DNA of 64,000 bases from Streptomyces tardus (GTDB taxonomy: Bacteria > Actinomycetota > Actinomycetes > Streptomycetales > Streptomycetaceae), in NCBI RefSeq assembly GCF_018101125.2, contig NZ_JAELVF020000001.1:4435962-4499961 (forward strand), in the 5' to 3' direction. Position numbers and translations under genes: made by a program. The notes below the pieces were generated by a model. That model searched no databases and was not told the origin of the DNA. It saw only the letters and a list, made by a program, of their open reading frames with translations. Positions 1 to 64,000 of the stretch are shown piece after piece; the stretch's first letter is position 1, and every line of letters begins with the position of its first letter.

Positions 1-1137
1 CGCCCCGCCCGGCCGGTGGCGGGCGACGCCGGCGGCTGGTCGATGAACGAGCGCCTGTACAACCAGGTGTGGGGCATGTTCGAGGACCTGGCGAGGACCA
101 CCGCCGCGTATCGCAGTGCGGTCGACTTCGCCGACTCCCGCATGGAGCAGGAGTTGGACAAGGTCCTCAGCGACCCCGCCACCCGCTCGGGGCCGGCCGC
201 GGAGGCCGCGCGTGAGGCGGCCCGCGCCAAGCACACCGATCTGGTCAATCGCGCACGCGAGGTGCTGGACCGCGACCTCGCTCAGCTGGTCGAGGAGTCA
301 CAGGTCGTCGAGCCCGCGCTGCCACCGGAGTTCGCCCGCTGGGACAATCCGGTGTGGCACGGCTATCAGGTGCCCATGGAGATCCCGATGGCGCTGCGGC
401 TCGGCGATCTGAGTCTGCCCGAGCGCACCGATCTGAGAGTGCCGATGCTGACCAGGCTGCCACTGGAACGCGGTCTGTGGATCGACTCCGGCCGCACCGG
501 CAGCGCCGGCGCGGAGCTGGACTCCGATGAACTGCGTCGCCGCGCGGGTGAGTTGGCCACCGCTCTGGCGGGCCGGCTGCTCGCCGTCTACCCGGCGGGG
601 GAGTTCGCGGTCCAGGTGATCGACGCCGCCGGCAGCAACGCCGTCACGCTCGCCCCGCTGACCACCAGCGGGGTGCTGAAGCAGCCGCCCGCCTCCGGCG
701 CGGGGGGAGTCTCCGAGACGCTGGCAGGACTGACCAAGCGGGTCGACCTCGTACAGATGGCGGCCCGCAGCCGCGCCCTCGACTCGCTGCCGCCCGACCT
801 CGACACCGCCGAACAGCTGCTGATCGTCCACGACTTCCCGCACGGCTTCGACGACCGCGCGATCACCCAGCTTCGCTATCTCGCGGACGAGGGCCCGGCG
901 GTGGGCGTCCATCTGCTGCTGGTCGCCGACCGCGAGGAGGCCAGCGGGTACGGTCCGCTGCTCGACCCGCTCTGGCGGGCGCTGCTGCGGGTGACGCCGG
1001 TTCCCGACGACCATCTGATCGACCCGTGGGTCGGCCACCAGTGGACGTACGAACCCCCGCTGGTCCCGGCGAACAGCCGGATCCTGCCGCAGGTGCTGAA
1101 CAGCGTCGCGGAGGCCAGGAGGCGATACGGCCCCTGA
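1..1137 (+). CDS. FtsK/HerA-like ATPase-fold protein, 5'-truncated by window edge
   Basis: The frame is open to the first base of the window, so the N-terminus is missing. A GTG at 16 and an ATG at 43 are possible internal starts, but neither is convincing. The first third is helical and charged (repeated Glu/Arg/Ala), like a coiled coil. The last ~150 residues read like the C-terminal core of an FtsK/SpoIIIE/HerA RecA-fold domain: a hydrophobic strand ending LLIVHDFPHGFD (Walker-B-like position) followed by GVHLLLVADRE (sensor-like strand). No GxxxxGK[ST] Walker A is present in the visible part, so it is either upstream or lost. The terC gene follows in the same direction. TerC, TerD and FtsK/HerA-type ATPases are known to travel together in Ter stress systems (comparative genomics), which supports but does not prove a link. 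Product name is inference. Confidence 0.55.
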   Translation, partial: RPARPVAGDAGGWSMNERLYNQVWGMFEDLARTTAAYRSAVDFADSRMEQELDKVLSDPATRSGPAAEAAREAARAKHTDLVNRAREVLDRDLAQLVEESQVVEPALPPEFARWDNPVWHGYQVPMEIPMALRLGDLSLPERTDLRVPMLTRLPLERGLWIDSGRTGSAGAELDSDELRRRAGELATALAGRLLAVYPAGEFAVQVIDAAGSNAVTLAPLTTSGVLKQPPASGAGGVSETLAGLTKRVDLVQMAARSRALDSLPPDLDTAEQLLIVHDFPHGFDDRAITQLRYLADEGPAVGVHLLLVADREEASGYGPLLDPLWRALLRVTPVPDDHLIDPWVGHQWTYEPPLVPANSRILPQVLNSVAEARRRYGP

Positions 1138-1240
1138 TGAACTTCCGACCCCCTCGGCGCCCGGCCCGTACTGCGGTCCGGCGCCGCCGGCGGGGTCGAA
1201 GTGTGGCGCAGAGCACTGCCGGGCCGGTGCCTTCCTCGCC

Positions 1241-1246
1241 TATGCT
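1241..1246 (+). promoter_or_regulatory. Candidate -10 box (TATGCT) for terC
   Basis: TATGCT lies 5-10 nt before the base of the riboswitch stem at 1252, so a transcript starting near 1252 would begin with the aptamer. No good -35 hexamer is seen. Position relative to the aptamer is the main support. Confidence 0.5.
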
Positions 1247-1251
1247 TGGCC

Positions 1252-1383
1252 GCAGCGGAGGGGAGTATTCCCCTCGAGCGGCGTCCTCGTCAGTACGGTC
1301 GGCCATCCGGCCCGGGGAGTCGGCCCGGTAGCCAGTTGGTGCGGCCGGGTGGAAGAGACCTCCGGCTGCTGATGCCGGAGGAG
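1252..1383 (+). promoter_or_regulatory. yybP-ykoY-type (Mn2+) riboswitch in the terC leader
   Basis: The leader has the family hallmarks: GGGGAGTA at 1260-1267 on the 5' side, CGTCAGTACG around 1288-1297, and GAGACC at 1355-1360 on the 3' side. The closing stem pairs 1252-1261 with 1359-1369 (GCAGC/GCTGC plus the GGAGG/CCTCC extension, with one bulged G at 1364). Immediately downstream, TCCGGC (1361-1366) is complementary to GCCGGA (1374-1379), which overlaps the ribosome binding site GGAGGAG (1377-1383). The two structures share 1361-1366 and exclude each other, so ligand-bound aptamer should free the RBS. yybP-ykoY RNAs are known Mn2+ sensors often found before TerC-family transporters. Identification is by eye. 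Confidence 0.8.
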
Positions 1384-1391
1384 TGTTTTCC

Positions 1392-2426
1392 GTGGATGTG
1401 TCCATGGCCGTATGGGTGCTGACGATTCTTGGTCTGTGCGCCCTGATCGCCGTCGATTTCTTCATCGGCGGTCGCAAACCGCACGAGGTGTCCCTCAAGG
1501 AAGCCGGCACCTGGACGGTGGTCTGGATCCTGCTCGCTGTCGCCTTCGGCGTCGGGCTCTTCGTGTTCGGCAACGCCCAGGCCTCGGGTGAGTTCTTCGC
1601 CGGCTATGTGACCGAGAAATCGCTCAGTGTCGACAACCTCTTCGTCTTCGTCCTGATCATGACGAAGTTCGCGGTGCCCTCGATCTACCAACAGCGGGTG
1701 CTGATGGTGGGTGTCCTGATCGCCCTCGTCCTGCGCGCGATCTTCATCGCCATGGGGGCCGCGATCGTCTCGACCTTCTCCTGGGTCTTCTTCATCTTCG
1801 GTGCCTTCCTCATCTGGACCGCATGGAAGCTGATCAAGGAAGCGCGGGCCGGCGAGGAGGACGAGGAGTACGAGGAGAACCGCTTCCTGAAGCTGGTGGA
1901 GCGCCGCTTCCCCTCCACCGAGGACTATCGGGGCACCAAGCTCGTCGTCGTGGAGAACGGCAAGCGGCTGATCACGCCGATGCTGATCGTCATGCTGGCC
2001 ATCGGCAGCACAGACGTGCTCTTCGCCCTCGACTCGATCCCCGCGATCTTCGGTCTGACCCAGGACCCGTACATCGTCTTCACCGCCAACGCCTTCGCCC
2101 TGATGGGCCTGCGCCAGCTCTACTTCCTCATCGGCGGTCTGCTGAAGAAGCTCGTCCACCTCGCCTACGGGCTCTCGATCATCCTCGGCTTCATCGGCGT
2201 CAAACTGGTGCTGCACGCGCTGCACGAGACCGGCGTGCACGTGCCGGTCATCAGCATCCCGGTCTCGCTCGCCGTGATCGGCGGCGTCCTGGTGGTCACC
2301 ACCGCGACGAGCCTGTGGGCCAGCAAGAAGCAGTCCGAGGCCGAGGCCGAGAAGAGCGACGGGGACAACGGGGACAACGGGGACAACGGTGGGCAGGACC
2401 GCCAGCACGAGAGCCTCCCCTCGTGA
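1392..2426 (+). CDS. terC: TerC-family integral membrane metal (Mn2+) exporter
   Basis: TerC proteins are multi-spanning membrane proteins linked to tellurite resistance and Mn2+ efflux. Start chosen at GTG 1392: it lies 8 nt after the GGAGGAG at 1377-1383, whereas the GTG at 1383 overlaps that site. Product 344 residues. It opens with a hydrophobic span (VWVLTILGLCALIAVDFF), contains the family signatures EKSLSVDNLFVFVLIM and STDVLFALDSIPAIFG with conserved acidic residues inside membrane helices, and has about seven or eight membrane spans. The hydrophilic C-terminal tail has three GDN repeats encoded by a 9-bp tandem repeat. The riboswitch upstream makes metal-controlled translation likely. 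Other Ter-family genes occur in this window (TerD at 50878) but are not adjacent. Confidence 0.93.
   Translation: MDVSMAVWVLTILGLCALIAVDFFIGGRKPHEVSLKEAGTWTVVWILLAVAFGVGLFVFGNAQASGEFFAGYVTEKSLSVDNLFVFVLIMTKFAVPSIYQQRVLMVGVLIALVLRAIFIAMGAAIVSTFSWVFFIFGAFLIWTAWKLIKEARAGEEDEEYEENRFLKLVERRFPSTEDYRGTKLVVVENGKRLITPMLIVMLAIGSTDVLFALDSIPAIFGLTQDPYIVFTANAFALMGLRQLYFLIGGLLKKLVHLAYGLSIILGFIGVKLVLHALHETGVHVPVISIPVSLAVIGGVLVVTTATSLWASKKQSEAEAEKSDGDNGDNGDNGGQDRQHESLPS
2361..2387 (+). repeat. 9-bp tandem repeat, three copies, in the terC 3' end
   Basis: GGGGACAAC occurs three times without interruption and encodes Gly-Asp-Asn repeats in the cytosolic or external tail. The unit is a multiple of three, so copy-number change would keep the frame. 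Confidence 0.85.
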
Positions 2427-2948
2427 TCCCGCACTTCATGTCGGCTCGGGGCTGACGGTCCTGGTCTGTGGGACGTCGGCGGTCTGCCGTACGTCGTATC
2501 GGTTCGTGGTGGTCCGCCCGCTCCTTCGGGAGCAGGGCGGGCCACCACGCCCGTTTAGGGAGCCGGTTGATCGGGCGCGGTCGGTGGTCGGGCGCTGCTT
2601 GCGAAGGGCACGACACCGGCGACACCCCGGTCCCGGTCCCGGTCGCGGACGCCGGACGCCGAGTGCGGCGCCCGCGGCCGGAGTCGAGGCGCCGGTGAGG
2701 GCGCCCGGCCCGTGCGGCTGCTGAAGCCGTACGGACCTGTGCGGACGGGCGGACCTCCGCGGTGCCTGCTGCCGCGGGGTCACACACGCCCGGCGAACGG
2801 CCGGCTGTGGGACGGCCGTTCGGGCCCGGGGCTGCGCTCTGGGGTGGGAGCGCGTCCGCCGTTGCGGTACAGAATCCGCAGTTGTTGAGCACCGGTCAAC
2901 CGGCTTGAATGCCTCTCGGAATGTCGAAGTGAACAGCCGGCCGGAGAA
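2427..2948. other. Intergenic region between terC and the XRE-like gene
   Basis: 522 nt without a supported gene. It holds the terC terminator (2506-2548) and then GC-rich sequence with no coding pattern. AT-rich patches near 2860-2935 probably contain the promoter of the next gene, but I could not assign -35/-10 boxes. Confidence 0.5.
2506..2548 (+). terminator. Strong hairpin terminator after terC
   Basis: Arms 2506-2524 and 2529-2548 pair over about 19 bp around a TTCG tetraloop, with one unpaired A. There is only a short T-run (GTTT) downstream, as usual in high-GC actinobacteria. Confidence 0.8.
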
Positions 2949-3950
2949 GTGAACGGCCTCCCCGCCCGTCCAGCGGCGGACCAGCGAACCAGGGCGGCGA
3001 AGGTGAACATTCACAGCGGAGCGGAACGGCCCCCCAGCGGGCTTCCCCCGGAGTTGGCAGCCGCGCTGCGCACCGGACCGTTTCACGAAGCGCTGCGCAC
3101 CGCCATCGCCGTCCGTGGGCTGGCGCTGAGCCGTCTGCGGCATCGGCTGGGCCAACGCGGCGTGCGGATCGGCGTCACGACGCTCAGCTACTGGCAGCAG
3201 GGACTGCGGCGGCCCGCCCGCGCCGAGTCGTTGCGCGCCCTGCCGGCTCTCGAGGAGGTGCTGGAGGTGCCGCCGGGGTCCCTGGTGGCGCTGTTGCAGA
3301 CCGACCGGAGCGGCGGGGCGCCGGCGGCCCGCCCGTACCGTGCACTGATGGAGAGCCCGGAACCGCTCAACGAGATGCTGGCGGACCTCGGTTCGTCCGC
3401 GGAGGCCGGTGTGCACACGGTCTGCCAGATCGACCGGATCACCGTCGGCGCGCGCCGCGAGCTGCTCGGAAGGCAGTCGCAGCACTTGCTGCGGGCGCAC
3501 CGCGACGGCGTCGACCGCTACCTGGCGATCTACGTGGGCGATCCGGGCTGCGAGGTGGAGCGCGTGCGGGTTCGGGAGACCGAGAACTGCCGGGCCGGGT
3601 ACGTACGCAGTGACGGCGGGACCGGAATCGTGGTGGCGGAGCTGCTGTTCGACGGCCGCCTGCGGGCGGGTGAGACCCGCCTGATCAGCTACCGCTTCGA
3701 GGACGGCACGGCGGGCGAGAGCCGCGAGTACATCCGCGGCTTCAGCTACTCCGGCGGCCAGTACGTCCTCCAGGTCGGCTTCGACCCGGCCGAACTGCCC
3801 GCACGTTGCCACCGCTTCGCCCGCAGGGCCGTCGGCGGCCCGGACACCGGACGGACGGAACTGCTGCTCAGCGGGCGTTATCCGACGGTCCACCTGGCCG
3901 AACAGCAGGTGGAGAGCGGCCAGTTGGGCATCGACTGGGAGTGGGCCTGA
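2949..3950 (+). CDS. XRE-like helix-turn-helix regulator with a C-terminal sensing-type domain
   Basis: Up to 333 residues. An HTH-like segment at about residues 35-85 contains GVTTLSYWQQGLRRP, the recognition-helix style of XRE/Cro proteins (TLSYWQ-x-G-x-R-x-P), followed by a leucine/valine-rich helix as in many Streptomyces regulators. The rest is a mixed alpha/beta domain of unknown function without membrane spans or Cys clusters. Start is uncertain: GTG 2949 has GGAG only 3-6 nt before it, and GTG 3003 (MNIHSGAERPP) is an alternative close to the first conserved-looking residues. It lies alone between terC and a convergent Rieske gene, so context gives no target. Regulation of the neighbouring genes is only a guess. 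Confidence 0.75.
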   Translation: MNGLPARPAADQRTRAAKVNIHSGAERPPSGLPPELAAALRTGPFHEALRTAIAVRGLALSRLRHRLGQRGVRIGVTTLSYWQQGLRRPARAESLRALPALEEVLEVPPGSLVALLQTDRSGGAPAARPYRALMESPEPLNEMLADLGSSAEAGVHTVCQIDRITVGARRELLGRQSQHLLRAHRDGVDRYLAIYVGDPGCEVERVRVRETENCRAGYVRSDGGTGIVVAELLFDGRLRAGETRLISYRFEDGTAGESREYIRGFSYSGGQYVLQVGFDPAELPARCHRFARRAVGGPDTGRTELLLSGRYPTVHLAEQQVESGQLGIDWEWA

Positions 3951-4062
3951 ACCGACGGCGACAGGCCCGAAGGGCCGCTCCGCGGGGCCCCGGTCCGGCC
4001 CGCTCCGGTCTTCGCCCCGGCGCCGCCTCGTCCGGCTTGGCTGCGACGGCCCGTTCGGCTAC

Positions 4063-4078
4063 GGACCGGGCCCGGTCC
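4063..4078. repeat. 16-bp perfect palindrome between convergent genes
   Basis: GGACCGGGCCCGGTCC sits between the ends of the XRE-like gene (+) and the Rieske gene (-). It has no loop, so it is a weak terminator candidate; it may simply be a GC-rich cruciform-prone site. Confidence 0.4.
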
Positions 4079-4117
4079 GGTCCGCGCCCGCGCGGGCCGA
4101 GGGCGGCGGAGTCGCGG

Positions 4118-4552
4118 TCAGTCCGCCGGCCCCACCACGAGGCTGCCGTCCTTCAACCGCACCGGGTACTCGGGCAGATCGGTCGTCGCGGGCGACTGGA
4201 GCACCTTCCCGGTGCCTGCGTCGAACCTGCTGCCGTGGCAGGCGCAGCCGGCCTCCAGCTTCTCCACCGAGCTCAGCACACACCCGCCGTGCGTACACAC
4301 GGCGCTGAAAGCGCGGTACGTGCCCCGCTCGGGCTGGGAGACCAGCAGGCGGTCGTCCCGATAGAGCCGGGCACCGCCCACCGGGACGCTGTCCGCCGAG
4401 CCGATGCCGACCGCCTCCGACTCGGCGGCGGGGCTCTTGGGCCACTCCTCGCCGGCACCCGAACAGGCGGTGAGTCCGAGCCCCGCGGCGCCGGCCGCGG
4501 CTGCGCCGCAGAGCAGGGAACGGCGGGAGGGGGAGCGTTCGTCGTCGTGCAC
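4118..4552 (-). CDS. Tat-exported Rieske [2Fe-2S] lipoprotein
   Basis: 144 residues from GTG 4552. The N-terminus has a twin-arginine signal (SRRSLLCGAAAAGAAGLGL) ending in a lipobox-like LTAC, so the protein is probably exported folded and lipid-anchored outside the membrane. The Rieske motifs are complete: CTHGGC and CACHGS, with the Cys-x-His / Cys-x-x-His ligands of a [2Fe-2S] cluster. The start is supported by TACGCT exactly 7 nt upstream, giving a leaderless transcript; longer upstream frames are Arg/Pro-rich and unlikely. It lies downstream of uvrA on the same strand but is separated by 245 nt with twin direct repeats. An electron-transfer or thiosulfate/arsenite-oxidase-like role is possible but there is no partner enzyme nearby. 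Confidence 0.88.
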   Translation of the reverse strand: MHDDERSPSRRSLLCGAAAAGAAGLGLTACSGAGEEWPKSPAAESEAVGIGSADSVPVGGARLYRDDRLLVSQPERGTYRAFSAVCTHGGCVLSSVEKLEAGCACHGSRFDAGTGKVLQSPATTDLPEYPVRLKDGSLVVGPAD

Positions 4553-4653
4553 GCCTGCAAGCGTACGGGGCGCGCGTCGTCGCCCTGCCGCCGCCTTCGG
4601 TCCGAGCAGCGCGGGCAAGGCAGGGTGTGCGGCTCCCGGGTGGGCCGTGCCCC

Positions 4654-4699
4654 GCGCGCCCCGCGACACGTGCCTTGCGCGCCCCGCGACTCACGTGCC
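4654..4699. repeat. Two direct repeats with CACGTG cores upstream of the Rieske gene
   Basis: GCGCGCCCCGCGAC followed by ACGTGCC occurs at 4654-4674 and, with a 2-nt insertion, at 4677-4699. Each copy contains the palindrome CACGTG (4667-4672 and 4692-4697), 25 bp apart. A second repeat family, GCGAGCCGAACGCC, occurs at 4729-4742 and 4785-4798, with a partial copy at 4759-4770; the last copy ends at the uvrA stop codon. Confidence 0.7.
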
Positions 4700-4797
4700 G
4701 CGGGCTGTGGACCACGAGCCGCGCCCTCGCGAGCCGAACGCCGCGCGCGGGACGCCCTGCGCCGAACGCCGCGCGCGCCGCCCCGCGAGCCGAACGC

Positions 4798-7800
<3,003 letters not shown>

Positions 7801-8019
7801 GCCGGAAGGCACCTTTCGTGTGGAGGAGGGGCTGCCGTCCCGGTTGGCCCGTACGGCTCCGCCCCTGCCAAGGGTATGGGTGCGCCGCTCCGGATGCGTC
7901 ATCCCGGCCGGTCCTGCCCGGCGCGCGGATCCCGGTGGCGGCCCTGCCCCGGCGGCCGGCCGTGCGTTGGCGCGGGCGGGGCGGGGCGGACGTGCATCCG
8001 GAGAGGTGCTGGGAACGAG

Positions 8020-8039
8020 CGTATAGCACGTACATTCGA
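8020..8039 (-). promoter_or_regulatory. uvrA promoter: extended -10 with overlapping LexA-like box
   Basis: On the minus strand TGCTATACG (8028-8020) is an extended -10. Overlapping it, 8039-8024 reads TCGAAT-N4-GTGCTA, matching 9 of 12 fixed positions of the actinobacterial LexA box TCGAAC-N4-GTTCGA. uvrA is a common LexA target in actinobacteria, so repression by LexA is plausible. The right half-site is the weak one. Confidence 0.5.
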
Positions 8040-8094
8040 TTTAGGCTCCGAAAGCCACACTTCACCCGAACGTGTGGCGCTGACAACCCGGGGA

Positions 8095-8100
8095 TAGCGT
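8095..8100 (+). promoter_or_regulatory. Leaderless -10 box (TAGCGT)
   Basis: TAGCGT ends 6 nt before the ATG at 8107, the spacing expected when transcription starts at the first base of the start codon. No Shine-Dalgarno sequence is present. Confidence 0.6.
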
Positions 8101-8106
8101 TGGATC

Positions 8107-8802
8107 ATGACAACGCCTGCGTACGACACAGAGGTCCTCCAAGCCGCCACCGAGCGGCTGCTGGACGCGGTCCGCGAGGGTAGCCCCGCAGTGGCGGAGC
8201 CCTCGCTGCTGCCCGGCTGGACCAGGGGGCACGTGCTCACCCACCTCGCCCGCAACGCCGACGCCCTGGTCAACGTCCTGCACGGGCGCCCGATGTACGA
8301 GAACGCCCAGGCGAGGGATGCCGACATCGAGGCCGGGGCCGCCCGGCCCCTGTCCGAGCAGTACGAGGACGTGCGCACCACCGCGGCCGGGCTGGCGGAG
8401 GTCATGGCGGGCCTGACCGACGCCCAGTGGCGGGAGACCGTCGCACTGCGCAACGGCGTCACCGACACCGCGGACAGCATCCCCTTTCGTCGACTCGTCG
8501 AGGTGGAGCTGCACCACGTCGACCTCGCCGTCGACTACACGCTCGACGAACTCCCCGGCGGCTTCACCGACCGTGCTGTGGGCTATCTGGCCAGGCGCTT
8601 CAGCGGCCGCAGCGACGTACCCGCGCTGGAGCTGCGGGCCGAGGACGGCAGGAGCTGGACCACCGGCGCCCTCCCCGCCTCCGACGGCGAGCGCCTGGTC
8701 GTGGTGGGCGGGCCCGGAGCCCTCGTGGGCTGGCTCGCCGGCCGCAGCACCGGCAGCGGTCTGACCGCCAGTGCGCCGCTGCCGACGCTGCCCGCCCTCT
8801 GA
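8107..8802 (+). CDS. Maleylpyruvate-isomerase-family mycothiol-dependent enzyme (DinB-like fold)
   Basis: 231 residues. The N-terminal DinB-like four-helix domain carries the family metal ligands: His in PGWTRGHVLTHLARN (about residue 46) and the E-x3-H pair in RRLVEVELHHVDLAVDY (about residues 138-142). The C-terminal ~80 residues (EDGRSWTTGALPASDGERLVVVGGPGALVGWLAGR) match the SCP2-like second domain of mycothiol-dependent maleylpyruvate isomerases. Such proteins use mycothiol, the actinobacterial thiol, in isomerisation or conjugation. The true substrate is unknown since no gentisate or maleylpyruvate pathway genes are nearby. The next gene, an MBL hydrolase 40 nt downstream, also resembles thiol-dependent detoxification enzymes, so the pair may form a mycothiol-linked detoxification unit. 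Confidence 0.88.
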   Translation: MTTPAYDTEVLQAATERLLDAVREGSPAVAEPSLLPGWTRGHVLTHLARNADALVNVLHGRPMYENAQARDADIEAGAARPLSEQYEDVRTTAAGLAEVMAGLTDAQWRETVALRNGVTDTADSIPFRRLVEVELHHVDLAVDYTLDELPGGFTDRAVGYLARRFSGRSDVPALELRAEDGRSWTTGALPASDGERLVVVGGPGALVGWLAGRSTGSGLTASAPLPTLPAL

Positions 8803-8842
8803 CACACTGAGCCACCCTCCAGGCACGGAAAGGACTGCTCTC

Positions 8843-9499
8843 ATGCCCTACATCGGAAAGGTGGAAGTCGGCGGACCGGCCGAAGTCCATGAGCTCGCCG
8901 ACCTGATGATCTCCAAGGTCGCCGTCGGCCCCATGAACAACAACGCCTATCTGCTGCGCTGCCGGCGCACCGGCGAGCAGCTGCTGATCGACGCCGCCAA
9001 CGAGGCGCGGACGCTGCTCACCCTGATCGGCGACGACGGTGTGCGCTCGGTCGTCACCACCCATCAGCACGGCGACCACTGGCAGGCGCTCGCCGAGGTC
9101 GTCGGCGCCACCGGTGCCCGCACCCTCGCCGGCAGGGAGGACGTGGACGGCATCCCGGTCGCGACCGACACCCCGGTCGACGACGGCGACCGGATCTCCG
9201 TAGGCGAGTGCACGTTGACCGCCCGCCACCTGGTCGGCCACACCCCCGGCTCCATCGCGCTCGTCTACGACGACCCGCAGGGCCACCCGCACGTGTTCAC
9301 CGGCGACTGCCTCTTCCCCGGCGGTATCGGCAACACCCACGACGATCCGGAGAAGTTCGTCTCGCTCCTGGACGACGTGGAGAACAAGCTCTTCGCCGAA
9401 CTGCCGGACGAGACCTGGGTCTACCCGGGCCACGGCGACGACACCACCCTGGGCGCCGAGCGACCGCACCTCGCCGAGTGGCGTGAGCGGGGCTGGTGA
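8843..9499 (+). CDS. MBL-fold (glyoxalase II-like) metallohydrolase
   Basis: 218 residues from ATG 8843, which has an AAGGA box 8-13 nt upstream. The metallo-beta-lactamase motif THQHGDH is at about residue 73, with the other metal ligands in LVGHTPGS, FTGDCLF and YPGHGDDT. This set of ligands and the length match glyoxalase II-like and thioesterase-like MBL hydrolases, which cleave thiol esters. It is probably cotranscribed with the mycothiol-type enzyme before it (40 nt gap) and overlaps the downstream helicase by 17 nt. A role in hydrolysing mycothiol conjugates is reasonable inference; the substrate is not visible from sequence. Confidence 0.9.
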   Translation: MPYIGKVEVGGPAEVHELADLMISKVAVGPMNNNAYLLRCRRTGEQLLIDAANEARTLLTLIGDDGVRSVVTTHQHGDHWQALAEVVGATGARTLAGREDVDGIPVATDTPVDDGDRISVGECTLTARHLVGHTPGSIALVYDDPQGHPHVFTGDCLFPGGIGNTHDDPEKFVSLLDDVENKLFAELPDETWVYPGHGDDTTLGAERPHLAEWRERGW

Positions 9500-12317
9500 C
9501 GCGGCGGTAGAGACGTTCGCCGGGACACGTCCGCCCGTCGCGCTCCGCCGCCACCAGCAGGAGGCGCTCGACAGGCTGGCGGAGGCGTTCGCGCGGGGGC
9601 AGCGCCGCGCTTGGGTGGTGCTGCCCCCGGGGCTCGGCAAGACCCTCACCGGCCTCGAAGCGGCTCGCAGGCTCGGCCGCAGGACCGTCGTACTGGGGCC
9701 CAACACCGCGATACAGGGCCAGTGGGTGGCCGAGTGGGGACGGTTCCGGCCCTCGCCGGAGCCCGCCGGCACCGAGAGGGACCTCGCAGCTCCGCTCACC
9801 GTCCTCACCTATCAGGCCCTCGCGAGCTTCGACCCCGAGGCGGAGATCGACGAGGAGGGCGCCACCGCCGGCTCCCACCTGCACCGGCTGCGCCCCCAGG
9901 GGCAGGCACTCGTCGCGGCGCTGCGCGGGGCGGGCGAGGTCACCCTGCTGCTCGACGAGTGCCACCATCTCCTCGACACCTGGGGCGAGTTGCTGGCCGA
10001 GCTGCTGCGCAAGCTGCCCCGGGCGCACGTCGTGGGGCTCACGGCCACGCCGCCGGAGCGGATGACCGCCGCGCAGGCCGCCCTGGTCGGCGAACTCTTC
10101 GGCCCCGCCGTACGGGGCCCCTCGATCCCCGCCGCGGTGCGCGAGGGCCAGTTGGCGCCGTACGCCGAGCTCGCCTGGCTCACCACCCCCACCGGCCAGG
10201 AGGCGGACTGGCTGAGCGAGGAGGCCGAGCGCTTCACCCGGCTCACCGCGCGGCTGCTGGAACCCTCGTTCGCCCCGGTGCCGTTCCTGCACTGGCTCGA
10301 CGAGCGGCTCGTACGGCGTTCGCGCACCCACACCGGCCCGAGCGCGCAGGAGGGGCCCGCTGTGCCCTGGCACCGCTTCGCCGCCGACCACCCGGAACTG
10401 GCCGACGCCGCCCTGCGGTTCCACCATCACGGTCTGCTCGCGCTGCCCGAGGGCGCGCGGCTGCGCGAGGCGCACCGCCACCCGCCCGGCGCCGCCGACT
10501 GGGTGCGGCTGCTGGACGACTGGGTGCGCGGCTGCCTGCGCCGCGGCGGCACCGCGGAGGACCTGCGGGCGGAGGAGGAGATCCGGTCTGCGCTGCCCTC
10601 GATCGGCTACCAGCTGACCAAACGGGGCGTACGCGCCGGACGCTCGCCGGTCGACCGGGTGGTGGCCCGCAGTGCTGCCAAGACGGCCGCCGTGCGGGAG
10701 ATCCTCGCCGCCGAACTCACCTCCCTCGGCTGCCGGTTGCGCGCGGTCGTCGTCTGCGACCACGAACGGGCCCGGGCCATCCTGCCCAGCGGGCTCGCCG
10801 GAGTGCTGGACGCGCAGGCGGGCTCCGCGCGCCTGGTGCTGACCGAGCTCATCGCCGATCCGCGCACCGCCGCCCTGTGCCCGCTGCTGGTCACCGGTTC
10901 GACGGTGGCCGCCGACCCGGTCACGGCCGATCGCTTTGTCGAGTTCTGCACGAGCGCCCGTCCCCCGCTGCGGCTGGAGACCGGGACCGACGAGGAGCTG
11001 CCGGGAGCCGTGGTGATCGGCGGGGCCTGGACCAGCCGCCGCTGGGTCGCACTGGCCACCCGGTTCTTCGAGCAGGGCGGCAGCCGCGCGCTGATCGGCA
11101 CTCGCGGACTGCTCGGCGAGGGCTGGAACGCAGAGGGGGTCAACACCCTCGTCGACCTCACCGAGGCCACTACCCCCACCGCGGTCGTCCAGACCCGCGG
11201 ACGCGCTCTGCGGTTCGACCCCGCCTGGCCCGCCAAGACCGCCGCCACCTGGTCCGTGGTCTGCGTCGCCCCCGGCCACCCGAGGGGCACCACCGACTGG
11301 GACCGCTTCGTCCGCAAGCACGAGGGCTACCTGGGCGTCACCGACAGCGGCGCGGTGATGTCCGGAGTCGCCCATGTGCACCCCGACCTGTCGCCGTACG
11401 CGCCCCCGCCGCACCAGGAGTTCGACGCGCGCAACGCCGCCATGCTCCGCCGCTCCGAACGGCGCGATCGCGTACGGGAGTTGTGGCGGATCGGCAGTCC
11501 GTACGAGGACCGCCTCGGGCACTCCGTACGCATCACCCCCGGCCCCGGCTCGCGCTCCGTGCCGGCCCCGGGGCCCCCGCCGCCCGGCCCGCTGCGTGCC
11601 CGTCCGCCCGTGGCGGTGCCGGCCGCCCGCGGCACGGTGCCCGAGGAGGGCGAGATCGCCACCGGCCCGGCGCTGGCCTCGGGAGTGGGCGGTGCCGTGC
11701 TGGCGGCCGGTGCCGCGCTGCTGGCCGGTCTCGCCCCGCCGCTGCTTCCGCTGCTCGTCGCGCCCGCCGGGTGGGCGGCACACCGCGCGGCGCACTCCCA
11801 CCGCCGCGCCCGCGCCCGTGCGGAGCTGCTGCGTGCCGCCGCGCGGGAACCGGTCGTCAGCGCGCTGGCCTGGGCTCTGGCCGACGGGCTCCGGGACGCC
11901 GGACTGCTGCCGGTGGGCGCGGAGGCGGTCACCGCGCAACCGGACGAGAACGGCACGTACCAGGTGCAGTTGGTGGGCGTCGGGCTGGAGGAGTCCGAGC
12001 TCTTCGCCACCGCCTTCGACGAAGTGCTCGCGCCGCTCACCGCGCCGCGCTATCTGCTGCCGCGCTACCTGGTGGACCGCCACGATCTGGCCGCCGGCCG
12101 CCGGCTTCCGCCGCACGCCGTGGTCCACCACGCCGTACCCGCCGTGCTGGGTCGCCGAAGGCAGTCAGTGGACGCGCTGGCCCGGGCCTGGCGGCGCCGG
12201 GTCAGCGCGGGCGACCCGATCTACACCCAGAGCCCCGAGGGAGCCGGCCTGCTGGCGGCGCAACGGGGCCGTTCGCCACTGGATGTGACCACCGCGCTAC
12301 GGGTCAACTGGAGCTGA
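9483..12317 (+). CDS. SF2 DEAD/DEAH-type helicase with C-terminal hydrophobic hairpin
   Basis: 944 residues, starting inside the MBL gene (17-nt overlap), so translationally coupled. Helicase core: Walker A PPGLGKT at residue ~50, motif II DECHH at ~158, motif III LTATP at ~185, and a motif-VI-like QTRGRALRFDP at ~568. The best match in style is restriction-type (ERCC3/RAD25-like) helicases. After a Pro-rich linker (about 690-725) there is a strongly hydrophobic stretch, residues ~728-765 (ALASGVGGAVLAAGAALLAG and following), long enough for two membrane spans, flanked by Arg/His-rich sequence. A final ~170-residue domain is not recognised. A membrane-tethered helicase is unusual. Function is unknown; DNA repair is suggested only by uvrC directly downstream. 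Confidence 0.85.
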   Translation: MSGAGDAAVETFAGTRPPVALRRHQQEALDRLAEAFARGQRRAWVVLPPGLGKTLTGLEAARRLGRRTVVLGPNTAIQGQWVAEWGRFRPSPEPAGTERDLAAPLTVLTYQALASFDPEAEIDEEGATAGSHLHRLRPQGQALVAALRGAGEVTLLLDECHHLLDTWGELLAELLRKLPRAHVVGLTATPPERMTAAQAALVGELFGPAVRGPSIPAAVREGQLAPYAELAWLTTPTGQEADWLSEEAERFTRLTARLLEPSFAPVPFLHWLDERLVRRSRTHTGPSAQEGPAVPWHRFAADHPELADAALRFHHHGLLALPEGARLREAHRHPPGAADWVRLLDDWVRGCLRRGGTAEDLRAEEEIRSALPSIGYQLTKRGVRAGRSPVDRVVARSAAKTAAVREILAAELTSLGCRLRAVVVCDHERARAILPSGLAGVLDAQAGSARLVLTELIADPRTAALCPLLVTGSTVAADPVTADRFVEFCTSARPPLRLETGTDEELPGAVVIGGAWTSRRWVALATRFFEQGGSRALIGTRGLLGEGWNAEGVNTLVDLTEATTPTAVVQTRGRALRFDPAWPAKTAATWSVVCVAPGHPRGTTDWDRFVRKHEGYLGVTDSGAVMSGVAHVHPDLSPYAPPPHQEFDARNAAMLRRSERRDRVRELWRIGSPYEDRLGHSVRITPGPGSRSVPAPGPPPPGPLRARPPVAVPAARGTVPEEGEIATGPALASGVGGAVLAAGAALLAGLAPPLLPLLVAPAGWAAHRAAHSHRRARARAELLRAAAREPVVSALAWALADGLRDAGLLPVGAEAVTAQPDENGTYQVQLVGVGLEESELFATAFDEVLAPLTAPRYLLPRYLVDRHDLAAGRRLPPHAVVHHAVPAVLGRRRQSVDALARAWRRRVSAGDPIYTQSPEGAGLLAAQRGRSPLDVTTALRVNWS

Positions 12318-12394
12318 CGGCCGCCCGTTTCGGGCCGTGGTCCGCACGGCCGGGGCCGGTGGGCAGCACCGCCGTGGGTGTCGGTGGCGGGTCG

Positions 12395-12400
12395 TAGGGT
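12395..12400 (+). promoter_or_regulatory. Leaderless -10 box (TAGGGT) of uvrC
   Basis: TAGGGT ends 7 nt before the uvrC ATG at 12408, with no ribosome binding site between them. Confidence 0.55.
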
Positions 12401-12407
12401 GTCGGAC

Positions 12408-14519
12408 ATGGCAGATCCCTCCAGCTACCGCCCCGAGCAGGGGCAGATCCCCACCTCGCCGGGGGTCTACCGGTTCCGCGACGCGCACGACCGGGTGATC
12501 TACGTGGGCAAGGCCAAGAGCCTGCGCCCGCGGCTGTCGTCGTACTTCCAGGATCTGTCCGGTCTGCACCCCCGCACCCGCACCATGGTCACCACCGCCG
12601 CCTCCGTCGACTGGACGGTGGTCTCGACCGAGGTGGAGGCGCTCCAGCTGGAGTACAGCTGGATCAAGGAGTTCGACCCCCGGTTCAACGTCAAGTACCG
12701 GGACGACAAGAGCTACCCCTTCCTCGCCGTCACGATGAACGAGGAGTTCCCGCGCGTCCAGGTGATGCGCGGCTCGAAGCGCAAGGGCGTGCGCTACTTC
12801 GGGCCGTACGGCCACGCCTGGGCCATCCGCGAGACCGTCGACCTGCTGCTGCGGGTGTTCCCCGTGCGTACCTGCTCCGCAGGGGTCTTCAAGCGCTCGG
12901 CCCAGATCGGCAGGCCCTGCCTGCTCGGCTACATCGGCAAGTGCGCCGCCCCCTGCGTCGGCCGTGTCAGCCCGCAGGAGCACCGCGAACTCGCCGAGGA
13001 CTTCTGCGACTTCATGGCCGGCCGCACCGGCGCGTACCTCCGGCGGCTGGAGGGGCAGATGCGGGAGGCGGCCGAGGAGCTGGAGTACGAGCGGGCCGGC
13101 CGGCTGCGGGACGACATGGGTGCGCTGCGGCGCGCCATGGAGAAGAACGCGGTGGTCCTCACCGACGCCACCGACGCCGACCTCATCGCTCTCGCCGAGG
13201 ATGAGTTGGAGGCCGCGGTGCAGATCTTCCACGTCCGGGGCGGCCGGGTGCGCGGCCGGCGGGGCTGGGTCACCGACAAGGTCGAGGCCGTCTCCACCGC
13301 CGATCTGGTCGAGCACGCCCTCCAGCAGCTGTACGGCGAGGAGCGCGGCGAGGCCATTCCCAAGGAGGTGCTCGTGCCCGCCCTGCCGGAGCCGGCCCAG
13401 CCCGTGGGGGAGTGGCTCGGCGGGTTGCGCGGTGCCCAGGTCGACCTGCGGGTGCCGCAGCGCGGCGACAAGCGCTCCCTGATGGAGACCGTGCACCGCA
13501 ACGCCCAGCAGGCCCTCGCCCTGCACAAGACCAAGCGGGCCTCCGACCTCACCACCAGGTCGCAGGCGCTGGAGGAGATCGCGGAGGCGCTCGATCTGGA
13601 CTCGGCTCCGCTGCGCATCGAGTGCTTCGACGTCTCCCACCTCCAGGGGGACGACGTGGTGGCCTCGATGGTGGTGTTCGAGGACGGCCTGCCCAGGAAG
13701 AGCGAGTACCGGCGCTTCCAGATCAAGTCCTTCGAGGGCCAGGACGACGTGCGCGCCATGAACGAGGTCGTCGGGCGCCGCTTCCGCCGCTATCTGCGGG
13801 AGAAGCAGCGCAGCGGCGAGTGGGTCGAGCCTGCCGACACCAGCGAGGAGTCGGCCGACCCCTCGCCCGGCAGGGAGCCCGCGGGAGCGTCGGGCGCGCG
13901 TCCGGCGCCCGCGGGCCCGGCCGCCGAGGTCCCGGCCACTGCGGTCCCGGCCGCCGCGGGCCCGGTGGGCGAAGGCCCGGCCGCCGAGGGTCCGCGCGAG
14001 GACGACGGGCGGCCCAAGCGGTTCGCCTATCCGCCGCAGCTGCTGGTGGTCGACGGCGGCAGACCGCAGGTCGCCGCCGCCCAGGCGGCTCTCACCGAGC
14101 TCGGGATCGACGATGTCGTGGTGTGCGGTCTGGCCAAGCGGCTGGAGGAGGTCTGGCTGCCGGGGGAGACCGACCCGGTCGTGCTCCCGCGCACCAGTGA
14201 AGGCCTGTACCTGCTCCAGCGCATCAGGGACGAGGCGCACCGTTTCGCCATCCGCTACCAGCGCAGCAAGCGCGCCGGCGCTCTGAGAGAGGGCCCGCTG
14301 GACGCGGTGGCGGGCCTCGGCCAGGCCCGCAGACAGGCCCTGATCAAGCACTTCGGTTCCGTCAAGCGCCTGCGCGCGGCGACGATCGAGGAGATCTGCG
14401 AGGTCCCGGGCATCGGCCGCAAGACCGCGGAGACGGTGGCGGTCGCGCTCGCGGGGGAGCGGGCGACCGCCCCCGCGGTGAACACGGCGACCGGCGAAAT
14501 CATCGACGATGATGAGTGA
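12408..14519 (+). CDS. uvrC: UvrC, excinuclease ABC subunit C
   Basis: UvrC makes the 3' and 5' incisions in nucleotide excision repair. Start at ATG 12408 ([11 protein letters not shown]), as in other Streptomyces; the GTG at 12378 adds a non-conserved leader. 703 residues. GIY-YIG nuclease domain at about 15-95 ([18 protein letters not shown]), Cys-rich [16 protein letters not shown] motif at ~215-240 for UvrB contact, RNase H-like endonuclease domain ([24 protein letters not shown]), and C-terminal helix-hairpin-helix ([28 protein letters not shown]). The endonuclease domain is interrupted at residues ~474-534 by a Pro/Ala/Glu-rich insert of about 60 residues built from near-repeats of GGCCCGGCCGCCG. 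The downstream gene is 350 nt away. Confidence 0.98.
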
Positions 14520-14868
14520 GACGACGATGACGAGAAGCACACCATGACGAGAAGCGAAAGGGCGGGCGGAAGCCGATGAGGCGGCGACCGCACGGCCCGT
14601 ACGCGGCTGGACCGGTCCGCCGGCGGCCTCGCGGGCCGGCCGCCCCGCCACCACCCCGGGCCGGGCGGCACCCGCATCGGGGCGCCCAGCCCGGGTGCGG
14701 TGCCGGCAGCACCGACGACCGCGCCACCGGCGTCACCCGCCGCCGCACCGGGCCCCTCGCGGGCACCGCCGTCATGACTGCCGACGATGGCGCAGGCTCC
14801 ATCCACACCACCCACCACACCGTTCACACCACCCACACCACGCGCACAGCAACGCTCCGGGGGACGAG
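14520..14868. other. Intergenic region uvrC-rapZ with a CACC-rich tract
   Basis: 349 nt. The ORF-like stretch 14576-14872 has no conserved pattern and is Arg/Pro/His-rich, so it is probably not a gene. Between 14800 and 14846 the DNA is a run of CACAC/CACC units, low-complexity and possibly variable in length. The rapZ ribosome binding site (GGGGGACGAG, 14858-14867) closes the region. Confidence 0.5.
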
Positions 14869-15876
14869 ATGACGAACAACGACAAGCACTCGACACAACA
14901 GTCCGAAGCCGGCACCGAGCCGCCGGCCGACTCCACCCGCTCCGAGGGGCCGACCCGCCCGGCCGCGGGCCCCACCGCCCCGGACACCGGCACCGCCGCG
15001 CCCGACAGCGGCGCCACCATCCCCGAGCTCGTGATCATCTCCGGCATGTCCGGCGCCGGCCGCAGCACCGCCGCCAAGTGCCTGGAGGACCTCGGCTGGT
15101 TCGTCGTCGACAACCTGCCGCCCGCGCTCATCCCCACCATGGTCGACCTCGGCGCGCGCTCCCAGGGCAACGTCGCCCGGATCGCGGTGGTCGTCGACGT
15201 CCGCGGACGCGGCTTCTTCGACAGTCTCCGCGAGTCCCTGAACGGCCTGGCGGCCCAGAAGGTCACCAGACGGATCGTTTTCCTGGAGGCCTCCGACGAG
15301 GCCCTGGTGCGCCGCTTCGAGTCGGTGCGCCGCCCGCACCCGCTCCAGGGCGACGGCCGGATCGTCGACGGCATCGAGGCCGAGCGCGATCTGCTGCGCG
15401 AGCTGCGCGGCGACGCCGACCTGGTCATCGACACCTCCAGCCTCAACGTCCACGAGCTCAGAGCCAAGATGGACGCCCGGTTCGCGGGCGAGGAGGAGCC
15501 GGAGCTGCGGGCCACCGTCATGTCGTTCGGCTACAAGTACGGCCTGCCGGTGGACGCCGACCACGTGGTCGACTGCCGTTTCCTGCCCAACCCGCACTGG
15601 GTCCCCGAGCTGCGCCCGTTCACCGGCACCAGCGAGGAGGTCTCCTCGTACGTCTTCAACCAGCCCGGCGCCAAGGAGTTCCTGGACCGGTACGCGGAGC
15701 TGCTGCACCTGATCGCCACCGGCTACCGCCGCGAGGGCAAGCGCTATGTGACGATCGCCGTCGGCTGCACCGGCGGCAAGCACCGCAGCGTCGCCATGTC
15801 CGAGCGGCTCGGCCGGCGGCTGGCGGCAGAAGGAGTGGAGACCGTCGTCGTGCACCGTGACATGGGACGTGAATGA
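14869..15876 (+). CDS. rapZ: RapZ-family nucleotide-binding regulator
   Basis: RapZ (YvcJ) family proteins bind nucleotides or amino-sugar metabolites and, in enterobacteria, direct small RNAs of GlmS control; the actinobacterial role is less clear. Start ATG 14869 behind a purine-rich RBS, 335 residues. After a ~45-residue Thr/Pro/Ala-rich tail comes the P-loop GMSGAGRST at ~59-67, with the Arg in place of the usual Lys as in other streptomycetes. The family C-terminal motifs FLPNPHWVPELRPFTG and GCTGGKHRSV (Cys/His cluster) are intact. Its stop overlaps the start of yvcK (ATGA), so it heads the rapZ-yvcK-whiA operon found throughout actinobacteria and firmicutes. Confidence 0.95.
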   Translation: MTNNDKHSTQQSEAGTEPPADSTRSEGPTRPAAGPTAPDTGTAAPDSGATIPELVIISGMSGAGRSTAAKCLEDLGWFVVDNLPPALIPTMVDLGARSQGNVARIAVVVDVRGRGFFDSLRESLNGLAAQKVTRRIVFLEASDEALVRRFESVRRPHPLQGDGRIVDGIEAERDLLRELRGDADLVIDTSSLNVHELRAKMDARFAGEEEPELRATVMSFGYKYGLPVDADHVVDCRFLPNPHWVPELRPFTGTSEEVSSYVFNQPGAKEFLDRYAELLHLIATGYRREGKRYVTIAVGCTGGKHRSVAMSERLGRRLAAEGVETVVVHRDMGRE

Positions 15877-16898
15877 GTACAGTGACCGGTCGTTCGTTGC
15901 GGCTCCGCCGCCGCAAGCTCCTGCCGGGGCTCAAGGGCCAGCCCAAGGTCGTCGCCCTCGGTGGCGGCATGGGACTGTCCGCTTCGCTCACCGCGCTGCG
16001 CAGGATCACCGGTGACCTGACCGCCGTCGTCACCGTCGCCGACGACGGCGGCTCCAGCGGGCGCCTCCGCGACGAGCTGGACGTACTGCCGCCCGGGGAC
16101 CTGCGCAAGGCGCTGGCCGCGCTGTGCGGCGACGACGAGTGGGGCCAGACCTGGTCCCGGGTGGTCCAGCACCGCTTCAGCGGAGAGGGAGACCTGCAGG
16201 GCCACGCCGTCGGGAACCTGCTGATCGTCGCGCTCTGGGAGCAGTTGGGCGACCATGTCGCGGCACTTGACCTGGTCGGCAAGCTGCTCGGCGCGCACGG
16301 CAGGGTGCTGCCGATGTCCGCCGTACCGCTGGAGCTCCAGGCCGAGGTGCGCGGCCACGACCCGGCCCGCCCCGAGGAGTTGGCCGTCGTCCGCGGCCAG
16401 GCGACCGTGGCGCTCACCCGCGGTGAGGTGCAGGAGGTGCGGCTGGTTCCCGACGACCCGCCCGCGGTGCCCGAGGCGGTCGCGGCGGTGCTCGACGCCG
16501 ACTGGGTCGTGGTCGGTCCGGGCTCCTGGTTCTCGTCGGTCATTCCGCATCTGCTGGTGCCCGAGCTGCTGCAGGCACTGGTCGAGACGAAGGCCCGAAG
16601 AGTGCTCTCGCTCAACCTCGCTCCGCAGCCCGGCGAAACTGAAGGCTTCTCTCCGCAGCGTCATTTGGAGGTTTTGGCCCGACACGCCCCTAAACTCGCC
16701 TTCGACGTGGTTCTGGCGGATCAGGACACAGTGCCCGATCAGGAAAGCCTTCGGGAGGCCGCCGAGTTGCTGGGCGGCACCGTCGAGCTGGCTGCGGTGG
16801 CCGCTCCCGACGGAGCTCCCCGGCACGACCCTGAGCTGCTGGCAGCCGCGTACGACCGTATTTTTCGGATGCACGGAAGGATCGGCCCATGGCGATGA
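15873..16898 (+). CDS. yvcK: YvcK-family (gluconeogenesis factor / CofD-like) protein
   Basis: 341 residues, starting in the ATGA overlap with rapZ. Conserved nucleotide-sugar binding motifs [14 protein letters not shown] and [13 protein letters not shown] near the N-terminus, and [15 protein letters not shown] in the middle, identify the YvcK/CofD fold. YvcK binds UDP-sugars and is needed for cell-envelope synthesis and growth on gluconeogenic carbon sources in Bacillus and mycobacteria. It overlaps whiA by 10 nt, so the three proteins are translationally linked. In S. coelicolor a whiA promoter lies inside this gene; I did not identify its -10/-35 here. Confidence 0.95.
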
Positions 16899-17863
16899 CG
16901 GCAGCGGTGAAGGATGAAATCTCCCGGCTTCCCGTCACCAGGACCTGCTGCCGCAAATCGGAGGTCTCGTCGATCCTGCGCTTCGCGGGGGGCCTGCACC
17001 TGGTGAGCGGCCGCATCGTGATCGAGGCGGAGCTGGACACCGGTATCGCGGCGCGCAGGTTGCGCAAGGACATTCTTGAAATCTTCGGCCACGCCTCCGA
17101 CCTGGTGGTGATGGCCCCCGGCGGGCTGCGCAGAGGCAGCCGGTACGTGGTGCGGGTGGTCGCCGGCGGTGATCAACTGGCCCGTCAGACCGGTCTGGTG
17201 GACGGCCGCGGCCGTCCCATCCGCGGGCTGCCGCCGCAGGTCGTCTCGGGGGCGACCTGTGACGCCGAAGCCGCCTGGCGCGGCGCGTTCCTGGCGCACG
17301 GCTCGCTCACGGAGCCGGGCCGCTCCTCCTCCCTGGAGGTCACCTGCCCCGGGCCTGAGGCGGCCCTCGCACTGGTCGGTGCCGCCCGCAGGCTCCAGAT
17401 CGGTGCGAAGGCGCGCGAGGTACGGGGCGTGGACCGCGTCGTGGTGCGCGACGGCGACGCCATCGGCGCGCTGCTGACCAGGCTCGGCGCCCACGAGTCG
17501 GTGCTCACCTGGGAGGAGCGGCGGATGCGCCGGGAGGTGCGCGCCACCGCCAACCGCCTGGCCAACTTCGACGACGCCAACCTGCGCCGCTCGGCCCGCG
17601 CGGCCGTCGCCGCCGGTGCCAGGGTGCAGCGCGCGCTGGAGATCCTCGCCGACGACGTGCCCGAGCACCTCGCCGCCGCCGGCCGGCTGCGCATGGAGCA
17701 CAAGCAGGCCTCGCTGGAGGAGCTCGGTGCGCTGGCGGACCCGCCGTTGACCAAGGACGCGGTCGCGGGCCGGATCCGCAGGCTGCTGGCGATGGCCGAC
17801 AAGCGCGCAGGCGACCTCGGTGTCCCCGGCACGGAGTCCAGCCTCACGGAGGAGATGGTCTGA
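16889..17863 (+). CDS. whiA: WhiA sporulation regulator
   Basis: WhiA is a DNA-binding protein required, with WhiB, for septation of aerial hyphae in Streptomyces; it recognises GACAC motifs. 324 residues. The N-terminal LAGLIDADG homing-endonuclease-like domain lacks catalytic function in the family; the C-terminal HTH is in [29 protein letters not shown]. Full length and no disruption, which together with the neighbours supports a sporulating actinomycete. It begins inside yvcK and is followed by a terminator at 17883-17910. Confidence 0.97.
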
Positions 17864-17882
17864 CGCCGACTGCCCCTCGACG

Positions 17883-17910
17883 TCCGGCCCGGGTCTGCGC
17901 CCGGGCCGGA
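17883..17910 (+). terminator. Hairpin terminator after whiA
   Basis: Perfect 11-bp arms TCCGGCCCGGG (17883-17893) and CCCGGGCCGGA (17900-17910) around a 6-nt loop. No long T-run. Confidence 0.7.
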
Positions 17911-17928
17911 ATCGTGGGGGGCGGCCGA

Positions 17929-19039
<1,111 letters not shown>

Positions 19040-19074
19040 TCGCGGTTCGCGTTCCAGGCACCGAGACGTGACAG

Positions 19075-19116
19075 CACCGGGCCCGCGCGGCGCACACGCG
19101 CTGTGCGGGCCCGGTG
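19075..19116 (+). terminator. Attenuating hairpin between gap and pgk
   Basis: CACCGGGCCCGC (19075-19086) pairs with GCGGGCCCGGTG (19105-19116). It lies 35 nt after gap and 34 nt before pgk, so it could set a higher gap level or stabilise the gap mRNA end. Confidence 0.6.
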
Positions 19117-19150
19117 TCGTGTCCGGTCCTCACTCAAGGAGTCAGAAACC

Positions 19151-20362
19151 ATGAAGACGATCGACGAGCTCGTCGAGGACGGCGTCGCCGGCCGGCGCGT
19201 CTTCGTCCGCGCGGACCTCAACGTCCCGCTGGACGGGGAGACCATCACCGACGACGGCCGCATCCGGGCCGCCGTCCCGACGATCACCAGGCTGGCCGAG
19301 GCCGGCGCCAGGGTCGTCGTCGGCTCGCACCTCGGCCGCCCCGCGGGCGCGCCGGACCCCCGGTTCTCGCTTGCGCCCGTGGCGCAGCGGCTGGGTCAAC
19401 TGCTCGGCCGCGAGGTCGCGTTCGCCGCCGACACGGTGGGGGACAGCGCGAAGGCCACCGTCGCCTCACTGGGCGACGGCGGGGTCACGCTGCTGGAGAA
19501 CCTCCGCTTCCAGGGAGGCGAGACCTCCAAGGACGACGCCGAACGCGGCGCGTTCGCCGATCGGTTGGCCGAGTTGGCCGACCTCTACGTCGGTGACGGC
19601 TTCGGCGCCGTGCACCGCAGGCACGCCTCGGTCTACGACCTTCCCGCGCGGCTTCCGCACGCCGCCGGAGGTCTGATCGCCACCGAGGTGAACGTCCTGA
19701 AGAAGCTCACCGCCGACGTCAGCCGGCCGTACGCGGTGGTGCTCGGTGGCGCGAAGGTCTCCGACAAGCTGCTGGTCATCGACCATCTGCTGGAGCGCGC
19801 CGACCGCATCCTCATCGGCGGCGGAATGGCGTACACCTTCCTCAAGGCCCAGGGCCACGAGGTCGGTTCGTCGCTGCTCCAGGAGGACCAGGTCCCGGCC
19901 GTCCAGGAGTACCTGGAGCGGGCGAAGGACAGGGGCGTGGAGTTCGTGCTGCCCGTCGACGTGGTCGGCGCGAGCGAGTTCCCCGACCTCAAGGCCAAGG
20001 CGCCGGCCCACCCGGCCACGGTGGACGCCGACGCCATTCCGGCCGACCTGATGGGCCTGGACATCGGTCCCAGGACCCAGGAGCTCTACGCCTCGAAGCT
20101 CGCCGATGCCGAGACCGTCTTCTGGAACGGTCCGATGGGCGTCTTCGAGCACCCCGACTACGCCGAGGGCACCCGAGCCGTCGCCCAGGGGCTGTTGGAC
20201 AGCTCTGCGTTCACCGTCGTCGGCGGTGGCGACAGCGCCGCCGCGGTCCGGCTGCTGGGCTTCGACGAGAACGCATTCGGCCACATCTCGACCGGTGGCG
20301 GCGCGAGCCTCGAGTACCTCGAGGGCAAGACGCTCCCCGGCCTCGCCGCACTGGAGGACTGA
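19151..20362 (+). CDS. pgk: Phosphoglycerate kinase
   Basis: Transfers phosphate from 1,3-bisphosphoglycerate to ADP. Start ATG 19151 with an AAGGAG box 9-15 nt upstream; 403 residues, the normal length. N-terminal substrate motif [14 protein letters not shown], the Arg-rich GSHLGRP, the hinge region with [11 protein letters not shown], and nucleotide-site [10 protein letters not shown] near the C-terminus. tpiA follows after 5 nt, so the two are cotranscribed. Confidence 0.98.
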
Positions 20363-20367
20363 ACACC

Positions 20368-21144
20368 GTGAGTTCCCGTACGCCCATCATGGCGGGCAAC
20401 TGGAAGATGAACCTCAACCACCTCGAGGCCATCGCACAGGTCCAGAAGCTCGCCTTCGCCCTCACCGACAAGGACTACGAGGGCACCGACGTCGTCGTTC
20501 TGCCCCCCTTCACCGATCTGCGCTCCGTGCAGACGCTGGTGGACGGCGACAAGCTGAAGATCACCTACGGTTCGCAGGACATCTCGGCCCATGACTCCGG
20601 CGCCCGCACCGGTGAGGTCTCGGGGCCGATGCTGGCCAAGCTGAACTGCACCTTCGCCGTGATCGGCCACTCCGAGCGCCGCCAGTACCACGGCGAGGAC
20701 GAGGCGGTCTGCAACGCCAAGGTCAAGGCCGCCCACCGCCACGGGATCACCCCGATCCTGTGTGTCGGCGAAGGCCTGGAGGTGCGCAAGGCGGGCAACC
20801 AGGTCGCCCACACCCTCGCCCAGGTCGACGGGGCGCTGGAGGGCGTCGCGGCCGAGGACGCCGAGACGATCGTGATCGCCTACGAGCCGGTGTGGGCGAT
20901 CGGCACCGGCGAGGTCGCGACCCCCGAGGACGCCCAGGAGGTCTGCGGCGCGATCCGCGGACGCCTGGCCGAGCTCTACAGCCAGGAGCTGGCCGACAAG
21001 GTCCGTATCCAGTACGGCGGTTCGGTCAAGGGCGGCAACGTCGCGGCGATCATGGCGCAGCCGGACGTGGACGGCGCGCTGGTGGGCGGTGCCGCGCTGG
21101 ACGTGGACGAGTTCGTCAAGATCGTCCGCTTTCGCGACCAGTAG
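20368..21144 (+). CDS. tpiA: Triosephosphate isomerase
   Basis: Interconverts dihydroxyacetone phosphate and glyceraldehyde-3-phosphate. 258 residues from GTG 20368. Lys of MAGNWKMN, His of VIGHSERR, and catalytic Glu of [12 protein letters not shown] are conserved, as is the C-terminal phosphate loop GALVGGAAL. Ends at a strong hairpin (21167-21190). Confidence 0.98.
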
Positions 21145-21166
21145 AGGTCGCGGGACCGAAGCGGTG

Positions 21167-21190
21167 GCGGCCCGGGAAGAACCGGGCCGC
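21167..21190 (+). terminator. Hairpin after tpiA
   Basis: GCGGCCCGG (21167-21175) and CCGGGCCGC (21182-21190). TAGGCT follows directly at 21191-21196 and may be the -10 of the secG transcript, so the two signals abut. Confidence 0.65.
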
Positions 21191-21223
21191 TAGGCTCAGC
21201 GGTCCCACCCGTCGTACCCTGTC

Positions 21224-21248
21224 GGGGCCGGGCCCCGCGCCCGGCCCC
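21224..21248 (+). terminator. Second hairpin in the tpiA-secG gap
   Basis: GGGGCCGGG (21224-21232) and CCCGGCCCC (21240-21248) with a 7-nt loop, followed by GATTGATCTG. If transcription starts at the TAGGCT box upstream, this hairpin lies in the secG leader and would act as an RNA structure rather than a terminator. Confidence 0.45.
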
Positions 21249-21299
21249 GATTGATCTGTCCGTACGTCTTCTGTGAAGCCCGAGAGAGTTGGTCCAGCC

Positions 21300-21533
21300 G
21301 TGGAATTGGGTCTGTCGATCGCCCTGCTTATCTTCAGTGGCTTGCTGGTGCTGCTGGTCCTCATGCACAAGGGGAAGGGCGGCGGGCTCTCCGACATGTT
21401 CGGCGGTGGCATGCAGTCCTCCGTCGGCGGCTCCTCGGTCGCCGAGCGGAACCTCGACCGCATCACCATCGTGGTCGCCCTGGTGTGGGCCGCCATCATC
21501 GTGGCGCTCGGCATCATGATGAAGAGCAACTGA
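21300..21533 (+). CDS. secG: SecG protein-export subunit
   Basis: Small SecYEG translocon subunit that assists SecA-driven export. Start GTG 21300 (MELGLSIALLIFSG), 77 residues; an upstream GTG at 21273 adds nine residues without conservation. Two membrane helices flank the family signature MHKGKGGGLSDMFGGG and SSVGGSSVAERNLDRIT. Standard position after tpiA in Streptomyces. Confidence 0.95.
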   Translation: MELGLSIALLIFSGLLVLLVLMHKGKGGGLSDMFGGGMQSSVGGSSVAERNLDRITIVVALVWAAIIVALGIMMKSN

Positions 21534-21759
21534 GCCTGCACACCGCCGGGTTCGAGTCGGTGAGCCCCGTTCTGTCCCCTTCGTTCTCTTGATGAATTCA
21601 TCCCTCCGGTTGCGGAATCGGGCCTGCTAAGCTCTGTGGCGTGCCTCACGGCACCGGGCAGTGCCTGTCCGTCGCGCGGTCGCCCGCACGGTGAGCGAGT
21701 GGCCGGGTGAGAAGCCCCCGCGGAGCGGGGGAGGAGTCACGAGGCAGGGAGTTACGACC

Positions 21760-22095
21760 GTGGCAGGTGGCAACGCGATCCGTGGCAGCCGGGTGGGCGC
21801 CGGACCGATGGGCGAGGTCGAGCGCGGCGATGCGGCGCCCCGGCTCAGAATCTCCTTCTGGTGCTCCAACGGGCACCAGACGCAGCCGAGTTTCGCCGGT
21901 GACGCACAGGTCCCCGAGACGTGGGACTGCCCGCGGTGCGGTTTCCCCGCCGGCAAGGACCAGGACAATCCGCCGGACCCGCCGCGCACCGAGCCGTACA
22001 AGACGCACCTCGCCTATGTGCGGGAGCGCCGTACCGACGCCGACGGCGAGGCCATCCTCGCCGAGGCCCTCGCGAAGCTCCGCGGCGAGGTCTGA
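21760..22095 (+). CDS. RbpA-family RNA polymerase-binding protein
   Basis: 111 residues from GTG 21760. RbpA proteins bind the sigma2 region and the core polymerase of actinobacteria and promote open-complex formation. Visible family features are the N-terminal AIRGSRVGAGP tail, a zinc-type core with WCSNGH and WDCPRCGFPAG, the linker PPRTEPYKTHLAYVRERR (the basic/sigma-binding part, comparable with RTHWDMLxERR) and a C-terminal helix ILAEALAKLRGE. This sequence differs from the stress-induced RbpA of S. coelicolor and looks like the secG-linked paralogue, so I do not give the symbol. A TAAGCT -10 candidate at 21628-21633 precedes a leader of about 120 nt. Confidence 0.85.
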   Translation: MAGGNAIRGSRVGAGPMGEVERGDAAPRLRISFWCSNGHQTQPSFAGDAQVPETWDCPRCGFPAGKDQDNPPDPPRTEPYKTHLAYVRERRTDADGEAILAEALAKLRGEV

Positions 22096-22197
22096 CCCCG
22101 CCCCCGGCCGTGAACTCCCCGCCCCTGCGCGGGAGTCGTGCCCGGCGTGCGCCCCGGATGTCCGCGCGACGGCGTCCCGGCGAACCCCTGTTGAACA

Positions 22198-22234
22198 CCC
22201 CGGCCGTGCCTCCCCTCGGGAGCGCGCGGCCGGG
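22198..22234 (+). terminator. Terminator after the RbpA-family gene
   Basis: CCCCGGCCG (22198-22206) and CGGCCGGG (22227-22234) form the stem, followed by TTCGTTCT. A -10-like TAGGTT at 22247-22252 downstream may start pgi. Confidence 0.6.
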
Positions 22235-22297
22235 TTCGTTCTCCATTAGGTTGGGCCGCGGCGGGGTACGCACACGAGGAATGAGCTGGATTCTCTG

Positions 22298-23956
22298 ATG
22301 AACGCACACGACGCGGCCGACCGCGAGCGGCTCGACCGGCTGCCGGAGTGGGCCGCACTGGCAGACCACCGTGCGGTGCTGGGCGAGGTGGGGCTGCGGG
22401 AGCTCTTCGCGACCGACCCGGGCCGCGCAGACCGCTTCTCGCTGGAGGTCGGAGACCTCCATCTCGACTACTCCAAGCACCTGGTCACCGACGAGACCCT
22501 GCGGCGGCTGACGGCGCTGGCGAAGGCCACCGGCGTCGCCGAGCTGCGCGACGCGATGTTCCGCGGCGAGCGGATCAACAACACGGAGAACCGCGCGGTG
22601 CTGCACACCGCGCTGCGCGCCCCGCGTGGCGAGGTCATCCAGGTTGACGGGGTCGACGTCGTACCGGCTGTCCACCAAGTCCTCGACCGGATGGCCGAGT
22701 TCGCGAACCGGGTACGGGCGGGGGAGTGGGTCGGGCACACCGGGCAGCGCATTCGCACCGTGGTCAACATCGGCATCGGGGGCTCGGACCTCGGCCCGGC
22801 CATGGCGCAGGAGGTGCTGCGCCCCTACAGCGCACGCGAGTTGGACTTCCGCTTCGTCTCCAACGTCGACGGTGCGGACCTGCACGAGGCCGTACGCGAT
22901 CTGGACCCCGCGCAGACACTGTTCATCGTCGCCTCGAAGACCTTCACCACCATCGAGACCCTCACCAACGCCAAGGCGGCGCGCGGTTGGCTTCTCGACG
23001 GTCTCGGCGCCGGTGAGGAGGCGGTGGCCGGGCACTTCGTCGCGGTGTCGACCAACGCCGAGCAGGTGTCGGACTTCGGCATCGACACGGCCAACATGTT
23101 CGAGTTCTGGGACTGGGTCGGCGGACGCTACTCCTACGACTCCGCGATCGGCCTGTCGTTGATGGTGGCGATCGGACCCGCCCGGTTCCGGGAGATGCTC
23201 GACGGCTTCCGGCTGATGGACGAGCACTTCCGCACCGCGCCGCCCGCCGAGAACGCGCCGATGCTGCTGGCCCTGCTCGGCGTCTGGTACGGGCGGTTCT
23301 ACGACGCGCACGCGCACGCCGTGCTGCCCTACTCGCACTACCTCTCGCGGTTCACCGCCTACCTGCAGCAGCTGGACATGGAGTCCAACGGCAAGCGGGT
23401 CGACCGGGAGGGCCGTCCCGTCGACTGGCACACCGGCCCCGTGGTGTGGGGCACCCCGGGCACCAACGGCCAGCACGCGTACTTCCAACTGCTGCACCAG
23501 GGCACCCGGTTGATCCCCGCGGACCTGATCGGCTTCGCCGAACCGGTCGAGGAGCTGGGCGCCCTGCGCGACCAGCACGATCTGCTGATGGCCAACCTCT
23601 TCGCACAGGGCCAGGCCCTCGCCTTCGGCAAGACCCCCGAGGAGGTGCGCGCCGAGGGCGTGCCGGAGGAGCTGGTGCCGCACCGCACCTTCCCCGGCGA
23701 CCGCCCGACCACCACTGTGCTCGCAGGCAGCCTCACCCCGTCCGTACTCGGCCAGCTGGTGGCGCTCTACGAGCACAAGGTGTTCGTGCAGGGTGCGATC
23801 TGGGGCATCGACTCCTTCGACCAGTGGGGCGTGGAGCTCGGCAAGGTACTGGCCAAACGGCTGGAGCCCGCCCTGACCGACGGCGACCGGGTTGCGGGTC
23901 TGGACTCCTCCACGAGCGCCCTGGTGGACCGCTACCGGAAGTTCCGCGGACGCTGA
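22298..23956 (+). CDS. pgi: Glucose-6-phosphate isomerase
   Basis: Interconverts glucose-6-phosphate and fructose-6-phosphate, linking glycolysis with the pentose-phosphate genes downstream. 552 residues from ATG 22298. Conserved [12 protein letters not shown] (sugar-phosphate loop), [21 protein letters not shown] and [16 protein letters not shown]; catalytic Glu and His positions are intact. The start overlaps the stop of a 5-codon ORF (22281-22298), and the nearest SD-like GAGGA is 17 nt upstream, so initiation is unusual. A hairpin overlaps the stop codon. Confidence 0.97.
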
Positions 23957-23983
23957 CCGGACGGCCAGGCTGCCCGTCCGGTC
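23955..23983 (+). terminator. Terminator overlapping the pgi stop
   Basis: GACCGGACGG (23955-23964) and CCGTCCGGTC (23974-23983), a 10-bp perfect stem starting within the TGA codon. Confidence 0.7.
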
Positions 23984-24162
23984 CGCCGGCTGACCGGACG
24001 GGGCTCTCCGCCCCGGCCCGCCCGCGCCCACTGCCCCTGTCCGACACGGCGCCGGGGCGCGCCCCGCCCGGGTTCGTACGGACGTGCTGCCCGCCACGCC
24101 CTCGGGTGCGTGGCGGGCACACCGTTGGGCACCCCTCGTGAAAGCGCGCACAAGCGCGGTTC

Positions 24163-24168
24163 TACGAT
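24163..24168 (+). promoter_or_regulatory. Leaderless -10 box (TACGAT) of ctaA
   Basis: TACGAT ends exactly 6 nt before GTG 24175; no SD sequence between. Confidence 0.6.
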
Positions 24169-24174
24169 GGGCCC

Positions 24175-25173
24175 GTGTCGAAGATGTCTGCTCTGGTACG
24201 CAACCCGCTCGCGTGCATCGCCGCGCGTTGGACCCCCTCCCCGCGCATTCTCGCGCGGGCCACCCTCGCCGCCGTGGGGATGAGCGTGGTGATCGTGGTG
24301 ACCGGTGGCGCGGTGCGTCTGACCGGTTCCGGGCTGGGTTGCGACACCTGGCCCAAATGCACCGACGACAGCCTCTTCGCCACTCAGGAGATGGGTCTGC
24401 ACGGGGCGATCGAGTTCGGCAACCGGATGCTCACCTACGTGCTCTGTGCGGCCGTCGGCTGGGCGATCATCGCGGCGCGCAGCGTCAAACCCCGTCGTAC
24501 CGGCCTGACCCGCCTCGCCTGGGCGCAGTTCTGGATCGTGATGGCGAACGCGGTCGTCGGCGGCATCACGGTGCTGACCGGTCTCAACCCGTACACCGTT
24601 GCCGGCCACTTCCTCCTCGCCACCTCGCTGATCACGGTGACGCTGGTGACCTGGGAGCGGGCGCGCGAGGGCGACGAGCCCCCGCGTCCGCTGGTCGGTC
24701 CCCGGGTGCGGCAGCTGGCCGTCGGGATGACCGCGGCGGCGGTGGCGCTGATCGTGGTGGGCACGGTGGTCACCGGCGCCGGGCAGCACGCGGGGGACAG
24801 CAGCGACGTGCCGCGCATCCCGATCGACTGGGAGCTGATCACCCGGGTCCACTCGGCGTTCGCCTGGCTCGTGGTGGCGCTGGCCGTCGCGCTGTGGGCG
24901 CTGCTGCGCGTGGTCGACGCACCGCGCGGCCCGCGGGCCCGCACCGCGGAGCTGCTGGTGGTGCTCGCCTCGCAGGTCCTGGTGGGATATGCGCAGTACT
25001 TCCTGGACTCCCCGGAGCTGCTGGTCGGTGTCCATCTGCTCGGCTCGACCCTGGTGTGGATCGCGGTGGTACGAGTGCTGTTCTCGCTCCGCGAGCGCGG
25101 CGCGGCCCCGGCGGCACCCGCGGCCGACGGCCCGGCGGACCGGACGGCGGAGCCGGAGCCCGCCTCGGCGTGA
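24175..25173 (+). CDS. ctaA: Heme A synthase (COX15/CtaA)
   Basis: Oxidises heme O to heme A for cytochrome aa3 oxidase, in the membrane. 332 residues, about eight membrane helices. The four heme/catalytic regions are visible: LHGAIEFGNRM (Glu and His), VAGHFLLATSL, RVHSAFAWLV and GVHLLGSTLVW with their His residues, and the conserved GGAVRLTGSGLGCDTWPKC extracellular loop. The C-terminal Ala/Pro/Glu tail is not conserved. It converges on a small unknown gene and faces ctaB, which makes its substrate. Confidence 0.96.
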   Translation: MSKMSALVRNPLACIAARWTPSPRILARATLAAVGMSVVIVVTGGAVRLTGSGLGCDTWPKCTDDSLFATQEMGLHGAIEFGNRMLTYVLCAAVGWAIIAARSVKPRRTGLTRLAWAQFWIVMANAVVGGITVLTGLNPYTVAGHFLLATSLITVTLVTWERAREGDEPPRPLVGPRVRQLAVGMTAAAVALIVVGTVVTGAGQHAGDSSDVPRIPIDWELITRVHSAFAWLVVALAVALWALLRVVDAPRGPRARTAELLVVLASQVLVGYAQYFLDSPELLVGVHLLGSTLVWIAVVRVLFSLRERGAAPAAPAADGPADRTAEPEPASA

Positions 25174-25191
25174 GCGGCTGACGAAACGCAG

Positions 25192-25231
25192 CAGGGGCGT
25201 GTCCGCCGGAGGCCCGGCGGAGACGCCCCTG
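25192..25231. terminator. Bidirectional terminator between ctaA and the convergent small gene
   Basis: CAGGGGCGT (25192-25200) pairs with ACGCCCCTG (25223-25231); the inner stem CCGCCGG (25203-25209)/CCGGCGG (25214-25220) closes an AGGC loop. It serves both strands. Confidence 0.8.
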
Positions 25232-25248
25232 TTCTCCGTCTGTGCTGC

Positions 25249-25608
25249 TCAGTCGTTGTCGGGGCCGCCGATCTGCATCCCGGCCATCCGGGACCACTCG
25301 TACGGGCCGGTCCGCACCCGGGCGGCGAAGGCACCGTCGAAGTCCTTGTGGACGGTGATGCCGGCGCGCTCCACGGCCTGCACGGCGATCTCGTGGCTGG
25401 TGGCCACCAGGTCGCCCCATTCGCCGTTCTCGCCGACCAGGACGATCCGGGCACCCCGCTGGCCGAGGTAGGAGACCTGTCCTTCCGCGCTGCCGCCGTG
25501 ACTCCTGGCGAACGCGTCGATCTGCTTGGCCAGTCGGGCCGCCTGGCGATCCGCCTTGGTACGGCTCGCGCGGCTCCGGCTCTCGTCAGCCTGCTTCGTC
25601 TCTGCCAT
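25249..25608 (-). CDS. Conserved small protein of unknown function
   Basis: 119 residues from ATG 25608, preceded by TAGCAT exactly 6 nt upstream (25615-25620), so leaderless. The first 35 residues are Ser/Arg/Lys-rich and probably disordered or nucleic-acid-binding; the rest is an alpha/beta domain (YLGQRGARIVLVGENGEWGDLVATSHEIAVQAVERAGITVHKDFD). No membrane segment, Cys cluster or enzyme motif. It is found in this position (between ctaA and ctaB) in streptomycetes to my recollection. I do not recognise a function. Confidence 0.8.
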   Translation of the reverse strand: MAETKQADESRSRASRTKADRQAARLAKQIDAFARSHGGSAEGQVSYLGQRGARIVLVGENGEWGDLVATSHEIAVQAVERAGITVHKDFDGAFAARVRTGPYEWSRMAGMQIGGPDND

Positions 25609-25828
25609 GCGCTGATGCTACCCGTGGGTAGATCATCCGGCGACGTGCCTGCGGGTGGTTTGCGCCACTCCGGTCGGCGTACGGCGCCCTCCGGCCCGGC
25701 AGCCCGCACAGGCCCCGGGGGCGCGTACGGACCGGGACGTGCGCGTCCGGGGGACACGAACGGCCCCTCGCGCGAAGGGCGAGGGGCCGTGGAGTCGGCG
25801 GAGCCGGAAGCTCCGGAGAGCAGGCGGA

Positions 25829-26782
25829 TCAGCGTACGAACGGATCGATCGCCACCGCGACGAAGATCAGCGAGACGTAGGTGATCGACCAGTGGAAGAG
25901 GCGCATCTCCTTGAGCTTGGCGCCCGCCGCCCCGGCCTTCGCCCTGTTCTGCAGGGCGTGCGCCTCCCAGAGCCACCAACCGCCCGCGGCGAGCGCGACG
26001 GCGGTGTAGAACCAGCCCACGTAGCCCAGCGGCCACAGGGTCAGCGACACCGCGACCATGACCCAGCTGTAGAGGACGATCTGCCGGGCGACCACGCGGT
26101 TGGAGGCGATGACAGGCAGCATCGGCACGCCCACCCGGGCGTAGTCCTCCTTGACCTTCATCGACAGCGGCCAGTAGTGCGGCGGCGTCCAGAAGAAGAT
26201 GACCATGAAGAGGACCACGGCGGCCCAGCTGACCTCGTTGGTGACCGAGGACCAGCCGATCAGCACCGGCATGCAGCCGGCGATCCCGCCCCAGATGATG
26301 TTCTGCGAGGTGCGGCGCTTGAGCAGCATCGTGTAGACGAGCACGTAGAACAGCAGCGCGCCGAGCGCGAGCGCCGCGGAGAGCCAGTTGACCAGCAGGC
26401 CGAACCACAGGGTGGACACAACCGCGAGGGTCAGTCCGAAGACCAGACCCTGGCGAGGCGTCAGCACCCCGGTGACCAGCGGCCGCTGGGCGGTCCTGGT
26501 CATGAGCGCGTCGATGTCCCGGTCGATGTACATGTTCAGAGCGTTGGCGCCGCCGGCGGAGAGGTAGCCGCCGACGCAGGTCACCAGCACCAGCCACAGG
26601 TCGGGCACACCCTGCGCCGCCAGGAACATCACCGGGACCGTGGTGATGAGCAGCAGCTCGATGATGCGGGGCTTGGTGAGCGCGACGTACGCCTTGACCT
26701 TTGCCATCAGCGAGGGCCGGTGGGCCGCTGGTGCCGGCCCCGCAGCGATCACTCCCGCGGGACGGGATTCGACGTCCGTCAC
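25829..26782 (-). CDS. ctaB: Protoheme IX farnesyltransferase (heme O synthase)
   Basis: Transfers farnesyl diphosphate to heme b, making heme O for CtaA. 317 residues from GTG 26782 ([10 protein letters not shown]), which has AGGGG 5-6 nt upstream; ATG 26806 is possible but has no SD. UbiA-family membrane protein with about nine helices. First Asp-rich motif [15 protein letters not shown], second region [14 protein letters not shown]; both are needed for prenyl diphosphate binding. Start region continues as an open but non-coding-looking frame to 27247, which is rejected. Divergent from tkt. Confidence 0.95.
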
Positions 26783-27483
26783 GAACACCCCTGAATCAAG
26801 TGACATCCGCGGCAGGCGCCGCGAGAAACCGTCGAGCACCCGGGGGTTCCGTCCCCGCAGGACTCGCGCATACCACGCCACTTTAGACGCACGCCATACC
26901 CGACTCGGCGCCGGGGTGGTCGGGTTGGCGGTTCCGCGCGGAACCGTCCGCAGCGGCGCGGAGGCCCGCCCGCCGGGCAACCCGTGCGGCGAACCGCTGG
27001 GTGCCGGCCCCGTACACCGACCGGTGCGCGCGGCCGGGTGCGCGGTCGCCGCCGACCCGGACCGGACGGTGGACGGAGGACCTGCCGGTCGGGGACGACG
27101 GGGTGCGTCTCCGCCCCGTGCCGGCCCCTTCCGCACTTCGCGCCGCGGCCCCTCGCGCCGAATGCCGTCCGCGCCGCAGAGGTACGCCCGGTCCGCCGCG
27201 GCGGTGCGCCCCTTCCATGGCGGAGGTACGCCCCGGAATTCGTACACGATCGAGCGTCGGGGTCGGGGGAGCGGCGTCCCCCGGAGGCGGCCGTACTCGA
27301 TGACGGTGTCGCCGACCGCGCCCGGATCGCCGCGGAGAGCGGCCCGAACGGCGTGCTCAGCACGCCCGTACCACGGTACGAACGCCGGGCACCGCCGCCC
27401 CGGCGCGGGGGTAGGCTCGAGTGCGCCGGGTGAAGGAGAAGGCCGCCGGCTTTTCGTTTGTGTGAGAGGAGCCCTGAGCCAGG
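26783..27483. other. Long divergent intergenic region ctaB-tkt
   Basis: 701 nt. No convincing gene on either strand; the open minus-strand frames are Arg/Pro/Ala-rich. Visible elements: CGTACC-AC-GGTACG, a 14-bp palindrome at 27367-27380; a -10-like TAGGCT at 27413-27418; and the tkt RBS AGGAG (27467-27471). The middle part (26890-27300) is very GC-rich and has no recognised signal. Confidence 0.5.
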
Positions 27484-29580
27484 GTGAGCATCAAGCCGAC
27501 CATCACAGAGACCGAGTCGGACGCGCGGGCGTTCGACTGGACCGAATTGGACCAGCGCGCCGTCGACACCGCCCGGATCCTGGCGATGGATGCCGTGCAG
27601 AAGGTGGGCAACGGACACCCCGGCACCGCGATGAGTCTCGCGCCCGCCGCACACGTCCTCTTCCAGAAGGTCATGCGCCACGACCCGGCGGTGGCCGACT
27701 GGACCGGCCGGGACCGGTTCGTCCTGTCCGTCGGCCACTCGAGCCTCACCCTCTACATCCAGCTCTACCTCGCCGGTTACGGACTGGAGCTGGAGGACCT
27801 CAAGTCCTTCCGCACCTGGGACAGCAAGACCCCGGGCCACCCGGAAGTCGGTCACACCACGGGCGTGGAGACGACCACCGGCCCGCTCGGCCAGGGCATC
27901 GGCAACGCCGTCGGCATGGCCATGGCGGCACGTTACGAGCGCGGGCTCTTCGACCCCGAGGCCGTCGAGGGCGAGTCCCCCTTCGACCACACCATCTGGG
28001 TGTTCGCCGGCGACGGCTGCCTCCAGGAGGGCGTGGCCGCCGAAGCCTCCTCGCTCGCCGGCCACCAGAAGCTCGGCAACCTCGTCATGCTCTGGGACGA
28101 CAACCACATTTCCATCGAGGGCGACACCGAGACCGCCGTCTCCGAGGACACCCTCGCCCGCTACGAGGCGTACGGCTGGCACGTCCAGCGCGTCGAGCAG
28201 CAGGGGAACGGCGACCTCGACCCCGAGGGCCTCCACCGCGCGCTGGTCGCGGCACAGGCCGAGACGGGCCGGCCCTCGCTGATCGCCGCTCGCTCGATCA
28301 TCGCCTGGCCCGCGCCGAACGCCCAGAACACCGAGGCCGCGCACGGCTCCGCGCTCGGCGCCGAGGAGGTCGCCGAAACCAAGCGCGTTCTCGGCTTCGA
28401 CCCGGAGCAGAGCTTCCAGGTGGACGACGCCGTCATCGCCCACACCCGTACCGCGCTCGACCGCGGGCGGGAGGCGCGCGAGGCGTGGGAGAAGGAGCTC
28501 GCTGCCTGGCGCGGCGCGAACGCCGTGCGTGCCGCCGAGTTCGACCGGATCAGCGCCGGCGAGCTGCCGCAGGGATGGGAGGAGCAGCTCCCCTCCTTCG
28601 AGGCCGGCAAGGACGTCGCCACCCGCAAGGCGAGCGGTGCGGTGCTCAAGGCGCTCGGCCCGGTGCTGCCCGAGCTGTGGGGCGGCTCCGCCGACCTCGC
28701 CGGCTCCAACAACACCACCATCGAGAACACCTCGTTCCTCCCGGTGGGCAACGCACTGCCGGAGGCCGACCCGTACGGCCGCACCGTCCACTACGGCATC
28801 CGCGAGCACGCCATGGGCTCGGTGATGAACGGCGTCGCCCTGCACGGCAACACCCGGATCTACGGCGGCACCTTCCTGGTGTTCTCCGACTACATGCGCC
28901 CCGCGGTGCGGCTCGCCGCGCTGATGCGCACCCCGGTCACCTACGTGTGGACGCACGACTCCATCGGCCTCGGCGAGGACGGCCCCACCCACCAGCCGGT
29001 GGAGCACCTCTCCGCGCTCCGCACGATTCCCGGCCTGAACGTCGTCCGCCCTGCCGACGCCAACGAGACGGCCACCGTCTGGGCCGAGATCCTGCGTCGG
29101 CACTCCGACCGGCCGGCCCCGCACGGCATCGCGCTCACCCGGCAGAACGTCCCGACGTACGAGGCCAACCCCGAGGCCGCCAGGGGCGGTTACGTGCTGC
29201 GCGAGGCCGGCGGGGGCGACCCGCAGGTGGTGCTGCTGGCGACCGGCTCCGAGGTGCAGCTCGCTGTGGAGGCCCGCGAGGAGCTGGAGGCGGCCGGCGT
29301 GCCGACCCGAGTCGTCTCGGTGCCCTGCATGGAATGGTTCCAGGAGCAGGACCAGCAGTGGCGCGACTCGGTGCTGCCCCCCTCGGTCCGGGCCAGGGTC
29401 GCGGTCGAGGCCGGCGTCGGGCAGAGCTGGTACCGCTACCTGGGCGACTCCGGTCGGCTCGTCTCGCTGGAGCACTTCGGTGCCTCGGCCGACTACCTGA
29501 AACTGTTCGAGGAGTTCGGGCTCACCTCGCAGGCGGTCGTCGCCGCGGCCCGGGAATCACTCGCCGCCGCTCGGCGCTGA
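27484..29580 (+). CDS. tkt: Transketolase
   Basis: TPP-dependent transfer of two-carbon units in the pentose-phosphate pathway. 698 residues from GTG 27484. N-terminal [23 protein letters not shown]-site [13 protein letters not shown] and [10 protein letters not shown], and the pyrimidine domain with [14 protein letters not shown] are all present. First gene of a five-gene operon (tkt-tal-zwf-opcA-pgl) with short gaps or overlaps. Confidence 0.97.
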
Positions 29581-29614
29581 CGTACACACACGCTACGTAG
29601 GAGATGCATTTCCC

Positions 29615-30733
29615 ATGACAGACGCACTGGGCCGCCTCTCGGAGGAAGGCGTCGCGATCTGGCTCGACGACCTGTCGCGCGAGCGCATCACGTCGGGCAA
29701 CCTCGCCGAGCTCATCGACCAGAAGAACGTCGTCGGTGTCACCACCAATCCGGCGATCTTCCAGAAGGCGATCTCGGCGGGCGAGGGGTACGAGCAGCAG
29801 CTGACCGACCTGGCCGTGCGCCGCGTCGGCACGGAGGAAGCCGTACGGATGGTGACGACCGCCGACGTGCGCGACGCCGCCGACATCCTGCGCCCGGTCC
29901 ACGAGGCGACCGGCGGCCGGGACGGTCGGGTCTCCATCGAGGTCGACCCCCGCCTGGCGCACAACACCGCCGCCACGGTCGCCGAGGCCCGCCAGCTGGC
30001 CTGGCTGGTCGACCGTCCGAACACGCTGGTCAAGATCCCCGCGACCAGGGCCGGCCTGCCCGCGATCACCGAGGTGATCGCGAACGGCATCAGCGTCAAC
30101 GTCACGCTGATCTTCTCGCTGGAGCGCTACCGCGAGGTGATGGACGCCTACCTGGCGGGTCTGGAGAAGGCCGACGCCAAGGGGCTGGACGTCTCCCAGA
30201 TCCACTCGGTCGCCTCCTTCTTCGTCTCCCGGGTCGACGCCGAGGTCGACAGGCGGCTCGACGAGCTGGGCACGGAGGAGGCCAAGTCGCTGCGCGGCAA
30301 GGCAGCCCTCGCCAACGCCCGCCTCGCGTACCAGGCGTACGAGGAGGTCGTCGCCTCGCCGCGCTGGCAGGCGCTCGCCACCAAGAACGCCAACGCCCAG
30401 CGCCCGCTGTGGGCGTCCACGGGCGTGAAGGACCCGGCGTACCCGGACACCCTCTACGTCACGGAGCTGGTCGTGCGCGGCACGGTCAACACCATGCCGG
30501 AGGGCACGCTGGATGCGACCGAGGACCACGGCGAGATCACCGGCGACACCGTGCACGGCACCTACGAGCAGTCCCGGGCCGACCTGGACGCACTGGAGAA
30601 GTTCGGCATCTCCTACGACGAGGTGGTCCAGCTCCTGGAGGAGCAGGCCGTCGCGAAGTTCGAGGAGCCGTGGAAAAGCCTCCTGGCCTCCACCGAGAAG
30701 GAACTCAACCGCCTCGCCCCCGAGGAGCGCTGA
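29615..30733 (+). CDS. tal: Transaldolase
   Basis: Moves a three-carbon dihydroxyacetone unit between sugar phosphates through a Schiff base. 372 residues; the catalytic Lys is in NTLVKIPAT and the substrate motif is [12 protein letters not shown]. Long actinobacterial class (about 370 residues). Starts at ATG 29615, 34 nt after tkt, RBS GTAGGAG at 29597-29603. Confidence 0.97.
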
Positions 30734-30738
30734 CACAG

Positions 30739-32280
30739 TTGAGCGGCGAATCCGGCGTCGACGACGCCAACCCGCTGCGTGACGCCCAGGACCGACGGCT
30801 CCCGCGCATCGCGGGGCCGTCGGGCCTGGTGATCTTCGGCGTCACCGGCGACCTCTCCCGCAAGAAGCTGATGCCCGCGGTCTACGACCTGGCCAACCGC
30901 GGGCTGCTCCCACCGGGCTTCTCCCTCGTCGGGTTCGCCCGCCGGGACTGGGAGCACGAGGACTTCGCCGAGGTGGTGCGCGAAGCGGTCGAGGAGCATG
31001 CGCGCACCCCCTTCCGGTCGGAAGTCTGGGAGCAGCTGGCCCAGGGGATGCGCTTCGTTCCGGGTGTCTTCGACGACGACGAGGCGTTCGACCGGCTGCG
31101 CGACACCATCGAGGCTCTGGACAAGGAGCGCGGCACCGGGGGGAACTTCGCGTTCTACCTCTCCGTGCCGCCCAAGTTCTTCCCCACCGTCGTGCAGCAG
31201 CTCAAGAAGCACGGGCTCTCGGACGCACCCGAGGGCTCCTGGCGCAGGGCCGTGGTCGAAAAGCCCTTCGGCCACGATCTCAAGAGCGCCCAGGAGCTGA
31301 ACCAGGTCGTCTACGGCGTCTTCCGCGCCAGCCAGGTCTTCCGGATCGACCACTACCTGGGCAAGGAGACCGTCCAGAACATCCTGGCGCTGCGGTTCGC
31401 CAACACGATGTTCGAGCCCCTGTGGAACAGGTCCTACGTGGACCACGTGCAGATCACCATGGCCGAGGACATCGGCATCGGCGGTCGGGCCGGCTACTAC
31501 GACGGCATCGGCTCCGCCCGGGACGTCATCCAGAACCACCTGCTCCAGCTGCTCGCCCTGACCGCCATGGAGGAGCCGTCCTCCTTCGATGCCAAGGCGC
31601 TGCTCCTGGAGAAGCTGAAGGTGCTGCGTGCCGTGCGGCTGCCCGAGGACCTCGGCCGCCACACCGTGCGCGGCCAGTACACGGCGGGCTGGCAGGGCGG
31701 TGAGAAGGTGCCCGGCTATCTCGACGAGGAGGGCATCGATCCGCGCTCCAAGACCGACACCTTCGCGGCGATCAAGCTGGAGATCGACAACCGCCGCTGG
31801 GCGGGGGTGCCGTTTTATCTGCGCACCGGCAAGCGGCTCGGCAGGCGGGTCACCGAGATCGCGGTGGTCTTCCAGCGCGCTCCCTACTCGCCCTTCAACG
31901 CCACCGACACCCAGGAGCTGGGCCAGAACGCACTGGTCATCCGGGTGCAGCCGGACGAGGGTGTGACGATCCGCTTCGGCTCCAAGGTGCCCGGCACCTC
32001 CATGGAGATCCGGGACGTCACCATGGACTTCGCGTACGGCGAATCCTTCACCGAGTCCAGTCCCGAGGCGTACGAGCGGCTGATTCTGGACGTGCTGCTC
32101 GGCGATTCCAACCTCTTCCCGCGCCACCAGGAGGTCGAGCGGTCCTGGGAGATCCTCGACCCGGTCGAGGAGTACTGGGACACCCACGGCAGGCCGGAGC
32201 CGTACGTGGCCGGGACCTGGGGGCCGAAGGCCGCCGACGAGATGCTCGCGCGTGACGGTAGGAGCTGGCGCCGGCCATGA
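30739..32280 (+). CDS. zwf: Glucose-6-phosphate 1-dehydrogenase
   Basis: First enzyme of the oxidative pentose-phosphate pathway, making NADPH. I choose the TTG at 30739 because GAGGAG (30723-30728) lies 10 nt upstream and the product MSGESGVDDANPLRDAQDRR leads straight into the conserved part; longer frames run through tal. 513 residues. Rossmann motif GVTGDLSRKKLMPA, active-site FRIDHYLGKETVQN (catalytic His) and substrate EKPFGHDLKSAQ are present. Its stop overlaps opcA (ATGA). Confidence 0.96.
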   Translation: MSGESGVDDANPLRDAQDRRLPRIAGPSGLVIFGVTGDLSRKKLMPAVYDLANRGLLPPGFSLVGFARRDWEHEDFAEVVREAVEEHARTPFRSEVWEQLAQGMRFVPGVFDDDEAFDRLRDTIEALDKERGTGGNFAFYLSVPPKFFPTVVQQLKKHGLSDAPEGSWRRAVVEKPFGHDLKSAQELNQVVYGVFRASQVFRIDHYLGKETVQNILALRFANTMFEPLWNRSYVDHVQITMAEDIGIGGRAGYYDGIGSARDVIQNHLLQLLALTAMEEPSSFDAKALLLEKLKVLRAVRLPEDLGRHTVRGQYTAGWQGGEKVPGYLDEEGIDPRSKTDTFAAIKLEIDNRRWAGVPFYLRTGKRLGRRVTEIAVVFQRAPYSPFNATDTQELGQNALVIRVQPDEGVTIRFGSKVPGTSMEIRDVTMDFAYGESFTESSPEAYERLILDVLLGDSNLFPRHQEVERSWEILDPVEEYWDTHGRPEPYVAGTWGPKAADEMLARDGRSWRRP

Positions 32281-33425
32281 ACACCAATCTCACCGACACC
32301 ACATCGAGCCAGATCAACGCGGCTCTGGTGCGGACCCGCCGTGCCGCCGGCTTCCCGGCCGTCGGCATGGTGCTCACGCTGGTCATCGTGACCGACGAGG
32401 GCAACCACTACGACGCGCTGCGGGCGGCGAGCGACGCGTCCAAGGAGCACCCCTCCCGAATCCTCGTGGTCATCCGCCGCCCCGGTCGCTCACCGCGCGC
32501 CCGCGCCCGTGCTCAGCTCGACGCCGAGGTGCGGATGGGCGGCGAGACCGGCACCGGCGAGACCGTACTGCTGCGCCTGCACGGCGAGTTGGCCGCGCAC
32601 GCCTACAGCGTGGTGCTGCCGCTGCTGCTGCCGGACGCCCCTGTGGTCGTCTGGTGGCCGGAGGACGCCCCGGTCAATCCTGCCGAGGACCTGCTCGGCA
32701 CGCTCGCTCAGCGCCGTATCACCGATGCGGCGGCCAGCGAGGACCCGGTCGCCGCGCTGGAGGTGCGCGCCGAGACGTACGCCCCGGGCGACACCGACCT
32801 GGCGTGGACCAGAGTGACGCCCTGGCGCAGTGTGCTGGCCGCGGCTCTGGACCAGAAGCACGGCCCGATCAGCGCGGCCGTCGTGGAGGGCGAGGCGTAC
32901 AACCCCAGCACCGAGCTGCTGGCTCTCTGGCTAGCCGCGAGACTCGGGGTGCCGGTGGACCGGGTGGTGTCCGACGGCCCGGGCATCACCGCGGTGCGGC
33001 TGGGCACCCCGGAGGGCCAGATCTGCCTGGACCGGCCGGACGAGCGGCTCGCCGAGCTGGCGGTTCCGGGCCAGCCGGACCGCCATGTCGCCCTGCACCG
33101 GCGTACGACGGCGGAGCTGATCGCCGAGGAGCTGCGCAGGCTCGATCCGGACGAGACGTACCAGGAGGCGGTCTGCTTCGGCCTCGGCAGACTGGGCCCC
33201 GCACCGCCGGCGACGTCCGGCCCCGTCGGCACGGAGACCGGAGCCGGGGCGGAGACCGGAGCCGGGGCGGGCGGGCAGACCGGCACGGAGGCGGGCGCGC
33301 AGGACCGTGGCGAGGCCCGGACCCCACCCCGTGCCGCGCGCAGCGGGAAGAGCAGCGCGGGGGAGAGCGGGCGCGGAAAGGCAGCCGGCGCCGCGGGGCG
33401 CGGGCGGAAGGAGGCCGGCTCATGA
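32277..33425 (+). CDS. opcA: OpcA, glucose-6-phosphate dehydrogenase assembly/activator protein
   Basis: OpcA proteins bind and activate Zwf in cyanobacteria and actinobacteria and respond to redox. 382 residues. The conserved core ends near FGLGRLGP (about residue 300); the motifs HPSRILVVIRRP and APVVVWWPEDAP are typical. The last ~80 residues form an Ala/Gly/Lys/Arg-rich low-complexity tail containing a tandem 18-bp repeat. ATGA overlap with zwf and CATG overlap with pgl give a tightly linked operon. Confidence 0.93.
   Translation: MNTNLTDTTSSQINAALVRTRRAAGFPAVGMVLTLVIVTDEGNHYDALRAASDASKEHPSRILVVIRRPGRSPRARARAQLDAEVRMGGETGTGETVLLRLHGELAAHAYSVVLPLLLPDAPVVVWWPEDAPVNPAEDLLGTLAQRRITDAAASEDPVAALEVRAETYAPGDTDLAWTRVTPWRSVLAAALDQKHGPISAAVVEGEAYNPSTELLALWLAARLGVPVDRVVSDGPGITAVRLGTPEGQICLDRPDERLAELAVPGQPDRHVALHRRTTAELIAEELRRLDPDETYQEAVCFGLGRLGPAPPATSGPVGTETGAGAETGAGAGGQTGTEAGAQDRGEARTPPRAARSGKSSAGESGRGKAAGAAGRGRKEAGS
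33232..33267 (+). repeat. 18-bp perfect tandem duplication in the opcA tail
   Basis: CGGAGACCGGAGCCGGGG at 33232-33249 is repeated at 33250-33267, encoding ETGAGA twice. In frame, so copy number may vary between strains without losing the protein. Confidence 0.85.
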
Positions 33426-34207
33426 CCGGCAGGCCCGAGCCCCAGGTGGTCGTCCACCCCTCCAAGGAGGACATGGCCGCGACCACCGCGGCCCGGCTGG
33501 TGACCACACTCGTCACGGCGCAGAGCGAGGGCGGCACCGCCTCCGTTGTCCTGACCGGCGGCCGGAACGGGAACGGCGTGCTCGCCGCGCTCGCTGCCTC
33601 CCCGGGCAGGGACGCGGTCGACTGGTCGCGGCTGGACCTGTGGTGGGGCGACGAGCGCTATCTGCCCTCGGGCGACCCCGACCGCAACGACACCCAGGCC
33701 CGTGCCGCGTTGCTGGACAGCGTGCCGCTGGACCCCGCCCGGGTGCACTCGATGCCGGGTCCGGACGGCCCGCACGGCGCGGACGTCGAGTCGGCCGCCG
33801 CCGCGTACGCCGCGGAGTTGGCCGATGCGGCCCCGGCCGGCCTGGCGACGCCCGGGTTCGACGTGCTGCTGCTCGGCGTCGGGCCGGACGCGCACATCGC
33901 CTCGCTCTTCCCCGAGTCGCCCGCCGTGCGGGAGACCGAGCGGTTCGCGGTGGGTGTACGAGGCGCGCCCAAGCCGCCGCCCACCCGGATCTCCCTGACG
34001 CTGCCCGCAGTTCGCGGTGCGCGGGAGGTGTGGTTGCTGGCGGCCGGCGAGGACAAGGCGGGAGCGGCGGCGCTCAGCCTCTCCGGAGCGGGTGAGCTGC
34101 AGGCGCCGGCGGCCGGTGCGTCCGGGCGCGACCGCACACTGTGGCTGCTGGACCGGGCGGCGGCGCGGGAGTTGCCCGCCGACCTCCGTCCGCCGATCTC
34201 CTCCTGA
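33422..34207 (+). CDS. pgl: 6-phosphogluconolactonase
   Basis: Hydrolyses 6-phosphogluconolactone, the product of Zwf. 261 residues from ATG 33422, overlapping the opcA stop. SugarP-isomerase-fold motif SVVLTGGRNGNGVL, WWGDERY and GVGPDAHIASLFPE are typical. Completes the oxidative branch; 6-phosphogluconate dehydrogenase is not in this window. Confidence 0.95.
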   Translation: MTGRPEPQVVVHPSKEDMAATTAARLVTTLVTAQSEGGTASVVLTGGRNGNGVLAALAASPGRDAVDWSRLDLWWGDERYLPSGDPDRNDTQARAALLDSVPLDPARVHSMPGPDGPHGADVESAAAAYAAELADAAPAGLATPGFDVLLLGVGPDAHIASLFPESPAVRETERFAVGVRGAPKPPPTRISLTLPAVRGAREVWLLAAGEDKAGAAALSLSGAGELQAPAAGASGRDRTLWLLDRAAARELPADLRPPISS

Positions 34208-34233
34208 CGTCGGCGCGGTCTCGGCGCCGTGCC

Positions 34234-34266
34234 GTACTCCCCGGGGGCTCCGGCCCTCGGGAGTAC
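34234..34266. terminator. Bidirectional terminator, pgl / ABC permease
   Basis: GTACTCCC (34234-34241) pairs with GGGAGTAC (34259-34266), with further inner pairing of CCGGG and CTCGG. Lies between convergent genes. Confidence 0.75.
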
Positions 34267-34344
34267 GGAGCCCGGTGAGTGGTGACCGCGGAGGGCGCAG
34301 AGGCTCCTCCAAGCTGAGAGCGAGCCTCCCGGAGCGCCCGGCGG

Positions 34345-35130
34345 TCACTCCCAGCGGAAGAAGCGGGCAGCCAGACCGAGCGCCAGCACGGCCCATGCGC
34401 CGAGTACGCCCAGCTCGGCCCAGGGGAGTGCGGTGCCCTCTTGGAGCACGGCCCGCAGGCCCTCGGAGAGGGCGGAGATGGGAAGCAGCTCCAGCACCGC
34501 CTGCACGCCCCCGGGGAAGCGGTCGAGCGGTACGACGACGCCGCCGCAGACCAGCAGCAGGACGAAGACCAGATTCGCCGCGGCCAGGGTGGCCTCGGCC
34601 CGCAGCGTTCCGGCCATCAGCAGACCGAGTCCGGAGAACGCCGCGGTGCCCGCGAGCAGCAGCAGGAGGACCGCGACCGCGCCGGCGGCCCCGCCGGCGG
34701 GCGACCAGCCCAGCGCCAGGGCGACGCCGACCAGCAGCGCCACCTGAAGCACCTCGATCACCAGAACCGAGCAGGTCTTGGCGCACATCAGGCCCCAGCG
34801 CGGCAGCGGTGTGGCGGCGAGCCGCTTCAGTACGCCGTACCGCCGCTCGAAGCCGGTGGAGATGGCCTGGCCGGTGAAGGCTGTGGAGAGCACCGCGAGG
34901 GCGAGCACTCCCGGGGCCAGGAAGTCGACCCGCTCGCCCTCTCCCGTGTCGACGATGTCCACGGCGCTGAAGAGCACCAGCAGCAGCGTCGGAATGATTA
35001 CGGTGAGCAGCAGCTGTTCGCCGTGGCGCAGCAGCATCCGGGTCTCCAGGGCGGCCTGGACCGCGACCATGCGGGGCAGCGGTGCGGCGCCGGGGCGGGG
35101 GGTCCAGTTGCCGGTCTCGGTGGCACTCAC
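34345..35130 (-). CDS. ABC-2 type transporter permease
   Basis: 261 residues from GTG 35130 (MSATETGNW), which overlaps the stop of the ATPase gene (GTGA), so the two are translationally coupled. About six membrane helices (for example LLLTVIIPTLLLVLFSAV and AVAVLLLLLAGTAAFSGLGLLM), with the ABC-2 loop FERRYGVLKRLAATPLPRW that contacts the ATPase. Exporter class; substrate unknown. No periplasmic binding protein is present, as expected for export. Confidence 0.92.
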   Translation of the reverse strand: MSATETGNWTPRPGAAPLPRMVAVQAALETRMLLRHGEQLLLTVIIPTLLLVLFSAVDIVDTGEGERVDFLAPGVLALAVLSTAFTGQAISTGFERRYGVLKRLAATPLPRWGLMCAKTCSVLVIEVLQVALLVGVALALGWSPAGGAAGAVAVLLLLLAGTAAFSGLGLLMAGTLRAEATLAAANLVFVLLLVCGGVVVPLDRFPGGVQAVLELLPISALSEGLRAVLQEGTALPWAELGVLGAWAVLALGLAARFFRWE

Positions 35131-36053
35131 CCGCGCAGCTCCTTGCCTGTCAGCTCGAGGAAGACGTCCTCCAGCGTGTGCCGTTCGACCGCGATGCGGT
35201 CCGGCAGGACTCCGTTCTGGGCGCACCAGGCGGTGACCGTGGCGAGCAGCTGGGGCTTCACCTCGCCGGTGATCAGGTAGCTACCGGGGGCCGGTTCGAC
35301 CGCCTTGCAGTCCGGTGGCAGCGCGGTGAGCAGGGACTCCAGGTCCAGCCCCGGGCGGCCCTCGAAGCGCAGGGTGTTCCGCGCGTTGCCGCGGCACAGC
35401 GCCGCGGGCTCGTCGTGGGCGATGACCCGGCCCGCGTCCACGATCGCGACCCGGTCGGCCAGCTCCTCGGCCTCGTCCATGAAGTGGGTGGTCAGCAGGA
35501 CGGTCACACCGTCCGCGCGGAGTTCGCGCACCAGCTCCCAGGTCGCCCGCCGTGCCTGGGGGTCCAGGCCGGCGGTGGGTTCGTCGAGGAAGACCAGCTC
35601 GGGTCTGCCGACGACGGCCATGGCCAGTGAGAGGCGCTGCTGCTGGCCCCCGGAGAGCCGGCGGTAGGGGGTGCGCCCGCAGGAGCCGAGGCCAAGGCGT
35701 TCGGCGAGCGCGTCCGTGTCGAGGGGGTGTGCGTGCAGGCTCGCGATGTGCCGAAGCATCTCCATCGCGCGGACTCCTGGGTAGATCCCGCCGCTCTGCA
35801 GCATCACGCCGATCCGCGGTCGCAGTTCGGCCGCGTCGGCGAGCGGGTCGAGTCCGAGGACCCGTACCTGCCCGGCGTCGGGTCTGCGGTAGCCCTCGCA
35901 GACCTCGACGGTGGTGGTCTTCCCGGCGCCGTTCGGGCCGAGTACGGCGGTGACGGAGCCGCGCTCCACGGTGAGGTCGAGACCGTCGACCGCCGTGCTG
36001 CGTCCGTACCGCTTCACCAGTCCTGCGACCTCGACAGCCGCGGTTGCGTGCAT
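35127..36053 (-). CDS. ABC transporter ATP-binding protein (DrrA-like)
   Basis: 308 residues from ATG 36053, supported by TAGACT 7 nt upstream (36061-36066), leaderless. Walker A GPNGAGKTT, signature RLSGGQQQR, Walker B LVFLDEPTAGLDP, and His-switch TTHFMDEAEEL. The C-terminal extension ending TLEDVFLELTGKELRG is characteristic of DrrA/CcmA-like exporters, where it binds the permease. Divergent from sufR across a region with an iron-box-like palindrome, and the same arrangement occurs near suf in other streptomycetes, but no link to iron transport can be read from the protein. Confidence 0.94.
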   Translation of the reverse strand: MHATAAVEVAGLVKRYGRSTAVDGLDLTVERGSVTAVLGPNGAGKTTTVEVCEGYRRPDAGQVRVLGLDPLADAAELRPRIGVMLQSGGIYPGVRAMEMLRHIASLHAHPLDTDALAERLGLGSCGRTPYRRLSGGQQQRLSLAMAVVGRPELVFLDEPTAGLDPQARRATWELVRELRADGVTVLLTTHFMDEAEELADRVAIVDAGRVIAHDEPAALCRGNARNTLRFEGRPGLDLESLLTALPPDCKAVEPAPGSYLITGEVKPQLLATVTAWCAQNGVLPDRIAVERHTLEDVFLELTGKELRG

Positions 36054-36144
36054 GCGGTCGAGTCTAGGGAGCCGCCCGGGGCCGGTGCCGCGCGGGGTTG
36101 GCCGGTCCGCGGGCGCCGCGGTCCGGCAGTGCCGGGCATGCCGG

Positions 36145-36160
36145 GTAAGGCTTGCCTTAC
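36145..36160. promoter_or_regulatory. Perfect palindrome resembling a DtxR/IdeR iron box
   Basis: GTAAGGCTTGCCTTAC lies between the divergent ABC ATPase gene and sufR. Aligned with the IdeR/DmdR box TTAGGTTAGGCTAACCTAA it matches 12 of 19 positions including both AGG/CCT triplets. It is 52-67 nt upstream of the sufR -10 candidate TAATTA (36212-36217). Confidence 0.4.
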
Positions 36161-36211
36161 GTGATGCACCCCATTCGTGCGGGTCACAAGGGCGGCTTGC
36201 CGCGACTCTTC

Positions 36212-36217
36212 TAATTA
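36212..36217 (+). promoter_or_regulatory. Candidate sufR/suf operon -10 (TAATTA)
   Basis: AT-rich hexamer 16 nt before the sufR GTG; a start near 36224 would leave a leader of under 10 nt, so the transcript may be almost leaderless. No clear -35. Confidence 0.4.
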
Positions 36218-36232
36218 CGCAACAATGGCGTT

Positions 36233-37045
36233 GTGAAAAACACGGGTCCTGCTGAGCGCCCGGCGACCGGCCCGGTCGCCGGGGGCGTCGGTGCCACCTC
36301 GGCACCCGACGAGCAGCAGGGCACCCGTAACAGGGTGGCTCGTTCCATCCTCGACCACGGTCCGTCCACTGCGGCGGAGCTGGCCGAGCGGCTGGAGCTG
36401 ACCCAGGCGGCGGTCCGCCGTCATCTGGACGCCCTGGTGGCCGATCGCGTGGTCGAGCCGCGGGCGCAGCGGGTGTACGGCGCCCGGGGCCGGGGCCGGC
36501 CGGCCAAGGTCTTCGCGCTCACCGAGAGCGGCCGGGACGCCTTCGACCAGGCCTACGACGAGCTCGCCACCGACGCCATGCGCTGGATTGCGCGTGCCGC
36601 CGGCGGCGGCGATCCGGGTCAGGCCGCAGTGGCCGCGTTCGCAAGGGCCTGGGTGGAGTCCCAGGTCGAGCGTTACCGCGAGCGGGTCGAGGGGGCCGCA
36701 CCGCAGGAGAGGGCACAGGTGCTGGCCGAGGCGCTCAGCGAGGACGGGTACGCTGCCACCGCGCGCAGTGCGCCCGCTTCCGCCGGTGAGCAGCTCTGTC
36801 AGCACCACTGCCCGGTGGCTCATGCCGCGGAGCAGTTCCCGCAGCTGTGCGAGGCGGAGACCGAGATCTTCTCCCGCCTGCTCGGGACACATGTCCAGCG
36901 CCTGGCCACCATCGCGCACGGCGACGGGGTGTGCACCACCTACGTGCCGCACGCGGCGAGATCGCCCGAGCCACCACCGCACGAGCCAGAGCAACAGCAG
37001 CACGCAACCGCATCCGAAAGCACAGCCGGGAGGAACCCCGTATGA
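36233..37045 (+). CDS. sufR: SufR, Fe-S cluster-binding repressor of the suf operon
   Basis: DeoR/ArsR-like winged helix regulator that senses Fe-S status and represses the suf operon when clusters are sufficient. 270 residues. HTH at about 45-85 ([21 protein letters not shown]) and wing with [13 protein letters not shown]; the C-terminal cluster site contains [21 protein letters not shown] with Cys residues and a further Cys in [11 protein letters not shown], matching SufR. Its stop overlaps the sufB start (ATGA), so repressor and scaffold are cotranscribed, giving autoregulation. Confidence 0.95.
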
Positions 37046-38463
37046 CTCTCCCCACGGAGACTGCTCACCCCGAACTGGAGGGGCTGGGCAACTACGAGTA
37101 CGGCTGGTCCGACTCCGACGCGGCGGGCGCCACCGCCAAGCGAGGACTGTCCGAGGACGTCGTCCGCGACATCTCGGGGAAGAAGTCCGAGGTGGACTGG
37201 ATGCTGAAGATGCGGCTCAAGGGCCTGAAGCTCTTCGGCAAGAAGCCGATGCCGAGCTGGGGCTCGGACCTCAGCGGAATCGACTTCGACAACATCAAGT
37301 ACTTCGTGCGGTCCACGGAGAAGCAGGCCCAGAGCTGGGAGGACCTGCCCGAGGACATCAAGAACACCTACGACAAGCTCGGCATCCCAGAGGCGGAGAA
37401 GCAGCGCCTGGTCGCCGGTGTCGCCGCCCAGTACGAGTCCGAGGTCGTCTACCACCAGATCCGCGAGGACCTGGAGGCCCAGGGCGTTCTCTTCCTGGAC
37501 ACCGACACTGCGCTCAAGGAGCACCCGGAGCTCTTCCAGGAGCACTTCGGCACGGTCATCCCGGCCGGCGACAACAAGTTCGCCGCGTTGAACACCGCGG
37601 TGTGGTCGGGCGGTTCGTTCATCTACGTCCCGCCGGGCGTGCACGTCGACATCCCGCTCCAGGCCTACTTCCGGATCAACACCGAGAACATGGGCCAGTT
37701 CGAGCGGACGCTGATCATCGTCGACGAGGACGCCTACGTCCACTACGTCGAGGGCTGCACCGCCCCGATCTACGACTCGGACTCGCTGCACTCCGCGGTC
37801 GTCGAGATCATCGTCAAGAAGGGCGGACGCTGCCGCTACACGACCATCCAGAACTGGTCGAACAACGTCTACAACCTGGTCACCAAGCGTGCCGTGGCCT
37901 ATGAGGGCGCGACCATGGAGTGGGTCGACGGCAACATCGGCTCCAAGGTCACCATGAAGTACCCGGCCATCTACCTGATGGGGGAGCACGCCAAGGGCGA
38001 GACCCTCTCGGTCGCCTTCGCGGGCGAGGGCCAGCACCAGGACGCCGGCGCCAAGATGGTGCACATGGCGCCCAACACCTCCTCCAACATCGTCTCCAAG
38101 TCGGTGGCGCGGGGCGGCGGTCGTACCTCCTACCGCGGTCTGATCGAGATCGGCGAGGGCGCGTCGGGCTCCAAGTCCAACGTGCTGTGCGACGCGTTGC
38201 TGGTCGACACCGTCTCCCGCTCCGACACCTACCCCTACGTCGACGTCCGCGAGGACGACGTGACGATGGGCCACGAGGCGACCGTCTCCAAGGTCAGCGA
38301 CGACCAGCTCTTCTACCTGATGAGCCGGGGCATGGCCGAGGACGAGGCGATGGCGATGATCGTGCGCGGCTTCGTCGAGCCGATCGCCAAGGAGCTGCCC
38401 ATGGAGTACGCGCTGGAACTCAACCGGCTGATCGAGCTCCAGATGGAGGGTTCGGTCGGCTGA
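37042..38463 (+). CDS. sufB: SufB, Fe-S scaffold subunit
   Basis: SufB builds nascent clusters in the SufBC2D complex. 473 residues from ATG 37042 with GGGAGGAA at 37029-37036. Motifs [29 protein letters not shown] and the C-terminal [21 protein letters not shown] are typical. The Cys in [13 protein letters not shown] is one of the conserved Cys used for cluster assembly. No intein is inserted, unlike mycobacterial SufB. Confidence 0.98.
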
Positions 38464-38521
38464 CCGGCCCCGTACCGGGCGCCCGGCGCCCAGCCCTCCC
38501 CACCGAACCGACAGGCAGAAA

Positions 38522-39721
38522 GTGAGCACGACGACAGCCATGGCTGAGGCTCAGAACCCACCGGCGGGTGCCAACACCTCCGGATCGATCGCGGTGGCCG
38601 GCGAGTCCACCGTCGCCACCCGGATGAGCGCCGCTCCGTCCTTCGACGTGGCGGACTTCCCGGTGCCGCACGGCCGCGAAGAGGAGTGGCGCTTCACTCC
38701 GCTGGACCGCCTGAAGGGGCTGCACGACGGCTCAGCCGAGGCGTCCGGCAGCGTCAAGGCCGAGATTTCGGCCCCGGACGAGGTCACCGTCGAGTCGGTC
38801 GGCCGCGAGGACGCCCGACTCGGCCGCGCGGGCGCCCCGATCGACCGGGTCGCCGCACAGGCGTACAGCTCCTTCGAGCGGGCCACCGTGGTGACCGTGC
38901 CGAAGGAGGCGGTGCTGGACGAGCCGATCCGCGTCGGCCTGCACGGCCAGGGCGGAGTGACGTACGGGCACACGGTGTTCGAGCTGAAGCAGTTCGCCGA
39001 GGCGGTCATCGTCATCGACCACACCGGCGACACGGTGCGCAGCGCCAACGTCGAGTTCGTACTGGGCGACGGCGCCAAGCTGACCGTCGTCTCCGTGCAG
39101 GACTGGGACGACACGGCCGTCCACTGCTCCCAGCACAACGCGCTGGTCGGCCGGGACGCCACCTTCAAGTCCGTGGTGGTGACCTTCGGCGGGGACCTCG
39201 TACGGCTGAACCCGCGCGTCAGCTACACCGGCCCCGGCGGTGAGGCCGAGCTGTACGGCCTGTTCTTCACCGACAACGGCCAGCACCAGGAGCACCGTCT
39301 GCTGGTGGACCACGACACCCCCAACTGCCGCAGCAACGTCGCCTACAAGGGCGCGCTCCAGGGCGCGGACGCGCATGCGGTGTGGATCGGTGACGTGATC
39401 ATCCGCAAGGACGCCGCGGGCACCGACACCTACGAGTTGAACCGCAACCTCGTGCTCACCGACGGCGCACGCGTCGATTCGGTCCCCAACCTGGAGATCG
39501 AGACCGGCGAGATCGTCGGCGCGGGCCATGCTTCGGCGACCGGCCGCTTCGAGGACGAGCAGCTCTTCTACCTGATGTCGCGCGGTATCTCGGCGGACGA
39601 GGCCCGGCGCCTGGTCGTCCGCGGCTTCTTCGCCGAGCTGGTCCAGCAGATCGGCCTGCCCGATCTCCAGGAGCGGCTCATCGCCAAGATCGACGCCGAG
39701 TTGGAGGCGTCTGTCGCATGA
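38522..39721 (+). CDS. sufD: SufD, Fe-S assembly subunit
   Basis: Paralogue of SufB forming the SufBC2D scaffold. 399 residues from GTG 38522 (AGGCAGAAAG upstream); ATG 38540 is an alternative. C-terminal [23 protein letters not shown] mirrors SufB. Contains HGREEEWRFTPLDRL near the N-terminus, as in SufD. Overlaps the ferredoxin gene by 4 nt. Confidence 0.96.
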   Translation: MSTTTAMAEAQNPPAGANTSGSIAVAGESTVATRMSAAPSFDVADFPVPHGREEEWRFTPLDRLKGLHDGSAEASGSVKAEISAPDEVTVESVGREDARLGRAGAPIDRVAAQAYSSFERATVVTVPKEAVLDEPIRVGLHGQGGVTYGHTVFELKQFAEAVIVIDHTGDTVRSANVEFVLGDGAKLTVVSVQDWDDTAVHCSQHNALVGRDATFKSVVVTFGGDLVRLNPRVSYTGPGGEAELYGLFFTDNGQHQEHRLLVDHDTPNCRSNVAYKGALQGADAHAVWIGDVIIRKDAAGTDTYELNRNLVLTDGARVDSVPNLEIETGEIVGAGHASATGRFEDEQLFYLMSRGISADEARRLVVRGFFAELVQQIGLPDLQERLIAKIDAELEASVA

Positions 39722-40050
39722 GTGCCTTCGTCGAGGCAGCGAAGCTGGCCGAGCTGGAGGAGGACACCCCGAAGCGGGTGGAGATCGACGGCACACCGGT
39801 CTCGCTGGTGCGCACCGAGGGCGAGGTGTTCGCGATCAACGACATCTGCTCGCACGCGAACGTCTCCCTCTCCGAGGGCGAGGTCGACAACTGCGCCATC
39901 GAGTGCTGGCTGCACGGGTCGGCTTTCGACCTGCGCACCGGCAAGCCGTCCGGGCTGCCGGCGACCCAGCCCGTTCCCGTTTACCCCGTAAAGATCGAAG
40001 GCGAGGGGCCGGCCGCGGCCGTGCTCGTCTCCGTCACCCAGGAGTCCTGA
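39718..40050 (+). CDS. Rieske-type ferredoxin subunit in the suf operon
   Basis: 110 residues, a soluble Rieske [2Fe-2S] protein with CSHANVSLSEGEV and CWLHGSAFD. Annotated in actinobacteria as non-heme iron oxygenase ferredoxin subunit. Its conserved place between sufD and sufC suggests electron supply for Fe-S assembly rather than an oxygenase; this is inference from position. ATGA overlap with sufD. Confidence 0.92.
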   Translation: MSAFVEAAKLAELEEDTPKRVEIDGTPVSLVRTEGEVFAINDICSHANVSLSEGEVDNCAIECWLHGSAFDLRTGKPSGLPATQPVPVYPVKIEGEGPAAAVLVSVTQES

Positions 40051-40057
40051 AGTCCCC

Positions 40058-40822
40058 ATGGCAACCCTTGAGATCCACGACCTGCACGTCTCCGTCAACA
40101 CCGAGGGCGGTCCCGAGCAGATTCTGCGCGGGGTCGACCTGACCGTGAAGCAGGGCGAGACGCACGCCATCATGGGGCCGAACGGCTCCGGCAAGTCGAC
40201 GCTCGCCTACTCCCTCGCGGGCCACCCCAAGTACACGATCACCGGCGGCACCGTCACGCTCGACGGCGAGGACGTCCTGGAGATGTCCGTCGACGAGCGG
40301 GCCCGCGCCGGCCTGTTCCTCGCCATGCAGTACCCGGTCGAGGTCCCCGGCGTCTCGGTCTCCAACTTCCTGCGCACCGCCGCCACCGCCACCCGCGGCG
40401 AGGCCCCGAAGCTGCGCACCTGGGTCAAGGAGGTCAAGGAGGCCATGGCGCGTCTCCAGATGGACCCCTCCTTCGCCGAGCGCAACGTCAACGAGGGCTT
40501 CTCCGGCGGTGAGAAGAAGCGGCACGAGATCCTCCAGCTGGAGCTGCTGCAGCCCAAGATCGCGGTGCTGGACGAGACCGACTCCGGTCTGGACGTCGAC
40601 GCGCTGCGTGTCGTCTCCGAGGGCGTCAACCGGGTCCGCGAGGGCGGGGACGTCGGCACTCTGCTGATCACCCACTACACCCGCATCCTGCGCTACATCA
40701 AGCCGGACCAGGTGCATGTCTTCGCCAAGGGACGCATCGCCGAGTCCGGTGGCGCGGAGCTCGCCGACAAGCTCGAGGCCGAGGGCTACGAGCAGTACGT
40801 GAAGGGCGGCACCAGCACGTGA
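40058..40822 (+). CDS. sufC: SufC, ATPase of the SUF machinery
   Basis: ABC-type ATPase that drives SufBCD. 254 residues, ATG 40058. Walker A GPNGSGKST, signature FSGGEKKRHEILQLE, Walker B KIAVLDETDSGLDVDALR. Its stop overlaps sufS (GTGA). Confidence 0.98.
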   Translation: MATLEIHDLHVSVNTEGGPEQILRGVDLTVKQGETHAIMGPNGSGKSTLAYSLAGHPKYTITGGTVTLDGEDVLEMSVDERARAGLFLAMQYPVEVPGVSVSNFLRTAATATRGEAPKLRTWVKEVKEAMARLQMDPSFAERNVNEGFSGGEKKRHEILQLELLQPKIAVLDETDSGLDVDALRVVSEGVNRVREGGDVGTLLITHYTRILRYIKPDQVHVFAKGRIAESGGAELADKLEAEGYEQYVKGGTST

Positions 40823-42087
40823 CTTCCTCCCGCCGTGGATTCCCCGGCCACCTCGACACCGAGGCGATTCGCAAGGACTTCCCCGTCCTGGACCGTGTGC
40901 TCCACGACGGGAAGAAGCTCGTCTACCTCGACAGCGCCGCGACCTCGCAGAAGCCCCGCCAGGTGCTGGACGCACTGAGCGACTACTACGAGCAGCACAA
41001 CGCCAACGTCCACCGCGGCGTGCACGTGCTCGCCGAAGAGGCCACGGCGCTGTACGAGGGCGCGAGGGACAAGGTCGCCGCCTTCATCAACGCGCCGAGC
41101 CGCGACGAGGTGATCTTCACCAAGAACGCCTCGGAGTCGCTCAACCTCGTGGCCAACATGCTCGGTTGGGCGGACGAGCCCTACCGGGTGGACAGCGACA
41201 CCGAGATCGTCATCACGGAGATGGAGCACCACTCCAACATCGTGCCGTGGCAGCTGCTGGCGCAGCGCACCGGCGCGAAGCTGAAGTGGTTCGGGCTGAC
41301 CGACGACGGCCGGCTCGACCTCTCCCGGATCGACGAGCTCATCACCGAGAAGACCAAGGTCGTCTCGTACACCCTGGCCTCCAACATCCTGGGCACCTTC
41401 AACCCGGTCGAGGAGATCGCACGGCGTGCCCAGGAGGTCGGGGCGCTGGTGGTGGTGGACGCCTCCCAGGCCGTACCGCACACCGCGTTCGACGTGCAGG
41501 CCATCCAGGCCGACTTCGTCGCCTTCACCGGCCACAAGATGTGCGGCCCGACCGGCATCGGTGTGCTGTGGGGGCGGCAGGAGCTGCTGGAGGACCTGCC
41601 GCCGTTCCTCGGCGGCGGCGAGATGATCGAGACCGTTTCGATGCACTCCTCCACCTACGCACCGGCCCCGCACAAGTTCGAGGCCGGTACGCCCCCGATC
41701 GCCCAGGCGGTCGGGCTCGGCGCGGCGGTGGACTACCTGTCCGCCATCGGCATGGACAAGATCGCCGCCCACGAGCACGCGATCGTCGAGTATGCCCTGG
41801 AGCGCCTGCTCCAGGTTCCGGACCTGCGGATCATCGGCCCCACCACGGCCGAGGACCGGGGCGCGGCGATCTCCTTCACCCTGGGCGACATCCATCCGCA
41901 CGACGTCGGCCAGGTGCTGGACGAGCAGGGCATCGCCGTACGGGTCGGCCACCACTGCGCGCGGCCGGTCTGCCTGCGGTACGGAATTCCCGCGACGACG
42001 CGAGCGTCGTTCTATCTGTACTCCACGCCGGCCGAGGTGGACGCCCTGGTCGACGGTCTGGAGCACGTGCGGAATTTCTTCGGATGA
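40819..42087 (+). CDS. sufS: SufS, cysteine desulfurase
   Basis: PLP enzyme that takes sulfur from cysteine and hands it to SufU. 422 residues. PLP-binding Lys in FTGHKMCGPTGIG, active-site Cys in VRVGHHCARPVCLRYG (group II), and substrate motif SAATSQKP. Partner SufU follows 40 nt downstream. Confidence 0.98.
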   Translation: MTSSRRGFPGHLDTEAIRKDFPVLDRVLHDGKKLVYLDSAATSQKPRQVLDALSDYYEQHNANVHRGVHVLAEEATALYEGARDKVAAFINAPSRDEVIFTKNASESLNLVANMLGWADEPYRVDSDTEIVITEMEHHSNIVPWQLLAQRTGAKLKWFGLTDDGRLDLSRIDELITEKTKVVSYTLASNILGTFNPVEEIARRAQEVGALVVVDASQAVPHTAFDVQAIQADFVAFTGHKMCGPTGIGVLWGRQELLEDLPPFLGGGEMIETVSMHSSTYAPAPHKFEAGTPPIAQAVGLGAAVDYLSAIGMDKIAAHEHAIVEYALERLLQVPDLRIIGPTTAEDRGAAISFTLGDIHPHDVGQVLDEQGIAVRVGHHCARPVCLRYGIPATTRASFYLYSTPAEVDALVDGLEHVRNFFG

Positions 42088-42127
42088 GAGCCCTGACGGG
42101 AAACCGGATGAGAATGGCGTGGCACTC

Positions 42128-42604
42128 GTGAAGCTCGACTCGATGTACCAGGACGTGATCCTGGACCACTACAAGCACCCGCACGGCCGTGGGCTGCGGG
42201 ACGGCGATGCCGAGGTGCATCACGTCAACCCCACCTGCGGGGACGAGATCACCCTCCGGGTGCGCTACGACGGCGAGCGGATCGCCGACGTCAGCTACGA
42301 GGGCCAGGGCTGCTCCATCAGCCAGGCCAGCGCCTCGGTGCTCAACGAGCTGCTGGTGGGCAAGGAGCTGGAGCAGGCGCGCCGCATCCAGGGCGCTTTT
42401 CTGGAACTGATGCAGTCCAGGGGGCAGTTGACCCCGGACGACGCCATGGAGGAGCTGCTGGAGGACGCGGTCGCGTTCGCCGGTGTCTCCAAGTACCCGG
42501 CCCGGGTGAAGTGCGCTTTGCTGAGCTGGATGGCATGGAAGGACGCCACCGCCCAGGCACTGGGCGCGGGCGACGAGGACGGCCCGAAGGAGAGGACGGC
42601 ATGA
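42128..42604 (+). CDS. sufU: SufU, sulfur-transfer protein
   Basis: IscU-fold zinc protein that accepts sulfur from SufS. 158 residues from GTG 42128 (MKLDSMYQDVILDHYKHP); the SD is weak. Zinc/sulfur ligands: Cys in NPTCGDEI, Cys in GQGCSISQAS, Cys in ARVKCALLSW, and the Asp of CGD. Typical C-terminal extension relative to IscU. ATGA overlap with the next gene. Confidence 0.97.
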   Translation: MKLDSMYQDVILDHYKHPHGRGLRDGDAEVHHVNPTCGDEITLRVRYDGERIADVSYEGQGCSISQASASVLNELLVGKELEQARRIQGAFLELMQSRGQLTPDDAMEELLEDAVAFAGVSKYPARVKCALLSWMAWKDATAQALGAGDEDGPKERTA

Positions 42605-42948
42605 GCGAGGCTGCTGACGGCGGTGTGGGCACGACCTCACCGGCGAGCGAGGAAGAGGTCCGCGAGGCGCTGTACGACGTCGTCGACCCCGAGCTCGGTA
42701 TCGACGTGGTGAACCTCGGCCTGATCTACGGGGTGCACGTCGACGAGGAGAACATCGCGACGCTCGACATGACCCTGACGTCGGCTGCCTGCCCGTTGAC
42801 CGACGTGATCGAGGACCAGGCGAAGTCGGCGACCGAGGGCCTGGTCAAGGATCTGAAGATCAACTGGGTCTGGATGCCGCCGTGGGGCCCGGACAAGATC
42901 ACCGAAGAGGGACGCGAGCAGCTGCGCGCGCTCGGCTTCAACGTCTGA
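42601..42948 (+). CDS. DUF59 (MIP18-like, SufT/PaaD-type) metal-sulfur cluster assembly factor
   Basis: 115 residues. Conserved DPELGIDVVNLGLIYGV near the N-terminus and TSAACPLTDVIEDQ carrying the family Cys. DUF59 proteins help load Fe-S clusters into target proteins. Last gene of the suf operon; it ends 90 nt before a T-tailed terminator. Confidence 0.95.
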   Translation: MSEAADGGVGTTSPASEEEVREALYDVVDPELGIDVVNLGLIYGVHVDEENIATLDMTLTSAACPLTDVIEDQAKSATEGLVKDLKINWVWMPPWGPDKITEEGREQLRALGFNV

Positions 42949-43038
42949 GGCGTCACGCCCGGGGCGTCACGCCGCGGGTGTCCTGGACACCTCGGGGCAC
43001 TCCGCCCGGCGCCCGAGCGCAGAACGGCACACCGGGAG

Positions 43039-43072
43039 CGCCGGCGGATCGAATCGATCCGCCGGCGTTTTT
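43039..43072 (+). terminator. Canonical rho-independent terminator of the suf operon
   Basis: CGCCGGCGGATCG (43039-43051) and CGATCCGCCGGCG (43055-43067), a 13-bp perfect stem with a 3-nt loop, followed by TTTTT (43068-43072). The only one on the plus strand here with a full T-tract. Confidence 0.93.
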
Positions 43073-43110
43073 CCGTTCCACGAAGGGCCCGGCGGCACAC
43101 AAGTGGTGGG

Positions 43111-43116
43111 TACAGT
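43111..43116 (+). promoter_or_regulatory. Leaderless -10 box (TACAGT) of the SMR gene
   Basis: TACAGT ends 7 nt before ATG 43124. Confidence 0.6.
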
Positions 43117-43123
43117 CGTCCGG

Positions 43124-43447
43124 ATGACATACGCGACGCTGGCCGCCGCCATCCTCGCCGAGGTGCTGGCCACCACCTCGATGAAGTACAGCGACGGTTT
43201 CACCCGGCTGTGGCCCTCGCTCGGCACCGCGGTCGGCTACCTGATCGCCTTCTACCTGCTCTCGCTCACCCTGCGGGAGATGTCGGTGGGCACCGCGTAC
43301 GCGATCTGGGCCGGAGCCGGTACGGCGGCGGTGGCGCTGATCGGGATGGTCTTCATCGGGGAGTCGGTGTCGCCGGCGAAGGTAGCCGGGGTGCTGCTGG
43401 TCATCGCCGGTGTCGTGGTGCTCAACCTCGGCGGTGCCGCCCACTGA
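43124..43447 (+). CDS. Small multidrug resistance (SMR/EmrE-type) transporter
   Basis: 107 residues with four membrane helices. Membrane-embedded Glu13 in LAAAILAEVLATTS couples drug export to protons in EmrE relatives; GTAYAIWAGAGTAAV in helix 3 is the SMR dimer/signature region. It may export quaternary ammonium compounds. Alone on its transcript (leaderless). Followed by non-coding DNA with a 19-bp tandem repeat. Confidence 0.95.
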   Translation: MTYATLAAAILAEVLATTSMKYSDGFTRLWPSLGTAVGYLIAFYLLSLTLREMSVGTAYAIWAGAGTAAVALIGMVFIGESVSPAKVAGVLLVIAGVVVLNLGGAAH

Positions 43448-43481
43448 CCGGCCCGGCTCGTCGACACCGCCCGTCCGGTCG

Positions 43482-43522
43482 GCTGCCGCCCGTACGGCTC
43501 GGCGCTGCCCGTACGGCTCGGC
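43482..43522. repeat. Tandem 19-bp repeat after the SMR gene
   Basis: GCTGCCCGTACGGCTCGGC (43504-43522) is preceded by a near-identical copy with a 3-nt insertion (43482-43503) and followed by a decayed third copy. Non-coding. Confidence 0.7.
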
Positions 43523-43706
43523 GCTGCCCCTCCCGGCTCTCGGAGGCGCCGTCCGCAACTCCCGTACGGCGCCCGGGGCTTGCCGCGCACGGCGCGGAGC
43601 TGCGGTCCGGGGCGCCGGCGGGCTGTGTCGCGGCCCGTCGCCCGGAGCGCGGCCGGCGGATGAGACCGGTTCGCCTCCGTGGCGCGGCAGCGGTTAGGTT
43701 CTCGGC

Positions 43707-44696
43707 ATGACCGATGCAGCCACGCACACGCACACCGGCGCAGTCGCCGCCGGGCTCGCCACCGTCACCACCGACGGCACCGTCCTCGACACCTGGTACC
43801 CCGCGCCCGAGCTGAGCACCGAGGCGGGCGCCTCCGGCACTGAGCGACTGGACGCCGACCGCGCCGCCGAACTGCTCGGCCAGGACGCCCCGAAGGCGCT
43901 CGGCGCCACCGCGCTGCCGGGTGTGGAAGTTGTCGCGGTGCGGACGGTCATCGCCTCCCTGCAGGACAAGCCACTGGACGCGCACGACGCCTATCTGCGA
44001 CTCCACCTGCTCAGCCACCGACTGGTGAAGCCGCACGGACAGAACCTCGACGGCGTCTTCGGCCTGCTCACCAACGTCGCCTGGACGCACCTCGGTCCGG
44101 TCCCGGTCGACCGGGTGGAGGAGGCCCGGCTGGTCGCCCGCACCCGGGGCGAGCGGCTGACCGTGACCAGCGTCGACAAGTTCCCGCGGATGACCGACTA
44201 CGTCGTCCCCGCGGGCGTGCGCATCGGTGACGCCGACCGGGTCCGCCTCGGTGCCTACCTCTCGGCCGGTACCACCGTCATGCACGAGGGCTTCGTGAAC
44301 TTCAACGCCGGCACCCTCGGCACCTCCATGGTCGAGGGCCGGATCACCGCCGGAGTGGTGGTCGGTGACGGCTCCGACATCGGCGGCGGCGCCTCGATCA
44401 TGGGCACCCTCTCCGGCGGCGGCAAGCAGGTCGTCTCGCTCGGCGAGCGCTGCCTGCTGGGCGCCGAGGCGGGTATCGGCATCGCGCTCGGCGACGACTG
44501 CATCGTGGAGGCCGGCCTCTACGTGACCGCCGGCACGCGGGTCACGCTGCCGGACGGCAAGGTGGTCAAGGCGCTGGAGCTCTCCGGCAGCGACAACCTG
44601 CTCTTCCGCCGCAACTCCACCACGGGTGTCGTCGAGGTGCTGCCCCGCACCGGGTCCTGGGGCGGCCTCAACGAGGTGCTGCACAGCCACAACTGA
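43707..44696 (+). CDS. dapD: Tetrahydrodipicolinate N-succinyltransferase
   Basis: Succinylates tetrahydrodipicolinate in the diaminopimelate/lysine pathway, which also feeds peptidoglycan. 329 residues, the actinobacterial length. Left-handed beta-helix part contains [24 protein letters not shown] and hexapeptide-style repeats ([17 protein letters not shown]). ATG 43707 preceded by TAGGTT 6 nt upstream (43695-43700), leaderless. Confidence 0.97.
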
Positions 44697-44751
44697 CGAC
44701 CGCAGGCCTCCTGCCCGGAGCGGGAGGCAGCGGCCGGGATGCGCACGGGGT

Positions 44752-44840
44752 CCGTGTCCGTCGGGCACGGAGTCCGTCCGTGTCCGTCGGGTACGGGCCC
44801 CTGTGCTCACCGGTTACGGGCCCGTGCCCGTCGGGTACGG
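44752..44840. repeat. Three copies of a 19-bp inverted-repeat element
   Basis: CCGTGTCCGTCGGGCACGG at 44752-44770, CCGTGTCCGTCGGGTACGG at 44779-44797 and CCGTGCCCGTCGGGTACGG at 44822-44840. Each copy can fold on itself (CCGTG with CACGG or close variants). They fill most of the gap between dapD and the next gene. Confidence 0.8.
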
Positions 44841-44874
44841 GGCCGGCCCGCGTCGCGGGGTGCCGCGGCCTGGA

Positions 44875-44880
44875 TAGGCT
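44875..44880 (+). promoter_or_regulatory. Leaderless -10 box (TAGGCT) of the EI24 gene
   Basis: TAGGCT ends 7 nt before ATG 44888, directly after the triple repeat. Confidence 0.6.
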
Positions 44881-44887
44881 GGCGCCC

Positions 44888-45673
44888 ATGAGGGAACTAG
44901 CCACCGGTGCCAGGTATTTGATGCAGGGTCAGCGCTGGGTCGCGCAGCACGGCCGCCTGTACGCGTTCTGTCTGCTGCCCGCTCTGATCGCCCTGGTGCT
45001 GTACGTGGCCCTGCTGGTGCTGCTCGCCTTCCAGGCCGGTGATCTGGCGGTGTGGGCCACGCCGTTCGCCGACGACTGGTCGGGTGCGCCGCGCAACCTG
45101 CTGCGGCTGGGCTTCGTGGTGCTGCTGCTGGCCGTCGGCCTCATGGTGGCGATCCTGACCTTCACTGCGGTGACGCTGCTGATCGGCGACCCGTTCTACG
45201 AATCGCTCTCGGAGAAGGTCGAGGAGAGCGAGGGCGGGCTGCCCGACGGGCCGGACCTGCCCTGGTGGCGCGAGCTGTGGACCTCGCTGACGGACAGCCT
45301 GTACGTGCTGATGAGGGCGCTCGCCCTTGCGCTGCCGCTCTTCCTGCTCGGCTTCGTCCCGCTGGTCGGCCAGACGATCGTGCCCGCTCTCGGCTTCGCC
45401 GTGTCGGGATTCTTCCTGACCCTGGAGCTCACTTCGGTCGCGATGCAGCGGCGGGGCATCGACGTACGCACCCGGCTGCGGATGCTGCGGGCCCGCAAGG
45501 GGCTGGCGCTCGGCTTCGGCGTGCCGCTCGCCGCGACGTTCCTGGTGCCGGTGGTGGCGGTCTTCCTGATGCCCGGAGCAGTGGCCGGCGCGACGCTGTT
45601 GGTGCGCGATCTGACCGGCGAGGCGGGGAGCGGCAACCGGCCGGAGCAGGGCGAGACCACCGCCGGTTACTGA
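44888..45673 (+). CDS. EI24/CysZ-like membrane protein
   Basis: 261 residues, about four membrane helices plus amphipathic segments. Family features include an N-terminal GARYLMQGQRWVAQHGRLYAFCLLP, the FYESLSEKVE motif after helix 2 (as in CysZ: DPFYExLxEKVE) and PLVGQTIVPALGFAVSGFFLTLE. CysZ is a sulfate transporter in Gram-negatives, but the actinobacterial EI24-domain proteins are uncharacterised; sulfate uptake is only a possibility. Confidence 0.88.
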   Translation: MRELATGARYLMQGQRWVAQHGRLYAFCLLPALIALVLYVALLVLLAFQAGDLAVWATPFADDWSGAPRNLLRLGFVVLLLAVGLMVAILTFTAVTLLIGDPFYESLSEKVEESEGGLPDGPDLPWWRELWTSLTDSLYVLMRALALALPLFLLGFVPLVGQTIVPALGFAVSGFFLTLELTSVAMQRRGIDVRTRLRMLRARKGLALGFGVPLAATFLVPVVAVFLMPGAVAGATLLVRDLTGEAGSGNRPEQGETTAGY

Positions 45674-45728
45674 CCCCGCCCGCGCGTCGGCTGCGATGCC
45701 CGCTGCCGGCTCCGCGCCCGCTGCGGCC

Positions 45729-45770
45729 CCCGCCCCACCCCGCGTCCGGCTCGTCGCGGGGTGGGGCGGG
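45729..45770. terminator. Bidirectional terminator, EI24 gene / dapA
   Basis: CCCGCCCCACCCCGCG (45729-45744) and CGCGGGGTGGGGCGGG (45755-45770), a perfect 16-bp stem with a 10-nt loop. Confidence 0.85.
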
Positions 45771-45852
45771 CCCGCCGGAGCCGACCGCTCGGGCGGGACG
45801 ACACGGGGGCCGGTGGCCGGGCGCTGCGGGCCGCCGAACGCCCGTACCGGGC

Positions 45853-46740
45853 TCAGGCGTTGGCCTGCCGGAACGCCGCGACCAACTCGGCGGTGAGCGT
45901 CTCGTCGGCGGGCAGCAGCGGACCGCGCACCGGGCCGCCGGGGAGGCCGGCGGCCCGGTGGATCGCCTTCAGCGTGACCGTCCCGGGTGCCGACTGCAAC
46001 GCCCCTACGAGCGGCGCCAGCGCGTGGTGGCGCTTGCGGGCGCCGTCGAGGTCGCCGGCGTCGAAGGCGTCGAGCATCTCCCGTACGAGACCGCCCGCGA
46101 CGCCCGCGACCGTGCTGACGCAGCCCGCCGCGCCGATCGCGCGCAGCGGGAGGATCTCCTCGTCGCACCCGGCGTAGTAGGCGAGTCCGGTGTCGGCCAG
46201 CACCGATCCCGTCTTCAGGAGGTCGTGCGCGCAGTCCTTGACGCCCGCGATGCGCGGATGCTCGGCGAGCGTGCGCAGGGTGTCGGCGGTGAGCGCGGTG
46301 TTCTCTCCGGTGCGGGAGGGGATGTCGTACAGCAGCACCGGGAGCGAGGTGGCGTCGGCGACCGTGGCGAGATGGTGTGCGACGGCCTCCGGGCCGGGGC
46401 GGGAGTAGTACGGCGTGACGATCAGCAGGCCGTCGGCGCCCGCCTGTTCGCACGCCCGCGCCAGCGCGACGGTGTGGACGGTACTCGCCGACCCGACTCC
46501 GGCGGTGACGGTGGCGCGGTCACCGACGGCCTCGACCACCGCGCGCAGCAGGGTCAGCTTCTCCTCGTCGGTGGTGGTGGGCGACTCGCCGGTGGTGCCG
46601 TTGACCACCAGCGCGTCGCAACCGCCCCGGTCGACGAGATGGGTGGCGAGTCTGCCCGCCCCCACCTCGTCGAGCGCACCGCTGTCGGTGAACGGTGTGA
46701 TCATCGCGGCGGCCACCCGGCCGAAGGGTCCCTGGTTCAT
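45853..46740 (-). CDS. dapA: 4-hydroxy-tetrahydrodipicolinate synthase-type (DapA) enzyme
   Basis: 295 residues from ATG 46740. Condenses pyruvate with aspartate semialdehyde in the lysine pathway, if it is a true DapA. Motif VVNGTTGESPTTTDEEK, Tyr in TPYYSRPG, and Schiff-base Lys in AGVKDCAHDLL are present. Streptomycetes often have several DapA-family genes, some acting on other keto acids, so function as dapA is likely but not certain; closeness to dapD supports it. Convergent with the EI24 gene. Confidence 0.85.
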   Translation of the reverse strand: MNQGPFGRVAAAMITPFTDSGALDEVGAGRLATHLVDRGGCDALVVNGTTGESPTTTDEEKLTLLRAVVEAVGDRATVTAGVGSASTVHTVALARACEQAGADGLLIVTPYYSRPGPEAVAHHLATVADATSLPVLLYDIPSRTGENTALTADTLRTLAEHPRIAGVKDCAHDLLKTGSVLADTGLAYYAGCDEEILPLRAIGAAGCVSTVAGVAGGLVREMLDAFDAGDLDGARKRHHALAPLVGALQSAPGTVTLKAIHRAAGLPGGPVRGPLLPADETLTAELVAAFRQANA

Positions 46741-46852
46741 GGGCCGATTCTGGGACCGGGCCGGCCACCGCGTCCACTCGGGGCCCGTGGGTGTGCGAGC
46801 ACGCCCGTGCGGAAGCCGGTGCGGTGCGCAGCAGTCCGTAGCGTTGTTTGCG

Positions 46853-46892
46853 CCGGACTGCCGGACTGCCGGACTGCCGGACTGCCGGAGTG
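46853..46892. repeat. 8-bp tandem repeat (CCGGACTG), four perfect copies plus one degenerate
   Basis: CCGGACTG at 46853-46884 repeated four times, then CCGGAGTG (46885-46892). It lies between the start of dapA (46740) and the end of the nuclease gene, about 115-150 nt upstream of dapA, non-coding, so its copy number could change dapA promoter spacing. Confidence 0.9.
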
Positions 46893-46916
46893 CCGAGCCG
46901 CCCGGCAGCTCGGCGG

Positions 46917-48752
46917 TCAGGGGCGGAAGCGGAGCACCTGCGGGTCGTGGTCGCTGATCTGGTCCGCGAATTCGGCGTTGGTGTGCACGATGTCGTAGTC
47001 GTAGCGGCGGATGGCCGGCGAGACGAGGGTCTGGTCGAGGATCTGGGAGTTGCCCTGGAAGACGTAGGTGTAGCGCTCGTCGCGGGGCAGGGCGTACGCC
47101 GTGCTGCGCAGCGCGCCGCCGGCGGTCAGGGCCTTGGTGGTGCCGGAGAACTCGAAGTCGTTGATGTCGCCGAGGACCACGATCTGCGCCTTGCGGTCGA
47201 TCTTCAGGGCGTCCCTGACAAAGGAGTTGACCGATTCGGCCTGCGCCAGCCGCTGGGTCTCCGAGACCCGGTTCGGCGGCTGGAAGCGCCCGTGCAGCGG
47301 CTCGTCGCCGCCCTTGGAGCTGAAGTGGTTGGCGACCACGATGACCGGCTCGCCGCGGAAGGCGAACTGCGCGGCGAGCGGCTTGCGGCTGTCCTCCCAC
47401 GCCTCGTCGGCGGGGTCGACCCGACCGGGGGAGAGGGTGAGCGAGGCCCTGCCGTCCCGTCGTTCGACGGCGGTCGGGGTGGTCGCGTCGCCGCCGGGGC
47501 GGTCCTCGGCGGTGACCCTCTCGGGGTTGAAGAGGAAGGCGGTGCGGATGTTGCCGCCCGGCTCGCCGCCGTCGGCCTTGTCCTCGGGGTCGATGCCGCG
47601 CCACTCGTAGCGGGGCCCGCCGGCGTCGACGATCGCCTCGATCAGGGTCTCGAGCGTACGGTCGGCGGCGGTCTCGCCGTCGTCCTCGGGCCCGTTGTTG
47701 TCCTGGATCTCCTCCAGGGCGACGATGTCGGGGGCGGCGAGGTCGCGCGCGATGCCCCGGGCGAGCCGCTCGAACTTCTCCGCGTCGTTGCCCGGGTGGA
47801 GGTTCTCCACGTTGTATGTGGCGACGGCGAGCTCGTCCCTGCGCTGCGGACGTGTGCGCTCGCGCTCCAGACCGCGCCGCTCCACCTTGCCGAGCTCGGC
47901 CGCCGCGAGGGTGTAGCCGCCGAACTCGTCATAGTCCAGCGGGCCTTCGGTGCGGCCGGTGAGGCGGTCGCCGGTGTCGGCTGCGGGGAAGGGGTTCTCG
48001 TCCGGGTCGGCCAGGCTCTTGATCTTCAGCCGACCGGCGTTCTGGTCCCGGTAGGAGCCGTAGACGCTGCCGCCGCGGGCCGAGGGGTTCTCGCGAGGGG
48101 TGACGGTGACCCAGAGCTCGCCGTAGGAGGTGCTGGGGCCGACGACGCGGCTGTCGCGGACCTCGACGTTCATCCCTTCCAGCGATTCGTAGAGGTCCAG
48201 GGCGAAGGCGCGCGGACGCAGTTCGCGGTCCTCGACACCGCCTTCCCCGCCGCCCTTCGGCGCGTACGCCCGGGGGATCCTGCGCGCGTCCAGACGCACC
48301 GGGTCGGGCAGTTCGTTGCCGCTGGAGTCGACGGTCACCTCGGGAGCGGTTATCTGCGTCAGAGACTGGTTCCCGGAGTCCTCGCCGTCCGGGCGGTACT
48401 CGGCGACGGTGCCGCTCACCCGCACCCGGTCGCCGACGAGGACCGCGGGGGCCTCCTTGCCCGTGTACACGAACACGCCCTCGCTGGTGGCCGGATCGTC
48501 GTCCGGCTCCTCGTCCTGGATCCAGAAGCCGCGGGAACCCTCGCCGCGCACACCGGTCACGATCCCGGCGACCTCGCGCACCTCCTCGCCCGCGAGCGGC
48601 GAGATCCGAGTACTGCCCTGGACGTCGTGGATGCGGACCTCATCGGCGGTCGGCTCGTGGGACGCCGCACCGGCGGAGGTGATCAGCAGTGTGGAGGTGA
48701 GGGCGGCGGCGGTCAGTGCGCACAGTGCCGCGGCGGTCTGGCGAGTGGTCAA
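46917..48752 (-). CDS. Secreted endonuclease/exonuclease/phosphatase (EEP) family nuclease
   Basis: 611 residues from TTG 48752, chosen because GGAG lies 6 nt upstream and the Sec signal peptide (about residues 1-30, ALCALTAAALTSTLLITSAGA) starts right there. N-terminal OB-fold-like region (EVREVAGIVTGVRGEGSRGFWIQDEE; VLVGDRVRVSGTV) is followed by the EEP domain: VATYNVENL, IVALEEIQDNNG, VIVVANHFSSKGG, IVVLGDINDFEFSG, and SDHDPQVLRF with the catalytic His/Asp. This domain order matches extracellular DNases of the ExeM/NucH type, here probably releasing nucleotides or phosphate outside the cell. A promoter with TTGACA on the minus strand (48904-48909) precedes it. Confidence 0.93.
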   Translation of the reverse strand: MTTRQTAAALCALTAAALTSTLLITSAGAASHEPTADEVRIHDVQGSTRISPLAGEEVREVAGIVTGVRGEGSRGFWIQDEEPDDDPATSEGVFVYTGKEAPAVLVGDRVRVSGTVAEYRPDGEDSGNQSLTQITAPEVTVDSSGNELPDPVRLDARRIPRAYAPKGGGEGGVEDRELRPRAFALDLYESLEGMNVEVRDSRVVGPSTSYGELWVTVTPRENPSARGGSVYGSYRDQNAGRLKIKSLADPDENPFPAADTGDRLTGRTEGPLDYDEFGGYTLAAAELGKVERRGLERERTRPQRRDELAVATYNVENLHPGNDAEKFERLARGIARDLAAPDIVALEEIQDNNGPEDDGETAADRTLETLIEAIVDAGGPRYEWRGIDPEDKADGGEPGGNIRTAFLFNPERVTAEDRPGGDATTPTAVERRDGRASLTLSPGRVDPADEAWEDSRKPLAAQFAFRGEPVIVVANHFSSKGGDEPLHGRFQPPNRVSETQRLAQAESVNSFVRDALKIDRKAQIVVLGDINDFEFSGTTKALTAGGALRSTAYALPRDERYTYVFQGNSQILDQTLVSPAIRRYDYDIVHTNAEFADQISDHDPQVLRFRP

Positions 48753-49192
48753 GGTTCGCTCCGAAGAGGGGTGTTGCTGCGGGTGGGGGCGGCCGGCCTC
48801 CGGGCGTGCGTCCGGTGGTGCTGCCCGCAGGCGCCCGAGGCCGGCTGTCGGTACGCGCCCGACATTGCTCTACGCGCGTAAAACTTCCGGAGCCGGGTCC
48901 CCTTGTCAAGGCATCGGGGGCGTACGGCGGGAGGCGGCCGGATGAACGTCGGCGCCTACGCGCTCCGTTGACCGCCGCCCGCCCGCGACGCCTCCCCGGT
49001 CCGCCCGCTCCCGCAGCGCTGCCGGTGCCCGTACCGCCTTCCCGCCCGGCTGGTCCGACCGCCCGTGGCCCGTGCGCCGAGGCGACGGAACCCGCCCGCG
49101 ACCGACCCGCGCGACTGGGGCAAACGGTGTCGGAACAGGCCGTAGGCTGGGTGATTGCCCAACGACGTGCCAAGGCGAGGAGCCAGACGCCG
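48753..49192. other. Divergent intergenic region, nuclease / acidic protein
   Basis: 440 nt. On the minus strand TTGACA (48909-48904) is a good -35 for the nuclease; the AT-richer stretch 48878-48890 may hold the -10. TACGCGCGTA (48869-48878) is a 10-bp palindrome at that promoter. On the plus strand TAGGCT (49143-49148) is a -10 candidate for the downstream gene. Confidence 0.5.
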
Positions 49193-50722
49193 ATGAACGG
49201 TGACGACCACCCCACCCTGCCGCCGCTGCGGCTGCCCCCGGAGGCCGAGCTCGCCCGGGCGGCGCTCGCCTCCCCGCTGCTGGTGCGCGCGGTGTCACTG
49301 GCCAGGTGGGCCAAGGGCGGCATCCGGGTCGGTGCCGGCGGTGAACTCCTCGGCGACCAGCTGCTGTCCGCCGCCGAGCACCTGGGCCTGGAGGGGGAGG
49401 ACGCCCGCGCGCTCGCCGCCGAGGCGTGGAACATCGCCGTCGACGTCGACCTCGTCGACATCGTCGAGGACGAGCCGGCCGAGGACTACGGGCCGATGCC
49501 CGACGCCGACGAGGCCGTGGCGCTGGCCACCCCGGGAGAGGAGCTGGAGGCGTTCGACACGAGCGGTCCGAGCGATGTGCTCGCGGTGTGGGAGGGCGTC
49601 TTCGGGGTCATGGTGGGCGACGCCGCGATGCCCAACATGGAGGATCTGCTGGAGGAACTGACCGGCGGCGAGGGCGGGTTCGACCCGCAGAACCCGGACA
49701 GCGCCGAGCTGGACTGGGATCCGCAGGCCGAGGCCGACCTGCTGGACAGTGCGCTCGCCAACCTCTACGTCCTCACCGCCTCGGAGAACCTGATGGGCGA
49801 GGACCCGGCGCCGCCGATCCCGCTCCCGGTTCTCGCCTCCTCGCTCGCCGTGCCGGAGGACGTCGAGGAGCCGACCGAGGAGATGCTCGCCGAGGTGTCC
49901 GCCGTGATGATGCGGCTGGACGACCAGTTCCGCATTCTGGAGCCCACCGGAGCCGTCGAGTACCGGCCCATCGACGAGGAGTTGCTCGTCGAGGCGGGTG
50001 AGGAGGACTGGGCCGGGAGCGCGGACCCCGACAGCCCGGACGAGGACGAGGACGTGTCCCGGTACGGCGTGGTCCGGCTGACACCGCTCGGACAGTACGG
50101 TGTGCGGCAGCTCATGGAGGACGAGGGCGTCCACGCCCCGCTGGTCGGCGAGTTGAGCGGCCTGGAAGCGCAGGAGCTTTTCGGCGAGATCGCCGACCAC
50201 TACCCGGAGCCGGCCGCGCTGGCGGAGCTGACCGAGTGGATCGCGGTGCGCGAACCGCTCGCGGCCGTACGAGAGTTGTTGGCCGCCGCCCGCGGCGAGG
50301 ACGAGTTGGCGCCGTGGCGCAGGCTGCTGTGCCAGCAGATCCTGGCTGCGGCCGGCCAGGAGGTCGAACCGGCGCTCCGGGAGGTGTTGGAGGACGAGCA
50401 GCTGGGCGGGCTCGCCCGGGTGTGGCTGGCCGAGCACGGTGCCGATGACGTGCCGCCGCCCAGCGAGGACATGGTCTTCTGGCTGACGGTGGACACCTTC
50501 GCGGCCCAGCTCGTCGGGGAGTTGACCGAGGAGCAGTCGCTGGAGGTGCAGGAGCTGATGCGCGGGCTGGTCGACCAGCACAGCGGCTTCTTCGAGCGAG
50601 TCTGGCGGGTGCCGCACCCGGCGACCGCCGAGGTGCTGGAGGCGATGGGCAGGCTGCACCCGGACCGGCAGGCGGCCAAGGAGGCCCGCAAGGCCGCCCA
50701 CCGGGCACGCTCGCTCGGCTGA
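49193..50722 (+). CDS. Acidic cytosolic protein of unknown function next to TerD
   Basis: 509 residues from ATG 49193, RBS GCGAGGAG at 49175-49182. Strikingly acidic: runs such as VDLVDIVEDEPAEDYGP, PDADEAVALATPGEELEAFD and DPDSPDEDEDV. The N-terminal part (LRLPPEAELARAALASPLLVRAVSLARWAKGGIRVG) looks like an alpha-helical, possibly HTH-like domain; the C-terminal part has repeated helices (LLAAARGEDELAPWRRLLCQQILAAAGQEVEPALREVLED), HEAT-like. No enzyme motif, signal peptide or membrane segment. It converges on a tandem-TerD gene. I do not recognise the family. Confidence 0.85.
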   Translation: MNGDDHPTLPPLRLPPEAELARAALASPLLVRAVSLARWAKGGIRVGAGGELLGDQLLSAAEHLGLEGEDARALAAEAWNIAVDVDLVDIVEDEPAEDYGPMPDADEAVALATPGEELEAFDTSGPSDVLAVWEGVFGVMVGDAAMPNMEDLLEELTGGEGGFDPQNPDSAELDWDPQAEADLLDSALANLYVLTASENLMGEDPAPPIPLPVLASSLAVPEDVEEPTEEMLAEVSAVMMRLDDQFRILEPTGAVEYRPIDEELLVEAGEEDWAGSADPDSPDEDEDVSRYGVVRLTPLGQYGVRQLMEDEGVHAPLVGELSGLEAQELFGEIADHYPEPAALAELTEWIAVREPLAAVRELLAAARGEDELAPWRRLLCQQILAAAGQEVEPALREVLEDEQLGGLARVWLAEHGADDVPPPSEDMVFWLTVDTFAAQLVGELTEEQSLEVQELMRGLVDQHSGFFERVWRVPHPATAEVLEAMGRLHPDRQAAKEARKAAHRARSLG

Positions 50723-50733
50723 CCGCCCGGACG

Positions 50734-50765
50734 GCCCCCGGGGCAGCGCAACCGGGCCCCGGGGC
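50734..50765. terminator. Possible terminator between the acidic gene and terD
   Basis: GCCCCCGGGGC (50734-50744) and GCCCCGGGGC (50756-50765) pair with one bulge around an 11-nt loop. Both arms are near self-complementary, so the fold is uncertain. Confidence 0.45.
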
Positions 50766-50877
50766 TGCACTGTCGAGCAACCGCGTCCGGGCCGCCGAGC
50801 CGCACGGGCGTACGCAGCGCCGCCCGGGCGACGGCGCGCTTGGCGAGGCGGGCCCGGACGGGCTCGGCGGCCTCCGG

Positions 50878-52032
50878 CTACAGGGCCGCTGCGCCGGGCT
50901 TGACCAGCCCGCGCACGGTCCGCGCGTCGTGGTAGTCGCCGAGCGCGGTCATGTCCCACTCCCCGGTGAACTGCCGTACGAACTTGGCCATCAGCACGGC
51001 CGTACGGGGCGCGGCGTCGGTGAGGTCGAAGCGTACGAGCTCCTCGCCCCCGCTGCCGAGCAGCCGGCAGTAAGCCTTGGCCACCTCGTTGAACTTCTGC
51101 CCGGTGTAGGAGTTGACCGTGAAGACGAGCCCCGTCACCTCCGCCGGCAGCCGGCCCAGGTCGACGGTGATGGTCTCGTCGTCCCCGGCGCCGTCGCCCG
51201 TGAGGTTGTCGCCGGAGTGCTGGACCGCGCCGTCGAGGATCTTGAGCTTGCCGAAGTAGCAGGTGGCGAGCTTCTTGCGGTGGGCGTCATAGGCGATGAC
51301 CGAGGCGTCCAGGTCGATGCTCTTGCCGCGGAAGGCCGGCTCCCAGCCCAGGCCCATGGTGACCTTGGAGGCCAGCGGTTGGTTGTTCTTCACCAGAGAA
51401 ACGCTCTGGTGCTTCCGGAGGTTGACCGTGCCCTTGTCCAGGTTGACCTTTGCGGCCCCCGGGGCGGGCGCAGCCGGAGCCGCAACCGGAGCGGCCGGTG
51501 CTGCCGCGGGCACGGGCGGGGCCGCGGGCGCCGGGGCGGGCTCCTCGACGGAGACGCCGAAGTCGGTGGCGATGCCCGCCAGGCCGTTCGCGTACCCCTG
51601 CCCCACGGCGCGCACCTTCCAAGCGCCGGCCCGCCGGTAGACCTCGATCAGCACCAGCGCGGTCTCCGCACCGAGCGAGGTGGGGGTGAAGGTGGCGATC
51701 ACCGCACCGCTCGCCTCGTCGCGCACCGTGCCCGTGGGCTCGACCCCGCTGAACGTGGCGCCGGGAGCGTCCAGGCTCGCGGTGACCACGATCTTCTCGA
51801 CGTCCGCGGGCACCGAGGCGGTGTCCACCGAGATGGTGTCCGTACCGCCGCCGCTGTGGCGCACGCCGGGGGCTGCGGGCTGGTTGTAGAAGACGAAGTC
51901 GGCGTCCGAGCGCACCTTGCCGCCGGGACCCAGCAGCAGCCCCGATACGTCGAGGCGCGCGGGAGCGGTGACGTCCACCGCGATCCGCGCGGTGGCCAGC
52001 GGCAGGTTGGAACCAGGTGTCATAGCGGTCAT
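50878..52032 (-). CDS. terD: Tandem TerD-domain stress protein
   Basis: About 384 residues; start at ATG 52032 or ATG 52023 (MTPGSNLPL, the family-typical start). Two TerD domains, roughly 5-180 and 210-380, joined by a Pro/Ala-rich linker. First domain: SDADFVFYNQPAAPG and VLIEVYRRAGAWKVRAVGQGYANGLAGIATDFGV; second: HSGDNLTGDGAGDDETITVDL with the Ca2+-binding acid-rich loop. TerD proteins bind Ca2+ and are part of Ter stress systems with TerC and kinase or ATPase partners. Tandem duplication in one chain is common in streptomycetes. The TerC and FtsK-like genes are about 50 kb away. Confidence 0.94.
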   Translation of the reverse strand: MTAMTPGSNLPLATARIAVDVTAPARLDVSGLLLGPGGKVRSDADFVFYNQPAAPGVRHSGGGTDTISVDTASVPADVEKIVVTASLDAPGATFSGVEPTGTVRDEASGAVIATFTPTSLGAETALVLIEVYRRAGAWKVRAVGQGYANGLAGIATDFGVSVEEPAPAPAAPPVPAAAPAAPVAAPAAPAPGAAKVNLDKGTVNLRKHQSVSLVKNNQPLASKVTMGLGWEPAFRGKSIDLDASVIAYDAHRKKLATCYFGKLKILDGAVQHSGDNLTGDGAGDDETITVDLGRLPAEVTGLVFTVNSYTGQKFNEVAKAYCRLLGSGGEELVRFDLTDAAPRTAVLMAKFVRQFTGEWDMTALGDYHDARTVRGLVKPGAAAL

Positions 52033-52202
52033 GCCCGGCCAACGACTCGACGCACCCCCGGGTTCCTCCGCCTTCCGTCGGGACTCCGCCCTTCCGTCCC
52101 TCCGCCCCGAGCGCCCGCCGGGGGCGGATGTCACACCGCAGCGTTCCGATGCGTCTCCTCGGCAAAGGCACCGTTGTTGTCGAAGCGGAGGAGAGATCAC
52201 CG

Positions 52203-52772
52203 ATGGCACGCATTTCCCTGCAACCGCGACGCACCCTGCTGGTGCGCATCGGCGAGTGGTACGCGCGCCGCAGCTACGGCAAGGTCCTCGACCCGCTGAA
52301 GGCGGCCGGCCACCACCCCGGTGTCCTGCTGGCCACCAGCGCCCTCGAACTCGGTGTCGCCCGCTGGAAGACGCTTGACCCCGAGCTCAAGCAGCTCGCG
52401 GTCATGGCCTCGGCGGTGCGCATCGGCTGCTCCTGGTGCGTGGACTTCGGCTACTGGGAGGGGACGCGGCACGGGGCCGGGGCGCAGAAGCTGCGGCACG
52501 TCCCGGTGTGGCGCCAGCACCGGGCGCTGTACACCGCGCTGGAGATCGAGGTGATGGAGTACGCCGAGGCGATGACGGAGACCGAGCCGGCCGTCACCGA
52601 CGCGATGGCGCAGAGTCTGGTGACGAGGCTGGGGGAGAGGGCGTTTGTGGAACTGACCGCGCTGGTCGCGGTGGAGAACATGCGCTCGCGCACCAACGCG
52701 GCGCTCGGACTGGTCGGACAGGGCTTCTCCGACCGCTGCGAGATCCCGCCGCTGCCCCGCCCCACCGCCTGA
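52203..52772 (+). CDS. Carboxymuconolactone decarboxylase (CMD/AhpD-like) family protein
   Basis: 189 residues from ATG 52203, with GGAGGAGAG at 52186-52194. Redox site C-x-x-C in RIGCSWCVDFGYWEG, with the AhpD-type Cys-x2-Cys plus following acid; family motif ASALELGVARWKTLDPELKQLAVMASAVR. AhpD relatives reduce peroxiredoxins or act on peroxides; the CMD fold also covers decarboxylases. In Streptomyces this type is often followed by an ECF sigma factor or regulator; here only a response-regulator relic follows. Confidence 0.9.
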   Translation: MARISLQPRRTLLVRIGEWYARRSYGKVLDPLKAAGHHPGVLLATSALELGVARWKTLDPELKQLAVMASAVRIGCSWCVDFGYWEGTRHGAGAQKLRHVPVWRQHRALYTALEIEVMEYAEAMTETEPAVTDAMAQSLVTRLGERAFVELTALVAVENMRSRTNAALGLVGQGFSDRCEIPPLPRPTA

Positions 52773-52775
52773 ACG

Positions 52776-52862
52776 ATTCGACCCCGCGCTCGGAGCCGAG
52801 AATCGCGGCGAGCGCGCCGCGCAGCAGCTGCTCGTCGCCCACCAGCACGATGCGCTTCGTGC
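52776..52862 (-). pseudogene. Remnant of a NarL/LuxR-type response-regulator receiver domain
   Basis: Read on the minus strand, this gives KRIVLVGDEQLLRGALAAIL then GSERGVESF, very close to the start of Streptomyces receiver domains (IRIVLADDEQLIRGALAALLxLE). One of the conserved acidic residues is Gly here. There is no start codon at the right place, and the frame runs on into antisense sequence of the CMD gene, so the rest of the domain and the HTH are gone. Likely a deletion relic. Confidence 0.6.
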
Positions 52863-53152
52863 CCGGACGAGGGCGCTCCGTACCCGGCCTTCCGCGACGG
52901 GGTCGCTGCCGCCGCCGAGGAGCCGGCTTCGTTCGGCGACACCGGCCGGCCCGCGGAGGCGGGGCCCAGCAGTACGGGCGCAACCCCGCGCAGTAGCTTT
53001 CCGGCCAAGATCGAGAGCCGCAGAAGTGCCGCCCCGAGCAGCTCAGCGTGGCCGCGGGGCCGCGGCGGGTACGTCCTGCGCGTTCGGCGACCCTTCCCGG
53101 GGCCGGCTTCTCGGCGCGGCTGCGACTCCGTGCAGCGAGGGCTTTCGGCGCT

Positions 53153-53185
53153 CGCGGGTGAACGCCGGGCGAACACGCGGAAAAC
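53153..53185 (-). promoter_or_regulatory. PHO box (PhoP binding site), three 11-nt direct repeats
   Basis: Read on the minus strand the repeats are GTTTTCCGCGT (53185-53175), GTTCGCCCGGC (53174-53164) and GTTCACCCGCG (53163-53153), without gaps. The Streptomyces PhoP direct-repeat unit is an 11-nt GTTCACC-N4. Two of three units match 6-7 of the 7 conserved bases. It lies about 195-225 nt before the phoX ATG. Confidence 0.8.
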
Positions 53186-53378
53186 TGGCCGGAACTGATC
53201 GAGTTGGGTGCTGCGCTCGATCGCCGGAGGGAACAGGGGCGTCGCAGGGGTGTCGCACCGCCGCCACCGGCACCTAACATCCGATCCTCGTCAACGCCCG
53301 GTTCAACGGCACGGGGCACCGCAATCCGCGTGGAGGGTGCGCCGAACGCTCTGATTCCACGATCAGTGAGGACGGAAC

Positions 53379-55361
53379 ATGTCTGAAAAACGCCCTGTCT
53401 TCCCGGAGTTCGACCCCGACGAGGTGAGCTCGAACCCCTCGGACAACCGGTCGTTCGGGGACGTCGTGGCGACTCGCCTCAGCCGCCGCGCGGCGCTGGC
53501 GGGCGGTACGGCAGCCGCAGCCGCCTTCGTCATGGCCGGGGGTTCTGCACAGGCGGCCCCCCGGCGCGGACCGGCTGCCGGGGAGGAGCCCGCGGCAGCG
53601 CCCGCCGCCGAGAGCGGCCGGCACGGACTGCTCGGCTTCCGTCAGGTCGAGACCCACGACCGGGACGAGCTGGTCGTTCCCGAGGGCTACCGCGTACAGG
53701 TGCTGATCCCCTGGGGCACCCCGATCCAGCCGGACGGCCCGCGCTGGCTCAAGGACGCCTCCAACTCCGCCGCCGACCAGGAGCAGCAGGTCGGCATGCA
53801 CCACGACGGCATGCACTACTTCCCGCTCGGCCGGGGCCACCGCGGCGGTGACCGGCACGGCAAGGGCAACGAGCGCGGGCTGCTGGTCCTCAACCACGAG
53901 TACATCGACCAGCAGATCCTCTTCCCCGACGGCGACGAGGAGATGACCGGCGAGAAGGTCGACAAGGCGCTCGCGGCCCAGGGCGTCAGCATCGTGGAGG
54001 TGGCCCGGGGCAAGGACGGCCAGTGGCGGCGGGTGAAGTCCCGCTACGCGCGCAAGGTGCACGGCAACACCCCGGTGACGTTCTCCGGCCCGGTCACCGA
54101 GAAGCACCCCGCGCTGCAGGCCGGGAACCGGCCGATGGGCACGCTCAACAACTGCTCCATGGGCGTCACCCCGTGGGGCACCTACCTCGCCTGCGAGGAG
54201 AACTTCAACTCCTACTTCGGCACCGAGGACCCCGACTGGGAGCCCGACACCCTCCAGAAGCGCTACGGAGTCGACAACGTCGGATTCGGCTACAACTGGC
54301 ACACGGCCAGCGAGCGTTGGGACGTCGCCGCCAACCCCGGCGAGGTGAACCGTTTCGGCTGGATCACCGAGATCGACCCGAAGGACCCGCGCCAGACGCC
54401 GGTCAAGCGCACCGCGCTCGGCCGCTTCAAGCGCGAGGGCTGCATGGTCACCGAGGCCCGCGGCCGTTTCGTCGGCTACTCCGGGGACGACCAGGACGGC
54501 GACTACGTCTACAAGTTCGTCGGTGACCGCCCCTGGCGCGAGCACCGCAGGGCCGGCCGCAGCCCGCTCGACCACGGCCGCCTCCACGTCGCCCGCTACA
54601 ACGACGACGGCAGCGGCGACTGGCTGCCCCTGGTGCACGGCGAGGGCGAGCTGACCACCGAGAACGGCTGGAAGGACCAGGCGGACGTACTGATCCGCAC
54701 CAGGGAGGCGGCCGACGCCGTCGGCGCGACCCGGATGGACCGCCCCGAGTGGCTCGCGGTCAACCCGAAGAACAAGGACGTCTACGTCTCGCTGACCAAC
54801 GGCAGCGGCTGGGACAGCGCCGCCACCCCGCGCGACCCCAACCCGTACGGCCACATCGTGCGCTGGCGCGAGAAGGGCGGCGACAACACCGCCACCAGCT
54901 TCCACTGGGACATCTTCGTCCTGGCCGGCGACCCGGCCTACGACGAGGAGGTGAAGCTCGGCGACAACCTCTTCGGTTCGCCCGACGGCCTGTGGTTCGA
55001 CGCCGACGGGCGGCTGTGGATCCAGACCGACGTCTCCAACTCCTCGCAGAACCTGCCGGAGAAGGGGTACGACAACATCGGCAACAACGCCATGCTCGCC
55101 GCCGACCCCAGGACGCGGGAGATCCGGCGGTTCCTCGTCGGGCCGCGCGGCGCCGAGATCACCGGAGTGATCACCACGCCCGACCAGCGGACGATGTTCG
55201 TCAACGTCCAGCACCCGGGCGAGGCGACCGAGGCGTGGGGCGAACCCACCCCGCAGAACCCTCGGGACGTCAGCAACTGGCCGGACTTCGACCCAGAGGG
55301 CCGTCCGCGCTCGGCGACCCTGGTGATCACCAGGGAGGACGGCGGCAGGATCGGCGCCTGA
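53379..55361 (+). CDS. phoX: PhoX-family (DUF839) Tat-secreted alkaline phosphatase
   Basis: 660 residues from ATG 53379 (RBS GAGGACGG). Twin-arginine signal at about 37-65 (SRRAALAGGTAAAAAFVMAGG) sends the folded enzyme out. The PhoX signature NNCSMGVTPWGTYLACEENFNSYF (broken: NNCSMGVTPWG, CEENFNSYF) carries the Cys and Glu that bind the Fe3+/Ca2+ cofactor; GYSGDDQDGDYVYKF and GLWFDADGRLWIQTD are beta-propeller repeats. Releases phosphate from organic esters. The PHO box upstream indicates induction by phosphate starvation through PhoR-PhoP. It is larger than the 500-residue core because of a long N-terminal region. Confidence 0.94.
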   Translation: MSEKRPVFPEFDPDEVSSNPSDNRSFGDVVATRLSRRAALAGGTAAAAAFVMAGGSAQAAPRRGPAAGEEPAAAPAAESGRHGLLGFRQVETHDRDELVVPEGYRVQVLIPWGTPIQPDGPRWLKDASNSAADQEQQVGMHHDGMHYFPLGRGHRGGDRHGKGNERGLLVLNHEYIDQQILFPDGDEEMTGEKVDKALAAQGVSIVEVARGKDGQWRRVKSRYARKVHGNTPVTFSGPVTEKHPALQAGNRPMGTLNNCSMGVTPWGTYLACEENFNSYFGTEDPDWEPDTLQKRYGVDNVGFGYNWHTASERWDVAANPGEVNRFGWITEIDPKDPRQTPVKRTALGRFKREGCMVTEARGRFVGYSGDDQDGDYVYKFVGDRPWREHRRAGRSPLDHGRLHVARYNDDGSGDWLPLVHGEGELTTENGWKDQADVLIRTREAADAVGATRMDRPEWLAVNPKNKDVYVSLTNGSGWDSAATPRDPNPYGHIVRWREKGGDNTATSFHWDIFVLAGDPAYDEEVKLGDNLFGSPDGLWFDADGRLWIQTDVSNSSQNLPEKGYDNIGNNAMLAADPRTREIRRFLVGPRGAEITGVITTPDQRTMFVNVQHPGEATEAWGEPTPQNPRDVSNWPDFDPEGRPRSATLVITREDGGRIGA

Positions 55362-55461
55362 GGCCGGCGCCCGGCGGACCGTACACCCGCACGGCGCCCC
55401 GCACACCGCCGCCGAGCTGCGCCGATAAGGCCGGCTTGGCGGCGGTGAAGGCCGAGCGCCG

Positions 55462-56619
55462 ATGGACAACCCCGGGGCCCGGACGCACAGTTGGACGATG
55501 GACCCCACACAGACACCGTCCCTCGCGCACACCCCGCTGCAGGAGCTGGTCGCCGCCGAGTTCGGTAGCGGGGCCGGTGACGTGGCCGGGGCCCGGCCCG
55601 GTGGCGGCGTGCGTTACCTCAACACCGCCTCCCAGGGTCTGCTGCCCGCGCGCTCGGCCGAGGTGCTGCGCAGCGCGGTGTCCGAGATGACCGCCGGCAC
55701 TCTGGACATGGTCCGCTGCTTCGAGCAGATCGACGCCGCCCGCGCCTCCTTCGCTGCCCTGGCGGGCGTGGCCGCGGAGCAGGTCGCGGTCGGCACCTCG
55801 GTCGCGGTGCACGTCGGGCTGGTCGCAGCCTCGCTGCCGCCCGGCTCACGGGTCCTCACGGTCGAGGGCGACTTCGCCTCGGTGGTCAACCCCTTCACCG
55901 TCCGCGACGATCTGCGGGTGCGCACCGTACCGCCGGCGGAGCTCGCGGACGCGGTCACCGCGGACACCGATCTGGTCGCGGTCAGCGCCGTGCAGTCCGC
56001 CGACGGACGGATCACCGACCTGGACGGCCTGCGGGCTGCTGCCCGCGCCCACGGCTGCCGGACCCTGGTGGACGCCACCCAGGCCGCCGGCTGGCTCCCG
56101 CTCGACCTCGGCCGTTTCGACTACGCGGTCTGCGGTGCGTACAAGTGGCTGCTCTGCCCCCGTGGCACGTCCTTCCTGGTCGTCACGGACGAGAGCGGCC
56201 CGTTGCTTCCGCTGCACGCGGGCTGGGTGGCGGGCGAGAGCCCCTGGCAGATGTGCTACGGGCCGGTGCCGCGACTGGCGCCCGGCGCTCGCCGCTACGA
56301 CGAGCCGGTCCCGTTCCTGCCCTATCTGGCGGCTGCCGAGTCGCTGCGGCTGCTGGCCGGGATCGGGGTGGACCGCGTCGCGGCGCACAACACGGCGCTC
56401 GCCGACCGCTTCCGCACGGCGGCCTCGAAGGCCGGACTCGCCGTGGTGTCGGGCGACTCGGCCATCGTCTCGCTGCCGGGCCTGGGGGAGGAGGGGCGTG
56501 CCCGCGCCGCACGGGCGGAGGTGGCGGTCTCGGTGCGCGCCGGAGACCTGCGCGCCGCCTTCCACCTCTACAACACCGAGGCCGACGCGGACGCCCTGCT
56601 GCGCGCACTCACCGCCTGA
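55462..56619 (+). CDS. Class-V aminotransferase-fold PLP enzyme
   Basis: 385 residues from ATG 55462; ATG 55498 (MDPTQTPSLAHTPLQE) may be the true start. Looks like the cysteine desulfurase / isopenicillin-N-epimerase family: YLNTASQGLLPARSAEVL near the N-terminus, LVDATQAAGWLPLDL (Asp and Gln contacting PLP) and the PLP Lys in YAVCGAYKWLLCPRG. The active-site Cys loop of SufS is absent, so it is not a standard desulfurase. Substrate unknown; it is alone in its transcription unit and converges on ectD. Confidence 0.88.
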   Translation: MDNPGARTHSWTMDPTQTPSLAHTPLQELVAAEFGSGAGDVAGARPGGGVRYLNTASQGLLPARSAEVLRSAVSEMTAGTLDMVRCFEQIDAARASFAALAGVAAEQVAVGTSVAVHVGLVAASLPPGSRVLTVEGDFASVVNPFTVRDDLRVRTVPPAELADAVTADTDLVAVSAVQSADGRITDLDGLRAAARAHGCRTLVDATQAAGWLPLDLGRFDYAVCGAYKWLLCPRGTSFLVVTDESGPLLPLHAGWVAGESPWQMCYGPVPRLAPGARRYDEPVPFLPYLAAAESLRLLAGIGVDRVAAHNTALADRFRTAASKAGLAVVSGDSAIVSLPGLGEEGRARAARAEVAVSVRAGDLRAAFHLYNTEADADALLRALTA

Positions 56620-56805
56620 GCGGCCCCGCCCGGGCCGTCCTCTGCCGGCTGCGGCCACGCCCGTCCGACCACCCGCCCTGCCCGCCTGGCACGGGCCGAG
56701 GCCGCCGCGCCCTGCCCGCCTGTTGCGTCGCCGCCGCGCGACGCCTGTTCTGCGCGGCTCTGTCCGCTGGCGTACGCGTGGCGGGTGAACGGTCCCCGGA
56801 CACAC

Positions 56806-56845
56806 CTGGGCGCCGCCCGCTCTGACGCGTACGGGCGGCGCCCAG
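56806..56845. terminator. Bidirectional terminator, aminotransferase / ect operon
   Basis: CTGGGCGCCGCCCG (56806-56819) and CGGGCGGCGCCCAG (56832-56845), a perfect 14-bp stem with a 12-nt loop, between convergent genes. Confidence 0.85.
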
Positions 56846-56904
56846 CCGATCCATCGGAGCGTCTCCGCAACGGGCGGGTGCCCGCCTCGAAGGCTCCGTC
56901 GACC

Positions 56905-57804
56905 TCAGCGCACGGGCTGGAAGTCGCGGGCCCCGATGTAGTCCGGCCTGCCCCTGGGGGCGGCGAACGGTTCCACGGCGGCGTTCTCCACGCTGTTGAA
57001 CACGATGAAGACATTGCTCCGCGGGTAGGGAGTGATGTTGTCACCCGAGCCGTGCATGCAGTTGCAGTCGAACCAGGTGGCCGAACCTGCCGTGCCGGTG
57101 AACAGCTGGATCCCGTGGTCTCCGGAGAAACGGCTGAGCATTTCGTCGGACGGGATGCCGGCGTCCTGCATCTGGAGTGACTTCTTGTAGTTGTCCTTCG
57201 GGGTCTCCCCGGCACAGCCGAGGAATGTGCGGTGCGATCCCGGCATGATCATCAAGCCGCCGTTGGTCGCGAGGTTCTCGGTGAGCGCGATCGACACCGA
57301 GACGGTCCGCATGTTCGGCAGACCGTCCTCCGCGTGCCAGGTCTCGAAGTCGGAGTGCCAGTAGAAGCCCTTGGCTCCGAATCCGGGCTTGACGTTGATG
57401 CGGGACTGGTGGACGTAGACGTCCGAGCCCAGGATCTGCCGGGCACGTCCGACGACCCGGGGGTCGCGCACGAGTCCGGCGAAGATCTCGCTGAGTTTGT
57501 GCACCTCGAACACGGACCGAATCTCCTGGGAGGCCGGCTCCACGATGGAGCGCGGATTCTTTCGGATCTCCGGGTCCGAGATGAGCCTTTCCAGTTCGCC
57601 GCGGTAGACCGACACCTCGTCAGGGGTGATCAGCCGGTCGATCGCGAGGAACCCGTCCCGCTCGTAGTCCGCCAGGTCCTGGGACTCGATGGGCCCAGGT
57701 GTGCCCTGTGGGGACCACACCACCGGGTCCTGCCGCTCGATCGCCACCTCCGTGGCTCCGCGCGTCGGGTAGAGGTCGATGGTGCGCTCGGGTGCGAGGG
57801 TCAT
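56905..57804 (-). CDS. ectD: Ectoine hydroxylase
   Basis: Fe(II)/2-oxoglutarate dioxygenase that makes 5-hydroxyectoine. 299 residues from ATG 57804 behind GGAAGG. Signature around FYWHSDFETWHAEDGLPNMR holds the Fe ligands His and Asp (HSD), and the third ligand His is in NCMHGSGDN; QSRINVKPGFG precedes. Last gene of ectABCD. Confidence 0.98.
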   Translation of the reverse strand: MTLAPERTIDLYPTRGATEVAIERQDPVVWSPQGTPGPIESQDLADYERDGFLAIDRLITPDEVSVYRGELERLISDPEIRKNPRSIVEPASQEIRSVFEVHKLSEIFAGLVRDPRVVGRARQILGSDVYVHQSRINVKPGFGAKGFYWHSDFETWHAEDGLPNMRTVSVSIALTENLATNGGLMIMPGSHRTFLGCAGETPKDNYKKSLQMQDAGIPSDEMLSRFSGDHGIQLFTGTAGSATWFDCNCMHGSGDNITPYPRSNVFIVFNSVENAAVEPFAAPRGRPDYIGARDFQPVR

Positions 57805-57896
57805 GAGGTTGCCTTCCTCTCCTCTCGTTACGGTCCTTTTCTCTCGTCGGTCGGTCTGCGGTCAGCCGGATCGGCGGTTGCGGCCCGGCTGTCGTC

Positions 57897-58301
57897 TCAG
57901 CTGTCGTCGTCCTCGGTGAGCAGCGGGTACACGCCGTTCTCGTCGTGGTCCTCGCGGCCGGTGACCGGGGGGTTGAAGACGCAGATGACACGGAAGTCGG
58001 TCTTGGGGCGCACGGTGTGCTTCTCGTGGCCGTTGAGCAGGTACATCGTGCCCGGGCTGATCCAGTGGGTCTCACCCGTCTCGTCGTTGGTCAGCTCCGC
58101 CTCGCCCTCGACGCAGAGCACGGCCTCGATGTGGTTGGCGTACCACATCGACGTCTCGGTGCCGGCGTAGAGAGTCGTCTCGTGCAACGAGAAACCGACC
58201 CGCTCCTTGGCCAGCACGATGCGCTTGCTGCGCCAAGTGCCCGATGCGGAGCGGACATCACGGTCGGTGCCTTCGATTTCCTGGAAAGAACGAACGATCA
58301 C
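57897..58301 (-). CDS. ectC: Ectoine synthase
   Basis: Cyclises N-gamma-acetyl-diaminobutyrate to ectoine. 134 residues from GTG 58301, a cupin: [18 protein letters not shown] and [16 protein letters not shown]. An AAGGG box lies 12 nt upstream. Preceded by a hairpin with a TTTT run that may reduce transcription from ectB. Confidence 0.98.
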
Positions 58302-58360
58302 GGTGCTGTGTGCCCTTCTGTTGAGTCCTCAGATCCTGCCTGCCCAGTACGGCAGTGGAT

Positions 58361-58399
58361 AAAAGCCCCGGCCCGCCCCAGTACGGGACGGGCCGGGGC
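58361..58399 (-). terminator. Terminator-like hairpin between ectB and ectC
   Basis: On the minus strand GCCCCGGCCCG and CGGGCCGGGGC (58399-58389 and 58375-58365) form an 11-bp stem, followed by TTTT (58364-58361). It lies 10 nt after the ectB stop and about 60 nt before ectC, within what is usually one operon. Confidence 0.75.
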
Positions 58400-58408
58400 A
58401 CAGTGGGG

Positions 58409-59677
58409 TCAAACGGTCTCACGGATGGCGCGTGAAAGGATGCGGAGCCCCTCGTCGAGCTCCTCCGCGCTGATGGTGAGCGCCGGCAGGAGCTTGACGA
58501 CCTCGCTCTCCGGACCCGAGGTCTCCACCAGGAGCCCGAGCTCGAAGGCGCGCTTGGCGACCTTGCCCGCCGTCGGCTTGTCGCGCATCTCCAGGCCCCA
58601 GACCAGGCCCCGGCCGCGGTACTCGACCGTGGCGTCCGGGTGCTCGGTGCGGATGGCTCTGAAGGTCTCCTCGATCTGCTCGCCCCGGGCACGGGTCTGC
58701 TTCTCCGTCTGGCCGTCCGCCCAGTACGTCTCCAGGGCGGCGGTCGCGGTGACGAAGGCCGGGTTGTTGCCGCGGAAGGTGCCGTTGTGCTCGCCCGGCT
58801 CCCAGATGTCCAGCTCGGGCTTGAACATCGTCAGCGACATCGGCAGGCCGTAGCCGCTGATGGACTTGGAGACGGTGACGATGTCCGGGACGATCCCGGC
58901 CTCCTCGAAGGAGAAGAAGGCGCCGGTGCGTCCGCAGCCCATCTGGATGTCGTCGACGATCAGCAGCATGTCGTAGCGCTCACACAGGTCGGCCAGCGCG
59001 CGCAGCCACTCGGCGCGTGCGACGTTGATGCCGCCCTCGCCCTGGACCGTCTCGACGATGACCGCCGCGGGCTGGTTCAGGCCGGAGCCGGAGTCCTCCA
59101 GCAGGCGCTCGAACCAGATGAAGTCCGGGACCTGGCCGTTGAGGTAGTCGTCGAAGGGCATCGGGGTGCCGTGCACCAGCGGGATGCCGGCGCCGGCGCG
59201 CTTGAACGCGTTGCCGGTCACGGCCAGCGATCCCAGCGACATGCCGTGGAAGGCGTTGGTGAAGGAGACGATGGACTCGCGTCCCTTGACCTTGCGCGCG
59301 AGCTTCAGCGCCGCTTCGACCGCGTTGGTACCGGTCGGGCCGGGGAACATGACCTTGTACGGCAGGTCGCGCGGACGCAGGACCAGGTTCTGGAAGGTCT
59401 CCAGGAACGCCCGCTTGGCCACGGTGGACATGTCCAGCCCGTGGGTGACGCCGTCGCGCTCGATGTAGTCGATCAGGGCGCGTTTGAGGACCGGGTTGTT
59501 GTGGCCGTAGTTGAGCGACCCCGCGCCGGCGAAGAAGTCGAGGTAGGCGTGGCCGTCCTCGTCGTACATGTAGCTGCCCTGGGCGCGATCGAAGATCGTC
59601 GGCCAGCCACGGCAGTAGCCACGAACCTCCGACTCCAGGGTCTCGAAGACACTCAGGTCCGGCTGGGTGATGGTCAC
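58409..59677 (-). CDS. ectB: Diaminobutyrate-2-oxoglutarate transaminase
   Basis: Makes 2,4-diaminobutyrate from aspartate semialdehyde and glutamate. 422 residues from GTG 59677 with AGGAG 6 nt upstream. Class-III transaminase: LLIVDDIQMGCGRTG, and PLP Lys in VTVSKSISGYGLPM; FTNAFHGMSLGSLAVTGN near the substrate site. Confidence 0.98.
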   Translation of the reverse strand: MTITQPDLSVFETLESEVRGYCRGWPTIFDRAQGSYMYDEDGHAYLDFFAGAGSLNYGHNNPVLKRALIDYIERDGVTHGLDMSTVAKRAFLETFQNLVLRPRDLPYKVMFPGPTGTNAVEAALKLARKVKGRESIVSFTNAFHGMSLGSLAVTGNAFKRAGAGIPLVHGTPMPFDDYLNGQVPDFIWFERLLEDSGSGLNQPAAVIVETVQGEGGINVARAEWLRALADLCERYDMLLIVDDIQMGCGRTGAFFSFEEAGIVPDIVTVSKSISGYGLPMSLTMFKPELDIWEPGEHNGTFRGNNPAFVTATAALETYWADGQTEKQTRARGEQIEETFRAIRTEHPDATVEYRGRGLVWGLEMRDKPTAGKVAKRAFELGLLVETSGPESEVVKLLPALTISAEELDEGLRILSRAIRETV

Positions 59678-59780
59678 AGGAACTCCTGGGAGTGAGTCGC
59701 GGGAGGGAAAGGAAGTCTCTGGTCGAGCCCGGGCAGGCCCGCGGTCGCGGCCGGCTCCGAAGGCCGGCCGGTGGGGGTGG

Positions 59781-60362
59781 TCAGCGCTCCGCGCGCACGA
59801 GCCGCGGAATCGGACCTATCCGGTAGAGCACCTCGGGCTCGTGGCCCTCGTCCGGGAAGGCCGTGCCGTCGAACAGCACCTCGCGCTCCACGCCGGCGCC
59901 GTGGCGCTCGGCGAAGGACGTGAACAGTCGGTTGGAGGGGGCGTTGTCGGGGGTCACGGTGGTTTCCATGTGGTCGATGCCGAACTCGTCGGCGACCCGT
60001 GCCGTCAGACCGTCGAGCATCGCGCCGGCGAGGCCGCGGCCGCGCTGCGAACCGTCCACGGCGACCTGCCAGATCAGCAGGGTCCGCTCGTGCCGGGGCC
60101 GTAGGAAGCCGGTGATGAAGCCGACTGGCTCTCCGTCCCCGTCGCGCGCCACGACCGAGGTGGCGGCGAAGTCCCGACACCACAGCAGATAGCTGTAGGA
60201 GGAGTTGAGGTCGAGCACCTGGGAGTCGCGGGCGATGCGCCAAAACGCAGCGCCGTCCTCGACCCCGGGGGTGTCGAGCTTCAGTCCTTCCGGGATTTCC
60301 AGTACTTCACGTACGTCGCTGCGGGCACCTGCAAGGTCTGCTTGTGCGGGGGTCATGTTCAT
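59781..60362 (-). CDS. ectA: Diaminobutyrate acetyltransferase
   Basis: Acetylates 2,4-diaminobutyrate with acetyl-CoA, the first committed ectoine step. 193 residues from ATG 60362 (MNMTPAQADLAG) or 191 from ATG 60356. GNAT fold: LIWQVAVDGSQRGRGLAGAMLDGL (acetyl-CoA loop) and VTPDNAPSNRLFTSFAERHG. There is no SD before either ATG, but TAAATT ends 8 nt before the second ATG, hinting at a nearly leaderless start. First gene of the operon; upstream DNA is unusually AT-rich for this genome. Confidence 0.96.
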   Translation of the reverse strand: MNMTPAQADLAGARSDVREVLEIPEGLKLDTPGVEDGAAFWRIARDSQVLDLNSSYSYLLWCRDFAATSVVARDGDGEPVGFITGFLRPRHERTLLIWQVAVDGSQRGRGLAGAMLDGLTARVADEFGIDHMETTVTPDNAPSNRLFTSFAERHGAGVEREVLFDGTAFPDEGHEPEVLYRIGPIPRLVRAER

Positions 60363-60622
60363 TAAATTTACCGAGGAGAATCCGAAATTGCATCGCGGAT
60401 CAGGGTTACGCAGAAGCGCATGATGTGTTATCGCGCGAACCCGCGAACAGCGGGCGCGAGGCCGCGGAATTGGCCGGTTTGTCAGGGATAAAACGGGCCA
60501 AGCGGACGAAATGTTGAGTGCGTCACAGTCGCGTAACGCCTTGGAGACCCCTCCGAATTGCAGTGGCGTAGCTCGCAAAACCAGTGCGTTTGGGCTTGGA
60601 AGCGCCGGGCAGGAGAGAGTCG

Positions 60623-60661
60623 GTGACTAAGATCGCGATTTCGAATCCGAACGCATCGTAG
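60623..60661 (+). CDS. Possible 12-residue peptide with strong Shine-Dalgarno
   Basis: GTG at 60623 with AGGAGAG at 60611-60617 (5-nt gap) and a TAG at 60659-60661 gives MTKIAISNPNAS. The codons are unusually AT-rich for this genome (AAG, ATC, ATT, AAT, AAC). It may be a leader peptide or a leftover gene start. The SD is better than many real genes here, but such a short ORF cannot be confirmed from one genome. Confidence 0.35.
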   Translation: MTKIAISNPNAS

Positions 60662-60803
60662 CGGATTCCATGAGTGGCGCGAGTGACTTTCCGGGATTAC
60701 TGTCCGCGGTTGTTCCGCTGCTGTTCCCCTGTGGACCGGTGCGCGATCAGTTGTCGATCAGGCGGTGAAGAGTCGCCGATCGCATTCGGATCGGGGCGCC
60801 GAT

Positions 60804-60809
60804 TAGTGT
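60804..60809 (+). promoter_or_regulatory. Leaderless -10 box (TAGTGT) of the amidohydrolase
   Basis: TAGTGT ends 7 nt before ATG 60817. Confidence 0.6.
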
Positions 60810-60816
60810 GCGGCCC

Positions 60817-61914
60817 ATGAGCGATAGCGCGGTGCTGCACATCAAGGGCCGGGTCCTGGTGGGCCCCGAGGATGTCCGGGACGAGCTGTGGGTGCGCGAG
60901 GGCCGCATCACCTTCGAGCGCCCCCGGGCCGCGGACACCGCCGCGCTCACCGGATGGGTGCTGCCGGGCCTCGTCGACGCCCACTGCCACATCGGGCTGG
61001 ACGCCGGCGGCGCGGTGGACCGCGCCACCAGCCGGGCCCAGGCGCTCGCCGACCGCGACGCCGGGACGCTCCTGGTGCGCGACGCCGGCTCGCCCGCCGA
61101 CACCCGCTGGATCGACGACGAGCAGGAGCTGCCCCGCATCGTCAGAGCAGGGCGACACCTCGCCCGGCCGCGGCGCTATCTGCGCAACTTCGCCCACGAG
61201 ATCGAACCCGAGGAGCTCGCCTCCCGGGTCGAGCAGGAGGCGAAGCGCGGCGACGGCTGGGTCAAGCTCGTCGGCGACTGGATCGACCGGGAGCAGGGCG
61301 ACCTCGCCCCCTGCTGGCCGCGCTGGGCCCTGGACGAGGCCGTCGACGCCGCCCATCGGGAAGGCGCGCGGCTGACCGCGCACTGCTTCGCCGAGAGTTC
61401 GCTGCGCGATGTGGTCGAGGCGGGCGCGGACTGCGTGGAGCACGCCACCGGACTGACCGAGGACCTCATTCCGCTCTTCGTCGAACGCGGCACCGCTGTC
61501 GTGCCGACCCTGGTCAACATCGCCACGTTCCCGCGCCTTGCCGAGAGCGGGCGGGCCCGGTTCCCGCGCTGGGCGGCCCACATGGACCGGCTGTACGAGC
61601 GCCGCCACGACACCGTGCGGGCTGCGTACGAGGCCGGCATTCCGCTCTACGTCGGCACCGACGCGGGCGGCACGATCGCGCACGGCCGGGTCGCCGACGA
61701 GGTGGCCGAGCTGGTGCGCGCCGGCATCCCGACGGTCGACGCGCTCTCGGCCGCCACCTGGGCCGCCCGCCGATGGCTGGGGCACCCCGGGCTGGAGGAG
61801 GGCGCGCCCGCCGATCTGCTGGTCTGCGACTCCGACCCCCGGGCGGACGTCCGGGCGCTGGCGGGGCCGCGCCGTGTGGTGCTCCGCGGCCGAGTGGTGT
61901 CGACGACGGGCTGA
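60817..61914 (+). CDS. Amidohydrolase-superfamily enzyme
   Basis: 365 residues. Metal-ligand pattern of the amidohydrolase TIM barrel: DAHCHIGL (H-x-H), the Lys in DGWVKLVGDW (possibly carboxylated), TAHCF, EHAT and VGTDAGG (Asp). The small beta-sandwich domain is at both ends (VLHIKGRVLVGPEDVRDELWV; ADLLVCDSDPRADVRAL). Substrate unknown; imidazolonepropionase/prolidase-like enzymes share the pattern. It sits next to ect but is divergent, so ectoine degradation is only speculative. Leaderless start. Confidence 0.9.
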   Translation: MSDSAVLHIKGRVLVGPEDVRDELWVREGRITFERPRAADTAALTGWVLPGLVDAHCHIGLDAGGAVDRATSRAQALADRDAGTLLVRDAGSPADTRWIDDEQELPRIVRAGRHLARPRRYLRNFAHEIEPEELASRVEQEAKRGDGWVKLVGDWIDREQGDLAPCWPRWALDEAVDAAHREGARLTAHCFAESSLRDVVEAGADCVEHATGLTEDLIPLFVERGTAVVPTLVNIATFPRLAESGRARFPRWAAHMDRLYERRHDTVRAAYEAGIPLYVGTDAGGTIAHGRVADEVAELVRAGIPTVDALSAATWAARRWLGHPGLEEGAPADLLVCDSDPRADVRALAGPRRVVLRGRVVSTTG

Positions 61915-62305
61915 CGCCAGTGCTGCCCGGCCGGCCTTGCTGCCCGTGCTGCCCGTCGTGCTGCCGGTGACGCACGCGGGCGCCGGTACGTCTGTCGGCG
62001 GCGGCCCGGCTCGGGCGGCGGTCCGGCTCGGGTCGCCGCCCGGCGTCCGTCGACGGTGCCGGATGCGTCGGCCGGGGCGCCCGGCGACGGCCGGGAGGTG
62101 TGCAACTGCCCCTGGTGCGGGGCCGGTTGACGCCGTACGGCGTTCGCGCATCCGTACGGTGCGATCCCGTCCGGGTGAAGTCGTGGCGCGCGGCTGACGC
62201 GACACGGGTGAGACGTCAACGATGGCGTCGTCCCGTCACCGGTGCGCGTGAAGTCCCCTGCCAGGCGCGTCGGTGGCCTCCAACCCCCGTGGGAGTTCCA
62301 CCACC
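61915..62305. other. Intergenic region with 9-bp repeats, amidohydrolase / surface protein
   Basis: 391 nt. Right after the stop, TGCTGCCCG occurs at 61921-61929, 61938-61946 and 61947-61955, with a variant TGCTGCCGG at 61959-61967. Further on, GC-rich sequence without a gene. TACGGT (62155-62160) is a -10 candidate for the downstream gene. No cobalamin riboswitch features were found. Confidence 0.5.
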
Positions 62306-63265
62306 GTGTCCAAAGCCGTATTCACTGTGCTCACCGCCACCGCCCTGCTCGCTGCCGCCGCCGCTCCTGCCTCGGCCACCGACAGCGGCGCGGACCCCGG
62401 CCGGGCGAGCGCCTCGGTGCTCCGCGCCGCCCTGGACGTCGGGCTGCTCAACAAGACCGTGCACGTACCGCTGAGCCTGACCCTCAACGAGGTGACGGTC
62501 CCCGACGGCGGCCGGGAGAAGGCCGACCGGACCGCGCTCACCGCCCACCTCGACGGCGTCGACAAGGGCCGCCCGTTCAGCGTGCTCAGGGCTGATGTGG
62601 CGCGTACGACGGCCACCGTCGACAAGAAGTCCGCCGAGGCGGAGGTCGAGCTGCTCAAGACGCGGGTGCACGTGCCCGGCCTGCCGCTCCTCTCGCTCAT
62701 CGAGGTGGACGCCGTCACGGCCCGTGCGCACTGCGCGGTGGGCGAGCGGCCCGTCGCCGAGGCGAACCCGCTGACCACGGTCAAGCTGCTCGGCCGGCGC
62801 ACGACGCTCAGCTCTTCCGGTCCGACCCACCTCAAGGTGCCCGGGGTGGGCGAGGTGAAGCTCGAACTCGCCCGTACCGAGACCACCAGCCGCACTGCCG
62901 CCGCCAGCGCCCTGGACCTGTCGGTCTCCGTCAACCCGCTGAACCTCAACGTGGCCGAGGTCGAGGGCCGGGTCACGCTCGCGGAGGCGAGCTGCCGAAC
63001 TCCGCGCGCGGCGAAGGAGGTCACCACCGAGGAGAAGCCCGAGAAGCCCCAGAAGCAGGCTCCTGAGCAGGAGAAGGGCGCCGCGCCGCAGACGGAGCGG
63101 CGCGCCACCGAGCAGACGTCGGCCGAGGAGCGGAAGGACGAAGAGGAGTCACCGCGCCTCGCGGCCACCGGCGGTGATTCGCGCACCCCCTACCTGCTGG
63201 GCTCCGGGGCCGCGCTGTTCGCCATCGGCGGCACCCTGCTCCTGGCCAGGCGGCGCAGGGCCTGA
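62306..63265 (+). CDS. SCO1860-type LAxTG sortase-anchored surface protein
   Basis: 319 residues from GTG 62306, chosen because GGGAG (62291-62295) lies 10 nt upstream and the signal peptide SKAVFTVLTATALLAAAAAPASA starts there; GTG 62273 is upstream but lacks an SD. The mature protein is a Thr/Val-rich beta domain of about 200 residues with four Cys-poor repeats, then a Glu/Lys/Pro-rich stalk, then RLAATGG, a hydrophobic helix and RRRRA: a class-E type sortase signal (LAxTG). Covalent attachment to the cell wall is expected. Its position near ect and cobC-like genes matches streptomycete gene order. Confidence 0.9.
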   Translation: MSKAVFTVLTATALLAAAAAPASATDSGADPGRASASVLRAALDVGLLNKTVHVPLSLTLNEVTVPDGGREKADRTALTAHLDGVDKGRPFSVLRADVARTTATVDKKSAEAEVELLKTRVHVPGLPLLSLIEVDAVTARAHCAVGERPVAEANPLTTVKLLGRRTTLSSSGPTHLKVPGVGEVKLELARTETTSRTAAASALDLSVSVNPLNLNVAEVEGRVTLAEASCRTPRAAKEVTTEEKPEKPQKQAPEQEKGAAPQTERRATEQTSAEERKDEEESPRLAATGGDSRTPYLLGSGAALFAIGGTLLLARRRRA

Positions 63266-63311
63266 ACGCCCGCCCGAGACGCGGCGTCGGCCGGGCGCAC
63301 GGGCGGTGCTC

Positions 63312-63335
63312 GCACGGGCGGGGCCCTGCCCGTGC
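63312..63335. terminator. Hairpin after the surface-protein gene
   Basis: GCACGGGC (63312-63319) and GCCCGTGC (63328-63335), 8 bp with an 8-nt loop. Confidence 0.6.
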
Positions 63336-63345
63336 GGCGGTGTTC

Positions 63346-63389
63346 CGCTCCGGCGGCAGGGCGAGCCTCCTCGTTCTGCCGCCGGAGCG
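63346..63389. terminator. Bidirectional terminator, surface protein / CobC-like gene
   Basis: CGCTCCGGCGGCAG (63346-63359) and CTGCCGCCGGAGCG (63376-63389), perfect 14-bp stem with a 16-nt loop, between convergent genes. Confidence 0.8.
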
Positions 63390-63395
63390 CTGGGC

Positions 63396-64000
63396 TCACC
63401 CCTGCCGCGCCTCCAACTCGGCGAGGGCGTGCAGGAGCCGGTCGCTGGTCGCCGGATCGCGCACCGCGAGACGCAGCCACTCCCGGCCCAGGCCGGGAAA
63501 GGTGTCCGCACGCCGTACGGCGAAGCCGCGTTCGCGCAGCAGGGCGCGCAACCGGGGCGCGTCGGGATGGTGCACCAGGACGAACGGCGCCCGCGCCGCC
63601 ACCCGCGCCGGACGCAGCCGGACCAACGCGTCCAGTCCGTGCAGCAGATGCTCCCGATGGGCCGCCGTCGTTTGCGCTGCCGCCTCGGCCTCCGCAAGCG
63701 CCTCGGGCGTGCTGCACACCTCCGCCGCGACCAGCGCGGGGCTGGAGACCGGCCACAGCGGCTGCCCCGCGCCCAGCAGCGCGACGGTCCGCGGGTCGGA
63801 GAGCACGTAGCCGATGCGCAGCCCGGCCAGCCCCCAGGTCTTTGTCAGGCTCCGGAGCAGGACGACCCGTCCCGGCAGCCGCCCGAGCAGGGGCACCAGC
63901 GACTCGGCCTCGCCCGGTACGGCGTCGATGAAGGCTTCGTCGACGACCAGCGTCCGCCCGGGGGCGGCGAGTCGGGCGAGTTCGGCGGCCGGGTGCAGCA
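63396..64000 (-). CDS. CobC-like (Rv2231c-family) PLP aminotransferase/decarboxylase, 5'-truncated by window edge
   Basis: The frame continues beyond 64000; only the C-terminal ~200 residues are visible. Motifs VVDEAFIDAVPGE (Asp binding PLP) and SLTKTWGLAGLRIGYVLSDP (PLP Lys) are those of HisC/CobD-CobC-like fold-type I enzymes. In actinobacteria this gene is usually part of the cobalamin cluster and makes the aminopropanol linker; that is inference from family and position. Confidence 0.85.
   Translation of the reverse strand, partial: LHPAAELARLAAPGRTLVVDEAFIDAVPGEAESLVPLLGRLPGRVVLLRSLTKTWGLAGLRIGYVLSDPRTVALLGAGQPLWPVSSPALVAAEVCSTPEALAEAEAAAQTTAAHREHLLHGLDALVRLRPARVAARAPFVLVHHPDAPRLRALLRERGFAVRRADTFPGLGREWLRLAVRDPATSDRLLHALAELEARQG

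Follow-up and report, generated by a model that had tools for sequence, protein, structure and literature searches.

The leader of a terC/alx gene of Streptomyces tardus is very probably a yybP-ykoY Mn2+ riboswitch of the E. coli alx subtype, through which the translation of an Mn2+ transporter of the TerC/Alx type would be regulated. The gene lies in a stretch of 64,000 nucleotides, here called the window, and all the parts of its leader described below are, like the gene, on the forward strand. Homology, a conserved and covarying structure, invariant bases at the metal site and the mutually exclusive pairing of one strand support this reading directly. That the ligand would be Mn2+, and that it would turn the gene on, is what is suggested by the invariant bases of L1 and L3, the full-length match to alx and the presence of an Alx-family gene downstream. 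According to the published accounts, the yybP-ykoY class, its link to terC and to tellurium-type transporter genes, and the terC leader of C. glutamicum are already in print or in databases. What is new is the size of the blind spot of Rfam, together with the recurrent loss of the aptamer core, and the leader in the window is an unlabelled member of the class.

The gene, its aptamer and the presumed metal site

The terC/alx gene occupies positions 1392–2426, with GTG 1392 as its likely start (the mechanical list of reading frames begins at 1383) and with the Shine–Dalgarno sequence GGAGGAG at 1377–1383. Its product matches TerC in a Pfam profile search (E 5.1e-55) and scores 386 bits, for a cut-off of 246, with the NCBIfam family TIGR03718, R_switched_Alx, a name that we read as pointing to the yybP-ykoY riboswitch; E. 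coli Alx is 37% identical to it. Upstream, a possible −10 element noticed by eye (TATGCT, 1241–1246) would place the transcript start, unproven, near 1252, and a consensus scan reported no promoter. CTTTACC(T/A) repeats, a possible promoter or operator, were seen by eye 5′ of many leaders among the loci L001–L080; none was seen by eye in the S. tardus window.

The yybP-ykoY-type aptamer, 5′ of this gene, spans 1256–1364 and has the layout of its class, with a P1.1–L1–P1.2 leg and a P3.1–L3–P3.2 leg that meet at the P4 junction. The first-pass annotation, made from the letters of the window, had drawn a closing stem between 1252–1261 and 1359–1369, and this stem is indeed there, in two parts: P1.1 pairs 1256–1261 (CGGAGG) with 1359–1364 (CCUCCG), and a strain-specific extension pairs 1252–1255 with 1366–1369, leaving G1365 bulged. 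Next come the 5′ side of L1 (GGAGUAU, 1262–1268) and P1.2, whose strand UCC (1269–1271) pairs with GGA at 1351–1353, a helix that is paired in all 79 leaders of our alignment. P3.1 joins 1279–1289 to 1313–1322 with one mismatch, G1283 opposite A1318, and leads to the seven-nucleotide bulge L3 (UCAGUAC, 1290–1296) and to the P3.2 hairpin (GGUCGG-CCAU-CCGGCC, 1297–1312). The P4 hairpin, of variable length, takes up 1324–1349 (its outer pairs were counted), and the 3′ strand of P1.2 with the 3′ side of L1 (AGAGA) lies at 1351–1358, as placed by the leader alignment and the pair counts. Because P2 is not clear, we describe the junction as three-way; the crystal structures reported for the class have a four-way junction, and a three-way form is described in one literature account.

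The DNA of 1235–1410 has matches in 52 of the 61 genomes of the genus, its own included, and the folding of 1240–1400 as a single sequence gives z = −2.65, with 1 of 200 shuffles equally good. Our alignment was drawn from 109 loci, which reduce to 78 distinct leaders once five duplicates and 26 loci without the core are set aside; with the window it counts 79. Across these leaders the 28 aptamer pairs are 96.6% paired, those of P1.1 99.8%, and there are 77 doubly changed cells as against 20.1 in shuffles and at most 38 in slid versions, with 10 of the 28 pairs doubly changed as against 5.3 in shuffles. As the Rfam family RF00080 matches neither this leader nor those of 17 relatives, a covariance model of our own, R1, was trained on 39 streptomycete terC leaders picked for variety among the 79. 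In the rows outside this model (71, of which 70 are distinct), 24 of the 28 pairs are changed on both sides, and doubly changed cells number 367, where shuffles give 105.5 and no slid version exceeds 54, this second alignment being fitted to the structure, so that its counts lean towards it. Helix by helix, four of the six pairs of P1.1 are doubly changed outside the model, where P1.2 has a UA/CG exchange; five of the six pairs of P3.2 are changed on both sides among the 79 leaders, and both strands of P3.1 covary inside and outside the model. Conservation and pairing counts across the leaders thus place these pairings beyond chance.

According to the crystal structures reported, the ligands of Mn2+ are phosphates from both L1 and L3 together with the N7 atom of a single adenosine that never varies (A48 in X. 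oryzae, A41 in L. lactis), and the published L3 bases read A46-x-A48-U49-A50-C51-U52 and U39-C40-A41-x-x-U44-C45 (x, base not named). Going by these quoted base numbers, A1292 would be the counterpart of the Mn2+-binding A41 and A48, and the pair just below L3 would be that of the A-minor receiver, C44=G66. L3 reads UCANYAC in 78 of the 79 leaders and CCANYAC in the remaining one, with C2, A3, A6 and C7 found in 79/79 and U1 in 78/79. Outside the genus, in 61 rows from 60 places (one place being counted twice, and 55 places having terC), U1, C2, A3 and C7 recur in 61/61 and A6 in 59/61. The third base, that of the presumed metal contact, is A in 79/79 leaders, in 71/71 rows outside the model and in 39 of 40 further, mostly weaker, matches. 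L1 behaves in the same way, GGAGUA and GAGA both being present in 79/79 leaders and, outside the model, in 71/71 and 68/71 rows respectively, and the pair below L3 is C–G in 79/79 leaders and, among the 71 outside rows, C–G in 65 and G–C in 6.

A fold of this kind might nevertheless respond chiefly to a signal other than Mn2+, be it a divalent ion such as Ca2+ or an alkaline pH: reportedly, the alx riboswitch senses alkaline pH besides Mn2+ (PMC9603457), a Streptococcus yybP-ykoY element is said, in a secondary account, to bind Ca2+ too (PMC9495176), and some of the relatives found with R1 precede Na/Ca exchangers and P-type ATPases. Yet the adenosine that contacts Mn2+ through its N7 never varies in the 79 leaders, and the gene belongs to the Alx family, reportedly implicated in Mn2+ efflux (PMC10550928), which makes another main signal quite unlikely; Mn2+ is the ligand that we retain, with alkaline pH possibly acting as an additional signal. 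Compensatory changes across the phylum, the full-length alx match and the invariant loops of the metal site make it more improbable still, indeed very improbable, that the leader was conserved without any metal sensing, for example as a protein-binding site or a DNA element, even if the upstream CTTTACC repeats of many relatives, noted by eye, hint at further regulation.

One strand for two folds

The 3′ strand of P1 has a second possible partner. Positions 1359–1366 (CCUCCGGC) also pair with 1374–1381 (GCCGGAGG), an anti-P1 strand that holds most of the Shine–Dalgarno sequence, in a hairpin of eight pairs with its loop at 1367–1373, and this shared strand can be seen either as the 3′ strand of P1 or as the strand that hides the ribosome-binding site. 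A hairpin over the GGAGGAG of terC, incompatible with the closing stem, was the core of the first-pass annotation. It is present, with eight pairs where six had been claimed; the ribosome-binding site is indeed engaged in it, and the mutual exclusion is confirmed by the common strand, since the six bases on the 3′ side of P1.1 are all taken up by the hairpin.

The eight pairs of the hairpin are intact in all the 626 cells of the 79 leaders that have both letters, and, being nearly invariant, they display no covariation within streptomycetes. Since covariation of the hairpin cannot be obtained inside this group, we turned to other genera, where each P1 3′ strand was compared with its own anti-P1 strand. 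Of 60 loci, 35 showed a match of at least seven pairs, while the rate was 26.4% for 3150 foreign pairings and 6.4% in shuffled DNA, a comparison to be read with the caveat that CCUCC strands partly match any Shine–Dalgarno sequence; at loci with unusual P1 strands, the own match is found in 11 of 21, against 168 of 1199 foreign pairings. An anti-P1 run of at least seven was not found in 25 of these 60 other loci. As far as the sequences tell, the P1 5′, P1 3′ and anti-P1 strands tend to vary in concert, which is what mutually exclusive pairing requires.

Left unconstrained, RNAalifold picked the OFF fold, made of the hairpin over the ribosome-binding site and of a second hairpin from the 5′ strand of P1, with P1 itself absent. 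A second alternative pairing belonging to this fold joins 1257–1260 to 1268–1271 (GGAG with YUCC), and each of its four pairs is present in at least 78 of the 79 leaders. The OFF form is computed to lie below the P1 form by 10.5 kcal/mol over 1252–1404, by 15–16 kcal/mol on a shorter stretch, and by a median of 11.8 kcal/mol when the complete aptamer is imposed on each of the 79 leaders, these folding energies excluding tertiary contacts and bound metal. With the OFF form favoured by 10–16 kcal/mol, a choice made during transcription is more plausible than one made at equilibrium, and the selection between the two folds is likely to be co-transcriptional.

The switch may be pictured in the following way. 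As long as metal is absent, 1359–1366, on the 3′ side of P1, would pair with 1374–1381, hiding the Shine–Dalgarno sequence, and 1257–1260 could pair with 1268–1271. Mn2+ would bridge L1 (1262–1268 and 1354–1358) and L3 (1290–1296, with A1292), so that P1 would stay closed, the Shine–Dalgarno sequence would be left free and terC would be translated.

The same aptamer could in principle act on transcription, with the hairpin of 1359–1381 and a U-rich tail working as an intrinsic terminator. The hairpin of S. tardus is followed by AGUGUUUUCC and was flagged as terminator-like in the window; the L. lactis switch is reported to work on transcription (PMC9190785), and at the UPF0016 locus L117 a T run can be made out by eye at a long hairpin. 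S. tardus belongs, however, to a group of 3 leaders among 79 that have such a T run (at least five T in eight) behind the hairpin, the other 76 streptomycete leaders being without it, while the 3′ arm of the hairpin is the Shine–Dalgarno sequence and the first NTG comes four bases further on in 62 of the 79. A terminator is thus an unlikely explanation, and we prefer translational control because the T run is found in only 3 of the 79 leaders: it is presumably translation, rather than transcription, that the leader of terC commands.

A subtype that probably escapes the Rfam model

The covariance-model search by which the first-pass annotation proposed to check its aptamer gave nothing: RF00080 of Rfam 15 has no match in the leader of the window, at either threshold tried, and by its gathering score, 45 bits, this leader does not count as an RF00080 match. 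Nor was there a match at 17 other streptomycete loci, and the other Rfam families that came up near the leaders, in the scans of the window and of these 17 loci, are chance matches only. Two outcomes had been named as speaking against the proposal, a missing match and stem pairs that are not conserved among Streptomyces leaders; the former came true, while the latter did not, as the 96.6% pairing given above attests.

The silence of RF00080 says little of the leader, because the same model has no match at E ≤ 1 in the E. coli alx leader (L218:376–499), a reported Mn2+ riboswitch, and puts the E. coli mntP leader at 41.6 bits, under its own cut-off of 45. R1 matches the alx leader with 45.3 bits, end to end (model positions 1–110, the next best in 4.7 kb scoring 10.8), and gives mntP 7.3 bits only, from which it follows that R1 and RF00080 detect different subtypes. 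With this full-length match, added to the covariation and to the invariant bases of L1 and L3, the yybP-ykoY-like aptamer proposed at terC is borne out. R1 also recovers 9 of the 11 weak RF00080 loci of Actinomycetes, at 34.8–51 bits and outside its training set; the RF00080 matches L122 and L124, without an R1 match, look like chance. At the 26 terC loci that lack the core, R1 found nothing.

RF00080 matched 11 of 296 Actinomycetes genomes, none above its cut-off. R1 matched 239 of 394 Actinomycetes genomes, in 83 of 137 genera (E ≤ 0.01), and, in a draw across the phylum, 53 of 296 genomes (E ≤ 0.001), 33 of these 53 being outside the class; these three surveys are separate draws, with strict filters in all, and the matches of the two class surveys were counted without individual review. 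The strict filters, which apply above 40 genomes, affect the R1 counts: the genomes G079 and G292 went unmatched in the survey of 394, yet R1 finds their RF00080 loci, L115 and L119, directly. All this suggests that Mn2+ riboswitches of the alx subtype go unseen by the current Rfam model and, if they do, Mn2+ regulation in Streptomyces and its relatives is under-annotated.

Among 60 R1 matches outside the genus, chosen from the best that were listed, 55 precede terC, four (in one bacterial family) proteins that resemble one another and one a PGPGW protein. Forty further, mostly weaker, matches divide by tblastn into 19 with TerC, one with UPF0016 and 20 with neither (two of these last being incomplete loci); eight of these 20 loci were scanned, and they contain three P-type ATPases, three Na/Ca exchangers and two M50 peptidases. 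At L222 and L243 the M50 (site-2) peptidases that follow the aptamer have CBS domains, and at L193 the PGPGW transmembrane protein (PF09656) is encoded by a reading frame about 135 bases past the start of the match. At L166, L205, L206 and L210 the aptamer stands 5′ of a protein of about 290 amino acids with a Pro/Gly-rich middle and a Gly/Ala-rich hydrophobic end; the two that were scanned (L166 and L210) have no Pfam or NCBIfam match, and genes of this type are candidate Mn2+-regulated genes of obscure function.

We considered a strict correspondence between the type of L3 and the downstream gene and rejected it, as bulges of the UCA type are found, too, 5′ of genes for P-type ATPases, Na/Ca exchangers and M50 peptidases. 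UPF0016 loci carry ACAYACU, all but L219 having been selected by RF00080, which favours that type; L3 is ACAYRCU in 9/9 of the RF00080-matched loci, with the same bias. L219, in the Streptomyces genome G131, is an ACAYACU-type element 5′ of a UPF0016-like gene, with a terC-type match elsewhere in that genome, and L119, of the same type, is the sole element found in Streptomyces G292.

The core itself is not always kept. Among the best 80 terC loci from a scan of 417 relatives, the full core is present in 54, and nine of those best leaders retain both arms of P1 as well as the anti-P1/Shine–Dalgarno hairpin, with some 10–35 bases (lengths by eye) that replace it. Seven were labelled by script (L014, L020, L021, L025, L037, L043 and L073); L003 and L031, which the script had scored as having none, were relabelled core-less by eye. 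On the TerC tree this label requires at least four changes, losses and regains counted together. The obvious reading of such sequences is that a core-less leader would no longer switch and would give a constant output. One might go further, and imagine that the alx and actinobacterial terC leaders, with UCANYAC in L3, form a subclass that responds at a metal or pH level of its own, apart from the ACAYACU of mntP and UPF0016, and that streptomycetes repeatedly excised the core, but neither P1 nor the platform hairpin, and so converted the switch into a fixed setting; this is a speculation, and we hold it to be rather doubtful.

The leader among known systems

That such switches are seldom studied in actinomycetes, as the first-pass annotation had it, calls for a qualification: at terC (cg2157) of C. 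glutamicum a yybP-ykoY leader is reported, with RNA-seq support (PMC3890552). Among the titles listed by a search of open-licence papers, none is on a Streptomyces terC leader, which is weak evidence; PMC6754395, PMC2211319 and PMC3766115 were also drawn upon. The C. glutamicum leader, which precedes the same gene in the same phylum, is likened to ours by description, not by sequence, and the control genomes with an RF00080 match (Rfam 15) do not include C. glutamicum.

The actinobacterial UPF0016 leaders (L116–L118, L120, L121 and L123) share the layout and score 40–49 bits with R1, but their L3 is ACAYACU and another transporter family lies downstream, an assignment made by an ELGDKS-like motif; RF00080 matches these leaders weakly. 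The mntP leader of E. coli, which is RF00080-like, has the borders GGGGAGUAGCC and GAGACC visible, and differs by an L3 of the ACAUACU kind as well as by its low R1 score. The E. coli alx leader, which gives the subtype its name, is reported to belong to the yybP-ykoY class and to respond both to Mn2+ and to alkali (PMC9603457). The streptomycete leader is GC-rich, and has another P4 and another hairpin around the ribosome-binding site, but the two have in common a full-length R1 match, an L3 of the UCANNAC type (UCAUUAC in alx), the GGAGUA and GAGA of L1, and a downstream gene of the same family.
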